The translations under genes and the position numbers were made by a program. 64,000 bases of DNA from Sipunculus nudus (taxonomy: Eukaryota > Annelida > Sipuncula > Golfingiida > Sipunculidae). Position 1 is the stretch's first letter, and each line of letters begins with the position of its first letter. A model generated the notes under the pieces. It did not search any database, was not told the origin of the DNA, and saw nothing but the letters and a program-made list of their open reading frames with translations. The DNA lies in assembly GCA_026874595.1 (NCBI GenBank), contig CM049313.1, forward strand, positions 51,075,659 to 51,139,658, written 5' to 3'. This document shows positions 1 to 64,000 of the stretch, piece after piece.

Positions 1-642
1 CTCTGTTAAGTGGTTAAACTATACTGTACTATTACTACTATATACTATACTATCCTAAGCCTAGTCACTTTACCAATTTGCAATATAAAAATTGCTATAT
101 TTGTTTACTGCCATTTCGATGACTCATTTCCATCATATTTGTCTGAAAAAAAAAATAATAACTATCGGCTTTTGCATACATTGCGCTCGGCTGGCGGAAA
201 TCTTTAAAGTACCAAAGTGTAATAGGAAAGCCAGTGAACGTTCCTTCTGTTTCAAAGCCAAAAAAGTCTGTGATTAATTTCCTATTACACTTAGAAAATC
301 TCAAACTCTTGTATAATTTAGAACTAATTAAAAAACGTATCTCTTTCGGCGAGCTTTTGGTAATTAACATGCATCATTTTTTTTCTTGGGTCAGGCACGG
401 GGAGCGCTCTTTTCCATGAAATTGTATGTGGGTATGTAGGTATGTGAATAGCGCTGTGTTTACGCTATATGAATTATATATATAATTCATTATACTATAC
501 TATGATACACGTAGGCCTATACAATAACACAATGAAATACATTTATAAATATATACCGGTAATGTGACACTGAGAATCATGTATTTTATGTATAGTGATA
601 AAATAATATACAAACGTATACTGTCGACAAACACGCACATAC

Positions 643-711
<69 letters not shown>

Positions 712-1602
712 CCTACTATATATATACGTACCGTATCTATATACCGTACTATATATACCTAATATATAATTTATTTTGGGTGTAAACCCTACATTACAAT
801 AATTAATGATTATAAAATGATAATTACAAAATAAAAATATATATATTTAATAATACGTACCATCTACGGTTAATTGGCTAATTAAAGTACAAGAAGTATG
901 AGTCTTAGCGAGTATTTACATTATTTCCCCAAAAGTTTAAAGTCTCGTCAAATGAATGTTTATCTGTTGAGCCATAAAAATAAACTTCAAGTGCATGAAT
1001 TATGAAATTCAACTGAACATAAAATCTTGACTGAATTCAGGTCGGCATTTGTCAACCTGGTGCAAGTCAGACTGTAGCGCCATCTGTCCTACCAACACCG
1101 CGAAATTTAAACTTGTGACGAGGCACTGGACTGCCAGCTTCATTTTTGTGAGTAAAATAATTTCTCGGCCAGGCTTTTAATGCATTAGGGGATTGATTAC
1201 AATTCAGTAATACCCGCAAGGCTTTACATTTGTTGTGAAAATGCTGCTTGGAAGCGCGAAACGAATAAGTATACCCCTTCTTTTCTCGATATCATGTCGT
1301 TTGCTTATATTATCGCTCAACACATTTTAAAATGGGGGAGGGGGGGGGTGTCAAATGACCAGGCTGATGACAGCTGTACAGGTTCAAATCCAGACTTGTC
1401 ATCTAGTTTTATACAAATTATTAATTTATGAACAGGATAATTATTTTACATTACAAAATAAAATGGAGATACTTTTTCATTTAATTATATTCTAAGGAAA
1501 ATATTATTATAATTATTTTTATTCATAACTTATACCATCATTATTTATAGAGTTGGAGCGGATTATTGAATCCGGTATTCATTTCCAAGATGGGGCTTAA
1601 CT
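1..1602. other. AT-rich intergenic DNA, no gene seen
   Basis: No reading frame here has splice sites or protein-like composition; the short open frames are low-complexity. Visible structure is a perfect 22-bp palindrome at 469-490 (arms ATGAATTATAT), a TA microsatellite at 643-708, and a G-run near 1334-1348. I see no promoter that could be tied to a gene. Confidence 0.7.
643..708. repeat. (TA)n microsatellite
   Basis: Uninterrupted TA dinucleotide run of about 66 bp within AT-rich flanks. Confidence 0.95.
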
Positions 1603-1610
1603 GACTGGAC

Positions 1611-2362
1611 GGGGATGGTATAATTCACTGATCAGCGCGCTGATCAGCGGTCTGCAGTATAAAACGCTGATCAGCGCCCTGATCAGCGATCTTTCAATTA
1701 AAGCATCAATTTCAGAGGAATTAGCACCCATAAAGCAACCTTCGACTATTGTGTGAATAAATATGATTAAAAGACACAATTTCTATCAGTATTACGTATT
1801 TTCAAACATGTATATATTTTTTGTGTTAAATGTTTAAACATGAAACGCAAGCTATACGTGCCAGTGACTATTTCGCTGATCAGCGGTGCTGATCAGCGAC
1901 CTTTTAATCGAAACATTAATATCAGGCAAAATAGCCATCATTTAGCAACCTCCGACTGTCATGTGATTAAATGTGATTTAAAGACACATGTTCTATAAGT
2001 ATTACATATTTACAAACATACGAATACACTTTTAATGTTTTACTTATTATGCATGAAACCTTTCAACCAACTACTATTTCGCTGATCAGCAAACTGCGCA
2101 ATCGCTTGAAGCTGATAAGGTGCTCATTGGCAATGATTTACGTATTTCTTGGTTATGATACCTGTCATCAGTGATTCTCTATAATGGTAACATAGAGGGC
2201 TCTCAGTTGTTTACTTAATTATTCCTGTGAAAACCGAATGACTGCCAAAACATCGTATCACATATAATTTACAAAAAAATCCGTTCCCCACAGGAGATAT
2301 TAGCTGACAGTAGGGGGCGCTGCAGTAATTTGTTGGTAGATTTTCACCGGCCAGGTAATAGA
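1611..2362. repeat. Left long terminal inverted repeat of the 2.85-kb element
   Basis: Matches the reverse complement of 3728-4460 as an imperfect inverted repeat with small indels. Shared landmarks in order are the TGATCAGC clusters near 1626-1690 and 1873-1900, ATGCATGAAACCTTTC near 2048, GATTCTCTATAATGGTA near 2172 and AGTAGGGGGCGC near 2309. Seven of the thirteen TGATCAGC copies lie here. Confidence 0.9.
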
Positions 2363-2573
2363 AAAAATAGCTGAGATTGAAACTAAGTTCGCATGAATTT
2401 TAAAATTTTAATTTATTTATAATATCTTGCACATATATTTAAGTGAAAATGCCACGAATGAACCAACAGCAAAATATTGTCGACTGTGGATTTTTTGCAA
2501 TCGCTAATATTGTTGAATATCGTTTTAATAAATTTGAAAGTAGGCCTATAGGAACTGGTAAAACAACATGTAT

Positions 2574-3005
2574 TTTGATCAGACAAAAGTGAGAGGGCAA
2601 TCATTAATTATTTAGAAGAAGGCATATTTAGTCATTTTTCTAAAGAAACCTTTAAAGGATTTACAATTTAATGGAAGGGTCGATCTACGAAAAATTTCGC
2701 ATTTCAGCAAGTATACAGTATCTGAAAAAATAACATCTTAATATTTATTCTTTGAAGTCTATTATGGCAATAAAAATGTAAACTAATTTGATTTGATCAG
2801 AAAAAAGTGAGAGGGCAATCATTAATTATTTAGAAGAAGGCATATTTAGTCGTTTTTCTAAAGAAACCGTAAAAGGATTTACAATTTAAAGGAAGGGTCT
2901 TCTACGAAAAACTTCCCATTTCAGCAAGTATACAGTATCTGAAAATAACATCTTGATATTTATTCTTTGGAGTTTATTATGGCAATAAAAATGTAAGCTA
3001 ATTTA
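2574..3005. repeat. Tandem duplication inside the transposon (about 218-bp unit, two copies)
   Basis: 2574-2791 and 2792-3005 are near-identical direct copies, each starting TTTGATCAG, continuing through GTGAGAGGGCAATCATTAAT and ending near GGCAATAAAAATGTAA. Few substitutions separate them, so this internal duplication looks recent. No coding potential. Confidence 0.9.
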
Positions 3006-3727
3006 GAGTTTAAGAGTTTAATATTTTATAATACCTAACACATTGATCCCTATAAAAACGATATAAAGTTCTGAATAACAATGCCATTGTAGAATTTAGA
3101 TGTTACATCCATCCTGTTACCTTATTGTTTCAACACCGTTCATCGACATTCACTACCGTTAAAAGTTAAAAAAAAGGTGATGATTTATATTATAGTGTTG
3201 TAATTAAAAGTGTTTACTCCTTCAACCTTTCTAGTACTAATTATATATATGTTGATAGTGTATGCTGTTTTCCAAAATTATGAAAAGCATTCCTATTCCA
3301 ATCATTTTTGAGAAATATATAAGTAACGATGTTAAAGCAATAGATATGCAGATATTTTTACACAATTATGGAAATGTCCTGTTGTAAAATGAAAAAAAAA
3401 TTTGATGTTTTTGTGGAGGAAAAATTAAAACAGGAGTAACCTATCAACATTGTGTTAAAATTGATCAAATCATCTATACAACGGTGTTGAAAATGATTCT
3501 GGCGACCCACCTTTTAAATGCAAAAAAAAGGGGAAATATAAGAGGGATGTAAAGAAACTTGTGAAAGTTTTTAAGGAACGATTATATCATAAATGGAGAG
3601 TGAAAGAATCCTTAGGCTATACTTACACTTCTTAATAAAAATAAGAGGATAATATACATTTAACATTTTTATTTTTGATAAATTTAAATTTTATATACAT
3701 TCATACTAAGTGCATATCTCGGCTATT

Positions 3728-4460
3728 TATATCACCTTGTCGGTGAACACCTGACAAGAAATTACTGCGGCGCCCCCTACTGTTAGCTTATATCTTCGAG
3801 TGGTCGGTGGGGCACTGATATTTTATAGTTGTATAAAGTAGCCTGGTATGGGCAATTTATTGGCAATCACTCGGTTTCACAGGATATAACCAAAACAACT
3901 GAGAGCCTTCAGTAATACCATTATAGAGAATCACCCGTGACAGGTATCTTAGTCAAGAAGTACGTAAATCATTGCCGATCAGCGATTGCACAGTTTGTAG
4001 GTGGTAGAAAGGTTTCATGCATAATAAGTAACACATTAAAAGTGTTTTCGTTTGTTTGTAAATATGAAACACTTATAGAACATGTATCTTTAAAAAACAT
4101 TCTATCATATAATAGAGGGAGGTTGTTATAAGGGGCTAATTTATCTAAAATAAATGCTTGGACTGAAAGTTACCTGATCAGCGCCACTGATCAGCGAAAT
4201 AGTCACTGGCAATGTAACTTGTGTTTCATGTATAATCATGAACACAATAAAAATATATGCATATGTTTGTAAATATGTAATACTGATAGGAATGGTGTCT
4301 TTTTATCATATTTTATCACAAAATAGGCGGAGGTTGCTATATGGGAGATAATTTGCCTGAAATCAATGCTGTCATTTAAAGTTGGCTGATCAGCACGCTG
4401 ATCAGCGTTTTATACTGCAGACCGCTGATCAGCACGCTGATCAGCGAATTATACCCTTCC
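3728..4460. repeat. Right long terminal inverted repeat of the 2.85-kb element
   Basis: Inverted partner of 1611-2362. It carries six of the thirteen TGATCAGC copies (near 4171-4197 and 4384-4446) and ends GAATTATACCCTTCC against the target duplication. Confidence 0.9.
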
Positions 4461-4468
4461 GACTGGAC

Positions 4469-5399
4469 GTCTCATATTAGTTGTAATCAACATAAGCCAT
4501 GACATGCCCGATGATATGACATCGACATGCCTCTTCCTTCTTCATTACATGAATTCTAAACATCATCACGTCTGTCCATATACACCCATAACCTCGTCCA
4601 TGTAAGCCGAATTCTATACTGGCTCCTAAAGTTAAACATGTTATGACTATATGAGGCTCAAGTTTTATGATTTATAATTGCTAAGGCATTGTTGACCATA
4701 TCTGTATATAACTGAAATATATCACTGTTATTAATCAGTATTAGCATTTAGCAATAGTATTGCCTGCTCCATAATTAGTATGGCCAGCCTAAAACCCTGT
4801 ATGTCACGGGTTTTCTGGAATAATGTGTCCCCGTTTGCATAATTCTTACAACTAATAAATGTCAATAACTTTGTTAAATGAATAGTCATATTAAATCATT
4901 TTAAAAACTGTTATGATCCTGAAACAAAAACAAATCTGACAGTACTTAGGGGGCCTAAGTTTTTCAGAGGGGTGTAAAAATACATTGAAAAATCTATGCA
5001 TTGAATTGTTAGCCCTCAATAAAATTGTAATCAGTTCATTTCAATTTTTATTTATTTTTTAGCACGTATTATGACTATCAGTATCATCCCAAAGTCCCCA
5101 GGGAGCTCTCAAATTTGACGTAGCAGTTTGCGATGTCGAAGCTCTTTAATGCATATGTGCCCTTAATCTATTTTAAATGTTCACTGTTTGACAACTCCCA
5201 TTCCCTTAGAAACAATTATGGCAGTGACAAATAGAGGGAGGACTATATTTTTTTTATATTGGTCAATTTACTAACATCCATTTTGGTAAATTGCTTTTCA
5301 AAAAGTCTCACTCTGAAATTTACTACTTAAGTAAGGATTGAATTGATAATTGAATTACAGGTGAAAAATAACTGAATCTATTCTAAGGGCCCCCACAAA
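4469..5399. other. Intergenic, nothing recognised
   Basis: AT-rich sequence with stops in all frames and no recognisable repeat ends. Confidence 0.6.
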
Positions 5400-5520
5400 C
5401 AGGGTTGGCCGGTAAGAGCCACCCCCGGCTTTTAACTGCTGGCTAAATCTGGCTTTAACCGGCCCGGTCAATACTTCAAAAGTGGCTAATACTGGCTTTT
5501 ACCGGCTAATACTTCTGAAT
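5400..5520 (+). repeat. Possible hAT-type terminus with GGCT/CCGG subrepeats
   Basis: Begins CAGGGTTGGCCGGTAAGAG and contains repeated CTGGCT, CCGGCTTTTA and ACCGGCTAATAC words. CAGGG starts are common in hAT termini. I found no matching right end or target duplication, so the element is truncated or diverged. Confidence 0.3.
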
Positions 5521-7582
5521 TTTAATATAAATATGCCTCAAAACAAATAAACAACAACAGCGTTATTTTAAAATGTTTTTATTGTCATACAAGCCTGTTC
5601 ATTGTACATTGTGCCAGGAAATAGTAAAGTAAATTATTTAAAATGACACAACAAATATCATACCAGTTTAGCAAGGTAGTACTGAGACTGCAGGAGGAAT
5701 CAAGGTTAATGTGCAGTACTGTAATATGCATGCTGATTTAACTCTAAAGATTTACAGTTTGTACAAATGCTTGGCTTGTCAAATGACATAAGTTCTAAGA
5801 TAAATGTCACAAGTAAGGTGCATCACTGTGCCAGTCTCACCAATCTACCTCTTCACTGCCCACAAATCATGGGCCTAATTTTTTGGATGAAAATTCAAAT
5901 TAAAAAAGAAATGGCTGATATACCTAGAATAGGTTGAGACTATTGCTAGTATTGTCTCACCCATTGATGTGCTCCTATGTTCTTTTTCACCCTGCTGTTA
6001 CAGTCTCCACCTCAAGTTATAGTGTAATAGTCTAGTCTAGTGTCACAGTTTCAATTTACCTAACGAATGTCAGTAATCACCTAAATGGCCATAAGGAAGA
6101 CTAATGGCCAATTTTGGCCATGATATGCACCTGTACAAACTACAAAATAAGTAAAAATAAAAAGAACAAAGGGTTTATTATTATTACTAAATTGATCCCA
6201 AATTATTCTAAGTATAAAGATCTGTCAATTTTTCAAAATAGGGATAACTGTAAGATTTGAAAGCTCTTCATTTTGGCATCTCCAAACCATTTATATCAAG
6301 TGAATATGGGCATCCAGGGCAAATCTGCAATGTTTTAACATGAGTGAGGAACAAAATCTGGAACAGCTTTTCAAGAAAAGTGGTCCCAGAGAAATGCTCT
6401 CAACAAAGGTAAATATATATAAATACAGAGATATATATAAAATGGTAATTACGAGTTTCCCAGTGGAAAATGCTGTTGGAAACGTGATCCAAGTGGAACT
6501 TACCACTGGGAAACTGGGATTTTGCGGAGCATGTCCCACTTAGCGACCTTAACCTTTATTTGCTGCTTTTTGAGATGCAGGAAGCAAATAAAGACACCAA
6601 TATTTGACTGGTTTACCTTAAAGCTTTAAATGACAAACAAAATTGAACAAATATGACAAGAAACATATTTTATTAATAAGTTTCTTTTTTGTTGTTAAAA
6701 CAACCTAGACATCCTTTCAGTGGGTCTTTTGTTTGGTACCGAAAGTTTGCAAGTGGCACTTATGACCTGCTATCTGGTAATTACCATATTTCCGAGCGGT
6801 AACAAACGCAACATTAACTTGGTTAACTGACAAGCAATGGGGCCACTTGTAACAGAAATGGCACTGCCATCTGGTGGATTCAGTTGACATCAAACAGAGC
6901 ACCTCCACAAGAGGTCATTTCCATTCAAAACAAACCTGTTCTTGGGAATGAATTGTGGTCTTTGTGGAACAGCCCATACTACATGTCGTATATGTCAAAT
7001 TTCAAAACCAAAATGTGTTACAATTCAAGAAATATACTTCTGTTAACCCTGCAGTTGTACCAATTATCACTTATTATTTTTAAGTTCTTCCCGCAAAAAA
7101 ATTCATGTTCCTGTAATTAGCCTTGAAACAATTCTACTCCAACATTTTAAATTGACTACATCTACTCCTTCATTAAGTCTTATGCCTCTGTCACTGGTGT
7201 ATTTAGAAGCCCCAGTGCATTGTGGGGTAGGGATTTTGTTACCCCAATCCAAATCTGCACATTATGGAAGCTCAGCACACAATACTGGGTGTATGAAACA
7301 TGCATTCCAAATATTATGTTATATTTACCATCCATCCCAGTTAAATTGTGACAAAATATTCAGAGATAACAGCTTTCCTGTAATTTTTGCTTGCAGGAAC
7401 ATATTCAGGTAACAAATGCCACAGAAACCTTGAGATGCTTGAGATCATTAAATAATCTGATTAATGTTCTGGTTTATAAACTAAGCGTTATCCCCTTGCA
7501 TTGCAATGTGGATGATGTTAGAGTAAAAAATTTACAATCTTTTTCAAACCACATGTTGTATTACACTTTTTTTATTTTACAG
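5521..7582. other. Region upstream of gene A, no confident exon
   Basis: A 67-codon frame at 6340-6543 starts at an ATG and has a possible donor after codon 23, but it has no matching downstream exon. The last part could contain further 5' untranslated exons of gene A; an acceptor at 7581-7582 (preceded by a T-rich tract) opens the exon holding the gene A start codon. Confidence 0.4.
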
Positions 7583-7627
7583 GTATATGCATGCTAAGCT
7601 GGTAGGTTATAGAAAAAAACTGTTAGG

Positions 7628-10600
7628 ATGTCAAGAACTTCTTTGAGTCCAGGAAAATCCCTCCGGAGGCGCCCTCTGCAGTCATTTAATGACACTTCAG
7701 ATGCAGCAGATGCAACTATTGAGGATGCGTCGAACCAAGAAAACTTGTCATCATATCCTTCCACAAGATCGATTAAGAAATCAGTCAAGAAATCCCGTCC
7801 CACTCCAGCCCCTAGGCCAGTTATGAGCACTCCCCGCTACCCTTGTGGTGGCAGCAACAACCGATCACAGTTTACCCCTCTACACAATGTGGTACAGAGT
7901 CTGAAAGAGAGGATGGAGCAGCAAGCAGGCTCAGCTGGCAGCTTCGTCCTCAATAGAATCAGCCCAGGACTGGCTCAGCTGAAGTCATCTGCAGGTGTGT
8001 TAAGTACATGTATTGTAATAGCAAATATAGCTTTCCAAAGTAATTCAGTAAGAGTAATAACAGACAAAAAATATGTGTTATAGTATGAGTAATAGAAAAC
8101 AAAGTGATAGAGTAATACATATTTCTTTTTGTTACAGTACTTAACATTTTTTGCTTGTTCATCAGATACATGAGCAGTTAGTGCTAGACTGGCTATAAGT
8201 TATTCTGGTTCAGTGAATGTGTAGGTTGTGTATATTATTAGGGTCAGCATGGGCCAGCCCGTTATCTTCAGATGCTAATTACTTGGGAGTACTTAACTGT
8301 ACATTGTTATGTATGAGTGGCAGTCCAATACACCACAGACATGTTTCACCCATGCAGGAGATCAGGTCATAGTTAGGGTTACATTTTTACTCGCTTGCAG
8401 CTTTTGCCAGTTTCACTGTTTGTCTTTTTCTATAATTTGGCTGTTATTTTGTTTGTAGCCAACTCGCTCCGTAACAAGCAGGCAAGTTTGGCCGAGAAGC
8501 ATCAGGAGTTGAAGAATCGGGCAGACCAGTTATGTGTCGGAGGTGGAATCAGCTTGTGGCCGGATATGGAGAACATGAGGCTGACTCAGGGAGAAGTTGT
8601 TAATCTGATTTTCACGTGCATTGGACTGTTCATGAGCACCATCTGCCTGTACAATAAACTCCATGGTAAGAGCAGAAAAAATGTTTAAAATCCTGCTTTG
8701 AATTTTTCATTCTTATGGCTGCAGTTCTGCTACATTTTTTCACTTTTTTTTAAGAATATACCTGTTTTTACTGTACAATTAACTCAAGAAAACGTCTGAT
8801 TTGAATAACATTTTCTTGTTTGCTTTATTTGTGAATATTTCATCCTTCCCTAGTAAAAAAATGCCCTCTTCATAATGATTCTTTGTGGCTTAACAAACAA
8901 AATTTGAAGAGATTTATTTGCCAGAACTGTAAGAAAAGACGCATGTTTTGTTTAAGGATGCAATTCTGTGCTCTGAGTAAATAACTAATATGCAAATCCA
9001 TATGGAAAATAACTTAATATTATAGCTTCCCCTATCATATGTGGATCTTTGTTCTAGTTTTCTCAGAATTGCAATTTACGATGAGTGCACACCGCCGCTA
9101 AATCAAATCAATTCTACTGGGTCTGTCCCCTTATCCAGACCCTCACCAAAAGTTAATGCTGCCTTTCTCATTATTTTAGCTTTCATATGTTTTACTTTTT
9201 ATGTAGTTGTCATTACAGAATGAACATATGTTGCTCACTTTTTACATATTTAGTATTTGCTTAACAACACTTTTTACATATTTAGTATTTGCTTAACAAC
9301 ACTTTTTACATATTTAGTATTTGCTTAACAACATCCAATACACACTGTCTTCAAATGAATGATTTATAATCATACAGGTCATGTTCATGAGAAACTGGGG
9401 TACCACTATGACATTCTGAAGACCTTTCGTGCTACAACACCACTTATATACAGAGAGGACAATGCGACATTCAGGATAAGCCTGCTAGAGTGGCACCAGG
9501 GGCTGCAACAAATTGTAGTAAGTGAATTGTATTTGCTTAACATGGTCAACCATACCAGCATACTATGCAGTGGCCCTGCTACATTTGTTCCGGTGTAGGA
9601 TTTCACCTACAGATAAAAATATAAGAAAGAGCTGTTTGAAATGGGAATAAATGATATCATTTAAGCCAAACCATGCCATACTGCCAGCCCTCGGGTAAGC
9701 ACTTTGCATAAGATGGGAAGAGTTGCTGTGGCTGGTAAGCTTTACCTGAGCTGAACATCATCTGTCTCCAAATTATGCAACGTATTGTTACAGTTAAAGT
9801 GTTAGCCATGACAACCCGACTCAGTAGGCAATGGAATAATTGGGCTGGTAAGCCTACTCGAATCATGGCACAAGTGATATCGAGGATTGTATCGCAGTGG
9901 TATTGCATCAGATTGCATTCATATTGTGGTAAACGGCCCATAATCTCAATTTTATTCCAAGAATATTGAATAAACATCATAAAATACATGTGAGCTCACA
10001 ACCTTAACTGAAACACTGTCTCCATGGACACAGGTTATTTCCTGTATCGCCTGCTAGCTGCCTGCATCCAGTAACCTGTGTGAGCCATGCTTGTGTTCAT
10101 GCGGTCATAAATTCAACAAACATGCCGAGGAGTTCACTAACATGTTGGGTTAAAACCAAATTTTTCTCGCACATGTTTGGTATTGTTAGAAAATACACAA
10201 AAAATGCTAACTATTGGTCTGGTTTATGTTGATTGACAGTGTACCTATAGGCCATGATTGACGAAGCGTTGTCAGAAATGATGAAAATATATAATGCATT
10301 CCTCAGGCTTAGATGTAGTGACACTCTTGAGCCAGTGATGTGGTTGTAATGTCCTAGGGACGATATGATGCTTCTAAAGTGTATGTGAAAGGAAAAATCT
10401 CATAAAAAAATATATTAACAGAGAAGAAAATTGTAAAGTTCAGTTGAAATGGACATAAAATTTTAGTGGTGATCTTAGATAATCTAATAATACCTTCCCA
10501 AAAATTCAAGGGTGAAAACCTCAAAACCTTTGTGATTTTAAATTATGAAATATGTGAAAGCAGTATATTCTCATAGTAAAATATCACACAGAGCTCAGTA

Positions 10601-13254
10601 ATAAATTGTGTTTTCATTGCTATTTATTCTTCCATTATTTTTCTTGCAGGATGACATCCAAAAGAACATAAATGTATCTCTGCCTAAAGCTCAGTGGACT
10701 TATCAGCTGTGTGTGGTGTTGTATGTTATGGGGATTGGCATACTACTGTATTATCTTTATGACAACATATTTGCCAAAAGTAAACTCACACCACGGAGGA
10801 CTAAGCAATGGTAAGTTAGTATCAAAACCTATAAACATAAAGACCTGAAACTTAAAATTTTTTGAGTCAGGTTTTAAAACATTTCTTTTAGGATGAGACA
10901 TTGTTTCCAGGACAAAGTAATCATTCTTTACTGCTGAATAAGACATTAATGGGTACATCCTGCAACCAAGAGGGTGGAAATCAGTCTGTTTTATGTGCAA
11001 AAACCAACAACTGTCCAGTTTCAAATTCAGTGTCATGGCCAATGGGTCACTTGTTTTTAGCTTGGCTGACTGAAGGCCATCTGAGCTATAGCAATAACTC
11101 TTTGTCCATAGTCCATACAGTTGTCCATTAACAGGGAACAAATCATAACTGTTGAACCTAGAATCTTCTAATCTGACATACCGGTACATGGAGGTTCATA
11201 AAAAATCTCCCAGGACACTTGAAATTATATCATTATGACCTGTATTTTCTTAGCATTATGGCTTGAAAGTACCCCCTCCCCCAATAATTAAAATTTGATA
11301 CAAAATTTCCTGTATCTCAATAAATTATGCATGGATTGTCATGAATCTTGCATTGACTGGTTTATCAGTTTCCCAAGACTTGTGGAGCCACCAGTATATT
11401 TTTCAACTTGTCACAAATTCACCCCTAACTTTTGGACTTGTCAAATTACAGAAAGTTGTCAGTTTCCTTTTTTATGGTTTCATCTAGTGTCCTATAAACC
11501 TCATAAGTTTAATGTTCATGACTTGTTTTATCAGTTCCTTCAATATTACAGCAAAGGTGTCAGCTCTAGTCTCCTGAAATCTGGTGTGTTTATTATTTTG
11601 TTTTTGGCATATTGTTTTCAGTCCCATCATCTTTCGTAGTCATCAGTCTTTGTCAAACATGCAGAATAGGTTTATTATGAGCTCTATAACTTTTAAAACA
11701 CAACATATTTTTTCTTCAAATTGAGACATAAGTTGCTTTGGCCATGTTCTCAGAAGAGTTTGAAAAACTAGTGACCTTTACATTGACCTGCAAGGTCAGG
11801 TCAACCATTTTATAGTTCATCATCTTTAAGATTTCTTGTGACTGTGTTAGCTTCTTTTTTGTCCCCAAATTTGACAGACAAAATGTTACAATCAGTGCAG
11901 TTTGAAAACTGATGAGCTTGATTTTTTGTTCTTATTCTTCTCTTGTACAACTTCCTGTTGTGAATGTTAAACTAAAATGGCATGCTGGTCAGCTGAGCAT
12001 CATGACCCATGCGTCATTTAATTGTTAGATAGAGACATATGCAATAATTGGAGTACATATGTATTTATCATAAAAATGTCAATAGTTTTACATTATATTC
12101 TATATGTGTGTCCCATATAATTATTCAGCCCTGAAATCAGACATCTTTAGAATTTTATGAAGATTTCTTCACTTGTGATCAATATTAAGCCTCAAAGCAA
12201 TCAGCCCATATTACTGTTTCAGGGTAGCTCTATTGGTGATCATCAGCACATGGACGTTTCTTCTGACAGCGCTGTTGGTACAAGCCCAGGCTTTAGAGAA
12301 TGCTGTAGAACTAGCTGTCCATGAATACAGTGAAAAATTGGTCAGTATACATACATCACCACAGTTCTATTTATTTTATCCATTTCATGCAACCTTGCTT
12401 TACTGGCCATTGAACTGGTTATTACATCATATTTGAAGAATAACAACAAATTACTGGTCTTTAAAACATGAAATAAACCTATATGCATTGCATGCAGATC
12501 TATAAATATATGCAACATAAAAGGAGCAATGAACTTTTTTTCTGTACCATAATTTTGTTAAAAATGTTCTTCATATCACAGGCTAAAAGATTTGAGCCAG
12601 TAACTTGTATCAAGACATACAGTGTGGTATATGTTGATAGACCTTGATAGATTACTTAAAACATATTTATTTCAGCAGGATTACAAAGTAGCTAACAAGG
12701 CTAATGCAGAATTCTGACAGCCTTACTTGCAATATTTCCATGTAATAGAGAATCAAAGTAATCTAATAGCTCGTCTGCTCTGCTCCACCAGTGTAAGAAC
12801 TTTGCATTAATAATATACATGTATATATTGAATCTTGTCAAAACATTAAATAAATTTCTAAATACTTATCAGGGCCATTGATATTCAGTTCATATCTTGT
12901 CAGAGCCATTATTGATTGTATTGGCTTGTTTTCATCTATTTATATTATATATCACTACATATATCATGGAAAATTCCAGCTGTCATGTAACTTGTTATTT
13001 ATTTCCATCTACAGGCAGTACTGGTATTGGAGGACCTTGACCTTACAACCTATAGAGATATATTGTCTTACTGGACCACCAGGTGTCTCCCTCCTATGAC
13101 ACATGGAACACTCAGCATTATGGGTATTGTAGCAGTGCGTGATGTGTCGTATTACCTGCAGTATTACAGCTGGCCAGTTATAACTGCATTAGTGACACCA
13201 ATATTCAGACTTATTAGTGCATTGAAAGAGGTTTACACTGTTAAGACACACTGA
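7628..13254 (+). CDS. Gene A: 410-residue multi-pass membrane protein, family not recognised
   Basis: Six coding exons join in frame: 7628-7994, 8459-8665, 9378-9517, 10650-10810, 12223-12340 and 13015-13254 (1,233 nt, stop TGA at 13252-13254). The ATG at 7628 follows an in-frame TAG at 7610, which fixes the start. Residues 1-100 are polar, basic and Ser/Pro-rich, probably disordered. Residues about 100-145 could form a short coiled coil. Hydrophobic helices lie near 168-187, 256-276 and 293-313, and a further hydrophobic or amphipathic stretch lies near 385-400. The loop between helices 1 and 2 has two N-glycosylation-type sites (NAT, NVS). The acceptor at 8458 was chosen because it keeps the phase-1 junction; the hydrophobic frame just before it (8401-8458) is the pyrimidine tract. 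The N-terminus suggests a cytosolic or nucleoplasmic tail in an internal membrane, but that is inference. I recognise no homologue. Confidence 0.85.
9236..9331. repeat. 32-bp tandem repeat, three copies, in intron 2 of gene A
   Basis: Three identical 32-bp units starting CACTTTTTACATATTTAG lie at 9236-9267, 9268-9299 and 9300-9331, about 45 bp before the exon-3 acceptor. Identity between copies suggests recent expansion. Confidence 0.95.
11054..12015 (+). mobile_element. Dispersed repeat with AGCTGA-type inverted termini, in intron 4 of gene A
   Basis: The left end reads TTTTTAGCTTGGCTGACTG and the right end GGTCAGCTGAGCATCATGAC, an imperfect inverted pair. The left segment (to about 11180) matches the start at 14436 and, in reverse, the end at 58600-58711, including the words ACAGGGAACAAAT and CCTAGAATCTTCTAA. 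It has no coding frame, so it is a non-autonomous family present at least three times in the window. Confidence 0.65.
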
Positions 13255-14062
13255 ACTGGACTACATGTATTACCAACAATTTAATGTCTTTTTGCCTGCA
13301 TTCGTGGGAGTTAGAATATATCTAATTCTTTGGCTGTGAACTGATATCATTTTTTCATCATGAGAAAGCATACATTTTTTAATGTGTCAATCACCTCATT
13401 GTATTTTATTTCTCATTTTATTAGCTTTATGCTTCACATAAGGTGACATTCACTTAAGGTGGTATATTTTCAGTGGAGTGTGCATACAGATCAGATAAGA
13501 ATGAAGTTACTTGTCAGTTTATATTTATTGTTAGACAAAGATATTGGCTTTCATAATTTAAATACAGTGAAAACAATAATTTTGTTCTTTGGCTTCACTC
13601 AACAAAGTGCCTCATTTATAATTATATACTTTTGCCCATGAGATATAATGTTCAGGTAGTGATATATTAGTTAAATTCTTAGCTTTACAGGAAAATCAAC
13701 AGATTGGTAGCATACTGCAGCAACATGTCAGTTATAAAAGGTCCAGAGCTTTCATTTTACAGGTTGATGCTCTACTGTTACACAATGGGTCTCCTGCTCT
13801 TATTTCAGGTAACCCCCCTCCCCTCCCAATCTCTTATTTGCAGCTGTAAACATTTTTAACTGGCTCAAACCAATATTTCAGGCATGGATCCTCCCCATTT
13901 CAGGACCTGAGGATTTTTTTTAAGGTAATCTCATTGGTATTCCTTGTTTGGACTCAATCCCCTCGCAGTTCCAATGATTGTGGAGCATTGTGTTTGTATC
14001 CAGCTTCCCATGAACAATTTGTACTGCTAGTACATTTGGCCAGAATACAACAGACATTAGTT

Positions 14063-14100
14063 ATGCACAGTGTGCATGGTGATGCACAGTGTGCATGGTG
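14063..14100. repeat. 19-bp perfect tandem duplication with internal dyad
   Basis: Two identical copies of ATGCACAGTGTGCATGGTG (14063-14081 and 14082-14100). Each contains the near-palindrome ATGCAC-AGT-GTGCAT. It lies about 800 bp after the gene A stop, possibly in its 3' untranslated region. Confidence 0.9.
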
Positions 14101-14123
14101 AGGAGATATGTCTATTCACCTGG

Positions 14124-14129
14124 AATAAA
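14124..14129 (+). terminator. Candidate polyadenylation signal of gene A
   Basis: An AATAAA hexamer 870 bp downstream of the gene A stop. No transcript evidence is available, and other A-rich hexamers are present. Confidence 0.25.
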
Positions 14130-15011
14130 AACCTGCATGGATTTATACATCCTGAATGTCTGATCTCCTCGGATCTGATCCGAGTAGTTGTTCCACTTTG
14201 AAACTCAATGATTTTATACTGACAGACTGATGATCATGTATTTTTGTACAAACTATATCCATATTACCTCAATGTTGTATATTTACATATAAAACTGTAT
14301 ACCCATGTGTGTAAATATAATTGTAAAAGTTTGCTCTTATGTTTTGTCATTTTGGTGCTTCCTTGAGTCTGTCAGCATGTATGTATGTGAGATAGTGATG
14401 TCTGACTTGAGTCTGGATTTGGATCAGAGTCCAGTTTTTAGCTCAGCTGACTGTAATTCATCTGAGCTTTAGCGATCACCATTTGTCCAGCGTCTGTCTG
14501 GCTGTTCCGTTGTCTGGCCATTGACAGGGCACAAATCCAGGGTTAACCAGTTAATGCCAGGCCTGTAAATGCCACTGGCGATTCCTAGAAAATGCCGGAA
14601 CAGACAATACCCCATCTGGCAAATAAATAGCAAATACAAAGAAAATGCCTTTTCGTACATTTTCATGGTTGTCACAAAGATCTACAAGCTGAAAAAAAAC
14701 ACAATATGATAAGAACTGCTCAATACAGATAAAAAGTATTTATCTGCAACAGCAGACTATGAGAACTACAAGAGTACATTGCTAAATTATAGTAATACTG
14801 TATCAGTGTATGATAAATGTTTTGAATTAAGTTAGCAAAATCACAAATTGAGGAATAATAATTTTTTCAAGAGCTCCTATATAATTTTAATTGAATAAAT
14901 AACTGTACCTGATTGTATAAAGTTTTATCTGTATCTGTTTCCCACTGCTCAGCAATAATCTTCCAGGTTAGGGGGTGTGCATAAATTATTATTTTGACTT
15001 TGTCATGATAG

Positions 15012-16629
15012 CAGTGGCATAGACAGGTCTACAGACCTTGGGGGATGGTAATCTGTATATATATATATATATATATATGTATAATATATAATGATAAAAG
15101 AAACAAAAGTGTACATTGTAGAATGTTTATCTCCCGCATTTTTATAACTCTCAGTCAATCACTCTACTTTCAACAATAAACAAATTGTCCTGCACATTAT
15201 TTCATGACAGTAATATTTTGTATTTTGTTTCTGATTAAATTATAACCATGAGAATCGGTGATCATAAGATCAGGTATCTAGATATCATCTGGATCATGAC
15301 AGTATACACTGCTACATGATTTAGAATAGAACTAGTATCATGTATTCCTTTAAGTATTTAAGTCTAGAAGGAGTGATATATTTAATGAACAAATTAATGA
15401 ATCCACAACTTAATGAATAAACCAATAGACAGATAAATGATAAATCACTCGAAAAAAAATCATAATTTCAAGAACTATTTATAGATAATAAACGGGGTAA
15501 AATTAAAATTATCAAAATTATATTTCTTATCAACCTGCAGCTATGCAGAAAATAAAATGCTAAGCAAACTCTTGTTTACAAAGCTTGATTAAAAGGGTTT
15601 TATCAAGCACGGTAAATAATGAAATAAAATCCAATGGGTTGTCGGAAGTAAACTGTATAGAAATATTTTTATCATGATTCGAGTCATTTCTTATTATGCC
15701 ATATCATATTGATCATATTGTGGAATAGGGTAAAACGCGGGAGAGAAACATACTTGTTAAGTTCTAATTCCCTTAAACGGTGCAGTAGTATGACCGCTTT
15801 AATTGCTAGATGTCGCAGAAGTTTCTTGTCATCTAGTCAAAGAAATGCCCGAATGTTTGATGCTTCCTCTCGCTTGTCCATAATGCCTAAAATACATAAT
15901 TATGCCTGTTCAAGAATTCTTTGGTATCCTATATAAGCAATACACAATTTATAGCCTATATCTACACTGACCTCTTATATTGGAATGATTGTGAAGATAT
16001 GATTTTCCTTAAATAAAATGTTTAAAATCTGGAAATAGACTTATCTTTCCTATTCAATCAACAAACTAGAGAACCTGAGGAAAAGATACATGTATAGATA
16101 ATGAAGATACTGGAAATTTATTTTTTTACATTCATTGTTTACTTTTTAGCTGGTTAACCGTGCTTTTGTCTGAATGCATTATAAATTTTGAGAATGGGTT
16201 ATTTGTAGAATAATTAAACATATTAATTCATATGATTAATAGCTTATCATACAGCAATAGAACTATGGAGGTTTTAGTCTACATATTAAATTTTATACTT
16301 AACGATAATAGTAATTACCGTCAGACTGTAATTGAATATTATAAGTGTATCTCCAATGCAGAAACAAAATATATGGACACCTGTGGTGAAACTGAATAAC
16401 AAATTAATGATCCTTGAATGCTGAATGACGCGAGACAGTTGTTACTTCTAATACCTTAATACGTTCGTTATACATATTATTACTATTAACTGGCATGTAT
16501 TGCATAATTACTATAGTTTTGCTTTTTCCCTATATAAAACCAGGGGATGATTGTACACACCATCACCCCCCCCCCACCTAAAATTGTATGGGGTATGCAT
16601 CCCCCTTTTCCCCTCTATCTAAGCCCCTG
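15012..16629. mobile_element. hAT-like element 2, nested, with perfect 8-bp TSD
   Basis: Flanked by the exact 8-bp direct duplication CATGATAG at 15004-15011 and 16630-16637. The left end begins CAGTGGCATAGACAGG and the right end, on the minus strand, CAGGGGCTTAGATAGAGGGG, so the tips are CAG-type inverted repeats. A (TA)n run lies at 15056-15078 and a C-run near 16566. The longest frame is 75 codons and does not resemble a transposase, so the copy is non-autonomous. Confidence 0.85.
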
Positions 16630-16789
16630 CATGATAGGCTGTTCGTGCTGCTTCAAACTGTTCATCAGTTTCAGTGATAATAATTTCCTATAGTAGCTGT
16701 TTCCAGTCTGTACTAGTTTATGGAATGAAAATGTCTAAATGTTTCAGTATTGGCCTTAAGTACTTTAATTATTGCCTTTAAGGGTAGAC

Positions 16790-17245
16790 CCCTTGTGGTA
16801 GTTGTAGCGGACTGAACTGTCTCACTAGTGAAGCTTGCTTTTTCTAGCGAAGCTTTTGGTACGCAGGTCATGTGCGCCACCGCCATGGGTTCGAAACTGG
16901 GATTGGCCCAATATTTCCCCCTGAACAATTTGTCTTCTTAAGAAAATGGGGGCTGGTCCAAAGTGAAGGTAAACTTTGTTGCCCAGGGAATAAGCTCACC
17001 AAAGTGTGACTCCTGGGATAATTAGTCCTGTTCAGATAGCAGAAAGCTCTTAAGAGGGGGTGTGTTACAGAACGCTAAAGTGTGACTCCTGGGATAATTA
17101 GTCTTGTTCAGATAGCAGAACGCTCTTAAGAGGGGGTGTGTTACGGGACCGAGCTATCCGCAAGCTTCACAAGCGAAGCGGTTGGTAGGCCGGGCCTGTG
17201 CGCCACCGAAATTGGTTCGACTCCCGGATCTGCTGAGTGTTTTCC
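16790..17245 (+). repeat. SINE-like or tRNA-like segments with a 76-bp tandem duplication
   Basis: Two stretches resemble an RNA polymerase III B box (GGGTTCGAAACTGG near 16886 and TTGGTTCGACTCCCGG near 17212), each preceded by GTGCGCCACCG. Between them a 76-bp unit starting AAAGTGTGACTCCTGGGATA is duplicated in tandem at 17001-17076 and 17077 to about 17150, differing at few positions. No A box is clear, so the tRNA origin is tentative. Confidence 0.5.
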
Positions 17246-17797
17246 CCTGAATAATTTGTCTTCGTAACATAGTTTAGTGAAAGTATATATGAATTCAGAG
17301 TGAATGGGGCCTGACCATTTATTAGCCCCACTAACCACCACTTACATTAACAACAGCTGGCCCACACTTGCTCGGACAGTATGCACATCCAAGCAATTAC
17401 TGAACTAGAACAGTCGGTAAAACATTATGTGCTCATATTGCCTAGTGACCTAGTGTCAACTTAGAAACACTTCCCTTTTGATATACAAGTTACACCACAT
17501 TATAAAGTATAAACTAACCTGCCAAATCTGATCTCTCCCCTGATTTTAAATCCATAAATGTTTATTTTTTTATCATAAAAAATACTTTAATCAGTACTAT
17601 AAGTAAAACGTAATATGGAAGAATCTGGTAATGAAAGTGTAAGTATAATCACGGCAAAGAAATCTTAATGACCTGGTTTGGTAAAATTCAATTTGCCATC
17701 ATTTACCAGAAAATGCCAGGATTTGCGTGCAAAAAGTGGCATTTAGCCTACACCGGCATGAACTTTATGAGTATTTGCCGGCATTTTGCCAACCCTG

Positions 17798-18671
17798 AAA
17801 AATTCATAACCATTAGACCTAGAATTTTCTAACTGTACACCCAGTAAGGTCCTGAGCAAATCTCCTTGGAACCATGAAATTAGGTCATGGTGACCTCTAT
17901 TCTGCGACCTTTGGACTAAACACATGATTTTGAGCAACCAGATAGTCGGAGCACAAATTGTAACCATTAGGCCTAGAAACTTCAGGTAGGTCCTGGCTAA
18001 GTGTCCATTGAAACATGAAATTAGGTCACCATGACCTATTTCTGCAACCTATAAAAATGAAATTTCATATAAGCACCCTGAATGTCAAATGATCACAAAT
18101 CATATCTGTTAGGCCTAGAATCTCCTAACGTAACGTGTGTCCTGGGCAAATCTCCTTGGAAAACTGAAATTAGCTCATGATGACCTATATTCCGCGACAT
18201 ACTGACTGAAAACATGATTTAGAGTACCCAGACAGACGGTGCACAAATTGCATCCATTAGGCCAAGCATCTTATACTGTAAAATTCAAGGAGTTTACGGC
18301 AAATGTCCTTTGAGACATCAAATCAGGTCACCGTGACCTATATTCCGCGACCTATAGGAAAAAGATGTCATGTGAGCCCCCTGAATGCCAGATCGGGTAA
18401 AAATTGTATCCTTTGGGCCTAGAATCTTCAAAAGTAACATTCTGGTAAGTCCTGGGCAAATGTTCCTTGAAACATTAAATTAGGTCATTGTGACCTGTTT
18501 TCTGCGACTTGTAGGAAAAATGTCATATGAGCACTAAATGTCAGAACAAATCGTATCTGTTAGGCCTTGAATCTTCTAACACAACATCATGGTCGGTTCA
18601 AGGCAAATCTGAGTTGAGATGTTCACCTCTATTTTGTGACCTTCTGACAGAAGACATAATTTTGAGCACCA
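17798..18671 (+). repeat. Tandem ~150-bp units carrying ERE-type palindromes
   Basis: About six diverged units share the words TAGGCCTAGAATCTTCTAA, CCTGGGCAAATCTCCTTG, AAATTAGGTCA and TGACCTATATTCTGCGACCT. Five units contain an inverted AGGTCA repeat with a 3-bp spacer: 17882-17896, 18023-18037, 18172-18186 (one mismatch), 18325-18339 and 18482-18496. The copies are spaced 141, 149, 153 and 157 bp apart. Confidence 0.85.
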
Positions 18672-18990
18672 TTTAAATGGATCCACAAGCTTTTTCAAGA
18701 AGTGGGCCCTGTAGCTGTGACCTTGACCCCCTGAACTCAAAATTATAGGGTTCTTCATCGATAGGTAGGAGAACCATATGTGCAAGATGAAAGGTTTTAG
18801 TAAAACGGTTTGGCTTTGAATGGGTCCACAAGCTCTTTCAATAAGTGGGCCCTGTGGCCGTAACCTTCCACCCCATGACCTCAAAATCAATCGGGGGGTT
18901 CTTTATCCATTGGTGGGTGAGCCATATTTGCAAGATGAAAGGTTTTGGTCAAACGGTTTTGCTTTAAATGGGCCCACAAGCTTTTTTTTT
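18672..18990 (+). repeat. Two tandem ~150-bp units of a second repeat
   Basis: Direct copies share CACAAGCTTTTTCAA, AGTGGGCCCTGT, GTGACCTT, GGGTTCTT and GCAAGATGAAAGGTTTT. A third copy starts near 18967 and is cut off. Confidence 0.75.
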
Positions 18991-21900
18991 AAGAAGTTGG
19001 CCTTTTGGCCGTGACCTTTCCATTTTGATGATAAAGTATTACATGATAAGGGCGTACAGAAAATGAAATACCCATGCATTATTTGTGGTCAGGTATTTTT
19101 AGTTAACACTATTCGTGTATGAATGACTAAGAAAAGTTTATTTCAGGCCCTGTCTCTGCACTCTCTCACACAGAGGTAAACATGGATAGGAATTTGTAAG
19201 GACAGGATTCATGCGCGTTCTCACTAAAGTCTTACAAAGTCTTACCTTTCATTTTGCAAAAAAAAAGTCTTACTTTTCTTACATTTTAGAGGATAGGTTC
19301 TTGTTACAGTTTTAATCGAGGAGGCAAATAAATGGCTACCATAGACCTTCAAGTAGCAACATTTTCAAAGCTTGTTCCTTTAAGTAACCGTAACGTTACT
19401 TCAGACGTCATCCACATGTATAGAATACCGGGGGTTTCATGACCATGTGGGGCACCTCTAAAGAATTTTAAAAGCTGATAAATTCGAATCAAAAGACATG
19501 CATGCACAAGTTTCGGTGGTGTGAAAGGGGGCTCAAAAGTTTCGCGCCAGTTCATCTCTGATTATCATGAAAATTTGCCGAAATCATGTAGCCTCTGCGG
19601 TTTCTACATGTCAGCGGATGCGGGTTAACTACGTTGGGAACTGACCCACCGACGATCCCGTAAATCTGTGTGTCTGTTGGCAATGCAAACACGTCAGAAA
19701 GAATTTTCAGAAACATTGACCTTAACATGAGACAGCTTGTTCCTAAAATAGCAATTATCTTTTTTTGTTCATGTGTGAAAATATTTGACAGCACTTTCAA
19801 TTATATTGTTTGACTTCTATATATGGATAGCAGGGTTCGTAAACCATTAAAAGGTGCTTGAAAGCGTGATGGGTAAATTAGGTATGTGTGGAAAAGTGCC
19901 AGAAAAAGGAAGTTGAAATAAAAATTTGTAATTGAGCAGGTGTTCAGAGGATTTTAAAGTGATTCTCAAAGAAGTCAGCATTTATATAACCCCATACCAG
20001 AACACGGCATGATCTCTGTATATACGACTGACGTGTGTTCCTTAGGAACACTTGAGACAAAAATATAGGAGTTTATAGGTATTTCCAATTATAGGAGTTG
20101 GTAGGTTATTATTTCAAATGATGGCCACCTCTTTCGTTTCATACATGGCACAACATCTGTGATATTTAGACACATTCACCTCATATGCTTAATAGAGAAT
20201 TAATATTGGGTATCAATTTTTCAATCTCGTTTTTTAGTCCTTGCCCTACCCCTTTCCCAATTATGATTTTCCCTAAGGAATGAGCACTAATCTTTTCTCG
20301 AACATATAGTTCAGAATATGCAAGTATAAATGGACCTCGAAAAATTGCTTGGCTTACATCCAAAACAACCAGAGATATAATAATGGATTATTAAGTGAAA
20401 TACATGCCTTACATAGAATCGAAAATGGAAATACAGGCGCCACATATTTTAATGGTAAATATATAAAATGAGCATCGATTTCAACAGTAATGGGGACCGT
20501 TCGCAACATTCGTCCGCCACCGCTAACACACTTCGGCTTGTCTTGGAAGCACTGCTTGACAAGTGTATGTATACATGTACATCCCTCATCTGGTCGATCA
20601 TACGACAATACCTGTGATCTTATTTAAGTCTCATACGAAGCCAAAATAAGAAACAAAAGTAGCTTAAGCCTTAGGACTAAAAACTTGACTTCTTTACTTT
20701 TTTATTCTCCGCAAAGCAGTGTAAATAACTATTAATACTTATACAATCATTATAAATAAAATTAAACCTCTCGTTAAACCTGTAACAAACTGACATGACA
20801 ATGAGCTGCATGAAAGTACATTCTTATTTTTGGGACATTATCAATAGAACTTGATCATATTTACAGGCCAAATAATTTATTTTGAGATAATCTTTAATAA
20901 GCATACTTCTTCATATCTATAATATATATAAAGTCCTAAACCTTTTTTACTGTTATTAACGTGACCCTTTATAAGCATCATGGTTCCCGGAGTTATAGAT
21001 ATACCGTTCTTGAAACTCTCCCAAAGAACAATCTATCTTTTCTATCTGTTTCTATTTTAAGCCAAAACTCCCACGGCAATCACGTAAAAAGTCTGCACAG
21101 ATATACGTATACCCGATATGTCTGTGTAAAAATAACAGCGATGGTCCTATTTTGGTTACTACCGTCTAGATAGATACCTGCCCGGCTTCACACCAGTAAC
21201 GAAAGTTGGACTTTCTTGGCATGTGATGATAAATCCGAAAGGGTAGAATCCCTGAACAAAATTGTCGTTAGCTTGCAGATATATGCCTAAAAATTCGCGA
21301 TATATTTCATAGGTATTTACTCTAGGTGTGTGACTGTGTGAGCAGTTCTAGGATTACAGGTCAAGTGTTCTGGTCACAGCCATCTGTTGAATCCAGTGTC
21401 CTTGGACCAATCAATTTGCCTTCATAGCCGCACTGGCTTGTTTTCTCGTTGTAACACGCACCAGACGAAATATGATTAATGTAAACCCATAACGTCGGCT
21501 ATATCCTGCCGTCAAGAGCAGTTACACTAGTATAAGTCTGGATATCGGGGCAGTAGTAGAGGATTTAGCGCACGCTATGTATCGTGTGCAGGGGTTTCTA
21601 TAATCCCCCAGTACAATAACGGCAAATGGTCGAAAGATCTTGGCAACGGCAACTTCCGGTGTTTTGGTATTCGTGTTTTAAGCAACAGCCTGCTTGTTCC
21701 TCTCTTAAGATACTATGCAGATAGCTGGTCAAGTTTCATTCAGCATCGAATGGATTAAAATAATAGTAAGTCTATATCTATTCTGTTTATATATTTTTCG
21801 AGCAATATTTTATTGCAAATTATAAGAATGTAGGAAATAGGCATGATACTATTCAGTTATTTTCATTTGTGAGCATTACTGCATGTCAAATATTATAAAA

Positions 21901-22084
21901 TTTTAAGAAAATATTGTTTATACAAAACAATATATGTACATACACCTAGACCACTTTGCACATTAGTTCACCATATTCTTTTTTTTATAATTATTGTTAT
22001 TATTATCACTGTTTTTTTTTTCTTTTTTTTTATTTCAAAACAATACAGATACACGAGTTCACCATATTCTTAGCCATCAGTGAT
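18991..22084. other. Intergenic, no gene recognised
   Basis: Open frames are short and lack supported splice partners. A CAGGGTTCGTAAACC start at 19831 resembles a hAT tip but has no partner. 21955-22045 is T-rich. Confidence 0.5.
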
Positions 22085-22500
22085 GTATTCGAAACAACCA
22101 ATCCGAGGTTCAAGATTGAGACTATAGGATTTGAGACCAAGGCCGAGACCATGGGATCGTAGACCACGGGAAGTGTGACAAAGACCGACCAATGAGATTA
22201 AGGACCGAGACCATGAGATCCAAGACCGAGACCATTGGGTCCAAGACCGAGACCATGGGATCCGAGATCATGGGACGAGAGACCGAGACCTAGACCATGG
22301 GACCCAAGACCGAGACCATGGGACAAGAGAACGAGACGGAGACCATGGGATCCGAGACCGAGAGCATGGGATTGGTTTGAGAGACAGAGACCGTGGGATG
22401 TGTGACAAGAAATGAAACCATGGTTTGAGAGACCAAGACCGAGACCATGGGACGAGAGTCCAAGACCAAAACAATGGTATCCGAGACCTGAAACCCATAT
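22085..22500. repeat. GAGACC/ATGGGA minisatellite
   Basis: Interspersed copies of GAGACC, CAAGACC and CCATGGGA in units of about 12-24 bp fill this block; related words recur at 22733-22775. The antisense frame reads as Ser-His-Gly-Leu-Gly-Leu repeats, which follow from the DNA repeat and are not taken as a protein. Confidence 0.85.
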
Positions 22501-22782
22501 GCTTATCAAACCGTCACCTATTTCTCTCTGGTAGAACAGGGTTCATACAAAATTCGGAAAACCCTCCGTCAGCAGTTTGATACTACACGAACAACAGAAA
22601 GCAATAGTGTTGCGTGAACATTTAATAAAACCGCTTAAGCCGAGTAAAAAAAAAGAACAAATGACACGCATGGTGATTACAGTGGTGCATGTAATTTTAT
22701 ATCAAATGTGAATTTCTACTTTGTTTAGAAGTGGAGACCATAAAAGATACCAAAATCAGGACCGCGATCAAGACCTACATCA

Positions 22783-22783
<1 letters not shown>

Positions 22784-22854
<71 letters not shown>

Positions 22855-22857
22855 TAT

Positions 22858-22901
<44 letters not shown>
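22784..22901. repeat. Compound (TA)n(GA)n microsatellite
   Basis: TA run at 22784-22858 followed by GA at 22861-22901. Confidence 0.95.
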
Positions 22902-22903
<2 letters not shown>

Positions 22904-25900
22904 GTATTATGCGCCTGAAACATACATACAGAGATTGTTCTCTCGACAGCAGTAGTCAGTTCCAAGATTGCCGCTTTGGAGCTGTGAAATTCCTTACTAG
23001 GATATGCATATGCAGGTTTGCGGTGGAATCTTCACAATGCACAGGTTCGAGCTGTCTTCCTGCATGTGATTGCATGTTACGTCCAAGACCGAGGCATGTC
23101 TGCACCGAAGTTTTCTTGTTGGCAAGAGCGCAAGGTCAAAACTGCGGGGACCTATTAGATGTTTTGTTAAAATAATTGTGATACGAAATTGTATAAATTT
23201 AGTACAATTTATTAGAATAACCTGAACTTAATTTATTATAATAAGAAAATTGTGCACAGTGTTCTAGATTTACCACTTAAAGATGTCTACCACTTTCGAA
23301 ATCATGAAACATATTTTAAATTAAAGAGTTGGCCAATCTTTTCATTTATATTTTAAGTTAGGCAGCATACACTACTATCATAGAACAGACTAAGAACAGA
23401 GTGAGGTCTCGTTGCTCATGCTCAGGTGTTATTAAAAGGTTGGGTTTTTTTTACACAATTCCTCCTCCTTTACCATACATTTTGGCTGAATACAAAAGTT
23501 CAACTTCTAAACAACTCCATAAAGGCTCAGTGACTCTTTTTCTGGTTTACTTTTACTTTTACTGTTTTGTGTTAGTGTTGAAAGATACACGTGTGTGTAT
23601 GATAATGAAACAATACCGCGTGGCCGAAAATACAGTATTATACGCATGTGAGAAAACTTGCAATTAAGCAAGGTAGATGTCCTTATCGTGAATCACAAGT
23701 AAATTATGTTTTGCACTTGGGCAAAGTCCTGAATAATGATAATTAGCAGTGCAGGACTATGATACTGTTCTCCTTTGCGTCACTGATCTCATCCGGTGCA
23801 AGTTTATTTCTACTACGTTTATAGATGAAAGGAATGTTGGTTACAGAACGAAATCTTGGCATACAGTATATTATATTACAAGAGAGAAAAAGTATTTAAT
23901 GTTAACCTAATATGCCTTTTAGGTAAATAGGACAGCTTTAAATTCAGGACACCCATGTGTAAGGAATGCTGTCCAATAGGGCATCAAGTCGCGTTAATCC
24001 TGCAAAGCGTGACTAAACCTTGAAAATGCTATATATGTAAATCACAAGAGACACAATGCGGGCTAGGTGGATTGGTTTGGGTCAGATTAATTAGATCCAC
24101 CCACTTAACCTGCTCCTGGAAATATCCCTATCCCCAGCCGAGCGCCTTGGCAAACGAATCAGTATAATATGAGTGACCGGTGGCATGGATTTTCAATACG
24201 GGAGCGTTCTTATCGCCTGGTGGTAACGTGTTTACTGGCGTAACGCAGCAATGAATAACAAACGGTGCCCCCCTGCTGGAGTGTGTACACAAATACGGTT
24301 CTCCCGTGAGAGGCATGTGACATATATCACTATACAGGTGCCACTTAGTACAACAGTGAGTAGTTTACCACTGGACCGGTGGAGAGCTCGTGTACTGTAC
24401 ACTATATACAGGTAAGGGGAAAGACACAGGTAAATTATTATATCAAACAAGGTATGTAATCTTTATACTACAAATGGTGAACTGAAATCTTAAATAGCAA
24501 ACAAATATCCATTTCAAATGCCTATCAAAACAACTCCTCTTTCAAAAGTAATTTATGCAATAATACACACCGCATACAAGTGTATATATATCAAACTCTT
24601 TGAATTTATTTTGATTTGGTATTTAGGAGCTAATTAAATTTTTTTCCATATAACACTTTATGATAGTAGACATTTTACGGGGATCGGGCCGTCTCCCTTA
24701 TGTCTCTAACACCACGACTGCATGAAGTAACCGAACAAGTAACACACCATATATCTATAATAACAAAATTTATTATAAGAGTTGGCAAATAGTGGCATAA
24801 AATATGATTTGTATTAAAATTTCTGCATCGGGAAGGCAATAATCGGATCCAGGGAGGGGTCAACGGGTGTCTTGCATAAAAATTGTCTAAAAAAAAGGTC
24901 GTTGGTTGGGAGCAAGGGGGGGAGGGGGGTCGACCCCCATTTATAAGGCTCGAGGTTAACTGTAAGGCATTAAAGGGCGTGGAGTTGGGGCAGTCATTTA
25001 TTTCTAAAGTATTAATTAGGGATATGATTCAATGGTCAAACATATCTATACATAGTATACAGAGCCGATTTCAAATGAATGAATTTAATAACTGCCAAGT
25101 TGAAATTTATTGATTCGTGTTAATTAGTTACGGAATATTATGATTGGTACGCAGGCTGCATCTTAACTGGGTCTTAAACACTGGTTATACTATATATGAT
25201 AAATTAATTTTGCGTGAGAAGTGTTGTCGAGGAAAATACACCGTTTTGGTGTGGGGGTTGTAATGTTTTGGACATGTGTGAAGAGAAGTTTCAGTTAAGT
25301 ACGGTACTATTGTTTTTATATGCCTGTCTTCGTAAGTATATATAATTTAAACGATCGTGTTCTATATATGAATGGGAGAGGGATACGGAATATCTAGGTA
25401 CGTGATTTTGGAAAAAAGGAACCTTGTCTTATTTGAGCCTCTAAGTGGATTAATCGGATCAGTGGTTGACGTGACCTTATTTTTAACCAAGCACCATATA
25501 ATATAGGGCCTATCGTGCGCAAACGTTCCTATAACCGCTATACAGAAAGTAATGGTGCCTCCATTTTGCAGTGAGTGTGTTAAAATTAACTGCAAGACGA
25601 CATTTTAATCAGTAAATTTAGAGCTTTAGTACTAACTTTTTTGTACAGATTTTTTTTTCTACAAATGACACGTTCTGTCCATGCCTACCCCGCCAACACA
25701 ATTTAAGCAGTACAAACTAATCAGAATATTAGAAATTAATGTTAAGATTTCCATTAAAGTGACCGGAGTGAACCTGTATGTGGTTATCATGTATTATGTT
25801 ATATCAAGTTTTTACCTGGAGTAAATTATGAAGTTATATCATGTTTTTTTTAGAGATAAAGTGAGTGCATGAAAAATATGTTAAATCCTCGGAGCATCTA

Positions 25901-26264
25901 TCGTCTATTAAGCCTACCGATGCTCGATAAATGACTAAAGTTATTTCTAGCCAAGATTATTGTACACACAACGGAGACATATCCTTTAATACGGTGTTAT
26001 GTGCATGTGTCCGAAAGTGGAATGACCGGATGAGCAATTTTTTTTTTCAAGTCTGACAGAACCCACTTAAAAACAGGAAATAGCTATTTGGAAGAATACA
26101 CTCGTGTGATGATGGAGTACATCTGTTTAAGAAAAAAAACTGTAACGTTACAGATATAGCAATGGTTGTGAGGAATCAGAAAGTATTATCACTCTTATTA
26201 AGATTCGAATTCACCTATAATGAAATAAAGAGCAACCGTTTTGCAAATATAGAAAATGTATCAA

Positions 26265-26267
<3 letters not shown>
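22902..26267. other. Intergenic, no gene recognised
   Basis: No exon with supported splice sites. 24845-24935 contains GGATCCAGGGAGGGGTC and G-runs of the kind found at hAT tips, with no partner found. Confidence 0.5.

Positions 26268-26312
<45 letters not shown>
26268..26312. repeat. (TA)n microsatellite
   Basis: TA run that abuts the left end of the pogo-like element. Confidence 0.95.
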
Positions 26313-26317
<5 letters not shown>

Positions 26318-27102
26318 CCTCGTTGTGTCGAAATCGAAGGGACTGGTGAATTTACTTCGACACAACCGGAGTACGAGTCAACCGATATTCACTATATTCA
26401 ACCTCCAGTCTTGATTTTCATCGATAAATACCGCACATGTGTAAAGCATGTGTTTTATAGTTCTTACAAATGTTTGCGTGAAAGAACAACTCAAATTTTA
26501 TAATACATTTATTTACTTATAATAAAAAAGCACATAAGTGCCACCAAAAATAGGATAAGGTGAAATAAGATCACATATATGTATTAAAGTACACACATCA
26601 TCAACTAATTGGTTGAGATTATTTTCAGTTCAACACATCAGGTTAAGTGCGTTTGTTGCGTGGAGGATTTCATCCAGATCCCAGGCTTTGCCCTGATTTG
26701 ATTGGCTGGTACACATGTGACATCATCGACTGAATATTTTTTCAACAACTCAGATCTAGTAATGCATGTTGATTTTATTCTCTCCTGAATATTTGGGACT
26801 GACAGTGGCAGAAATACTGAGCCTTTACAGGGATCAGGAATTTTTAGTCACAGGGAATTTCCCAGTGTGTGACGTCACTGCCGAGTTGACAATGTTCATA
26901 GATGTGCCAATAGTTTTTGAAAAAATCACACAACCTCATGTTTTTAGTGGAAAAATATAAAAACATCAAAACATTAAAGAGGTATGACACCGAGTCGATG
27001 AGTAAGAGTCTTGTCGGTTTAAATTACATATAACTGGTCACCCACAGAAGCGGATCCGGGGGAGTTCGACTTAACCGAGTTCGACACAACGAGGTTCCAC
27101 TG
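26313..27102. mobile_element. pogo/Tigger-like non-autonomous element
   Basis: The right end, on the minus strand, reads CAGTGGAACCTCGTTGTGTC and continues GAACTCGG; the left end reads AAACCTCGTTGTGTCGAA. This inverted pair resembles Tigger/pogo termini. The left copy lacks the outermost CAGTGG and sits directly against a (TA)n run, consistent with insertion at TA and erosion by the microsatellite. The roughly 790-bp interior has no transposase frame. The word ACAGTGGCAGAAATACTG in it (26801) recurs at 49502. Confidence 0.7.
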
Positions 27103-27263
27103 TGTGTATATATATATTTCCACATTACGTGTGGTAGAATTCAGGCATATATACGTATATCAAAAGGTAGATTCAAAACATATAAATTCTTCTTTTTAAA
27201 AATTCATTTATGACGTTAATTTGTTTTAGCGCTAGGTGTAAGTGAAGATAATCACGCGACGAG

Positions 27264-29124
27264 ATGTCGAGCTTGCGCAGTTCTGTGCGACCAAAGAGCA
27301 GCAAACAACAGTGGGGAACAATTTTGGAGCCCGAGTTCGGCATGGGACACCAGAAAATGACAGCATATGAAATAGACCAGACCGTCGAGCGCCTCTACAG
27401 AAAGCCCAGGTCACGTGAACCTGAGCAGACGAGAAAGGAGCGCGTCAAAATGAACCAGGCAGGAATAGATGACATGGTGAGGGCATACCACATGTGTTTT
27501 CCTTTGAATTTCCTCATTTTATACATCCAACAGGTACGTTATTTTTCCCTTGGTTGATGTGCAAAAGCGGTTCCAAGGCGAGGGTCCGGACCCCCCCCCC
27601 CCCCCCCCCTTTTTCAGCTGCTGAAGCCTTCGTTAAAGGGTTTCTGACCAATTTTCCCTGCTTGGACCCCCCGCCTTTCCGGACCTAAGGACCTTGTTTT
27701 AGGCTTTATCTCGAGTTGGACCGCAACTTTTTCTAAATCCTGGATCCGCCACTGGTTTGTTTGTTAGCAACTTTACGCAATAAATTATGGACCAGTTTTG
27801 ATAACATTTTATTGACGGTTAGGGTAAGGCTGTTTTTCCATGCAAGCGGCATATTTCTGCCTCGCATATAGTGTGGAAAAGCACCCTGACATCGGAGGAA
27901 CAAGCAATTAAATTCTGGATGTAATCTAACTTTATAGACCATTGTTACACAGGGCGATTCCTTTGTCCCCGGATAGCGGCCTATTCATAAGTATTAGGGG
28001 CAGCACATAGTCAGCAACTAACCAGATCAATACATGTTACTGAAGAGTGACTCTGCAGTACAACCCGTCAAAGCCTGATAGGGGATCTTGGGGATATCCA
28101 GGTAGTCGCACGACTAGACATATTAGTTATACATTTTATCTTTTTTATTTTTTGGGTGGTGGGGGGGGGGGGGGGGGGGGGTCGTCCTGTTCATGACAGG
28201 AATATGTACCAAAGCTACAATGGGAATTTGGAACAAGAACCTTACTGTCTCTCGATTCTTAAAGGGCCTCACTGGTTATATATATGTATGTATGTATATA
28301 GATAATATAAATCTTATATATATTATACATATGTTTTTTTTTCATTTCTTGCATACAATAACAAAATTTTTTTTTCACAATTATAAAGAGATATTGTATA
28401 TACAACCATTATCAAATATTGCAAAAGAGGTGTTGTTGTATTTAATATTTTTCTCCAACAACAAATGTATCCTCCCACATAGGGGTCGATTAAAAAAAAC
28501 AAAAGAAGTCGATATAAACACAGGTATAAAGAGACACTTTCAGTTACTACTCTCACGGGAAGGAAATGACATTCTTACGCCAATCTGTGTAGAGAAGAAA
28601 TAAGAAGAAAGCTAAATACCAAGGCCATGATACCACAGCCTTGCAACCTTACTGTAACCACTTTTTTATTAGACAGAAAAAATAATCGTTATAGCTTGAC
28701 AGCTGCGAACTTTTCTTGGTGGTCGTTCATTTTCTTCGTTGTCATGTTTGTGTAACTTCTTGAATAACTGCTCCACACTTCAAAAAGAAAAAAAAATAAA
28801 TAAATAAAAAGATTGGAGTGGCCTAATAAATCATTCCCTCGTTACCATAGCGACTAAGTACCGATCTTTTGAAACTGAAGAAACTACCTCACACTGAAAT
28901 GGAGTCTTAATATGCTTTCAGACGAAAAAGTATATGTTGCTACATTTAAATGGACAAAGTCATTTAAATTCAAATCAAACAAACTTTCAAGAAGGAAACC
29001 CTCAATCATTAAAACGATTTATTAACAGAGAATGGCATACAGACAGACAGATATGAGGAAGAAAGGAAAAAAGGACAGCGATAGACAGAGAGAAAGACAT
29101 CATGAGAGTAATAGAAAATAGAGA

Positions 29125-29191
<67 letters not shown>

Positions 29192-29869
29192 CAAAGGAAA
29201 GGGAGAAAGGGGAAAATGAAGGGAGAAAGACAGACTCCAATTTCAATAATCAAACTAACGAACATTGCCACATATATGGTAAAAATGTACTCACATGCAA
29301 GCTGGTACATATATTTCGAATTTGGCAACAAAGTTCCCTGCCATTTAACAGAACAACTCGAAGGACTCTTTTCTCATACATTTAATTTTTTTTTACCGAG
29401 AAATGCATTTTTATTTGTTTTCCAGAGCTGTGTCGCTGTGTCAATTTAAAATATTCATTATGTGTTAGTATTTTAGATTATTTCTTCTGCATATTATGGA
29501 GATAATGTTGAATCCTGTTTCTGTAACAGTGCAATTTAAAACTAGAACACTAATGTTGGAATGTAACAATTCGTATTATACTTGAATTTTTATTTTTAAC
29601 CACTGAATCTAAAAATTATTCTGATTAGTAGTAGTTCCGTTATTTTTTTCATCTTTTATTGCTGTGCTTAGTACTGCAGCCATATTGTCAATAACAAAAC
29701 ATCAGCAATACTACTAAATGCACTAATTAATTGATTTATTTATTTTCAGCTACAGCGCTTAACAAAGAACAGTGGAACATTTGCAGTGGATAGGAACAGG
29801 ACTCAAAATAACTCAATTTATAAAGACATGGGAGTTGTGAACTCTTACGCCTGGAAAGGATACAACTGA
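27264..29869 (+). CDS. Gene B: 110-residue soluble protein, function unknown
   Basis: Two exons: 27264-27476 (71 codons, donor ATG|GTGAGG) and 29750-29869 (39 codons plus TGA), joined in phase 0 after an acceptor TTTTCAG. The protein is charged, with no signal peptide or membrane helix. Residues about 1-20 are Ser/Lys/Arg-rich, then comes a segment with EFGMGHQKMTAYEIDQTVER (about residues 25-44), a Lys/Arg/Glu-rich stretch (47-62), and a C-terminus ending WKGYN. The short motif R-L-(Y/T)-(R)-K appears in both halves (VERLYRK, LQRLTK). I cannot name the family; length and composition resemble small cytoskeletal or axonemal accessory proteins, which is only a guess. An AATAAA at 30387-30392 may end the transcript. 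Confidence 0.75.
27563..27754. repeat. Short hAT-like remnant in the gene B intron
   Basis: Ends with GGATCCGCCACTG, whose complement CAGTGGCGGATCC is a common hAT tip. The left side, GCGGTTCCAAGGCGAGGGTC, is a diverged inverted partner. A C-run lies at about 27590-27610. No clear target duplication. Confidence 0.4.
28157..28182. repeat. Poly-G run
   Basis: G-run of about 25 bp in the gene B intron; its length is likely unreliable in an assembly. Confidence 0.9.
29128..29188. repeat. (GA)n microsatellite
   Basis: GA run in the gene B intron. Confidence 0.95.
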
Positions 29870-31649
29870 TACCGACAACAAAATAAGCCTGTTTAACAAA
29901 CTTCCTAACGACGTGACGAAGTTCATGTGATGACGAGTGTGATGACGTCAAAATAGACTTTTTCTACTGCTTTGGTACAGTCAGCAAACATTGAGGGTTT
30001 CGTTGGATGAACGGCAATCATGCCCGAATCTCAAAATATCTCACAATCTTTAACTTTAACAATGAATAAGAAAGTCATCGCCAACAGATGTCGCTAGTAT
30101 TTTAGGAAAAGTCTGTTGTTACGAAAATGCGTCTAAAATACTCGGAATCAAATAAGTCACATTCCAAGGAATTTCCGGAGTATTTTTGTTTAAATTTTTT
30201 GTGTGAAGGAATATATAGATTCGTGTATGCGATATATAAACAATCAGCATCTTATATCATACCTCGATAGAATACGTGAGAAAAGACCGACTGCTTCCTT
30301 TCGAGTGTTTTTACTTCATGACTCCATTGTCCGGAACAACTGTCTTGAGTAGAATGGTCATGTTCTGCAATTGATTGAATCACAGAAATAAATGTCTATT
30401 TAACATGTTTAGAAATTTGGTGATATTACCTGATTTTACCTACCTGTTTGGAATTTTGTGTCGCTCTGGTTTCTGTGACAGGAGTCTTTATATTTTAACC
30501 AAAGTTGCAACATCATGCATCATCGTTTTTTTTTAATAAATCAAATTTATCCAGCTGGGAGTGGACTCGTTTGATAATAACTGGTGTTAATGAATTACCT
30601 GACATCGCCTGTTCTTAAAGGACAATTCGTTATTATAATGTATAAAATTAATGGTTATATAAATGTTATAATTGTATTTGCAACATTATTTTATTAATTA
30701 TATTAATCCAAAATTTAATACCATTTTAAATAAATACATTTAAATTTGGCTAATACGACCACCTGCGGAACCAGCCAAACTCGCTGTGTTAGCGGGGTGC
30801 TCATACTGCAATAAGCATATTCTCAAATAAAATGAAAATTTTTATAAATATTTTTTCATGTTTTATAGTTTATAAAGTTTAATAAAAATGTATGAACAGA
30901 GACACGCTTGACTGACCATAAATTCAGGAAGGAAAGGTGTAACAGAAAAGGTCATGGAGTTATAATTGTTAAAGATGAATACAAAACTTGAGTGAAAATT
31001 CAACGAGAAAAATGTTTAGTTTGGGTAATACATATCTGACTGACAGTAGTGGCACTCAGCCGTTGCCATGCAACTCCTATGTGTGCCCTAAGGGGGGCAT
31101 TTTCCATATTATTCCAAATTAGTCATGAGAAATTGACATTATTTTGCGAAAAGGCAATCTCAGAGCCATCTGTTAGAAACTACGCCAGTGAACTTAGCTT
31201 GGCAAATTGAAAACCCAGTCTGGTTTTAACTTGGCCTATGGAAAACAAATCCTGGACGAAGTCGCTGGGAAATGTCAAAACGTGAAAACGGGTAATATCC
31301 TGGTCAGTGTAAATAGGCGGGCTTCATTGTACATCTGTGTTCGTTAATATTTACATCCAGTATTATTTTTATGCTGTTATTCACATAAAAAGTGAAGACG
31401 GTAAACTAGGCGCTCTTTCAGCAAAGATAAAGATGATATCTAAGTGTATCTTTAATTATTAGGTCCACAAATAAGGAAAAATTCAGAGCAGATATAGATG
31501 GAAAGTTGAGGTATGTAAATATCTATTTGATGCAAATACAAATCAAGCTAACTAAACAAGGCTGCTTGCTTAGTAAATATGATGCTAGTCTTTTTCTACA
31601 TAGGATCTGGTACGATTATGTCTAGAGGAGAAACGAATTTATTTTTAGC
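29870..31649. other. Downstream of gene B, nothing recognised
   Basis: Probably includes the gene B 3' untranslated region up to about 30.4 kb. The rest is AT-rich, with no frames or repeat ends I can support. Confidence 0.5.
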
Positions 31650-32480
31650 TGTTTTAGCTTGTGTTAATTTGTTAGGATTTGTTTTGCGTTTAGTCGTTTT
31701 ATGCTGTTGTATGTGTTGACGTATCGTGCTAGAATATAATCTTTAACAGACGGTATGTTTGTGCGTGCTCTTAGTTCAGATGTTTTAGTGAACCTACTAA
31801 ATACTTAAGACTGCTCTGAGGGCTTTGTTTTGTTGCACCTAGGAAAGCTGCCCCTATAAGAAAACTATGGATCTATATATGCCTTAAGGTCTGATCCATT
31901 GTTTATATAGGTATGTATAGTTGTCTCTAGTTAAGGTCCGTTCTTCTTATAGCACACAGCCCTTAGAGCATTAACCCTACTCCACATTCGTTGACTGATT
32001 TGCTCTACGTTTGGGTGCCAAGTGAATTTTTGGTAAAAAATTACACCTAAGAATCTGACAGGGTCAGAATCTTTCAATTTCACACATAACGATTTTAAGG
32101 GTATGTAGGTCCTTCTAAACAAAACTTATGCGGCGAGCTGCGTCGCGCGAATAGGAAACGTTGGAACCAGTGGCCCAGATAGCTATGTCGTCAGCGTATT
32201 GTGAAACAATGACCATTTGTTCCGTCTTCGGAGTTTTTGGTCGTCAACATATATAATAAAGCGTGAAGCGTAATCTCCTCAGATTTTGCACCTTTAAAAT
32301 TAACCATAAGGGATCAATACCTGTAAGAAATGAGGAGATCATTCTGACCAGTTAATGTGGCAGATGAGATCTCATAACTTTTTTTTTTAAACTTTGGTCC
32401 GTGAGACTATACTGCATCAAAAGCCTTTTCCACGTTGATAAATGTGACTAAGATGTGCTCTCTTCGATTTACATGATTCG
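31650..32480 (-). mobile_element. Decayed jockey-type LINE, 3' half of reverse transcriptase and tail
   Basis: Read on the minus strand, 32443-32395 encodes VTFINVEKAFDAV, the first catalytic Asp motif. 32215-32160 encodes QYADDIAIWA with the YADD catalytic box. 32122-31931 encodes VRFLGVIF and a conserved downstream block. 31850-31750 encodes GAAFLGATK followed by more of the C-terminal region. Frames shift repeatedly and stops intervene, so the copy is dead. It is the downstream half of the element whose upstream half is at 34556-34914. Confidence 0.75.
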
Positions 32481-32931
32481 TGATGGCCTGACTAAGGCTA
32501 AAGTCACACATTCCCGGTTTAGGCGCGCCGGTGGCACCACGGTTGGACTTCGTAATTTATCGAAGCCGATCATAGTTAGACCGTACACAAACCTAGTGAC
32601 CTGTAGTCAATCCTCACCAACCTTCTTGAGTCGGTAAAGGGTCCCGGTGGAGTTTTTCGTGCATTACCTTGCCGGGGCCAATCGTGATAAAATCGGAATC
32701 GTATCAGAAGCCTACTACAGCCATTGTGGAACCCTGGGGCCATCGCCAAAGCCGTTGTGGCCAGCAGCGAGCCCCCAATTCCGCCTCCGCAAGCCGGGAC
32801 ACATTCAAGGAACCGTTCGGGTACGATTCACTTACGGTTCACCAGGAAAGCACTACGACGTTTCAAGGTTCTTGTACGGCTCAGTAGGTTGAAGGTACGG
32901 TTTGGCCAGTTTCACTTCTAAATTAAGGTAC

Positions 32932-33034
<103 letters not shown>

Positions 33035-33295
33035 AGAGTTACCCTCCGTTGTAAAGTGCTCTATGGCCTACAGACTAGGCCAGAGCGGTATAACTCTGAA
33101 GAACCCTGTTATGTTCCAGTATCGCACGTGTAGCCCGGCCAATCCTATTGTGCCCTGGAGGACAATAGGATCAGTGTCAGTCTTTCACATGCCCCCCCCC
33201 CCCCTCCGAATCGCACAAAGCATGATCTCGTAAAATCTGGGCTTTTCAAACCACGCCGTTATCTTGAGAATTTACAGTGTTGTTTTTCTTCAGAG

Positions 33296-33296
<1 letters not shown>

Positions 33297-33369
<73 letters not shown>
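33297..33369. repeat. Compound (TA)n(GATA)n(GA)n microsatellite
   Basis: TA run to 33340, then GATA and GA units. Confidence 0.95.
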
Positions 33370-33750
33370 CGCGAGCTGGTTTTTAAACAACAGTAATTTC
33401 ATCGTCATGAAGCGAAAGAATAAGAAAGACAAAGGAAAGAAAAGTCCAAGTCGAGGTGGAGGCATCAAGCTGGGAAGATGTTGATGGGACAGAATGCAAA
33501 ATGAAACAGAGGATCTTATCGTGGGCCTTTCGAGGGACATTTAATTATTGTATTATTATATGCAGATTTCCTTGGACAATTGAACCTATAGTCCTCGCCC
33601 TGTCTTATTTTGACATGGATAGGTATTTCGATTCGTTTAACAACAATATACAGTACTTTGATGATATTTATTTTTCAGATCAATATAAATTTATTTAGGG
33701 CACTTGGGCGAAATGGATATTTTTTCAGAGAAAGGTGGTATTTATAAAAG

Positions 33751-33990
33751 GGGTCTGGATAGCTGAGTGGTAAAACGCTCGGCCTTCTCCGCTGGCGACC
33801 CGGGTTCGATCCCCGGTGTGGCTATTAGAGTGGATTGTAGTGGCCCGTCCAAGTCTGGTGGATTTCTCCGGGTCCTCCGGTTTCCTCCACCCTTACCGAG
33901 TGCCAACATCCAAGCCATGGTGAATGCCTGGTATTAGTTATTATAACTAGTTGTACAATCCATGTAAAATAAATAAAGTTCATATTATAA
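33751..33990 (+). mobile_element. tRNA-derived SINE, copy 1
   Basis: The head (about 33753-33822) has an A-box-like TAGCTGAGTGGT and a B box GGGTTCGATCC set in a perfectly pairing T-arm (CCGGG/CCCGG). The acceptor ends do not pair as in a functional tRNA. The body contains TCCGGTTTCCTCCACCC and GCCAACATCCAAGCCATGG, and the tail is AAATAAATAAAG. A second copy at 48309-48517 shares head, body and tail. Confidence 0.85.
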
Positions 33991-34555
33991 AGTTTATATT
34001 ATATATCCGACAGCTCGGGTTCATGGCACTGTGAGGACGCCGTACGAGCAAAATTTACATGGCAAGGGAGCCATGCGGAACCCGCAGGCATTCGACTTTT
34101 CACATATCGCACAGGGCCCTTCCGGGGACCATAAGGCTATCGCACGGTGCCCGGACGGCAATGGCTGACTCCGCAAGGCGCCCGTACGAGAAAATTACCC
34201 GGAAAATCGAACGGGTGCCGCAGGAATACCGGAAAGTGCCCTAGGGTGACCGTCCGGTCGGTATACTTTACGATAATCTTTATACGGGATTACGTGAGTT
34301 GAAAACCCCAGGAGGACTGAGCGCAGCCAGCTTAGCACCACGGGGCCCTCATGCCGAGTATCGTACGGGAAACTTGCGGGCACCGTGCGAATAAAGTCAA
34401 AAATGCTGATTTTACTTACCGTACAGGCCCGTAGGCTATATTTGATAGCGGCATAAGCCGGAATATATGATTACAAATATGCCTGATTAATCATTTTTAA
34501 ATAATGGGCCACCCAGTCCGGCCGGTCTAGTCTCTTTGAATGTAGGAATTCGGTC

Positions 34556-34914
34556 TTAATATATATATTTTTTTTCAAATAACTTGCTCAAACAGGGTAA
34601 CAACCTGAAAGGCCTGTCGGTTTGTCAGTTGTCTCGCCAGGTTTCGGGATCAAGGATACTAATGCTTTTTTCTGTTCCATCGGAAAATATCCCTATGTAA
34701 TGCACAGCGTGTATAGATTTGCAATTCTACCTAGAAAGAGGTCTGGGACTTGTTTAAGTATATTGTAAGTAAATTTGTCAAGGCAAGGAGCGGATTTGCC
34801 TTTAGATTTATTAAGGGTCCGAATTGGGAGAGTGAACACGGTGGCTGGCAACAGTGGCTTGTATCTTACTCTGGATTTTTTCTTGCTATTTCTAATCATG
34901 AAGAATATGCACAA
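34556..34914 (-). mobile_element. Decayed jockey-type LINE, 5' part of reverse transcriptase
   Basis: On the minus strand the frame from 34914 encodes KSAPCLDKFTYNILKQVP and, after a frame change, GYFPMEQKKALVSLIPKPGE. These correspond to the N-terminal reverse transcriptase blocks that precede the FDAV and YADD boxes found at 32.4-32.1 kb. Confidence 0.7.
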
Positions 34915-34939
34915 ACAATTGTTTGACTGAGAGTGATGG

Positions 34940-35600
34940 ACTCATAAAAGGGCCATCACATATTCAAAACGGAGCCCGTCCGACTTCTTTGCGAGCTATG
35001 AAAGGGCATTTTCGGCAGGAATATGGCCGGTGTCTGCTCGATCACTACGGGCTCCTCCACGATTTTTTGTGGTCGGCCGACGTTCACAGGGCACCAAAAC
35101 CTGTTCCCAATTCAGCGATTTTCCAAATGCGAATTTTGAGGTCGCAGAGCTCGTGAACAGGTCGTCCATAGATCGCTCGGGCATCGTCCGACATTTAATC
35201 AATATTTGGACAGCAAAATAATTTATATCCGACGATTTTTGACCATATTTTTGCTTTAAAATTTGGACGGAGGTCGGCAGACCTACGCGGCCGTCGCATG
35301 GACTCCCAAACATACTAGAACGACCCCATCCCATATCCCACCGGATAACGTCCACCGCATAACGAAGGGGTGCCTCGTACTGCACAACATCATTTTGAGC
35401 CGGGTTTCCTAACCTCCAGAATGAAGAGCTGGACCAGGATGTGGACGGCACGGTTGTGCCATGGTCATAGCGGGACGCCGACGTGCTGGAAGACTGCCGC
35501 TAGAACGGCCCATCCGGCGAGAGATCCACACGACAGTACCCAATGCACTATGTAAACGGCGAAGCGGGGAGAGTTCCTTGGCAGGAGGCAGCCATCCGGC
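34940..35600. other. CpG-rich block of unknown nature
   Basis: GC-rich with many CCGAC, GTCGG, TCCGACG and CGGCC words. Overlapping open frames occur on both strands with no splice support. It is similar in character to 34010-34440 and is likely a DNA-element remnant; no inverted ends were seen. Confidence 0.4.
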
Positions 35601-35799
35601 TTGTTAAACAAATAGATTTGAACTGTTATTCGCAAGGCTTATTTCACAAGACAAGTTTAATTGTTGAAGTTTGCTGAACAAAATCAGTATTAAATATATT
35701 ATTTTTACCAGGAATGTTTCAATAATAGAGTGGTTTTTGTAGAGTTGTTTAATAAAACTTTAGATTGTACAAAAGTAATGTTCATAAAAAGAAGTGTTT

Positions 35800-38700
35800 G
35801 AATACTGTCCTATCAAGTTGTATAATGAAGCTTTTAATATATTAAGTAAAAAACTGGAAGACTTGATACTCTCAACCATAATTTATTTTTACCACAGAAA
35901 AACTGTCAAGTGTACAGAAATCTACATAAACATGTCCAAAGCATACGAAACACAAACAAAACATTTTGTAACTGTGACTTGTGTAACTATAATCACGAAT
36001 GTTCAGCACAACACTATATCCCATTGCTGGCTATCGGGCGCCTGTTCTTCACGTTCCCTGGACATGTCGATTTTTCGATTACAATTATCTGATAAAAATG
36101 TGCTGAGGAAATCACTGTATAATCATAAACGTATGTCTGGTTTAACACAGCCGATAAAAGAACCAACTAGAGGAACAACTACTAGCGAATCTACATTAGA
36201 TTTGATTTATGTTTCTGACCAGGAGAAAGTGACTCAATCTTGAGTTATGACGATAGGTCTCGGTGACCATATGTTGACTTATTGTACAGGGAAGGTTCAT
36301 AAGATACCTATAGACAAACAAAAAACAATAAAAATCTAGATCCATGAATGATTACAGTCGGGATACATTTATAGAGTTACTAGAGAGACAAGAGTGGTCA
36401 GATGTGCTAGTCTTTAAAAAATTGATGAGGCATGCATGGTCTGATTTCGGTAGGAAATTTATTACTGTTCTTGATACCTTGCCACCCCTCAGGGAAATCA
36501 GGATGAAACAGAGGACAGAACCATGGTTTACAAGTGAAATATTATATTTGATAAAACAAGGAGGATCCTACCTAGCAAAATTAAAAAAAAAAAAAAAAAA
36601 AATCAGACAAATGAGACCATGAACAATTTTTGCGTTTCAGAAATAAGGTCATACACGAAAAGAATAAAGCCAAACGTCAATATTATATGAAGAAAGTAAA
36701 TGAAAATCAGCACATCCAAAGACGTTGCGGAACATAATCTTACTGTTAGAATAAATCTAGTAATATTAGGTTAAAAATAGGCAGTGACCTATGTTTTGTT
36801 TAAAGTAAAATTTGCTAATTTCTTCAATACCTTCTTTGCAAATATTGCGTCCAAACTTGTTGATGAACTTCCCACTTCATCCAATCTTAATCTAATCTTC
36901 ATCTTACATCTATCTTAATAAAAAATATAAGAAAGTTGTTCTGCTTAAAAAAAACAATAACTAAAGAACATGTGACAACTATTTGGAGTAAGATTAGGCC
37001 ACAAAAGGCCACAGGACTTGACAACAGCTATATTTTTAAAGTACAGTGCAATAAATATTGCGAAACCTTTGACACATACTATAAATTTATCCTTTAGTAC
37101 AGGAGCTATTCCTTCAGATTTGGAGAAAGCTAGGGTAGTCACACTACATAAAAAGAACTGTAAAATGGACCCAGGTAATTACAGGCCTGTGTTTGTTCTA
37201 AACATAAATTCTAAAGTGTTCGAGAGAAAAGTACATGATCAACTAATCAGTTATCTAAATGAACATTACCTACTGCGTTTGATCTCAAGTCTTGATTCAG
37301 GTCATCATATACTACAAATACCTGATGATGCACAAGAATGATAATATAAAATCAGAATGTGACAAGGACAAATATTGTTGTATGGTTATGTTGGATTTGC
37401 AAAAAGCGTTTGATACTGTGAATCATAAAATGTTATTAACCGAACTTAAATATATTCTTCGATATGAAATCGCAGTAAATGAGTTTAAGTCTTATTTAAC
37501 CGAAAGAACTCAGGTTGTTGACATTGATGAAAACCCCTAGAGAGTTCCACATGGGTCTATTTGAGGATCTCTTTTGTTTTTGCTATACATAAATGACATA
37601 GCTGCTGGTACATGTTAACTTGTAACAGGTGATTAAGTATGCAGATGATTCTGCACTCCTGATTTCAGGGAAATAGAGTATAATTGTAGAAGAGAGATTG
37701 GGAAATAAATTACACTGTTGGAGATTGGTTAATTGATAACAAATTATCTTTATATATTGGAAAACCAGAATTCATATTATATGCTTCTAAGAAACTTTGA
37801 CATTAAGTACAGGAAATGAGAGTCCGTATAAAGGTTGTATTATTAAATCTAAGTTCAATGTAAAGTACTTTGGTGGATGAACTGGTTCATTCATTGGCTG
37901 GTTCTACGACAGTAAACAAAGTACTTTCTTAAGCAGCACATGCACTCAAGGTCCTCTACAGAAACACACAATTTCATCTGAAAACAAAACCGTTACTTAC
38001 TTCGTCTCTGATACAGTGTCATTATGTTGATGCTTGTTCAGCTTGGTACAGTTGGCTTTCAAAGAAACTGAAGCTTAGATTGCAGACCACACAAAATAAA
38101 GTAATACGATACATGTATAATACGCATCCTAGAGAGCACATAGATAACAATCAGTTTAAATATACAGGTATTATGTCAGTGTCCTACAGGGCAGATCAGT
38201 TCAAACTTGTTCATATGCAAAATGTTTTACATTGAAATGCACCAAGATACTTAAAAGATAACATGGATTTGGTTATAATACAGCACACATATAGGACAAG
38301 ATATAGTGAACTGACATGTTCAATACCCAGGATTAAAGGAATTGGTAAAAGCTCATTTCATAATACAGGTATTTGTTTATGGAACAGTCTTTCACTTTCA
38401 TTCAAACGGTATGAAAGCAAACATTAAAAAGAACAGTTGAAATTGTTTTTATAGAACATACTGAAATCTGAAGAAGATGGTATTTATATTCAGTTTTAAT
38501 CACTATTTTAACTAACCAATGTACATTCATTTAATTAGAAACACAAGCCACTGGTTTGCTCTTGGTGTATTGGACGAATGTCACATGTTTATTCAAATAT
38601 AGCAGGGCACACTATGTCTTTTAATGATTTTTATGTAATTATTAGAACATATCTCTTAAATCAACTCATTTTAATTGTTAGTTAATTCTTAATAAAAAAA

Positions 38701-38890
38701 TTTTCAGCAAGTTCAGATTTTTAGACAGTTATTTTGTATATTTTAGTAACTGTTTTTCTAGTGATAGGTTGTCATATGTTGCCGTACTTTGTTTATTCTC
38801 CCAAGGATGACATTTAAAATGTGTTAATCCTCGGTAATTATTATATGTATGTTGCACATGTGTCCGATTTTTACCTAATAAATTCTATTT
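35800..38890 (+). mobile_element. Degenerate CR1/L2/jockey-type LINE, ORF2 region
   Basis: Segments in order: end of an endonuclease domain (36130-36235, IKEPTR then LDLIYVSDQEKVTQ); a linker with PWFTSEILYLIKQ (36520-36560); reverse transcriptase entry KATGLDN (37003); IPSDLEKARVVTLHKKN and PGNYRPV (37110-37195); the first catalytic block VMLDLQKAFDTVNH (37384-37426); the KYADDSALLIS box (37638-37670); and a conserved C-terminal region to about 38450. Many frameshifts and stops, including an A-run at 36580-36601, show it is inactive. The tail near 38870-38890 has AATAAATTC. The 5' end is not defined. Confidence 0.8.
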
Positions 38891-39089
38891 ATCTACTTCT
38901 AGAAGTCAAGCTGGTCAAATAAGTGACGGTTTAAGAAGTACAAATTAATTATATAATTTGCGCTAGGTGACAGTGAATATCCTACTTGTTGCATTATGGC
39001 TTTACAGCTATGGTTTAATATGAACACATCCTTAACTCATATGATATTTATTTACAGTGACCATCATACTTAGCCACACCTTATTTAAC

Positions 39090-39135
39090 CATATATATAT
39101 ATATGTATATATATATATATGTATGTATATATATT
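39090..39135. repeat. (TA)n microsatellite with GTA interruptions
   Basis: TA run interrupted by TATG units. Confidence 0.9.
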
Positions 39136-39716
39136 TACAACTATAGTAATATCTACCTTGTTCTTTTTATCTTATCTTAAGTCCGGATTTTGTTATCTTT
39201 ATTTACGACGGTCACGCAGGTGGTCAGCAGTCAAATATTCCCGTGTCATGTTTCAGGCAATATATACTGTTTGAAATTTACCTTTCATTCGGAATACATT
39301 ATTGAATACGCTCTAGAAGATGTTGCCAATTTGTACTGCTCGGCTCTACATGCTTGGAGCTGCTTACGCTAATTTTGAGCAAGTTATATTGATAATTTTA
39401 ATTGTTTATTTATCGGCTACATGATGTAAATGCCAACGGAAGTTAGCTCGAAAGTGGCAAACATATAATGATTAACAAAACCTAGCCACTAGAACGTGTT
39501 ACAGGGCTAGACCATCAGAAGCTGTAATTACTTGTGGTATATTATAATATAGGAGTAATATCATGACAGATCAGTGCTTTCCGTATTATAATTGACGACG
39601 GTGGCCCCTGATCTTTGTCACGAAACACCTTTGTTGTTATGCATACATTTGAAATGTCAGATTTTGTGGCTTGGATTGTCTGGAAGGATTCCAAGTATAG
39701 TTGATAAAGGTACTAT

Positions 39717-40304
39717 CTCACTGGACTGCGACAGCTTGCGACTAGTTGAAGACACGACAATTGCGAGAAAATACGCGAATTAGCGACAATTTTCACTTGC
39801 AGTCACACTGAATCGTATTTACGACATGTTTGCGAACATCGTACGAGTGTTTTGCCCAAATTCGGCTGGAGCTCGTATACCCGTCGTTGGAATGTCTTGT
39901 AAACATCGCACGACATTTGTGAAATATTCGCACGACCATTCGCGACCAGAATGTCAGATTCTCATTTTTATCTCCAAATATTCGCAATGTAGTTGCATAG
40001 GTCGCAAACCCCTCTTAAAGTTGTCTCGCAGTTCTCGCAATTCCTGACTCGCAGAAACTGATTTGAGAATAGTTCGAGACATGTTTGAGACGGTTTTGAG
40101 ACACAAGCGACGCCTCTGCGACTATTTTGCGAGAAATTTTGTTTTGCGAATTTTTTTAACATGTTCAAAATTTGAGCGACATATTAGCGACACTTTGCGA
40201 ATCACCGAGGAAAATGAGAACCGCCGCGAATGTTTTACGACTCTTTTGAGACTCTCTCGCGAATGAATTCGCAATTTGTCGCAAAACTGTCGCAGCCCAG
40301 TGAG
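39717..40304. mobile_element. 588-bp inverted-repeat element rich in GCGA/TCGC words
   Basis: The left end is CTCACTGGACTGCGACAG and the right end, on the minus strand, CTCACTGGGCTGCGACAG; the inverted match continues with GCGAC. The arms lie between AT dinucleotides (ATCTCACT and AGTGAGAT), so a 2-bp AT or similar duplication is possible but cannot be separated from a palindrome. The interior is dense in CGCGA, GCGAC, TCGCA and TTTGCGA in both orientations. Antisense and sense frames of 60-80 codons reflect this composition. No transposase. Confidence 0.75.
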
Positions 40305-41032
40305 ATACAGGCTTAAGGGGGAGGTCATTTTTCCATATTTTATCATTAAACCTGGGGAATTTGACATTATTTGTGTCCTAGATGTCAGAGGACAGAGGTT
40401 CTATCACAATTAACTTTTTTTTAGGTCATTACTATTTCAAATACAACGTATTTAGAACATGTATATAGATACTATGGGTCATTCCACAGAAATGGTACAC
40501 ATAGGGCATTGAATAATCCAAACTAATCGTATCATGGAATAACCGCTATACTGAAATTAGTTTTATATGGTTAACATGTTTTATTCGATGTGAAATTGCA
40601 TAAAATAAGTAATAAAATAAATAAGTAATAACATATTTTTTTGGATGTTGTACCTGTTGAAAACTTGAAATTGAGCCGTTTTTCGTTGAATGACCCTTAT
40701 AAGTTGATGTACATAGCATTTCGATTTCCATACGGTTACCATATTTTCAGTTTAAGTTAAAGTTTAAACAAACAGATCAACTAAACTGTAAGGTCCATCC
40801 AGTGGAAGGACTGTATAATCAGACAGCTTCCTCTCAAGTGTCAAGGAATATCAACACACAAATTGCACTGGTGCACTAGAAGATTAACAAATTACCATTC
40901 AAGCAAGAGATAAGAAAACGTAAGCACGAGGCGAGGCGAGGCGTTCTAACAATTTCTTTATCTGAAACAAAAGTGTAACGTAAACAGATGGTATGGGTCA
41001 GATCCATATACATGTTTTCCTGCGGTATAAAT

Positions 41033-41185
41033 TATTTACGTTGGGCAAAAAAAAGGTTATTATCATGCTTTTCCCTGATCATATGACATTTTTATCGAAA
41101 CATACAAGAAAGGTTGAAGAAAAATCGGCCGATCGCACTGATTTCTGAAAAAAAATGCCTGAGAAAACCATACCTTTTTTTAGGC
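41033..41185 (+). repeat. Dispersed repeat, copy 1
   Basis: Shares with 50674-50835 the ordered words TATTATCATGCTTTTCCCT, GAAACATAC, GCACTGATTTCTGAAAAAA, TGCCTGAGAA and a T-run. No coding frame; it lies upstream of gene C. Confidence 0.65.
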
Positions 41186-41569
41186 CTTACTTGTTTAAAC
41201 ATCATGATCTTAAAGACTTAGATTTTTTGTAAGAGGTGGACCGAATAAATCTGGTCAGGCTGATATTATTGCAGGGGACACCAACAAAAGGCTTTTAAGA
41301 TGCGCCTTAGTGTGGATGTCAGAGATTTAAACGTTGCCATCGGGCGGGTTTCTGAGGGCTTGAACTCTGCGGAGTGCTAGTGAACATTCATGTGATGTCA
41401 TCCCGGGGTATTAATATGGGCTATTAGCGCTGACAAAATGAATGAGCTCAGAGCTACGTTGCTGTTTTGCTGCTGCTGTTTAGGTCAATAATATCTCTCT
41501 CGCTATACGAACAAGTAAATATCTGTGGTTGACCGGTTCAAGGTAACGGTGGTCCTTAAATCTTTGCAG

Positions 41570-44500
41570 GCAAGAAGTGGTCACGGTTGTCGACCGCTGG
41601 TGGGAGATAGTCGGGAAGACAGGGCCTGGAGGATCAGTACAAGAGGATGACTTAGTCACCTTCTTTAAACGTTACGAGTCGGCACCGCCAGGTTACTTCC
41701 TCTTTTACAAATGCACAGGCCCGTAAAATCAGCAGTTAGACTTGTTTGAAAGCTCATGGTCAAATGCTATCTATGAATAGCTAAAGGTTTGAATGGAGGC
41801 CAGAAGGTTCCCAGTGTTACTCAAGGAATTCTGTTCCTTTCGAACTCCCATCAAAGTATCGTAGAAGCTTACCCTAAGCATAATAACGTGGCTTTCAGTG
41901 GTAGTCAAATACCTTCATGCATTTCAGTGTCCAAAGAAGAAAGTTAGTTCTAGATTTTTTAAATGATAGATTCTCAGTTTTGGTCTGTTAATATGTCTGC
42001 ATTAAATTGCAATTACTCTGTTAGACTGGTATATCCGCATTAAGATAACACAAATAATGGTGATCTAAATGGATATATTTTTGTTATAAGTGGATTTGAA
42101 ACCACCTGGATCCTCACCCGATGCTGCCATCTGGTATGTAAATCGTTATATGACTGCTTCCAAAGCATCTGCCACCAGGGGCGCCCTTGTGCTTTCCATA
42201 TAATATTGAAACTGTTCTAAATGTTTAAACATTGGCCCTTTAGATCAGATATCACTGTATCTGACAAGCCGAAATATATTATTATGGCTTGGACAGTCAT
42301 TGATATAATATGTCCAAATATTAAGATTTTTTTTATCATGGGGCTCATTAGGGAAAATCAACAGACGCAGAATTACAATCACACTTGGGACACATGCATG
42401 TGCGATGGGATTCCCCCCGAAAAATAACTTGTATGTTTATGTATTTTATGTCACTTAATTTTCCCAACTTAAAATATATCTCATCATGGTTGTTGTGACA
42501 ATCAGAGCAAAAGAAACGTCAGGTGTAAGCTGCATAGTTGAAAAATTTTGAAAATATTATTTTCACAAACTGAGGTTTTGCATTTTTTTCTTGTTGATAT
42601 GAAGGTCCTGAATACTTGGTAGAAGTACATGTATCAGATTTTCTATCTGGGCCCAACAACTAGCCTGGTGATTTCTCTGTCACACGCCAGGCGTCACAGA
42701 GCTACTTCCGTTTGCTGGACGTCTTCCGGTTATTTGAAATTGAACCAGTCATAACCGAGGACGACTGCTGGTCCTTGATCAGCGGCTGTGACTTAGGTAA
42801 AGTAGATTATAAAAGAATCTTTTCGTAACAGATTGAAAATTTACCGAAAATTGTACTCCAGGAATATGCAAGTCACATTGACAGTAAATAATAAAAATAT
42901 AACAAAAATCCATAATCTTATAATATATCATTGTAACCACTTATATAAGTAAGATCTCCTCAAAGAAATAGTTTGTGAATGTACCTTTCCTTCAGAACAA
43001 TAACTTCCGCTGCCCTGTATATTTCCACAGTACATATACATAACAACAAATAAAAAAATACAAATTATCTTCCGGTACACAAGCCATAATTTATCTTTAG
43101 ACATCATACAGTAAAATATCTTTTAGATGCTGATAGTGCCTGCGACGAAACAGAATTCAAAGATGGTTTTGTTAATTATGTAAGTATAAAAACCACTTCG
43201 TCCGAATGTTCATATAATGGTGTAGGCCCGACGCAGTTTCAAGCCTACTTATACACGTATACTTGGAACGATTGCCTTACTACAGCGGCTAAGTCCTGTT
43301 TCCCCCGGAATTGCTCAAATTTTGCAGAAAGCATTAAACCTTGCGCAGTAATAGTACTGCCCCTAGGAATCTTAAATAATAAAAATAACAATAATGATTA
43401 CATATTGTTAAATGACAATCCTTTTCAGCATTTGGAACCCCACCCCTTCGGGGCGATGTACCTGCGATATCGAGTAGAGGAGCTGGAGCACGTGACCCGA
43501 GACGGCTGGAACAACTTGTTCTCTGATCTGGATGCTAACAGTCAGTAACTGAAAAATAATATATTCTTCAAACTGTCAAAAGAAAACTTGCGGGCAATAC
43601 AATGGTGTATTACACAGCTATTGCATAGTTAATATTTTCACAATGAATCTTTAGAAAATGATATATATGTTTATACTGGTTTAGTTATTATTACATAAAT
43701 TATATTCTGCGGGTTTGAATTTTACAAACTGTTAATGCTAATTATCCATTTAAACAAAATTAAACTTTAAACTTTTAACAAAATAATAACAAGCACATTA
43801 AATTATTGGTAAAAATCTACAAATATAACCGACTTGGTTAGGTCGGCTAAACTAAAATTTTCTTAAAAGTAAGCGTAAATTCAGTATTTTCATAAAGTTT
43901 ACAATTTATATGTAAATTTACATATTCGATACACTGTCCAGTGTACATTATGGTACAATGAACCCCGCCCAAACACCACCTCGGTTTAGTGACTACCTCA
44001 AAACAGCGACCACTTTTATGGGTCTCAATTGTGTATAAAAATTTACGTGTATTCACAGACGACAACGAGGTGACGGAGACGGAGATGGCCACTCATTACA
44101 GGGACCAGGGGATACGGGTCTTATGTAAATGGTGTACAGTGGTTCAACGTGACGTCTGGGTCGGCCAAAAATCCAATATCGCCAGCATCATGGGGCAACG
44201 TCTTCCTAAACCTGGACATTGGTAAGTAATGCTTCATATAATCAGGTAAACACGTATGAATCAGAATCGACCTTGAGTGTTACCAATATGAAAAAAAGTA
44301 TAAAAATGCATATTTCAGACAACCTTGTTAAACCCACTAAGAAAAATACCAAGTATCATTCGAATCGTCGCCGTTGTTGTAAAACACTGGAGGGAGATTC
44401 GCAATGATTGCTGAAAAAAGTGTCCAGGGATGATTTGAAATCATGTGTCGTTAAATCTGGCTGACCACAAAAAAAGTGTAGAGTTATAAATTATTTGGTT

Positions 44501-45661
44501 ACTCGGCTGTTTAGTTTGTCTGTCAGTTACTTTACTCATAAAGGGTTTGCCGTTTAATAATGTATTATTATCGAATGTTCGGGTAACATCCAAGGAGCAC
44601 TCCATTCAATTCAAAGGTAATCTGGATCACAAAAATATTTATAATTGTAGAGATTTTTTTCATTACGAAATACGGAAATTTATTTATCCCGGTCGAAGGC
44701 CAATATCATTCATAGGTGTTAGGGGGCAGTTTTTGTTATACTAGGATGACCAAGAAGTAACCCATCCATGGAGCAGGTGAACTATGATACACTGGGCAAA
44801 TTCTCTGTGTAGAACACATAAAAGTTTGATAAGGATCCTGGCGGTGGTATTCTTGTAGGCTCCGACTGCGCATCTAATTTATACAGTGTTAATATCATGT
44901 GTTAAAGAAATATTATAAACTGATGTACACAACCATGATATAATTGTTCAGTCGTACAGTCCATTGTGTATGTTGCGTGCAATTCATAACCCAAAGTCCT
45001 GTAAACAGCAGAGGTTATTTGCACCCTTCCCTGAAGAATGTTGTAATAATAATAATAATAATAAAATAATAATAATAATAATAATAATAATGATAATAAT
45101 AATTATAATAATAATAATATGATATATTTTATATGTTTGACAGATCAGACGGACATGTTGGATTTCCACCAGTTCACAGACGTATGTTATTTTTTTTTAC
45201 TAAAGAGAAAACGTAATTGATCACTCACCCACACGCACACACACTCAGACACTCATTGTCAATAGTCATTTACATGTTAACAGTGGGTAATATAAGGGGC
45301 GTAACCGTGTCAACATGTTTTCATGGTTACGCCCCCTCATATCACCCACTGTTTACATGAAAATGACTATTGATAACGTGTGCCTGTGCACACACACATG
45401 TATAGACTAATACGACCAAACCTGTAACATAAACGGTGACATGCATGGCTTGGATAATCGAACCAGCACAGTATAGTAAAGTAAATATATATAAATATAT
45501 AAGTATATATATATATATACACACACACACATATATATATATATGTATATATATATATGATACCTGTTTAATAAATTCATCTATGTGAATATTTTCGGTT
45601 CACTCAAGGGTGGTCATAATAGGCTGATGGTCTTTCAGACAGATTCCACTGTATATATATT

Positions 45662-45705
<44 letters not shown>

Positions 45706-45925
45706 TATGTTCTTGTGCCCTTTGGTCACATGAATATGTGATGATCTCTGGTAGCTCATTGGTAGAGAAAATGTATGAATGTATTTGTATTGTTAAAGAT
45801 ACACTATATATAATTTATTGATACATACTACGTTGTTACAGATGAGCATTTGCTTGCACTGGGACATACCGTGCTACACTGAAGCGCTCCGTCGTCCAAG
45901 GCAACAAAAGGAGTTGGCAAAATAA
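41570..45925 (+). CDS. Gene C: EF-hand calcium-binding protein (sarcoplasmic/calexcitin type), 5' exon unresolved
   Basis: Exons: 41570 to about 41722, 42691-42796, 43127-43179, 43429-43540, 44059-44221, 45144-45181 and 45842-45925 (TAA at 45923). Phases fit from exon 2 to exon 5 and from 5 to 7. Calcium loops: DADSACDETEF spans the exon 2/3 junction (Asp1, Asp3, Ser5, Asp7 and a Glu in the loop). DANNDNEVTETE at the exon 4/5 junction is a full 12-residue loop ending in Glu. DIDQTDMLDFHQ at exon 5/6 ends in Gln and is probably weak. The first hand, in exon 1 after VDRWWEIV, has a Gly-rich loop without ligands. Together about 235 residues, near the size of invertebrate sarcoplasmic calcium-binding proteins. 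There is no membrane helix, so it is probably a cytosolic calcium buffer or sensor. The start codon and the exon 1/2 junction phase are unresolved. Exon 5 holds an apparent one-base frame break at 44108-44111. Confidence 0.8.
44059..44221 (+). CDS. Gene C exon 5 with internal frame discontinuity
   Basis: In the frame required by exon 4, the exon starts by completing a good EF loop (NDNEVTETE) and continues MATHYRDQG. The frame required by exon 6 instead gives QWFNVTSGSAKNP and WGNVFLNLDI, which lead into the next EF loop. The two frames differ by one base and meet around the G4 run at 44108-44111. Neither frame alone keeps both ends, so this is a sequencing or assembly indel, a polymorphic null allele, or a real mutation. 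Confidence 0.7.
45043..45120. repeat. (AAT)n microsatellite in a gene C intron
   Basis: Trinucleotide run ending 23 bp before the exon-6 acceptor at 45143. Confidence 0.95.
45259..45373. repeat. Near-perfect 115-bp hairpin, MITE-like
   Basis: The arm 45259-45309 (from TCAATAGTCATTTACATG to GGCGTAACCGTG) pairs with 45322-45373 (CATGGTTACGCCCCC to GACTATTGA), about 50 bp per arm with few mismatches and a 12-base loop. It lies in the last intron of gene C. No clear target duplication. It may be a foldback or very short MITE. Confidence 0.85.
45585..45651 (-). mobile_element. pogo/Tigger-like terminus fragment
   Basis: The minus strand reads CAGTGGAATCTGTCTGAAAG from 45651, with TA repeat directly outside it. 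CAGTGGAAT-type ends also occur at 27102 and 62579. The rest of the element is not recognisable. Confidence 0.45.
45652..45700. repeat. (TA)n microsatellite
   Basis: TA run with one TTAG interruption; a further TA/CA run lies at 45484-45560. Confidence 0.9.
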
Positions 45926-48308
45926 ATTTGTCTTGGGACATGATCATCAGTATAAGATTGTTTGATATAAAACGATTGCACTGCATATCGCGCCAACTAT
46001 CTTAAACAGCATCCGTCGTGCACTTATAATACAGATAATTAACTGTTTGTATATTGCATTTATTGTATAAATTTTATTGTATTGTACACGCCTGTAATTA
46101 AATTTCTTTATCATTGACACTTAGTCAGACACTGAATTATTTTTATTTTTTCATATATCAAAGCAATACTATCACAATTGGTCTGGCAGGTCTACCTTTT
46201 CTACACAAAGTGTGCGTTTTCAATTTAAAAATTCATGGCAATTTTCGTATGAGAAATTCTGAAAAAAAAACTGGATTTTCCGTACCTCACATCTGCAGAC
46301 TAGATAGGGTTGGGGGTGGTTTTTTTTCTGGGGGGAGGGGGATGCTAAAGGGAACGGTGACATTTCATTTAAGCACGAAAAGTTTCTCTGTGGAAACGAT
46401 CCCCAAAAACTATGGGCGCACGCTCGAAAAATGACACATGCTGGCTCTAGTCTCTTACACAAACACGGTGGCGCTCCGCGAGCCCCAATGGGATGATGGT
46501 GAAATCTCGTTACTGAACCTCAGAGATTCGCTCTATAATGTCATAACAAGAGGTTATGACTTCTGGATTTTTCCTAACCCTGTGCAAATAAAACATGAAA
46601 TCCAGAAGGCTTAATAATAGTATATCACTCTTATCGTAGGGATACCTTAAGTCATCCTTATCCATTTTTCAAATTCGCGATATTCGGGAAATGAGTATTA
46701 TCGCAAAAGTATTAAACTTTCTTGAATAAGATTTCCCATCACTGAAGTGGAAAAGTAAAACTTAAAGACTTACATGAATAATAACCGATTGTGTATGTAC
46801 AAAGAATGATATTTCAGTATCAGATCTTTCAAATTGTTTGCCGTTAACAAACAATATTTTTGTTAATACGCTTATGCACATACTATTGACATAATAAATT
46901 CACATAATAATGGTTATTCGTACTCTGTGTATGGTTTTTTTTGTATTATGAGATCGCGAATATGGAAACCTTGCTAAATACTTAAACGTTGAAAAACGCA
47001 CGCAGTTTGAACCCCATGGTCTCCTTCTCTAATAGTAGGCTCTCTTGCAATGAGCCTGTTGATGAGGCTAACGCTGGTCACATATGGCAGAAGTTATGAT
47101 AAATGTGTAGTGTCCAGACCGTGGCGAGATTAAGGCGGGCCGAGTCCTGTTAACGCCGCTTCCTGTGTCCATTGTCGATTTAGGGGTAGAAACCCCTTAA
47201 GGATAATACTTCCCGTCCACGCATGGCCTGAAGGCACGGTTTGAATGTTACATCTCCAAAAAAGAGCAGACGCCAAGCTACATGAACGTGAAATTCAACA
47301 ATGTAAAACAAAAATTACCATGTATGTCTTTCTAAAACTGTTCTGTTTATGTAGAGTCCCTTTTTGTCTGTAAGCACAAATCTAAAATATAAAGGACCCG
47401 ACAAAGCGCGAATACCAACTACGCTTAAATTGCTGGAAAAATGTTCGTTCTTTATTTTTTACCAATGCGCACAAGCGCATACACACGGACGTACGCACAC
47501 GCACGAACAACATCACACAAATACACACATTCAAACATTATCATCATCACACAAACGCGCGCAAAACACCCGCACGCACAGTGAAACCCCGTCTGAACAT
47601 TCAAACCCGTTATCATGCACGACCACCATTTCTCGGGCCTGTGTTTGCATTTACGACTGTTGATTTGTCCAAGCATGAGCTAAATCACGACCGATATATT
47701 CCACAACATGTAATGTTTATAAACCATTTTATTGGGAAAGGAAGGTATCTCGTAGCCGTTTGATCTAGTCAATGGTGTTCGGACCTGGATACCCTGGTCT
47801 GATACCATATTTGTTTGGTCGAATAGAGGGGACACCCATCACCCAGATCCATCAAAGAAGGAGTATTATATTAATAAACCATCATCAGCCATCAAGACGT
47901 GTGCTCAAGTTTTCCATCTGTAGAGTAGGTAACTCTTAACAATGTAGTGACCACGTGACCAACACACTTGGTTTTATTTCGTATCTTGATTTTTTTTCTG
48001 GAAGAAATGCGATAAAATCAGGGCCACTTTGATGAAATATTTGCGAAAGTTATTCAGCACCGTGAAACATGATATCAATAAGACTCGAATTATTATAGCT
48101 TGTGTCATTTATATGATTAAGCCTCCTATAACATGTTTAATTTTGCGGAAAGTGCAATATTTAAATTTATGAAATGTTCTCAATAAAGCTCCTTCTTCAA
48201 AAGCCCATACACCAATCCCATGATTTTATTTCTCTGTTTTCTCGTTGAATAGGCCTAACCGCTCAACAAGCTCTATGCGAATGGATTGATTAGAATTGTG
48301 GTATTTTA
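45926..48308. other. Downstream of gene C, no gene recognised
   Basis: Starts with the gene C 3' untranslated region; AATTAAA near 46096 is a possible weak polyadenylation signal. 46560-46605 holds an imperfect inverted pair TTCTGGATTT/AAATCCAGAA. 47470-47585 is rich in CACACG and CGCACA repeats. Confidence 0.5.
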
Positions 48309-48517
48309 GGGACCTGGATAGCTGAGTGGTAAAACGCTCGGCCTTCTCCGCTGGTAATGCGGGTATGATTCCTGGCGTGGCTGTGAGAGTGGGATGTAGT
48401 TGCCCATAAAAGGTCGATGGTTTTCCTCCACCCTTACTGACTACCGAGCGCCAACATCCGAGCCATGGAGAGTGTCTCGTATTAGTTATTAAATAAAATA
48501 AATAAAGCTTATATTTA
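48309..48517 (+). mobile_element. tRNA-derived SINE, copy 2
   Basis: Shares with copy 1 CTGGATAGCTGAGTGGTAAA, ACGCTCGGCCTTCTCCGCTG, the body words CCTCCACCCTTAC and GCCAACATCC, and the AAATAAATAAAG tail. The B box is decayed (GGGTATGATTC), so this copy is older or less constrained. Confidence 0.85.
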
Positions 48518-48609
48518 TTTTGACATAGTCCGACTCGAGTATCCCAAACAAAAGAGGAGTCTGGATAAAACGTATAACGAACAATTACCATGGGTACACA
48601 ACCACGTGT

Positions 48610-48613
48610 GATA

Positions 48614-48695
<82 letters not shown>
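48610..48695. repeat. (TA)n microsatellite
   Basis: TA run of about 85 bp. Confidence 0.95.
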
Positions 48696-48697
<2 letters not shown>

Positions 48698-50231
48698 TGA
48701 CTCGTTTTGCTATTCTTAAGCTTTTTTCTAAATGGACGTCACATTTACATCATTTAAGTCACGTTATTATAATTCAAGGTTAGGTAAATTTATCAGCAGG
48801 TGCGTAAGCGGCAGCCGAATTCAAATTAACAGTATACAAGCTATTATGCATGAGTTTTGGATCATTTATAGTATAAGTATACGCACGCCATTATGAAACA
48901 GTACTTGTTCATTTTTTCCTGCTTGTCGAAATGCCAATTTCCCGAGATAAGACAAAATGTGACGATATTCAGTTTGTGGAAAATTAATAATTATTACATT
49001 CATGATTGAGATTAGTGTATTCATGCAGCGTTTATTAATATCGAGGCGGGTTTTACTCGGAAAGTGTCCACGTTTGTCATGAATGCTTGACAGTGGAAAC
49101 TGCGGTAGCCGAAACTGCTTCAAACTTCAATTCTCCCCGCCATAGTAACCACCATGAATTTTGTGTAACATTATTTAATATATTATAACATAAATTTTGT
49201 GATTTTTTGTTCGTTTTTTAGCAAATAAAACACGACCATATAAGACACTGATGTTAAATACTACTATACAGCAACTATTTTGATCCGACCCGTGGAAGGG
49301 GTGTCCTATTATAACATGTATCATGACTCGCACGCCCCTATCAGTTTATTTGAAAAGGCCTGAATACCATGTTGTCATGAGTAAATGTGCGTCTGTAAGG
49401 GCAAGACTCTGCGTTGATGTGATTGGATGGTATTGGTATGAAATTATGGACAGAAATTTCCAAACAACTCGTATCTTGTAATGCAAGATTGTAAAATCTT
49501 GACAGTGGCAGAAATACTGGGCTTTTGCTGGGATTAAGAATTTTATGTCACCAGTCAATAAGCAAAACCCGTCGGTATGATAATGAATAATTCGCTAGGT
49601 TGACGACCTCTGGAATAAAAAGAAATAAGCACGTGAAAGTGACTGGTAATAAGTACAACCATTTTCAAGTCAGTGACTGTCAATTGTTTATTGTGGATGA
49701 CTTTCCGGGGTGATGAAAGGGGTTGTTGTATCTGTACTACTACCAAAAACAAGAGCCTGAAAGCTTTTAAATTCTAATAAAATGAAATTTTCGTAGTAGC
49801 ATATGAAGTCTCATAGCGAATAACATTAACACTCGGTAATTTTGTTTATTTTGCTCGTACTGGTTCCAAGAAAAATTGTCGTAGTCACGAAATTCATGTT
49901 GTGTTTGTAAAACACTCAGGAACAGATCTAGCATCGGTAAACTATAAACAATAGCCGACTACAATAGAACGATGACTATAAAACGGTAGGTATAGAAAAA
50001 GGAAGGGTCACCTAACACAGTGTTAAAGATCAGATAAAAAAAATCAGTGTTTAAGATCAGATATAAATTCGTACCCAACTGCTTTTCTTTTCTCAGAAAG
50101 GAAGTCCTTTTTGTTTCAAACTTACACAGTCCGTGTATTTGAGAATTATCATCAAGTAAAAACACTACATGCGCAAAGAGCTCAGCCTTACTTAAATCAA
50201 CTAACAACCGGCGCACCCTGGAGGGACATAC
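48696..50231. other. Intergenic, no gene recognised
   Basis: 49502-49555 resembles 26801-26855 of the pogo-like element (ACAGTGGCAGAAATACTG...GGGAT) and may be a dispersed fragment. Otherwise nothing supported. Confidence 0.45.
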
Positions 50232-50502
50232 AAATTAGTGCTTTTCAATGCCTGTAGGCTTCAGCACCTACCGATAATCATTGATCACTTAAACAGTTTT
50301 AACTGTCTGGCAGAGCTGGAGCCGTGTTCACCACAAAAATGCGACTGGCTTGGGTCACAGGTGCTTGAAACAATATCAACAAACATTGACCTGGGTGATA
50401 GTGAGAGGGAAATAGGGCTCCGGCTCACACCGGCCTTTCTATCATGTTATCACTAAGGCAATAAATAAGTAAATAAATAAATAAATAAATAAAAATAAAA
50501 GG
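50232..50502 (+). mobile_element. Possible retroposon 3' end with (TAAA)n tail
   Basis: A 72-codon frame (50238-50456) of balanced composition ends just before a (TAAA)n tract at 50464-50493, the arrangement expected of a LINE or SINE 3' end. The frame is not recognised. Confidence 0.35.
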
Positions 50503-50673
50503 TATGATTCTCAGGCACCACCCGCGTCATTTTTAAACCCCCGCATCAAAAATTTTGATTTTGATTTTCAATATGAACTTACCGATTTGAGTTCCATTCG
50601 CTCGGACATTTCTTTCAAGAAGATAAAATCATACAATTTTGATAAAATTTCCTTTGTTATGTAGTGCCTTAAG

Positions 50674-50835
50674 TTGTTGAGCAAAATCAATCTGTTATTA
50701 TTATGCTTTTCCCTAATCGTTAGACATCTTTGTCGAAACATACTTAAAAATTAAATAATAAAAAAAAAAAAAACCGCCCGCATGCAGTGATTTCTGAAAA
50801 AAAGTGCCTCAGAACCAAACCTTATTTTTTTGCCT
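50674..50835 (+). repeat. Dispersed repeat, copy 2
   Basis: Same orientation and word order as 41033-41185, including TTATGCTTTTCCCTAATC, CGAAACATAC and AGTGATTTCTGAAAAAA. Confidence 0.65.
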
Positions 50836-51117
50836 AATTGAACTCGTTTATCCTTGCTTTGAGGGAGTTTAACCTTAAAAACCCATCTAGTCCCAACAAA
50901 TAATTTTGAATTTTAATATATTTTACTTCGATGACTGATCCCGTCTACCTGCTCACAACCAAAAACCACAAGGTATGAAACCTGCCATGTTAGAACGAGA
51001 GGTCAAGCCTAGATTTCGTCTTGAATGTGGATGAATATTCATATATTATAAACATAAGGCCCAGTAAAGAAGATGTCTGAAGAAACATATGGGTGTGTAC
51101 GTTCATTAGCATAAGGA

Positions 51118-51700
51118 GGTTTACTTCAAGGCCGGCCTAGTATTTAGATTGTCCGGCTGGCTTTAGTTGGCCGTGAAAAACACGACTCCGTTTGGGCCTC
51201 TGGCAAGCCAGTAAGCTGGCCATAATGAGAAAGGGCCGATCTGGCGCTAGACTTTAGTATAGGAAGCCGAGTACCGTGGCTCGACTCGTCTTGCAATATG
51301 TCGACTTGCTTGAAAAAATATTCTTTTGACGATCTAACAAAACCCTTTTTATTTAAACACGATTTCTATATGATGCGTAACATATTGGATCAATTTCATA
51401 TAAGCTTTTACAATTTCATACTTAAACAATCACACCGTTCTGTTTCAGCAACAATAAACAAACAATAACAAACCTGAACATTTGTTTCGGGAAATTTTAA
51501 TTGTAAAATATTTATCTTGTTGTATATGTTATTTCTCGAATCAAACTGAGCTGCACAAAAATCGGCTCACTTTAGTTTATTGAAATATCGGAGACACCTG
51601 CTGACAAACGCGACTCGGCTTGATCTTAACTAGGCTGGCGGTGGCGCAAATTGGCGCCGGCGCCGGGCTATACTGTCTAGTCTTGGAAATATTTATTATT
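51118..51700. repeat. Possible GGCCGG-rich DNA element
   Basis: GC-rich ends flank an AT-rich centre. The left side has CAAGGCCGGCCTAGTAT and the minus-strand right side CAAGACTAGACAGTAT, a partial inverted match. CGACTCG and GGCTGGC words occur on both sides. No target duplication. Confidence 0.35.
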
Positions 51701-52419
51701 AATCGTTAAAAAAGCCAGACTGTTTTCTTTTTTGGCAAGAAAGGCATAAGTAAGTGCACATTACATGCGACAGGTAAATACTTATTATGACGGTGGGTCA
51801 TCTTGCTTTTTCTGTAACTGAAAAGAACTACGCCCTAGTTGGCACGCTTGGAAAACCCGTTGGGACCGATTTTTGATAATGATTTATAGTGCCTTCGAAC
51901 CTGTACCCGTCTTTATGATCTGGGGGGGGGGGGGGGGTGGTTGTTGTTGTATATTTACTCGTTCGAACAGTAGTACCGAACTGGCTCATTAAATCTAAAT
52001 AGAAACACAGTCAAGTGTAGGCCAATAGGTACTATGTGGTTAGCGACTTTCAAGCGTGGAGGCAGACAATGTAGGTTTGTTACATTTCTTTTATTCTTGT
52101 CTCGTTATAAGCTACACTGACTAGGCGAAGGTAAATACTATTCACAGTGTTCGGCCATATCCATTTGGAATGTCCTATCATGACCTAATTTGGAGAAGCG
52201 AAAATTTTCCCGATGACTAATGGTATTGCAATTGGTATAAGAACTAACTGTACATCCAGGCTTATTCCGAAATTAATTAAAATACTAATTAAGTGGTAAA
52301 AAAAATTATCGTTTTTATTAATGATCGTCCCCAAACGCAAGAGGGTTTAAATTCCAAGGAATAAGATTCCAGAAATTCTGAAAACTATTCCCCTCTCTCT
52401 CTCTTTCTCTCTGTATATA

Positions 52420-52472
<53 letters not shown>

Positions 52473-53184
52473 CACCCCATAAAGGAATGGACAGTCAAGA
52501 GTTCTTTAAAACGGTGAACTAAAGGACTTAAAATCACACATACACTTAAAAGTATGAAAAACACGAGTAAACAAAAAAAAAAATAAAATAAAATATATTA
52601 AAATTACAAGAATGCTTCTCTGGAGAGTCATTCCACACAAATGTATCGGTAAAGCCTCTCCAGAGTCCATATAATCACACAAAATCACTAAGTTCTGTTT
52701 AACCCTGGATTATACTACACACGAGAGTTCTACTTGTTTACACTACCGCTGATCACATGAACGACGCACTCGTGACATTGGAATGTCAGCCACTATACCA
52801 TGCCGCTTTAACTGTGTACACACAGGCGAACTCCGACGTTACACGTCGCTAAACAAGTCCGGATCGACACCATACTTCATTGGAGAACACGCTCGCCATA
52901 TAAGGCGCAAATCCTGGATCACTGACAGATAACCCACAGCCTTCTGATTAGCCGTATAAATTGTCCTGGTCTGTTACTGGACTTCATCAACGGTAGAGAC
53001 ACTTCGACGGTTTACAAGTCCTTGTGTAAAATTACGATTTCACTCTCAAGTCCATTAGAGAGTTCTACGTGACCGTCTGCAGACACTGACGTTCAACGCC
53101 CAGAAACATCGTCTCTCAGCTGATAAGACATTACCGGACCCTCCACTAGACGATGACAAACGGTCAGAATACACTCTTGGGCGC
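51701..53184. other. Intergenic, no gene recognised
   Basis: Contains a G-run at about 51922-51937, CT and TA microsatellites at 52390-52471, and a C/G-balanced stretch at 52690-53180 without supported exons. Confidence 0.45.
52422..52471. repeat. (TA)n microsatellite
   Basis: TA run preceded by a (CT)n tract at 52390-52412. Confidence 0.95.
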
Positions 53185-53192
53185 GCTGACTT

Positions 53193-53616
53193 CAGGGTTG
53201 GGGTCAAATACGTATTTGTATTTGTATTTGTTTTGTGCAAAATAATTATATTTGTATATGTATTTGATCTCAATATTTGATGTATTTGATCAAATACTGT
53301 ACAAATACATATGGATAAATACATATTCATATCTGCCATAATATAAAAAAATAACTGCTACCTTACTTCTGAACAACCCTAAAGACAGCATCAAGTCAAG
53401 TGTTTTACTTCTCTGGGACATTATGAATATCTATGGTGGTGAAAATAAACAAATTTATTGTGTAATCAATACATTTGCATAATTGTAATTGTATTTGATG
53501 GTGTGTATTTGTATTTGTATTTATCTTCAGTCACCCGTATTTGTATTTGGACGAGACCAGCTATTGTATTCATATTTTTATTTGTATTTGGCACGCTTTA
53601 TTTGACCCCAACCCTG
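53193..53616. mobile_element. 424-bp hAT-like MITE with 8-bp TSD
   Basis: The left end is CAGGGTTGGGGTCAAATA and the right end, on the minus strand, CAGGGTTGGGGTCAAAT. The flanking 8-mers are GCTGACTT (53185-53192) and GATGACTT (53617-53624), 7 of 8 identical. Subterminal regions are dense in TATTTG/CAAATA repeats. No transposase. This is a typical hAT non-autonomous architecture. Confidence 0.9.
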
Positions 53617-53624
53617 GATGACTT

Positions 53625-55672
53625 AGATGGTTTTGAAGTCATACCAGCATCCACAGCTTTTATACGCCTGCCTTTTATCCTGACCGCTTTTTGGCCAATT
53701 GTCTCACACTATTATGCGGCATGTCATTAATTGCATGAATACTAAAAGAGACACGCCTCCAGAGAACAAAACATGGTAAAATTTGAAGGAACCAGGTGCG
53801 CTGCTTTTAAAAATCTACAATAAATAATGTTACTACAGGAACCGTCAAGACATGAACCGATTCACAAGAGATTATTACTGTACTGACACTAATATCAAAT
53901 AAGACAACTGGGTTCTCTAAACTAAGTTCTCACGCTAACATATATGGATGATACTCCATATTTATGTACAACAAATAAAAAAACCAGTCATTTGGTTACA
54001 CTAATCCCACTTGAATATGCAACGCAACAAATTAGTCCCAGTTCTCTGGTGACAACATAATAAATATACATACACACACACACACATATATAAATATATA
54101 TATAAATACACACACACCAATATAGGAATGCGGGGCTGCACTCTGTTTAGTTCTCCCAGATTCATTTTCGCCGGATAACCCTGTCTCCGTTAATCTCACA
54201 AGATGCTAAATTTATTGATAGTTGTCTAAAAATTAATGTAATATCCCTTGCGTATACATCTTATAAATTTCATCACGCAATATTGTTAGTTCATTTTGTA
54301 AACTTTTGCGGAGCGTCCGCCGTCCATCGTCTGTTATAAAATATCTCAACTGCGGGACAACATATAAATATAAAAAAAGTAAAAGAAATACAACAACCAT
54401 CAAGTACAGATATCGTGATCACAAACTGTTTAATATCAAACGTAAAACAACTCATAATAAAACTGTTTTAGAAATGTATAAATGGAACTTTTTTCCATCT
54501 TCCAAAATTAAAAGTTTCTTCTTTCCTCAGGGGATGATAAATATTTAGATATGAATATAATATAACATTCATCGGATAAATAATTAGATATTAAGATATA
54601 AAACTACCACACATTACTATAGGATTGAAAGAAGATAAGTCTAAAGATTTGGGTAAATATTAACCAATATACGAAGAAATTAGCCCTTCACCCAACCTCT
54701 TTGTGCCCCAGGTGCTCAACGAGCCAAATAATGCACGGGTGTAGTGTGTGTTTGAGTCGGTTACAGGTAGAATGTTGTTTACACACACAGCAGCACCCCA
54801 GGATCAGGAACGCCTTTGAAAACGACGAAATAGCCGTTGGAAAAGCCGACGAAATAGCCGTCTTCTTGAAAACCCACCTAAATGGTAAAAGTTTTAGAAA
54901 TACAAAACAGTGGCATTTTACATTACGTCAATTAAACTTTTTTTTTTCTCCAGGCAGGGATGAATATTCAATATTTGAATGTTATAAAACATCACTAGAG
55001 AGAAAAAAATGATGATAAAATTTGAATCCCAAACGTTTGAAAAGGATTACTTGTAATTCATCATGGTAATGCTTTAGAAATGCAGAACAAAGTCATTTAA
55101 GTGTGCGGCACACAGAATCATAGCGTCTCGTTATAAGTTATAAACGTACACATACCTGTGTTACAAAATGTACGTGTTTTCTAGTACCAGTTTTCAAAAT
55201 TCTTAAAAATTAAAATAAAAAAATTACCGAATAATGCAGTGACCTAATTTGGGATTTCCAAAGAGATTTCACTGGAACCTGACCGGTCAAATTGGAAAAT
55301 CTTGCGTCTACCGGTAACGATATGTATCATGGGACCGGACTATGGAGTTACATACCCTCTGGCTCAGGGGACTCCGCGGAGTTTCGGTAAACCTATTTCA
55401 TACTTATCTTCAAGATAATATCAATCATTAACAAATATTAACTGCATTATCAATCTAATCTTCATCTGCATGGATTTAGTGCATCGAATTATCCTGGCCG
55501 CTATAGATATAAAAACCTCTATGTTAATCTTAAACTCTATTATAGAAATATAATAAACAAGTTTCTAGCCTTGCACTTAAGTATATATGGGCTAAAGCTA
55601 CCCCGGCATTATGAAGTTGAGCACTTTATACCTTCCCACCAGTTGCTACCAATCACACAGAACTACTTGATA

Positions 55673-55674
<2 letters not shown>
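53625..55674. other. Mostly intergenic
   Basis: Apart from the possible exon at 54767-54884, no gene is recognised. Weakly similar segments (words TTTTAGAAAT and ACATT) near 54470, 54890 and 55070 suggest old tandem duplication. Confidence 0.4.
54767..54884 (+). CDS. Possible isolated coding exon
   Basis: The segment is bounded by GGTTACAG upstream and G|GTAAAA downstream and is open in phase 0, encoding a charged stretch with ENDEIAVGKADEIAV and two Cys near its start. No partner exons were found. It could be a decayed exon or chance. Confidence 0.25.
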
Positions 55675-55737
<63 letters not shown>

Positions 55738-55738
55738 A

Positions 55739-55790
<52 letters not shown>
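55675..55790. repeat. (TA)n microsatellite
   Basis: TA run with short interruptions. Confidence 0.95.
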
Positions 55791-56222
55791 CTCACTGAAC
55801 TCAAAAGAGGAAGATCAAATTAAGTTTAACTAAGAGGTAAAGCGCCAAAAACGGTGCATTTATGCAATACACATAAAAATCCATCTGAAAATAACAGAAC
55901 TGAGTTAAATAACATGAAACTTAATCACTACGATGGTCTTAAGTTTTGTGTCGCACGTCCAGATGACGTCACACGCCCTCGTCATGCTCAATCTTTTGGT
56001 TTATCCGCCACCTTACTCTTCCCCAAGCTAAAACAAAATACATTTATTCATAATATCAACATGGTCCCGTCCATATTTAAATAACTTTAGGTAACGTTAA
56101 AATCAAAAACATAAGCCGGCTCAGTAAGCATGAAACAAGGCGTTTTAAAGAATCCATCCGGCTCCTGCTACATCATGAATCAATATTATATAACATATTC
56201 AGTATACAGTTTTATCCTGATC

Positions 56223-56228
56223 TTTATT
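56223..56228 (-). terminator. Candidate polyadenylation signal of gene D
   Basis: AATAAA on the minus strand about 210 bp past the gene D stop codon. It supports ending the gene at 56440, but this is not decisive. Confidence 0.35.
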
Positions 56229-56439
56229 ATTAATGAACGTGATCATGAGAGGATTCGTCCCGAAATTAACTAGTGATGTTTAAAATAAAGGTCAATCATC
56301 TTATGTCATTAACCCGCTTGTCAAAATCCTGAATCCGCCCAAGAATAAAAATTCTGAGGCAAAGACCACTTAAGTGATTTCCTGAATGTTGTGACTTTAA
56401 ATTATATTTTGTAACAAACTCAATAGACAATTAATTCAC

Positions 56440-56681
56440 TTACAAGAATTTGAGATAAACCGCGTAACCTCCAATCGCGCATGCTGATAAGCCAGCCAGC
56501 GTCCACGTGACTGCAACGGCAGGAGCAGCCCATGATGGCGTCTCGCACCCCGTGCTCGCTTCGGAAGTTACGTTAGATGCGCTATCAGCGCTTCTTTTAA
56601 ACCTGTTTTGGTTGTGCTGGTCACAGTTGTATTTGGAACAATCAGGACAGGTAGCAGGTGTGCAGGTGTTTTCAACGTACG
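56440..56681 (-). CDS. Gene D last visible exon: Cys cluster, linker, membrane helix
   Basis: Starts in phase 1 after GTTCCAG. Encodes [15 protein letters not shown], a polar linker with a basic FKRSAD site, then a helix from about SWAAPAVAV to GGYAVYLKF. The next triplet after TTG is TAA; the same bases form a GTAAGT donor. On the minus strand it is separated from the preceding EGF exon by a 2.3-kb intron. Confidence 0.8.
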
Positions 56682-59600
56682 CTGGAACAGATGTACATAA
56701 AATGGAAAATCTTTTGGGTGGATCTAGGACAAACTGCGATAATCTAATATAAATTTATATTATACCTTTATATTATACATTTAGATTTAGAATACACATG
56801 AAAATGTGTACAATAATTAAACTGATTATACTGAAATTTACACCCACACATTATACATATAATATATAATATATATATATATATATAAATGTATAAATAA
56901 TATATATATATATACATATATATATACATAATTATTATAATTCAAATTATTATTATTTTCATTTTTATTATTATCATTTTTATTTATCGGATCGTTCAAG
57001 GAAATTATATTATATATGTACCTGAATAGATGTTGATTATAAAACGATACTTGACTATGCAGTAATATGACAGTCATTTGCACTAAAAGCTTCATCTGCC
57101 TGTTTTCCCCGTATTCTTATATGTATTAAAGTCTTTCCAAGCAATCTACGCAGAGCAATCAAATCTTACAAGATTACCACTCTGCTGTTTAAGGCTTGTG
57201 ATTCAAGAAACCAATTCCCTAAAAAGCACTGGGGTCTCTTAAAAAACTTCAACCGGTAATCAAACTGGATTAAAACAAGTGACCCATGGGTCATGACGCT
57301 CAGCTGACTGGGAAGAGATTCGCAAATTTTATATCAATTTTATTCAACTGAAGCATCAAACAGATTAACCAACAGGCCAAGATTGTGTCTGTATTTATAT
57401 ATCTCAAAAAATAGAGAAAAAATGCGTAAACTTTAAAAAAAATACAGGTGGCTCCACCAGCCTGCAGAAACTAATAAAAACACTAAATGGTCAATGTCCA
57501 TGCAAAGAATCATGGTGATTTCTGCATAAATTGTTCAGATACTGTAGCTTTTGTATCAAATTTTCCATTATTCAAGGGAAACTTCGGAGTCGTATAGCAT
57601 GAAGGATATGGGTAACAGAGACCTAATTTTAGGTTTCCACAGACACTCTCATGGGCCTCCTTGTATGACAAGAATGAAGATTCTAGGTTCAGTTGTTACA
57701 ATTTGTGCCACGTTAACAGATGACAGCATTCTTAAAGGTCTCAAAAATAGAGAAAAAAATTCGAAAAAATTGAATAAAATATAGGTGGCACCACCAGTCT
57801 GAAGAAACTGATGAAACACTCCATAATCAATATCCATGCAAAGAATCATGGTGACGTCTGCATTAGTTGTTCAGATACTTCAGCTTTTGTATAAAATTGT
57901 CCATTATTCTGAGGGATACTTCGGAGTCCTATAGCTTGAAGGATATGGGAAACAGAGAACTAATTTCAGGTTTCCACAGACACTTTTCAAGGGCCTCCTT
58001 GCATGACAAGAATGAAGATTCTAGATCCAATGGTTACGATTTGCACCCTGTTGACAGATAGCTACATCTTTTAAGGTCTCAAAAATAGAGAAAAAAATCG
58101 TAAAAATTTGAAAAAAGCCCCATAGCTTGAAGAATATAGGAAACAGAGACCTAATTCCAGGTTTCCAGGGAGACACTAGTCTGCAGAAACTGATGAAACA
58201 TCTCATGATCTCTTTGTATGAAATTTTTAACTATTCTAGGAGGTACTTTGGGGCGCTATAGCTCATAGGATATGGGTAACAGAAACCTTATTTCTGGTTT
58301 CCATGGAGACTTTTCAAACGTCTCTCAGTGTGTCAAGAATGAAGATTCTAGGTCCAGTCTTTACGATTTGTGCCCTGTTAACAGATGTTCACATTTTTAA
58401 AGGTCTCAAAAATAGAGAAAAAAATTCGTAAAAAATCGAAAAATACAGGTGGCGCCACCAGTCTGGTACTTGTGGGGTACTTTGGGGCACCATAGCTCGA
58501 AGGATATGGGCAACAGAGACCTGATTTCTAGTTTCCAAGGAGATTTTTCATGGACCTCTCAGAATGTCAAGTTACAAGATTCTACGTCCAGCGGTTACGA
58601 TTTGTGCCGGGTTAACGGACAGACGGACAGACAGACGGACAGACGGACGACGGAAAAGAGTGATCGCTATAGCTTAGATGACTTACAGTCAGCTGAGCTA
58701 AAAAGCTACTTGCAACCAGTGGACGAATGTACTCATTATTGACAGTTCTGTTTCCAAGTAATCATGAATGAATTGACAAAATTACTGACACCTAGTTCAC
58801 AAATGTATCTCATTAAAATAGGTTTAATTAAATACTGCCTTTATATCATGAACTAATTATGGTATATGAAAAAGTGTAGGTGCAATTTTTGTGGTTTCTT
58901 TTTTAATATCCCTGGATTATTCTATACTGATTGTCGCAATTATGAAGCAAAACTTACGTATATCGCATCTGTCCCCTGCGAATCCATCTTCACACTTGCC
59001 TGACAGACACTTGCCGTCTGTCGCCCGACAACTGCTACCAGAACATCTTCCGCAAGTAGAAAGGCATTTCAGACCCCATTTGTTGGGAGGACAAGCTATA
59101 AAGAGATATTTCCATATATATACAACGAAGTGATTTTGTAAAATATTGGCGAGGTCGCAGAAAAAAAATCACCGCTTATAAAATACCACTATTTGAAATA
59201 TTTACAACAAGAGCATGTCTACTGTACTCGGTTCAGGTAAACACCCTATGCTAAACCACCTGGAGATTTAAAAATAAAGTATAACAAAGTTTCAACCCCT
59301 GAAAAAATATAGAACGGACATTTTATGACCATCTGTAATGGCTCTTTATACCCGGTCATTAGTTTTAACACAGTCAAGATACGATTTGTGTTAGTGGCGC
59401 TTTACTTTGACATGTAAAACTGTAAGAATCACAGAATAATGATATCTCAAATGCATTAAAAAAATAAAGATCAATCATAACTGTTAATCAACGATTAACT
59501 AATGTAATGTTTGACACGGCACATTTTAACTGAATAAATATAGCCCTTACTTTGTCTACACTGAGGACCCGAGAAACCGATCTGGCAAAGTCCCTCGTGA

Positions 59601-60246
59601 CAGTTACCATTGGTGACGTCACAACCAGGTATAAGACACGGCCCACATGTTTCTGTGCAGTTGTCGCCATATGTACCTTGAGGGCAGGCTGAAAAAAAAA
59701 CGAATGTTTATTTTGGTTTCGTATTAAAATAAACATGTCTCATATGTGTAACCATAAAACAACCATTAAATTAAGTGTGCCTCAGGCTGAATATTTAAAT
59801 ACAGTAAATGTACACACTAACAAAGCAAGCCAGTGGAATGGTATATGTACCCTCTTGAGGGAATGAGGTTATGATTTCCGTCAAATATGATACGACATAT
59901 GAGCCTTTGACAATCAAAGTATTTGTGTTCTGAGTATTAAAAATAGTTTGAGTTTCATTGTTTTTCATTTAAGTTTGAGTTTACCATTCAAAACTTTTCT
60001 CGATATAAAAACACAACGAGAATGATAATGCCATCAACCAGGATATTTCATTTATTTTGTAAGAGATCGTTGACTAATTATTCTACGAACCTGTTTTACA
60101 ATGTGCTCCAGTGTAACCGGAAGAGCAATGCCCTCCTGTGCATATGCCGTTGACAATGTCACACGAGTCTCTGCAGTGACCACAATTTTCTGCACATTCC
60201 GATCCCCAACTTCCCATCGAGCAAGCTACATACAAAGATTTTCTTG

Positions 60247-60338
<92 letters not shown>

Positions 60339-62436
60339 CAGAGGTCTCGGAGGAAAAATACTTAACAATTATGTATAATCATTGAAGTTTGTCGAATCTT
60401 ACACCATTATAGGTGACTCAGTACGAACTGAAGGACAAATTTTGCAATTTTCATTGAATCACTGCGAAATGATGCACTGCAGTGACATTGTCATACTTAG
60501 ATAGGTGCAAGTTTAAGTACGACAGCTGCAAAGCTATATTTCAACCCGCACGTACATGTTCAAGTGGAGGTGCCTTGACTTTAGAGACAAACAAATCCAA
60601 CTGTCGCTTTTTAAGGGTGTATAATCTTTGTAAAATTAATAATAATGTTAACACTGTAAAATTTGTTAAAACTGATTAATTTTACATGGAACGATGTTTG
60701 TTGTAAACTAGCATAATAATATAGAATTTTTGTAGCTCCCAAGTATACATCTAGACACATTTTGCCAAACGTCCGTCACGTGCATTCAAGTCCGAGCGAT
60801 GCAAGACTGTCTTCTGGTCATTAAGGGCCAAGACAGCCCCATAACAGGTTTGTTTTATTGCTTCAAAGCGCTCATGTCCCAGTTTTTATTTTGAAAGGAA
60901 GTTGTTTTCGTTGATAGAAATGGAACGTGTATCTACTCCACGTAAGTGAAAAAGTGAACTAAGAATGGGGAGTCAGTCAATCGTCTACAACAATTGATTA
61001 CGCGCTGAGGCGAGATCAAGATGGCGGAATTGTAAAACATCCAGCGCCCTGTCAAGATTGAAATGTTTCATTAGATTCGCAGGTTCAACTAATTTTTTTC
61101 TCATTTTTAGAGTATTTTTCTTCTTTCTTAGGAATGAATTCAATCAACATTCTTAATTGCATGTTTCAGTTGCATCCCTGTATTATCGGCTAGATCTAGT
61201 AGACATATCTGACTTCAGAAGACCATGTGTTTCCGTGATTCAAAAGGAAAACGTTCCATTTGCATAAACACACGCCTTGTTGATTAAGACAAAAAACCAA
61301 GACTTCAAACTAAGGACCGTCTTAACCAATCAAAACCGCAAATCAAGACTCAAACCAAGATCAAATCTCGATAAGTATACTAAAACCCTTCCGTATTTTC
61401 TTTATTTTCTATTATTTAAAAATGGCCCAAGAAGTCTTTAGAAATGTCATAATACATACGGTCCTTGCATTTCTGTCCCATATAACCTGCCGTACATCTT
61501 CCGGAAGGACATATTCCGGTGACATGGTTACACGCAGCGCCGTCACACCAACCGCATGTTTGACTGCAGTTTCGGCCCCAGGTCCCGCTAGGACAAGCTG
61601 TTTGACAGAAATATTCAAATGTTAGAAAACCCTTTATTTCACTAAAAAAGCAAAAAAAAAGTTTTATAGTATAGAGAGCAGAAAAAAAATGACATTGTCT
61701 GAAACACTTGGGTGTAATCTGGTAAGGGACAGGACGGGGGTTGGGGGGAGGGGGGGGGGGTGTATTCTTTGTGGGAGGACAGACCATAGCATATCCATCC
61801 ATCATATTGCCAATTAATGAAAGCCAATTTGCCATAAGAAATAGGATCTAATTTCAAAACCATAAATATACGTGTTATTAAGACGAATGTGTCACTGTGA
61901 TTCCTCAAAGTTCCTCAAATACTTTAGGGGTATGAATAACTTACCAAAATAACTGATAATGTGACACATTTGATTACGTCATTGTGGTACCCAGAAATTT
62001 AACATTCACATTAGGGTAAAATACTTTTAAAGATACAACAATTTCGAAGGCAGAGGTTTAATTCAATTAATTGAGCACCTTGAATTCCAGCCCAGAGAAC
62101 CTTGCCTGACAAAGCAGCGGAACACGAAGTGATTTCTGGAATGACTTCGGTGTATAACTGCTGAGGAAGGAGCGTATGATATAACATTTCGTGAATAACA
62201 AACATTAAAACTCCGCTTTTGTCAGTCCAAAAACCTGTCGCATTTTAGGGTTTAAACACTTTAAGTATGCAAATATACTGACCGACGGTGCAGCTATCTC
62301 CGGTGTAACCATTTTCACACTCCAGACAGGTGCCGTCCGCTTTGTTACAAGAATTTCCTGAGCATCTTCCACAAGTATTTGTACAGTTTACTCCCCATGA
62401 CCCGTCCGGACATTCTGTGATTCAACAGAATAACAA

Positions 62437-62521
<85 letters not shown>

Positions 62522-62578
62522 TTGGGACAAAGAAAAGTGGTCGTAATTGTAGGGGTGGTCGCAAGGCGGGATTCCACA

Positions 62579-62632
<54 letters not shown>

Positions 62633-63979
62633 TCAAGCAAAGATATTTTATATAACCCATGTTACACTACCGTCTGCGACTGATATTAAATGCTTTAACT
62701 GTTAAGCATTTTTTAAACAGTCTTAGTACTTACATTTTATGCAATATAGTCTTTTCTCTTATATAAGATGGTTTTATTTATATCAAAATAAGGATAGCAT
62801 GTGGGAAAATGTCATATTGTGTATATATTTGGGTATACACCGGTAACTTGGCTTTGGTTACACGTTGGCGTGAACGATGTAATGAATTTCGTGATAGTTG
62901 ACAAATAACAATTATGACATATTACCAAACCAGCTGAAAATTGTTATTTAAAGTAAACACCTCCTATTTAATAATGAGAAATTACAATTGCACACGAGTT
63001 AAAAGCCTTACAATGAAACCTACTATTTTTTTAACCAGACCATCACCGATTCCATTATCTGAAGACGTTGCATTGTGGGACAGTCCTAGTGTTTTCCTGG
63101 AAAACACGCGCTCTTACACGCTTGAGGTATACGATGAAGTTCTTCCGATGATGTATAAACTACCTGTACCACAAGGAGGGCCAGCCAATCCCGAAGCTTC
63201 TCTTAATGTAACACACTGCGTCCACATTTATCTTCCTTTTTAGCTGCTTTAACTGTAAGACAAAGCGGCCCATTTTATCCTGTCGTTGCTTAACCTGTCC
63301 CGGTTTACCAAGAATTCACGTTAACTGTGAGACACTGCGTCTAGGTGCATCCTGTAGCTGCCTTAATTAATTTTGAGACAGTGCGTCCAGGTGCATCCTG
63401 AAGCTGCCTTAACTGTAAGACAATGCCTATAATTTTATCTCTTTCGTTGTGTAAACCTGTGTTACACTTTGTCCCGATTTACCAAGAACTCACGTTAACT
63501 GTGAGACACTGCGTCTAGGTACATCCTGTGTTTGCCTTAAGCCTCGGTCACAACCTGCGGCGTCAGCAGGGTTAGCTTATTTTACCGTGAAATTACCGTG
63601 AGAATGAGGAAGACACCGTGCCGTTCCCGCACGTCGGCCATATAAGCATTCTTGCGGTTTAAAAAAACCGAAAGGTGATCTACGGTGTGCTGTTGCTGCA
63701 GCCAGTTGTGACCGAGGCGTAAATATATCTGCGGTCCCAAAAACCGTGCGGTACTCTATGTTGTGCGGTGACCGCAGTGGGTTGTGACCGAGGCTTTACC
63801 TGTGAGACATTGCGTCCAGGTGAATCCTAAAACTGCCTTACCTGTTAGACACCGAGTTCCGGTCCATCCTGCAAGGCAGCCACCATCGGGACATGTCCCG
63901 TCCCTCGCATCACAGGTTCCATTGTTACAACTGCCGCATTTCTGTGTACAGTCCCGACCCCAAAACCCTTCAGGGCACA
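56440..63979 (-). CDS. Gene D: MEGF-like protein with EGF modules and C-terminal membrane helix, 5' end outside window
   Basis: Exons on the minus strand: 63979-63842, 62414-62283, 61597-61460, 60225-60091, 59688-59551, 59095-58958 and 56681-56440. The first six are each 132-138 nt, start and end in phase 1, and encode one eight-Cys EGF-like module of the type C-P-x-G-x-(W/Y)-G-x-x-C. The last exon has a short Cys cluster (CTPATCPDC), a linker with an N-glycosylation site (NVT), and a hydrophobic helix of about 23 residues. It then ends at TAA, giving almost no cytoplasmic tail. That TAA overlaps a strong donor (TT|GTAAGT at 56443), so a spliced cytoplasmic tail is possible. Modules of this kind occur in MEGF10/11, CED-1/Draper and SREC receptors, which bind extracellular ligands or engulf debris. 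Without the N-terminus the subfamily is open. Confidence 0.85.
57441..58711 (-). repeat. 337-bp tandem repeat inside the AGCTGA-type element, in the last gene D intron
   Basis: Units start AATACAGGTGGC(T/A/G)CCACCAG at 57441 and 57778, with partial or rearranged copies near 58117 and 58441. Shared words include GAAGGATATGGGTAACAGAG, CAAGAATGAAGATTCTAG and CTCAAAAATAGAG. The block ends with an (ACGGACAG)n tract at 58617-58650 and GTCAGCTGAGCTAAAAAG, the same terminus as at 11054 and 14435 in reverse. The far end near 57284 reads GACCCATGGGTCATGACGCT followed by CAGCTGACTG. Confidence 0.75.
58958..59095 (-). CDS. Gene D EGF-like module exon 6
   Basis: 138 nt, phase 1-1. Module begins [10 protein letters not shown] and ends GDRCDI; eight Cys. 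Acceptor TTTATAG, donor GTAAGT. Confidence 0.85.
59551..59688 (-). CDS. Gene D EGF-like module exon 5
   Basis: 138 nt, phase 1-1. Module begins [10 protein letters not shown] and ends GPQCRQ; Tyr replaces the usual Trp. Acceptor TTTTTCAG, donor GTAAGG. Confidence 0.85.
60091..60225 (-). CDS. Gene D EGF-like module exon 4
   Basis: 135 nt, phase 1-1. Begins [10 protein letters not shown] and ends GAHCKT. A TA/GA microsatellite starts about 20 bp upstream of its acceptor, at 60248-60339. Confidence 0.85.
60248..60339. repeat. Compound (TA)n(GA)n microsatellite
   Basis: TA at 60248-60300 and GA at 60301-60339, close to the gene D exon 4 acceptor. Confidence 0.95.
61460..61597 (-). CDS. Gene D EGF-like module exon 3
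   Basis: 138 nt, phase 1-1. Begins [10 protein letters not shown] and ends GQKCKD. Donor GTATGT; reading on through the donor gives only a short artificial tail. Confidence 0.85.
62283..62414 (-). CDS. Gene D EGF-like module exon 2
   Basis: 132 nt, phase 1-1. Begins [10 protein letters not shown] and ends GDSCTV. Acceptor AATCACAG, donor GTCAGT. A TA microsatellite starts about 23 bp upstream of the acceptor. Confidence 0.85.
62438..62629. repeat. Two (TA)n microsatellites flanking a pogo-like fragment
   Basis: TA runs at 62438-62521 and 62580-62629. The 58 bp between them end ATTCCACAG at 62579; on the minus strand this reads CTGTGGAATCCCGCCTTGC, similar to pogo/Tigger tips (CAGTGGAAT). 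Confidence 0.7.
63210..63840. repeat. Duplicated fragments of the gene D EGF exon 3' end
   Basis: Copies related to the exon end at 63842-63880 (TTAGACACCGAGTTCCGGTC in plus orientation) recur near 63213, 63256, 63324-63366, 63372-63411, 63497-63540 and 63799-63840. Typical words are GTGAGACACTGCGTC and CAGGTGCATCCTG. The first and later copies form a larger duplication of about 170 bp (63241-63366 against 63411-63540), sharing CCGGTTTACCAAGAATTCAC. None retains a full EGF module. Confidence 0.8.
63842..63979 (-). CDS. Gene D EGF-like module exon 1 in window
   Basis: 138 nt, phase 1-1. Begins [10 protein letters not shown] and ends GTRCLT; eight Cys. Acceptor TTGCAG at its upstream edge, donor GTAAGG. 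Further exons are expected beyond 64000. Confidence 0.85.
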
Positions 63980-64000
63980 CTGCAACAGGTGTTTTTCGTA

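What the first reader, a model, noticed from the sequence alone, without database searches (positions are those of the whole stretch)
1603..4468. 2.85-kb transposon with >700-bp inverted arms and TGATCAGC arrays
The boundaries are set by a perfect 8-bp duplication (GACTGGAC). Unlike ordinary MITEs, the arms make up about half the element and carry 13 TGATCAGC cores, mostly as the 10-bp palindrome GCTGATCAGC in closely spaced pairs. Such paired palindromes could be subterminal transposase-binding sites. The element could also fold into a very long hairpin when transcribed and feed small-RNA silencing. The superfamily cannot be assigned from the ends I see.
Basis: partly seen in the sequence, partly recalled or inferred. 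Interest (0 to 1): 0.8.

Follow-up and report, generated by a model that had tools for sequence, protein, structure and literature searches.

The report
Non-coding foldback transposon, multi-copy family
This is one copy of an ordinary but apparently unnamed family of non-coding 'foldback' jumping genes that are scattered through a large eukaryotic genome and must be moved by an enzyme made elsewhere.

Summary
The element is window 1612-4460 (2,849 bp) and its target-site duplication is 9 bp (GACTGGACG, 1603-1611 and 4461-4469), not 8 bp. The arms are about 810 bp (about 76% alike) and hold 13 TGATCAGC cores, 9 of them as perfect GCTGATCAGC.

It belongs to a dispersed family. The consensus tip (26-mer) occurs 270 times genome-wide at up to 3 mismatches; the reversed control occurs 0 times. 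Of 22 tip pairs examined, 16 have a perfect 9-bp duplication, all different. Two copies are 99.3% alike over 3.6 kb at different targets, so movement was recent. No transposase was recognised in the copies read.

Best reading: a non-autonomous foldback-type cut-and-paste transposon moved in trans, most likely by a Mutator-like (MULE) transposase. The superfamily is inferred from duplication length and arm structure; no partner gene was found, and Merlin remains a rival. The palindromes are plausible transposase-binding repeats, as in Galileo, but conservation gives no clear support. The structure is known from FB4, Tetris, Tm1 and Muta1; only the family looks new. Small-RNA claims could not be tested.

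The parts
1603..1611 (+). left target-site duplication GACTGGACG (9 bp)
4461..4469 (+). right target-site duplication GACTGGACG (9 bp)
1612..4460 (.). the whole non-autonomous element, 2,849 bp
   Evidence: tips coincide with family consensus GGGAGGGTATAATT... in other copies
1612..2424 (+). left inverted arm, with sub-repeats about 210 bp apart
3670..4460 (-). right inverted arm
1612..1690 (+). left tip: GGGATGGTATAATT followed by two palindrome clusters (1625-1649, 1665-1689) that can pair as a hairpin stem of about 22 bp
   Evidence: z -6.6
4382..4460 (-). right tip: GGAAGGGTATAATTCG... with two palindrome clusters (4377-4407, 4423-4453) that can pair as a hairpin stem of about 23 bp
   Evidence: z -8.3
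1629..1687 (.). 4 TGATCAGC cores of the left tip (1629, 1641, 1668, 1680)
1877..1897 (.). 2 TGATCAGC cores (1877, 1890), inner left arm
2083..2090 (.). 1 TGATCAGC core, inner left arm
4175..4195 (.). 2 TGATCAGC cores (4175, 4188), inner right arm
4387..4445 (.). 4 TGATCAGC cores of the right tip (4387, 4399, 4426, 4438)
2425..3669 (.). non-coding middle; longest stop-free stretch of the element trimmed by 800 bp at each end is 64 aa, no more than shuffled sequence
2574..3004 (.). two adjacent direct repeats of about 214 bp (2574-2789, 2792-3004; 93%)
1..4258 (.). right-hand unit of a 4.6-kb tandem duplication (begins about 350 bp left of the window); the left-hand unit holds a second, right-truncated copy of the element

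Best explanation
A non-autonomous, foldback-type cut-and-paste DNA transposon. A transposase supplied in trans recognises the shared tips (GGGAGGGTATAATT plus repeated CGCTGATCAGCG palindromes), cuts at both ends and inserts the element at a staggered cut that leaves a 9-bp duplication. Shown here: the family, the fixed tips, 9-bp duplications at 16 unrelated targets, recent movement, and no recognisable coding capacity in the copies read. Inferred: that the transposase is Mutator-like (MULE), and that the repeated palindromes are its binding sites. The claim 'non-autonomous transposon' alone stands at about 0.97; 'MULE-mobilised' at about 0.6.
For: The tip 26-mer occurs 270 times at up to 3 mismatches and 0 times in the reversed control; 152 exact copies form 50 facing pairs closer than 15 kb, median 3,225 bp. 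A perfect 9-bp duplication is found in 13 of 18 pairs plus 3 of 4 further pairs; the 16 are all different 9-mers with no obvious motif. A 322-bp copy with its own 9-bp duplication shows that the tips plus part of one arm suffice. L044 and L047 are 99.3% alike over 3.6 kb with different duplications. In 15 copies no middle has an open frame clearly beyond chance, and 19 of the longest stop-free frames from copies and their inserts gave no Pfam match that reaches its cut-off. MULE transposases are present in number: 131 hits, 43 of them with an open frame of exactly 607 aa by my count. Literature: mosquito MULEs have 8-9 bp duplications, mostly TIRs over 100 bp with subterminal short repeats, and many non-autonomous derivatives (PMC5225508, passages); FB4 with 9-10 bp duplications and ~700-bp TIRs is assigned to MULE (PMC8277862, passages); Tm1 is a Mutator/Foldback with 9-bp duplications (PMC3169594, abstract, section 9 and first part of section 11).
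Against: No transposase gene was found between the tips in the copies read, and 0 of 131 MULE hits lie within 85 kb of a listed tip or arm, so the partner is not identified. Merlin transposons share GG tips and 8-9 bp duplications (PMC8101967, passages). One survey calls MULEs rare in animal genomes (median 0; PMC8277862, passages), if this host is an animal. The palindromes are not clearly more conserved than neighbouring arm sequence.
Confidence: 0.63

Rival explanations
1. The same kind of non-autonomous element, but moved by a Merlin (IS1595-like) transposase.
For: Merlin elements have 5'-GG tips, 8- or 9-bp duplications and TIRs of 24-462 bp (PMC8101967, passages). Merlin-type transposase genes are numerous here (150 scored of 209 candidates), and 5 of the 110 hits on the 17 large contigs lie within 15 kb of a family member against 0.25 expected (the radius was chosen after seeing the data).
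Against: All five lie outside the tips. In the one examined (L027), LINE-like debris separates the frame from the element (the LINE label is my own reading and Pfam gave no hit). About 300 bp of flank beside two others is unrelated between them. The three closest relatives of the C4 fragment are not near listed family members. Arms of about 810 bp exceed the published Merlin range, and only 9-bp duplications were seen.
Confidence: 0.2
2. The partner transposase belongs to another or extinct lineage (P-like as in Galileo, hAT, or unclassified).
For: Foldback structure has arisen in several superfamilies (PMC3169594 and PMC4079207, passages). No partner found.
Against: hAT makes 8-bp and Galileo 7-bp duplications (recalled) and the 16 intact pairs here have 9. 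0 of 150 scored hAT hits (of 667 candidates) lie within 15 kb of a family member.
Confidence: 0.15
3. Not a transposon: a local inverted duplication or assembly artefact.
For: The locus does lie in a 4.6-kb tandem duplication. One other family locus sits in a large inverted duplication and another has mirror-image flanks over the 18 bp read.
Against: Identical tips at about 106 dispersed loci, and distinct 9-bp duplications at 16 of the 22 pairs read.
Confidence: 0.02

Closest known systems
Drosophila Foldback FB4 (assigned to MULE)
   Same: Non-autonomous, arms of several hundred bp, 9-10 bp duplications, partner transposase unknown (PMC8277862, passages seen).
   Different: Sequence not compared here; arm repeats here are palindrome pairs in units about 210 bp apart.
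Tetris, foldback element of Drosophila virilis
   Same: Long modular TIRs with internal repeats, non-coding middle, 8-10 bp duplications, no autonomous copy found, placed in Mutator by inference (PMC4079207, passages seen).
   Different: Perfect duplications here are uniformly 9 bp; many more intact copies; sequences not compared.
Tm1, Mutator/Foldback family of root-knot nematodes
   Same: Composite repeat-bearing TIRs, 9-bp duplications, many non-autonomous members (PMC3169594, abstract, section 9 and first part of section 11 seen).
   Different: Tm1 has a transposase-encoding member and asymmetric end motifs; here both ends share one tip and no coding member is known.
Muta1 and other mosquito MULEs
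   Same: Palindromic terminal motif, tandem 9-15 bp subterminal repeats, hundreds of non-autonomous derivatives, 8-9 bp duplications (PMC5225508, passages seen).
   Different: TIRs quoted for Muta1 and Muta5 are 145 and 151 bp; arms here are about 810 bp.
Galileo (P superfamily, foldback-like)
   Same: Long TIRs with repeated sites that bind the transposase's THAP domain (PMC3688188, abstract seen).
   Different: P-type transposase and 7-bp duplication (recalled); 9 bp here.
Merlin / IS1595-like transposons
   Same: GG tips, 8-9 bp duplications (PMC8101967, passages seen).
   Different: TIRs of 24-462 bp in that description; arms here are about 810 bp.

Membership tests
Non-autonomous TIR (cut-and-paste) DNA transposon | Dispersed copies with the same ends and fixed-length target-site duplications | tested here: met
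   16 of 22 pairs with a perfect 9-bp duplication
Non-autonomous TIR (cut-and-paste) DNA transposon | No transposase coding capacity | tested here: met
   15 copies for frames; 19 stop-free frames for Pfam, none over a cut-off; copies not read may differ
Foldback elements (structural class) | Long arms built of internal repeats around a non-coding middle | tested here: met
Mutator-like (MULE) | Target-site duplication of 8-11 bp, usually 9 | tested here: met
Mutator-like (MULE) | Long TIRs (>100 bp) | tested here: met
Mutator-like (MULE) | MULE transposase in an autonomous member with the same TIRs | tested here: inconclusive
   131 MULE hits, none within 85 kb of the listed tips or arms; 102 of 252 first-look candidates were not scored, and the 118 tips with 1-3 mismatches were not listed
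Merlin | GG tips and 8-9 bp duplication | tested here: met
Merlin | TIRs of 24-462 bp | tested here: not met
   arms about 810 bp, if the whole arm is counted as TIR
Merlin | IS1595-type transposase between the tips | tested here: inconclusive
   the 5 of 110 hits within 15 kb all lie outside the tips; 59 of 209 candidates were not scored
hAT / P | 8-bp (hAT) or 7-8-bp (P) duplication (recalled) | tested here: not met
   9 bp in all 16 intact pairs

The most novel reading that the evidence does not exclude
A foldback family moved by a transposase outside Mutator (Merlin or an unclassified lineage), whose long symmetric arms also seed large inverted duplications: at C10:6852047 the element sits in the middle of mirror-image host DNA, C6:54626603 looks the same over the 18 bp of flank read, and C9:51624418 may be an older case.
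Probability: 0.15. Interest if true: 0.4.

Novelty: new member of a known kind. Interest (0 to 1): 0.2.

Why it matters
It adds one well-delimited family to the foldback transposons, a class whose mobilising enzymes are often unknown. It has about a hundred loci, sharp tips, 9-bp duplications, recent copies and a 322-bp minimal copy, so it would be a convenient system to ask whether repeated palindromes in long arms are transposase-binding arrays. It does not overturn anything known.

Tried and rejected
An 8-bp duplication was rejected: the base next to GGG varies between copies.

Sea-urchin TU elements, recalled as 8-bp foldbacks, were searched in print (no listed paper holds the term) and no sequence comparison was possible.

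Autonomous copies were sought as long tip pairs. C8:54569251 (6.4 kb, L051) carries a 3.2-kb foreign insert flanked by (C)ATAATTAT, 8 or 9 bp. C3:20882389 (9.5 kb) is one insertion with matching 9-bp duplications; the 5.6 kb of it that was read (L052) enters DNA unlike the family within the right arm and has no frame above 99 aa. C6:54626603 (12 kb) has mirror flanks over the 18 bp read on each side; its middle was not read. C17:43885458 (4.55 kb) has a 9-bp duplication but its middle was not read. Further long pairs implied (C2:70857359, C4:84234349, C10:65119903) were not read through. L027 shows an integrase-like frame (my reading, not tested) inside the C4 one.

A structural link between Merlin genes and the elements was tested and dropped: flanks differ and similarity stops at the tips. 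The 15-kb radius and the facing orientation of those hits were noticed after the fact.

Concerted evolution of the two arms of one copy was not general: mean within-copy identity 0.847 against 0.841 between copies.

The tip was absent from viral contigs and genome contigs (0 exact matches each), and three tip strings were absent from the paper library (0 papers). The shorter GCTGATCAGC is in 108 papers; the 20 listed have titles on vectors, imaging and other unrelated subjects.

The window itself gave no Rfam match, no tRNA, and no Pfam match over a cut-off in ten of its longer frames. Host naming was attempted only through a chromosome-number search of papers and was left open. The search for a mollusc-specific family did not complete.

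Full report
WHAT IS THERE. The window lies in a 1.43-Gb genome in 153 contigs at C8:51075659-51139658. It is eukaryotic by size; I think it an animal but did not establish the host. The element is window 1612-4460. Its ends are GGGATGGTATAATTCACTGATCAGCG on the left and, read inward from the right, GGAAGGGTATAATTCGCTGATCAGCG. It is flanked by the direct repeat GACTGGACG at 1603-1611 and 4461-4469.

The arms run inward about 810 bp and are 75.8% alike over 834 columns. The core TGATCAGC occurs 13 times on the plus strand inside the element. In the whole window it has 24 matches on both strands, against 1.46 expected and at most 8 in 100 shuffles.

Each tip carries two palindrome clusters that can pair with one another as a hairpin stem of about 22-23 bp (single-strand DNA fold z -6.6 and -8.3). 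Inside the arms a unit recurs at about 210 bp. The middle is non-coding, with two adjacent repeats of about 214 bp (2574-2789 and 2792-3004, 93%).

THE FAMILY. Searching the genome with the left 290 bp gave 119 matching pieces from 40 scored places out of 317 candidates. The consensus 26-mer tip has 270 occurrences at up to 3 mismatches (132 + 138), while the reversed control has none. Listing exact tips by the preceding base gave 69 (A/T) and 83 (C/G), 152 in all. They form 50 facing pairs closer than 15 kb, from 322 to 12,031 bp, median 3,225 bp. Tips and arms together make about 106 loci.

I read 20 loci of 7-10 kb plus smaller pieces. Four of the 20 loci (L031, L032, L035, L039) were not counted for duplications, because no second tip was recognised or, for L031, the copy is truncated. 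The other 16, this copy and L051 make 18 pairs tested at ends fixed as GGG...CCC. Thirteen have a perfect 9-bp duplication, one has it with two mismatches, four have none, and none has a perfect 8- or 10-bp repeat instead. Allowing the ends to shift by up to two bases, 7 of the 11 perfect pairs can be read as 10 or 11 bp, because a flank base happens to equal an end base of the element. Three of four further pairs also have perfect 9-mers. The 16 perfect duplications, this one included, are all different and share no obvious motif.

The smallest copy read is 322 bp, consists of tips and part of one arm, and has its own duplication TGTTGAAAC. Two copies, on C2 and C4, are 99.3% identical over 3.6 kb and sit in different targets, so the family moved recently. 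Arm identity between copies averages 0.84.

CODING CAPACITY AND THE PARTNER. In 15 copies the longest stop-free frame of the middle is within the range of shuffled sequence; the lowest count of shuffles reaching the observed value is 6 of 100. The longest stop-free frame in these 15 whole elements is 114 aa. Nineteen of the longer frames, two of them from foreign inserts, gave no Pfam match over a cut-off.

The genome has many MULE transposase genes: 131 hits from 150 scored of 252 candidates, 43 of them (my count) with an open frame of exactly 607 aa. None lies within 85 kb of a listed tip or arm. hAT hits: 0 of 150 scored (667 candidates) within 15 kb. Merlin/IS1595 hits: 150 scored of 209, of which 110 are on the 17 large contigs and 40 on small ones that I left out of the distance count; 5 of the 110 lie within 15 kb of a family member against 0.25 expected. 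These five are outside the tips. In L027 the transposase frame is followed by debris that looks to me like a LINE before the tip begins (no Pfam support). About 300 bp of flank of two other cases is unrelated between them. I treat this as an unexplained neighbourhood effect, not as the partner. Long tip pairs that might have been autonomous held foreign insertions or mirror flanks where they could be read.

HOW IT MOST LIKELY WORKS. A transposase made elsewhere binds the repeated sites in the arms, pairs the two ends, excises the element and inserts it at a 9-bp staggered cut. The last two steps leave the observed duplications and tips. Binding at the palindromes is inferred. For Galileo, footprinting found a binding site of the transposase's THAP domain, and further sites lie in the tandem repeats of the long arms; the authors suggest these supply specificity (PMC3688188, abstract). 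In mosquito MULEs long TIRs with 9-15 bp subterminal repeats are usual (PMC5225508, passages).

Conservation gives mixed evidence for a special role. In the first 105 bp cores and surroundings are equally conserved (0.957 v 0.959). At 106-700 cores are higher (0.923 v 0.874), but the arm decays inward, and against windows from 106-490 the three inner sites are not exceptional (0.909 v 0.904, p 0.41).

Mutator is favoured because the intact duplications are 9 bp and because arms of several hundred bp with internal repeats fit FB4 (PMC8277862, passages), Tetris (PMC4079207, passages) and Tm1 (PMC3169594, abstract, section 9, first part of section 11). [quoted passage not shown] MULE TIRs are given as typically 100-500 bp with 9-11 bp duplications in plants (PMC3310237, passages), so arms of 810 bp are long for that group too. 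MULEs are described as rare in animals (PMC8277862, passages), yet this genome has many. Merlin shares GG tips and 8-9 bp duplications, but its TIRs are described as 24-462 bp (PMC8101967, passages). A survey of bivalve transposons was consulted by passages only (PMC10294476); the passages seen do not identify this family.

LOCAL HISTORY. The element sits in a 4.6-kb tandem duplication: C8:51070684-51075281 and 51075307-51079916, 98.5% identical. The upstream unit carries a second copy with the same left flank that ends at about element position 2,644, so the duplication happened after insertion and one breakpoint lies in the right arm. Another family locus, L036, is mirror-flanked: inverted arms of 2.1 kb, 98.5% alike, extend 1.3 kb into host DNA. 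C6:54626603-54638633 has mirror flanks over the 18 bp read. L041 has an older inverted flank, 82.6% over 977 bp. These may be foldback-driven inverted duplications; an assembly artefact is not excluded.

NOVELTY. The three tip strings searched are in no held paper (0 papers) and the tips had no exact match in the viral and prokaryote contig collections. Repbase and Dfam could not be searched. I file it as a new, probably unnamed, family of a well-known kind.

Noticed in passing
C8:51070684-51079916 (window 1-4258 and the 5 kb to its left): A 4.6-kb tandem duplication (98.5%) whose breakpoint lies inside the element's right arm; the upstream unit carries a second, truncated copy.
   Followed up: yes
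L036 (C10:6850047-6858000) and C6:54626585-54638651: L036 lies in the centre of an inverted duplication that extends 1.3 kb into host DNA on both sides; the C6 copy has reverse-complement flanks over the 18 bp read. This explains their missing direct duplications. L041 (C9) shows an older, weaker case.
   Followed up: partly
contig C5 of G000 (at least 91.9 Mb): No family member found: 0 of 152 exact tips and none among the 100 of 134 places listed, C1 to C10, for a second arm pattern. About 7 loci were expected (P about 8e-4 for C5 alone, with the lengths of C1, C5 and C15 estimated), although MULE, hAT and Merlin genes are present on C5.
   Followed up: partly
C4:84232657, C2:57657844, C7:80437730, C17:22929752, C12:492167: Merlin/IS1595 transposase fragments lie 1.7-13.5 kb from family members, about 20 times more often than expected, and the 3' ends of all five point towards the element; reason unknown.
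   Followed up: partly
contigs C101-C138 of G000: 40 of the 150 scored IS1595 hits sit on these small contigs, many with open frames of the same length (321, 329 or 342 aa); the contigs may be of foreign (for instance bacterial) origin.
   Followed up: no
window 57402-58465: Tandem array of a unit of about 337 bp (2-3 copies, about 77-83% alike).
   Followed up: no
window 17801-18670 and 18672-19018: Diverged tandem repeats (units of about 140-150 bp) beside each other.
   Followed up: no
L051 249-3417: Foreign 3.2-kb insert inside a family member, flanked by the repeat (C)ATAATTAT (8 or 9 bp), with ends unlike the family's.
   Followed up: partly
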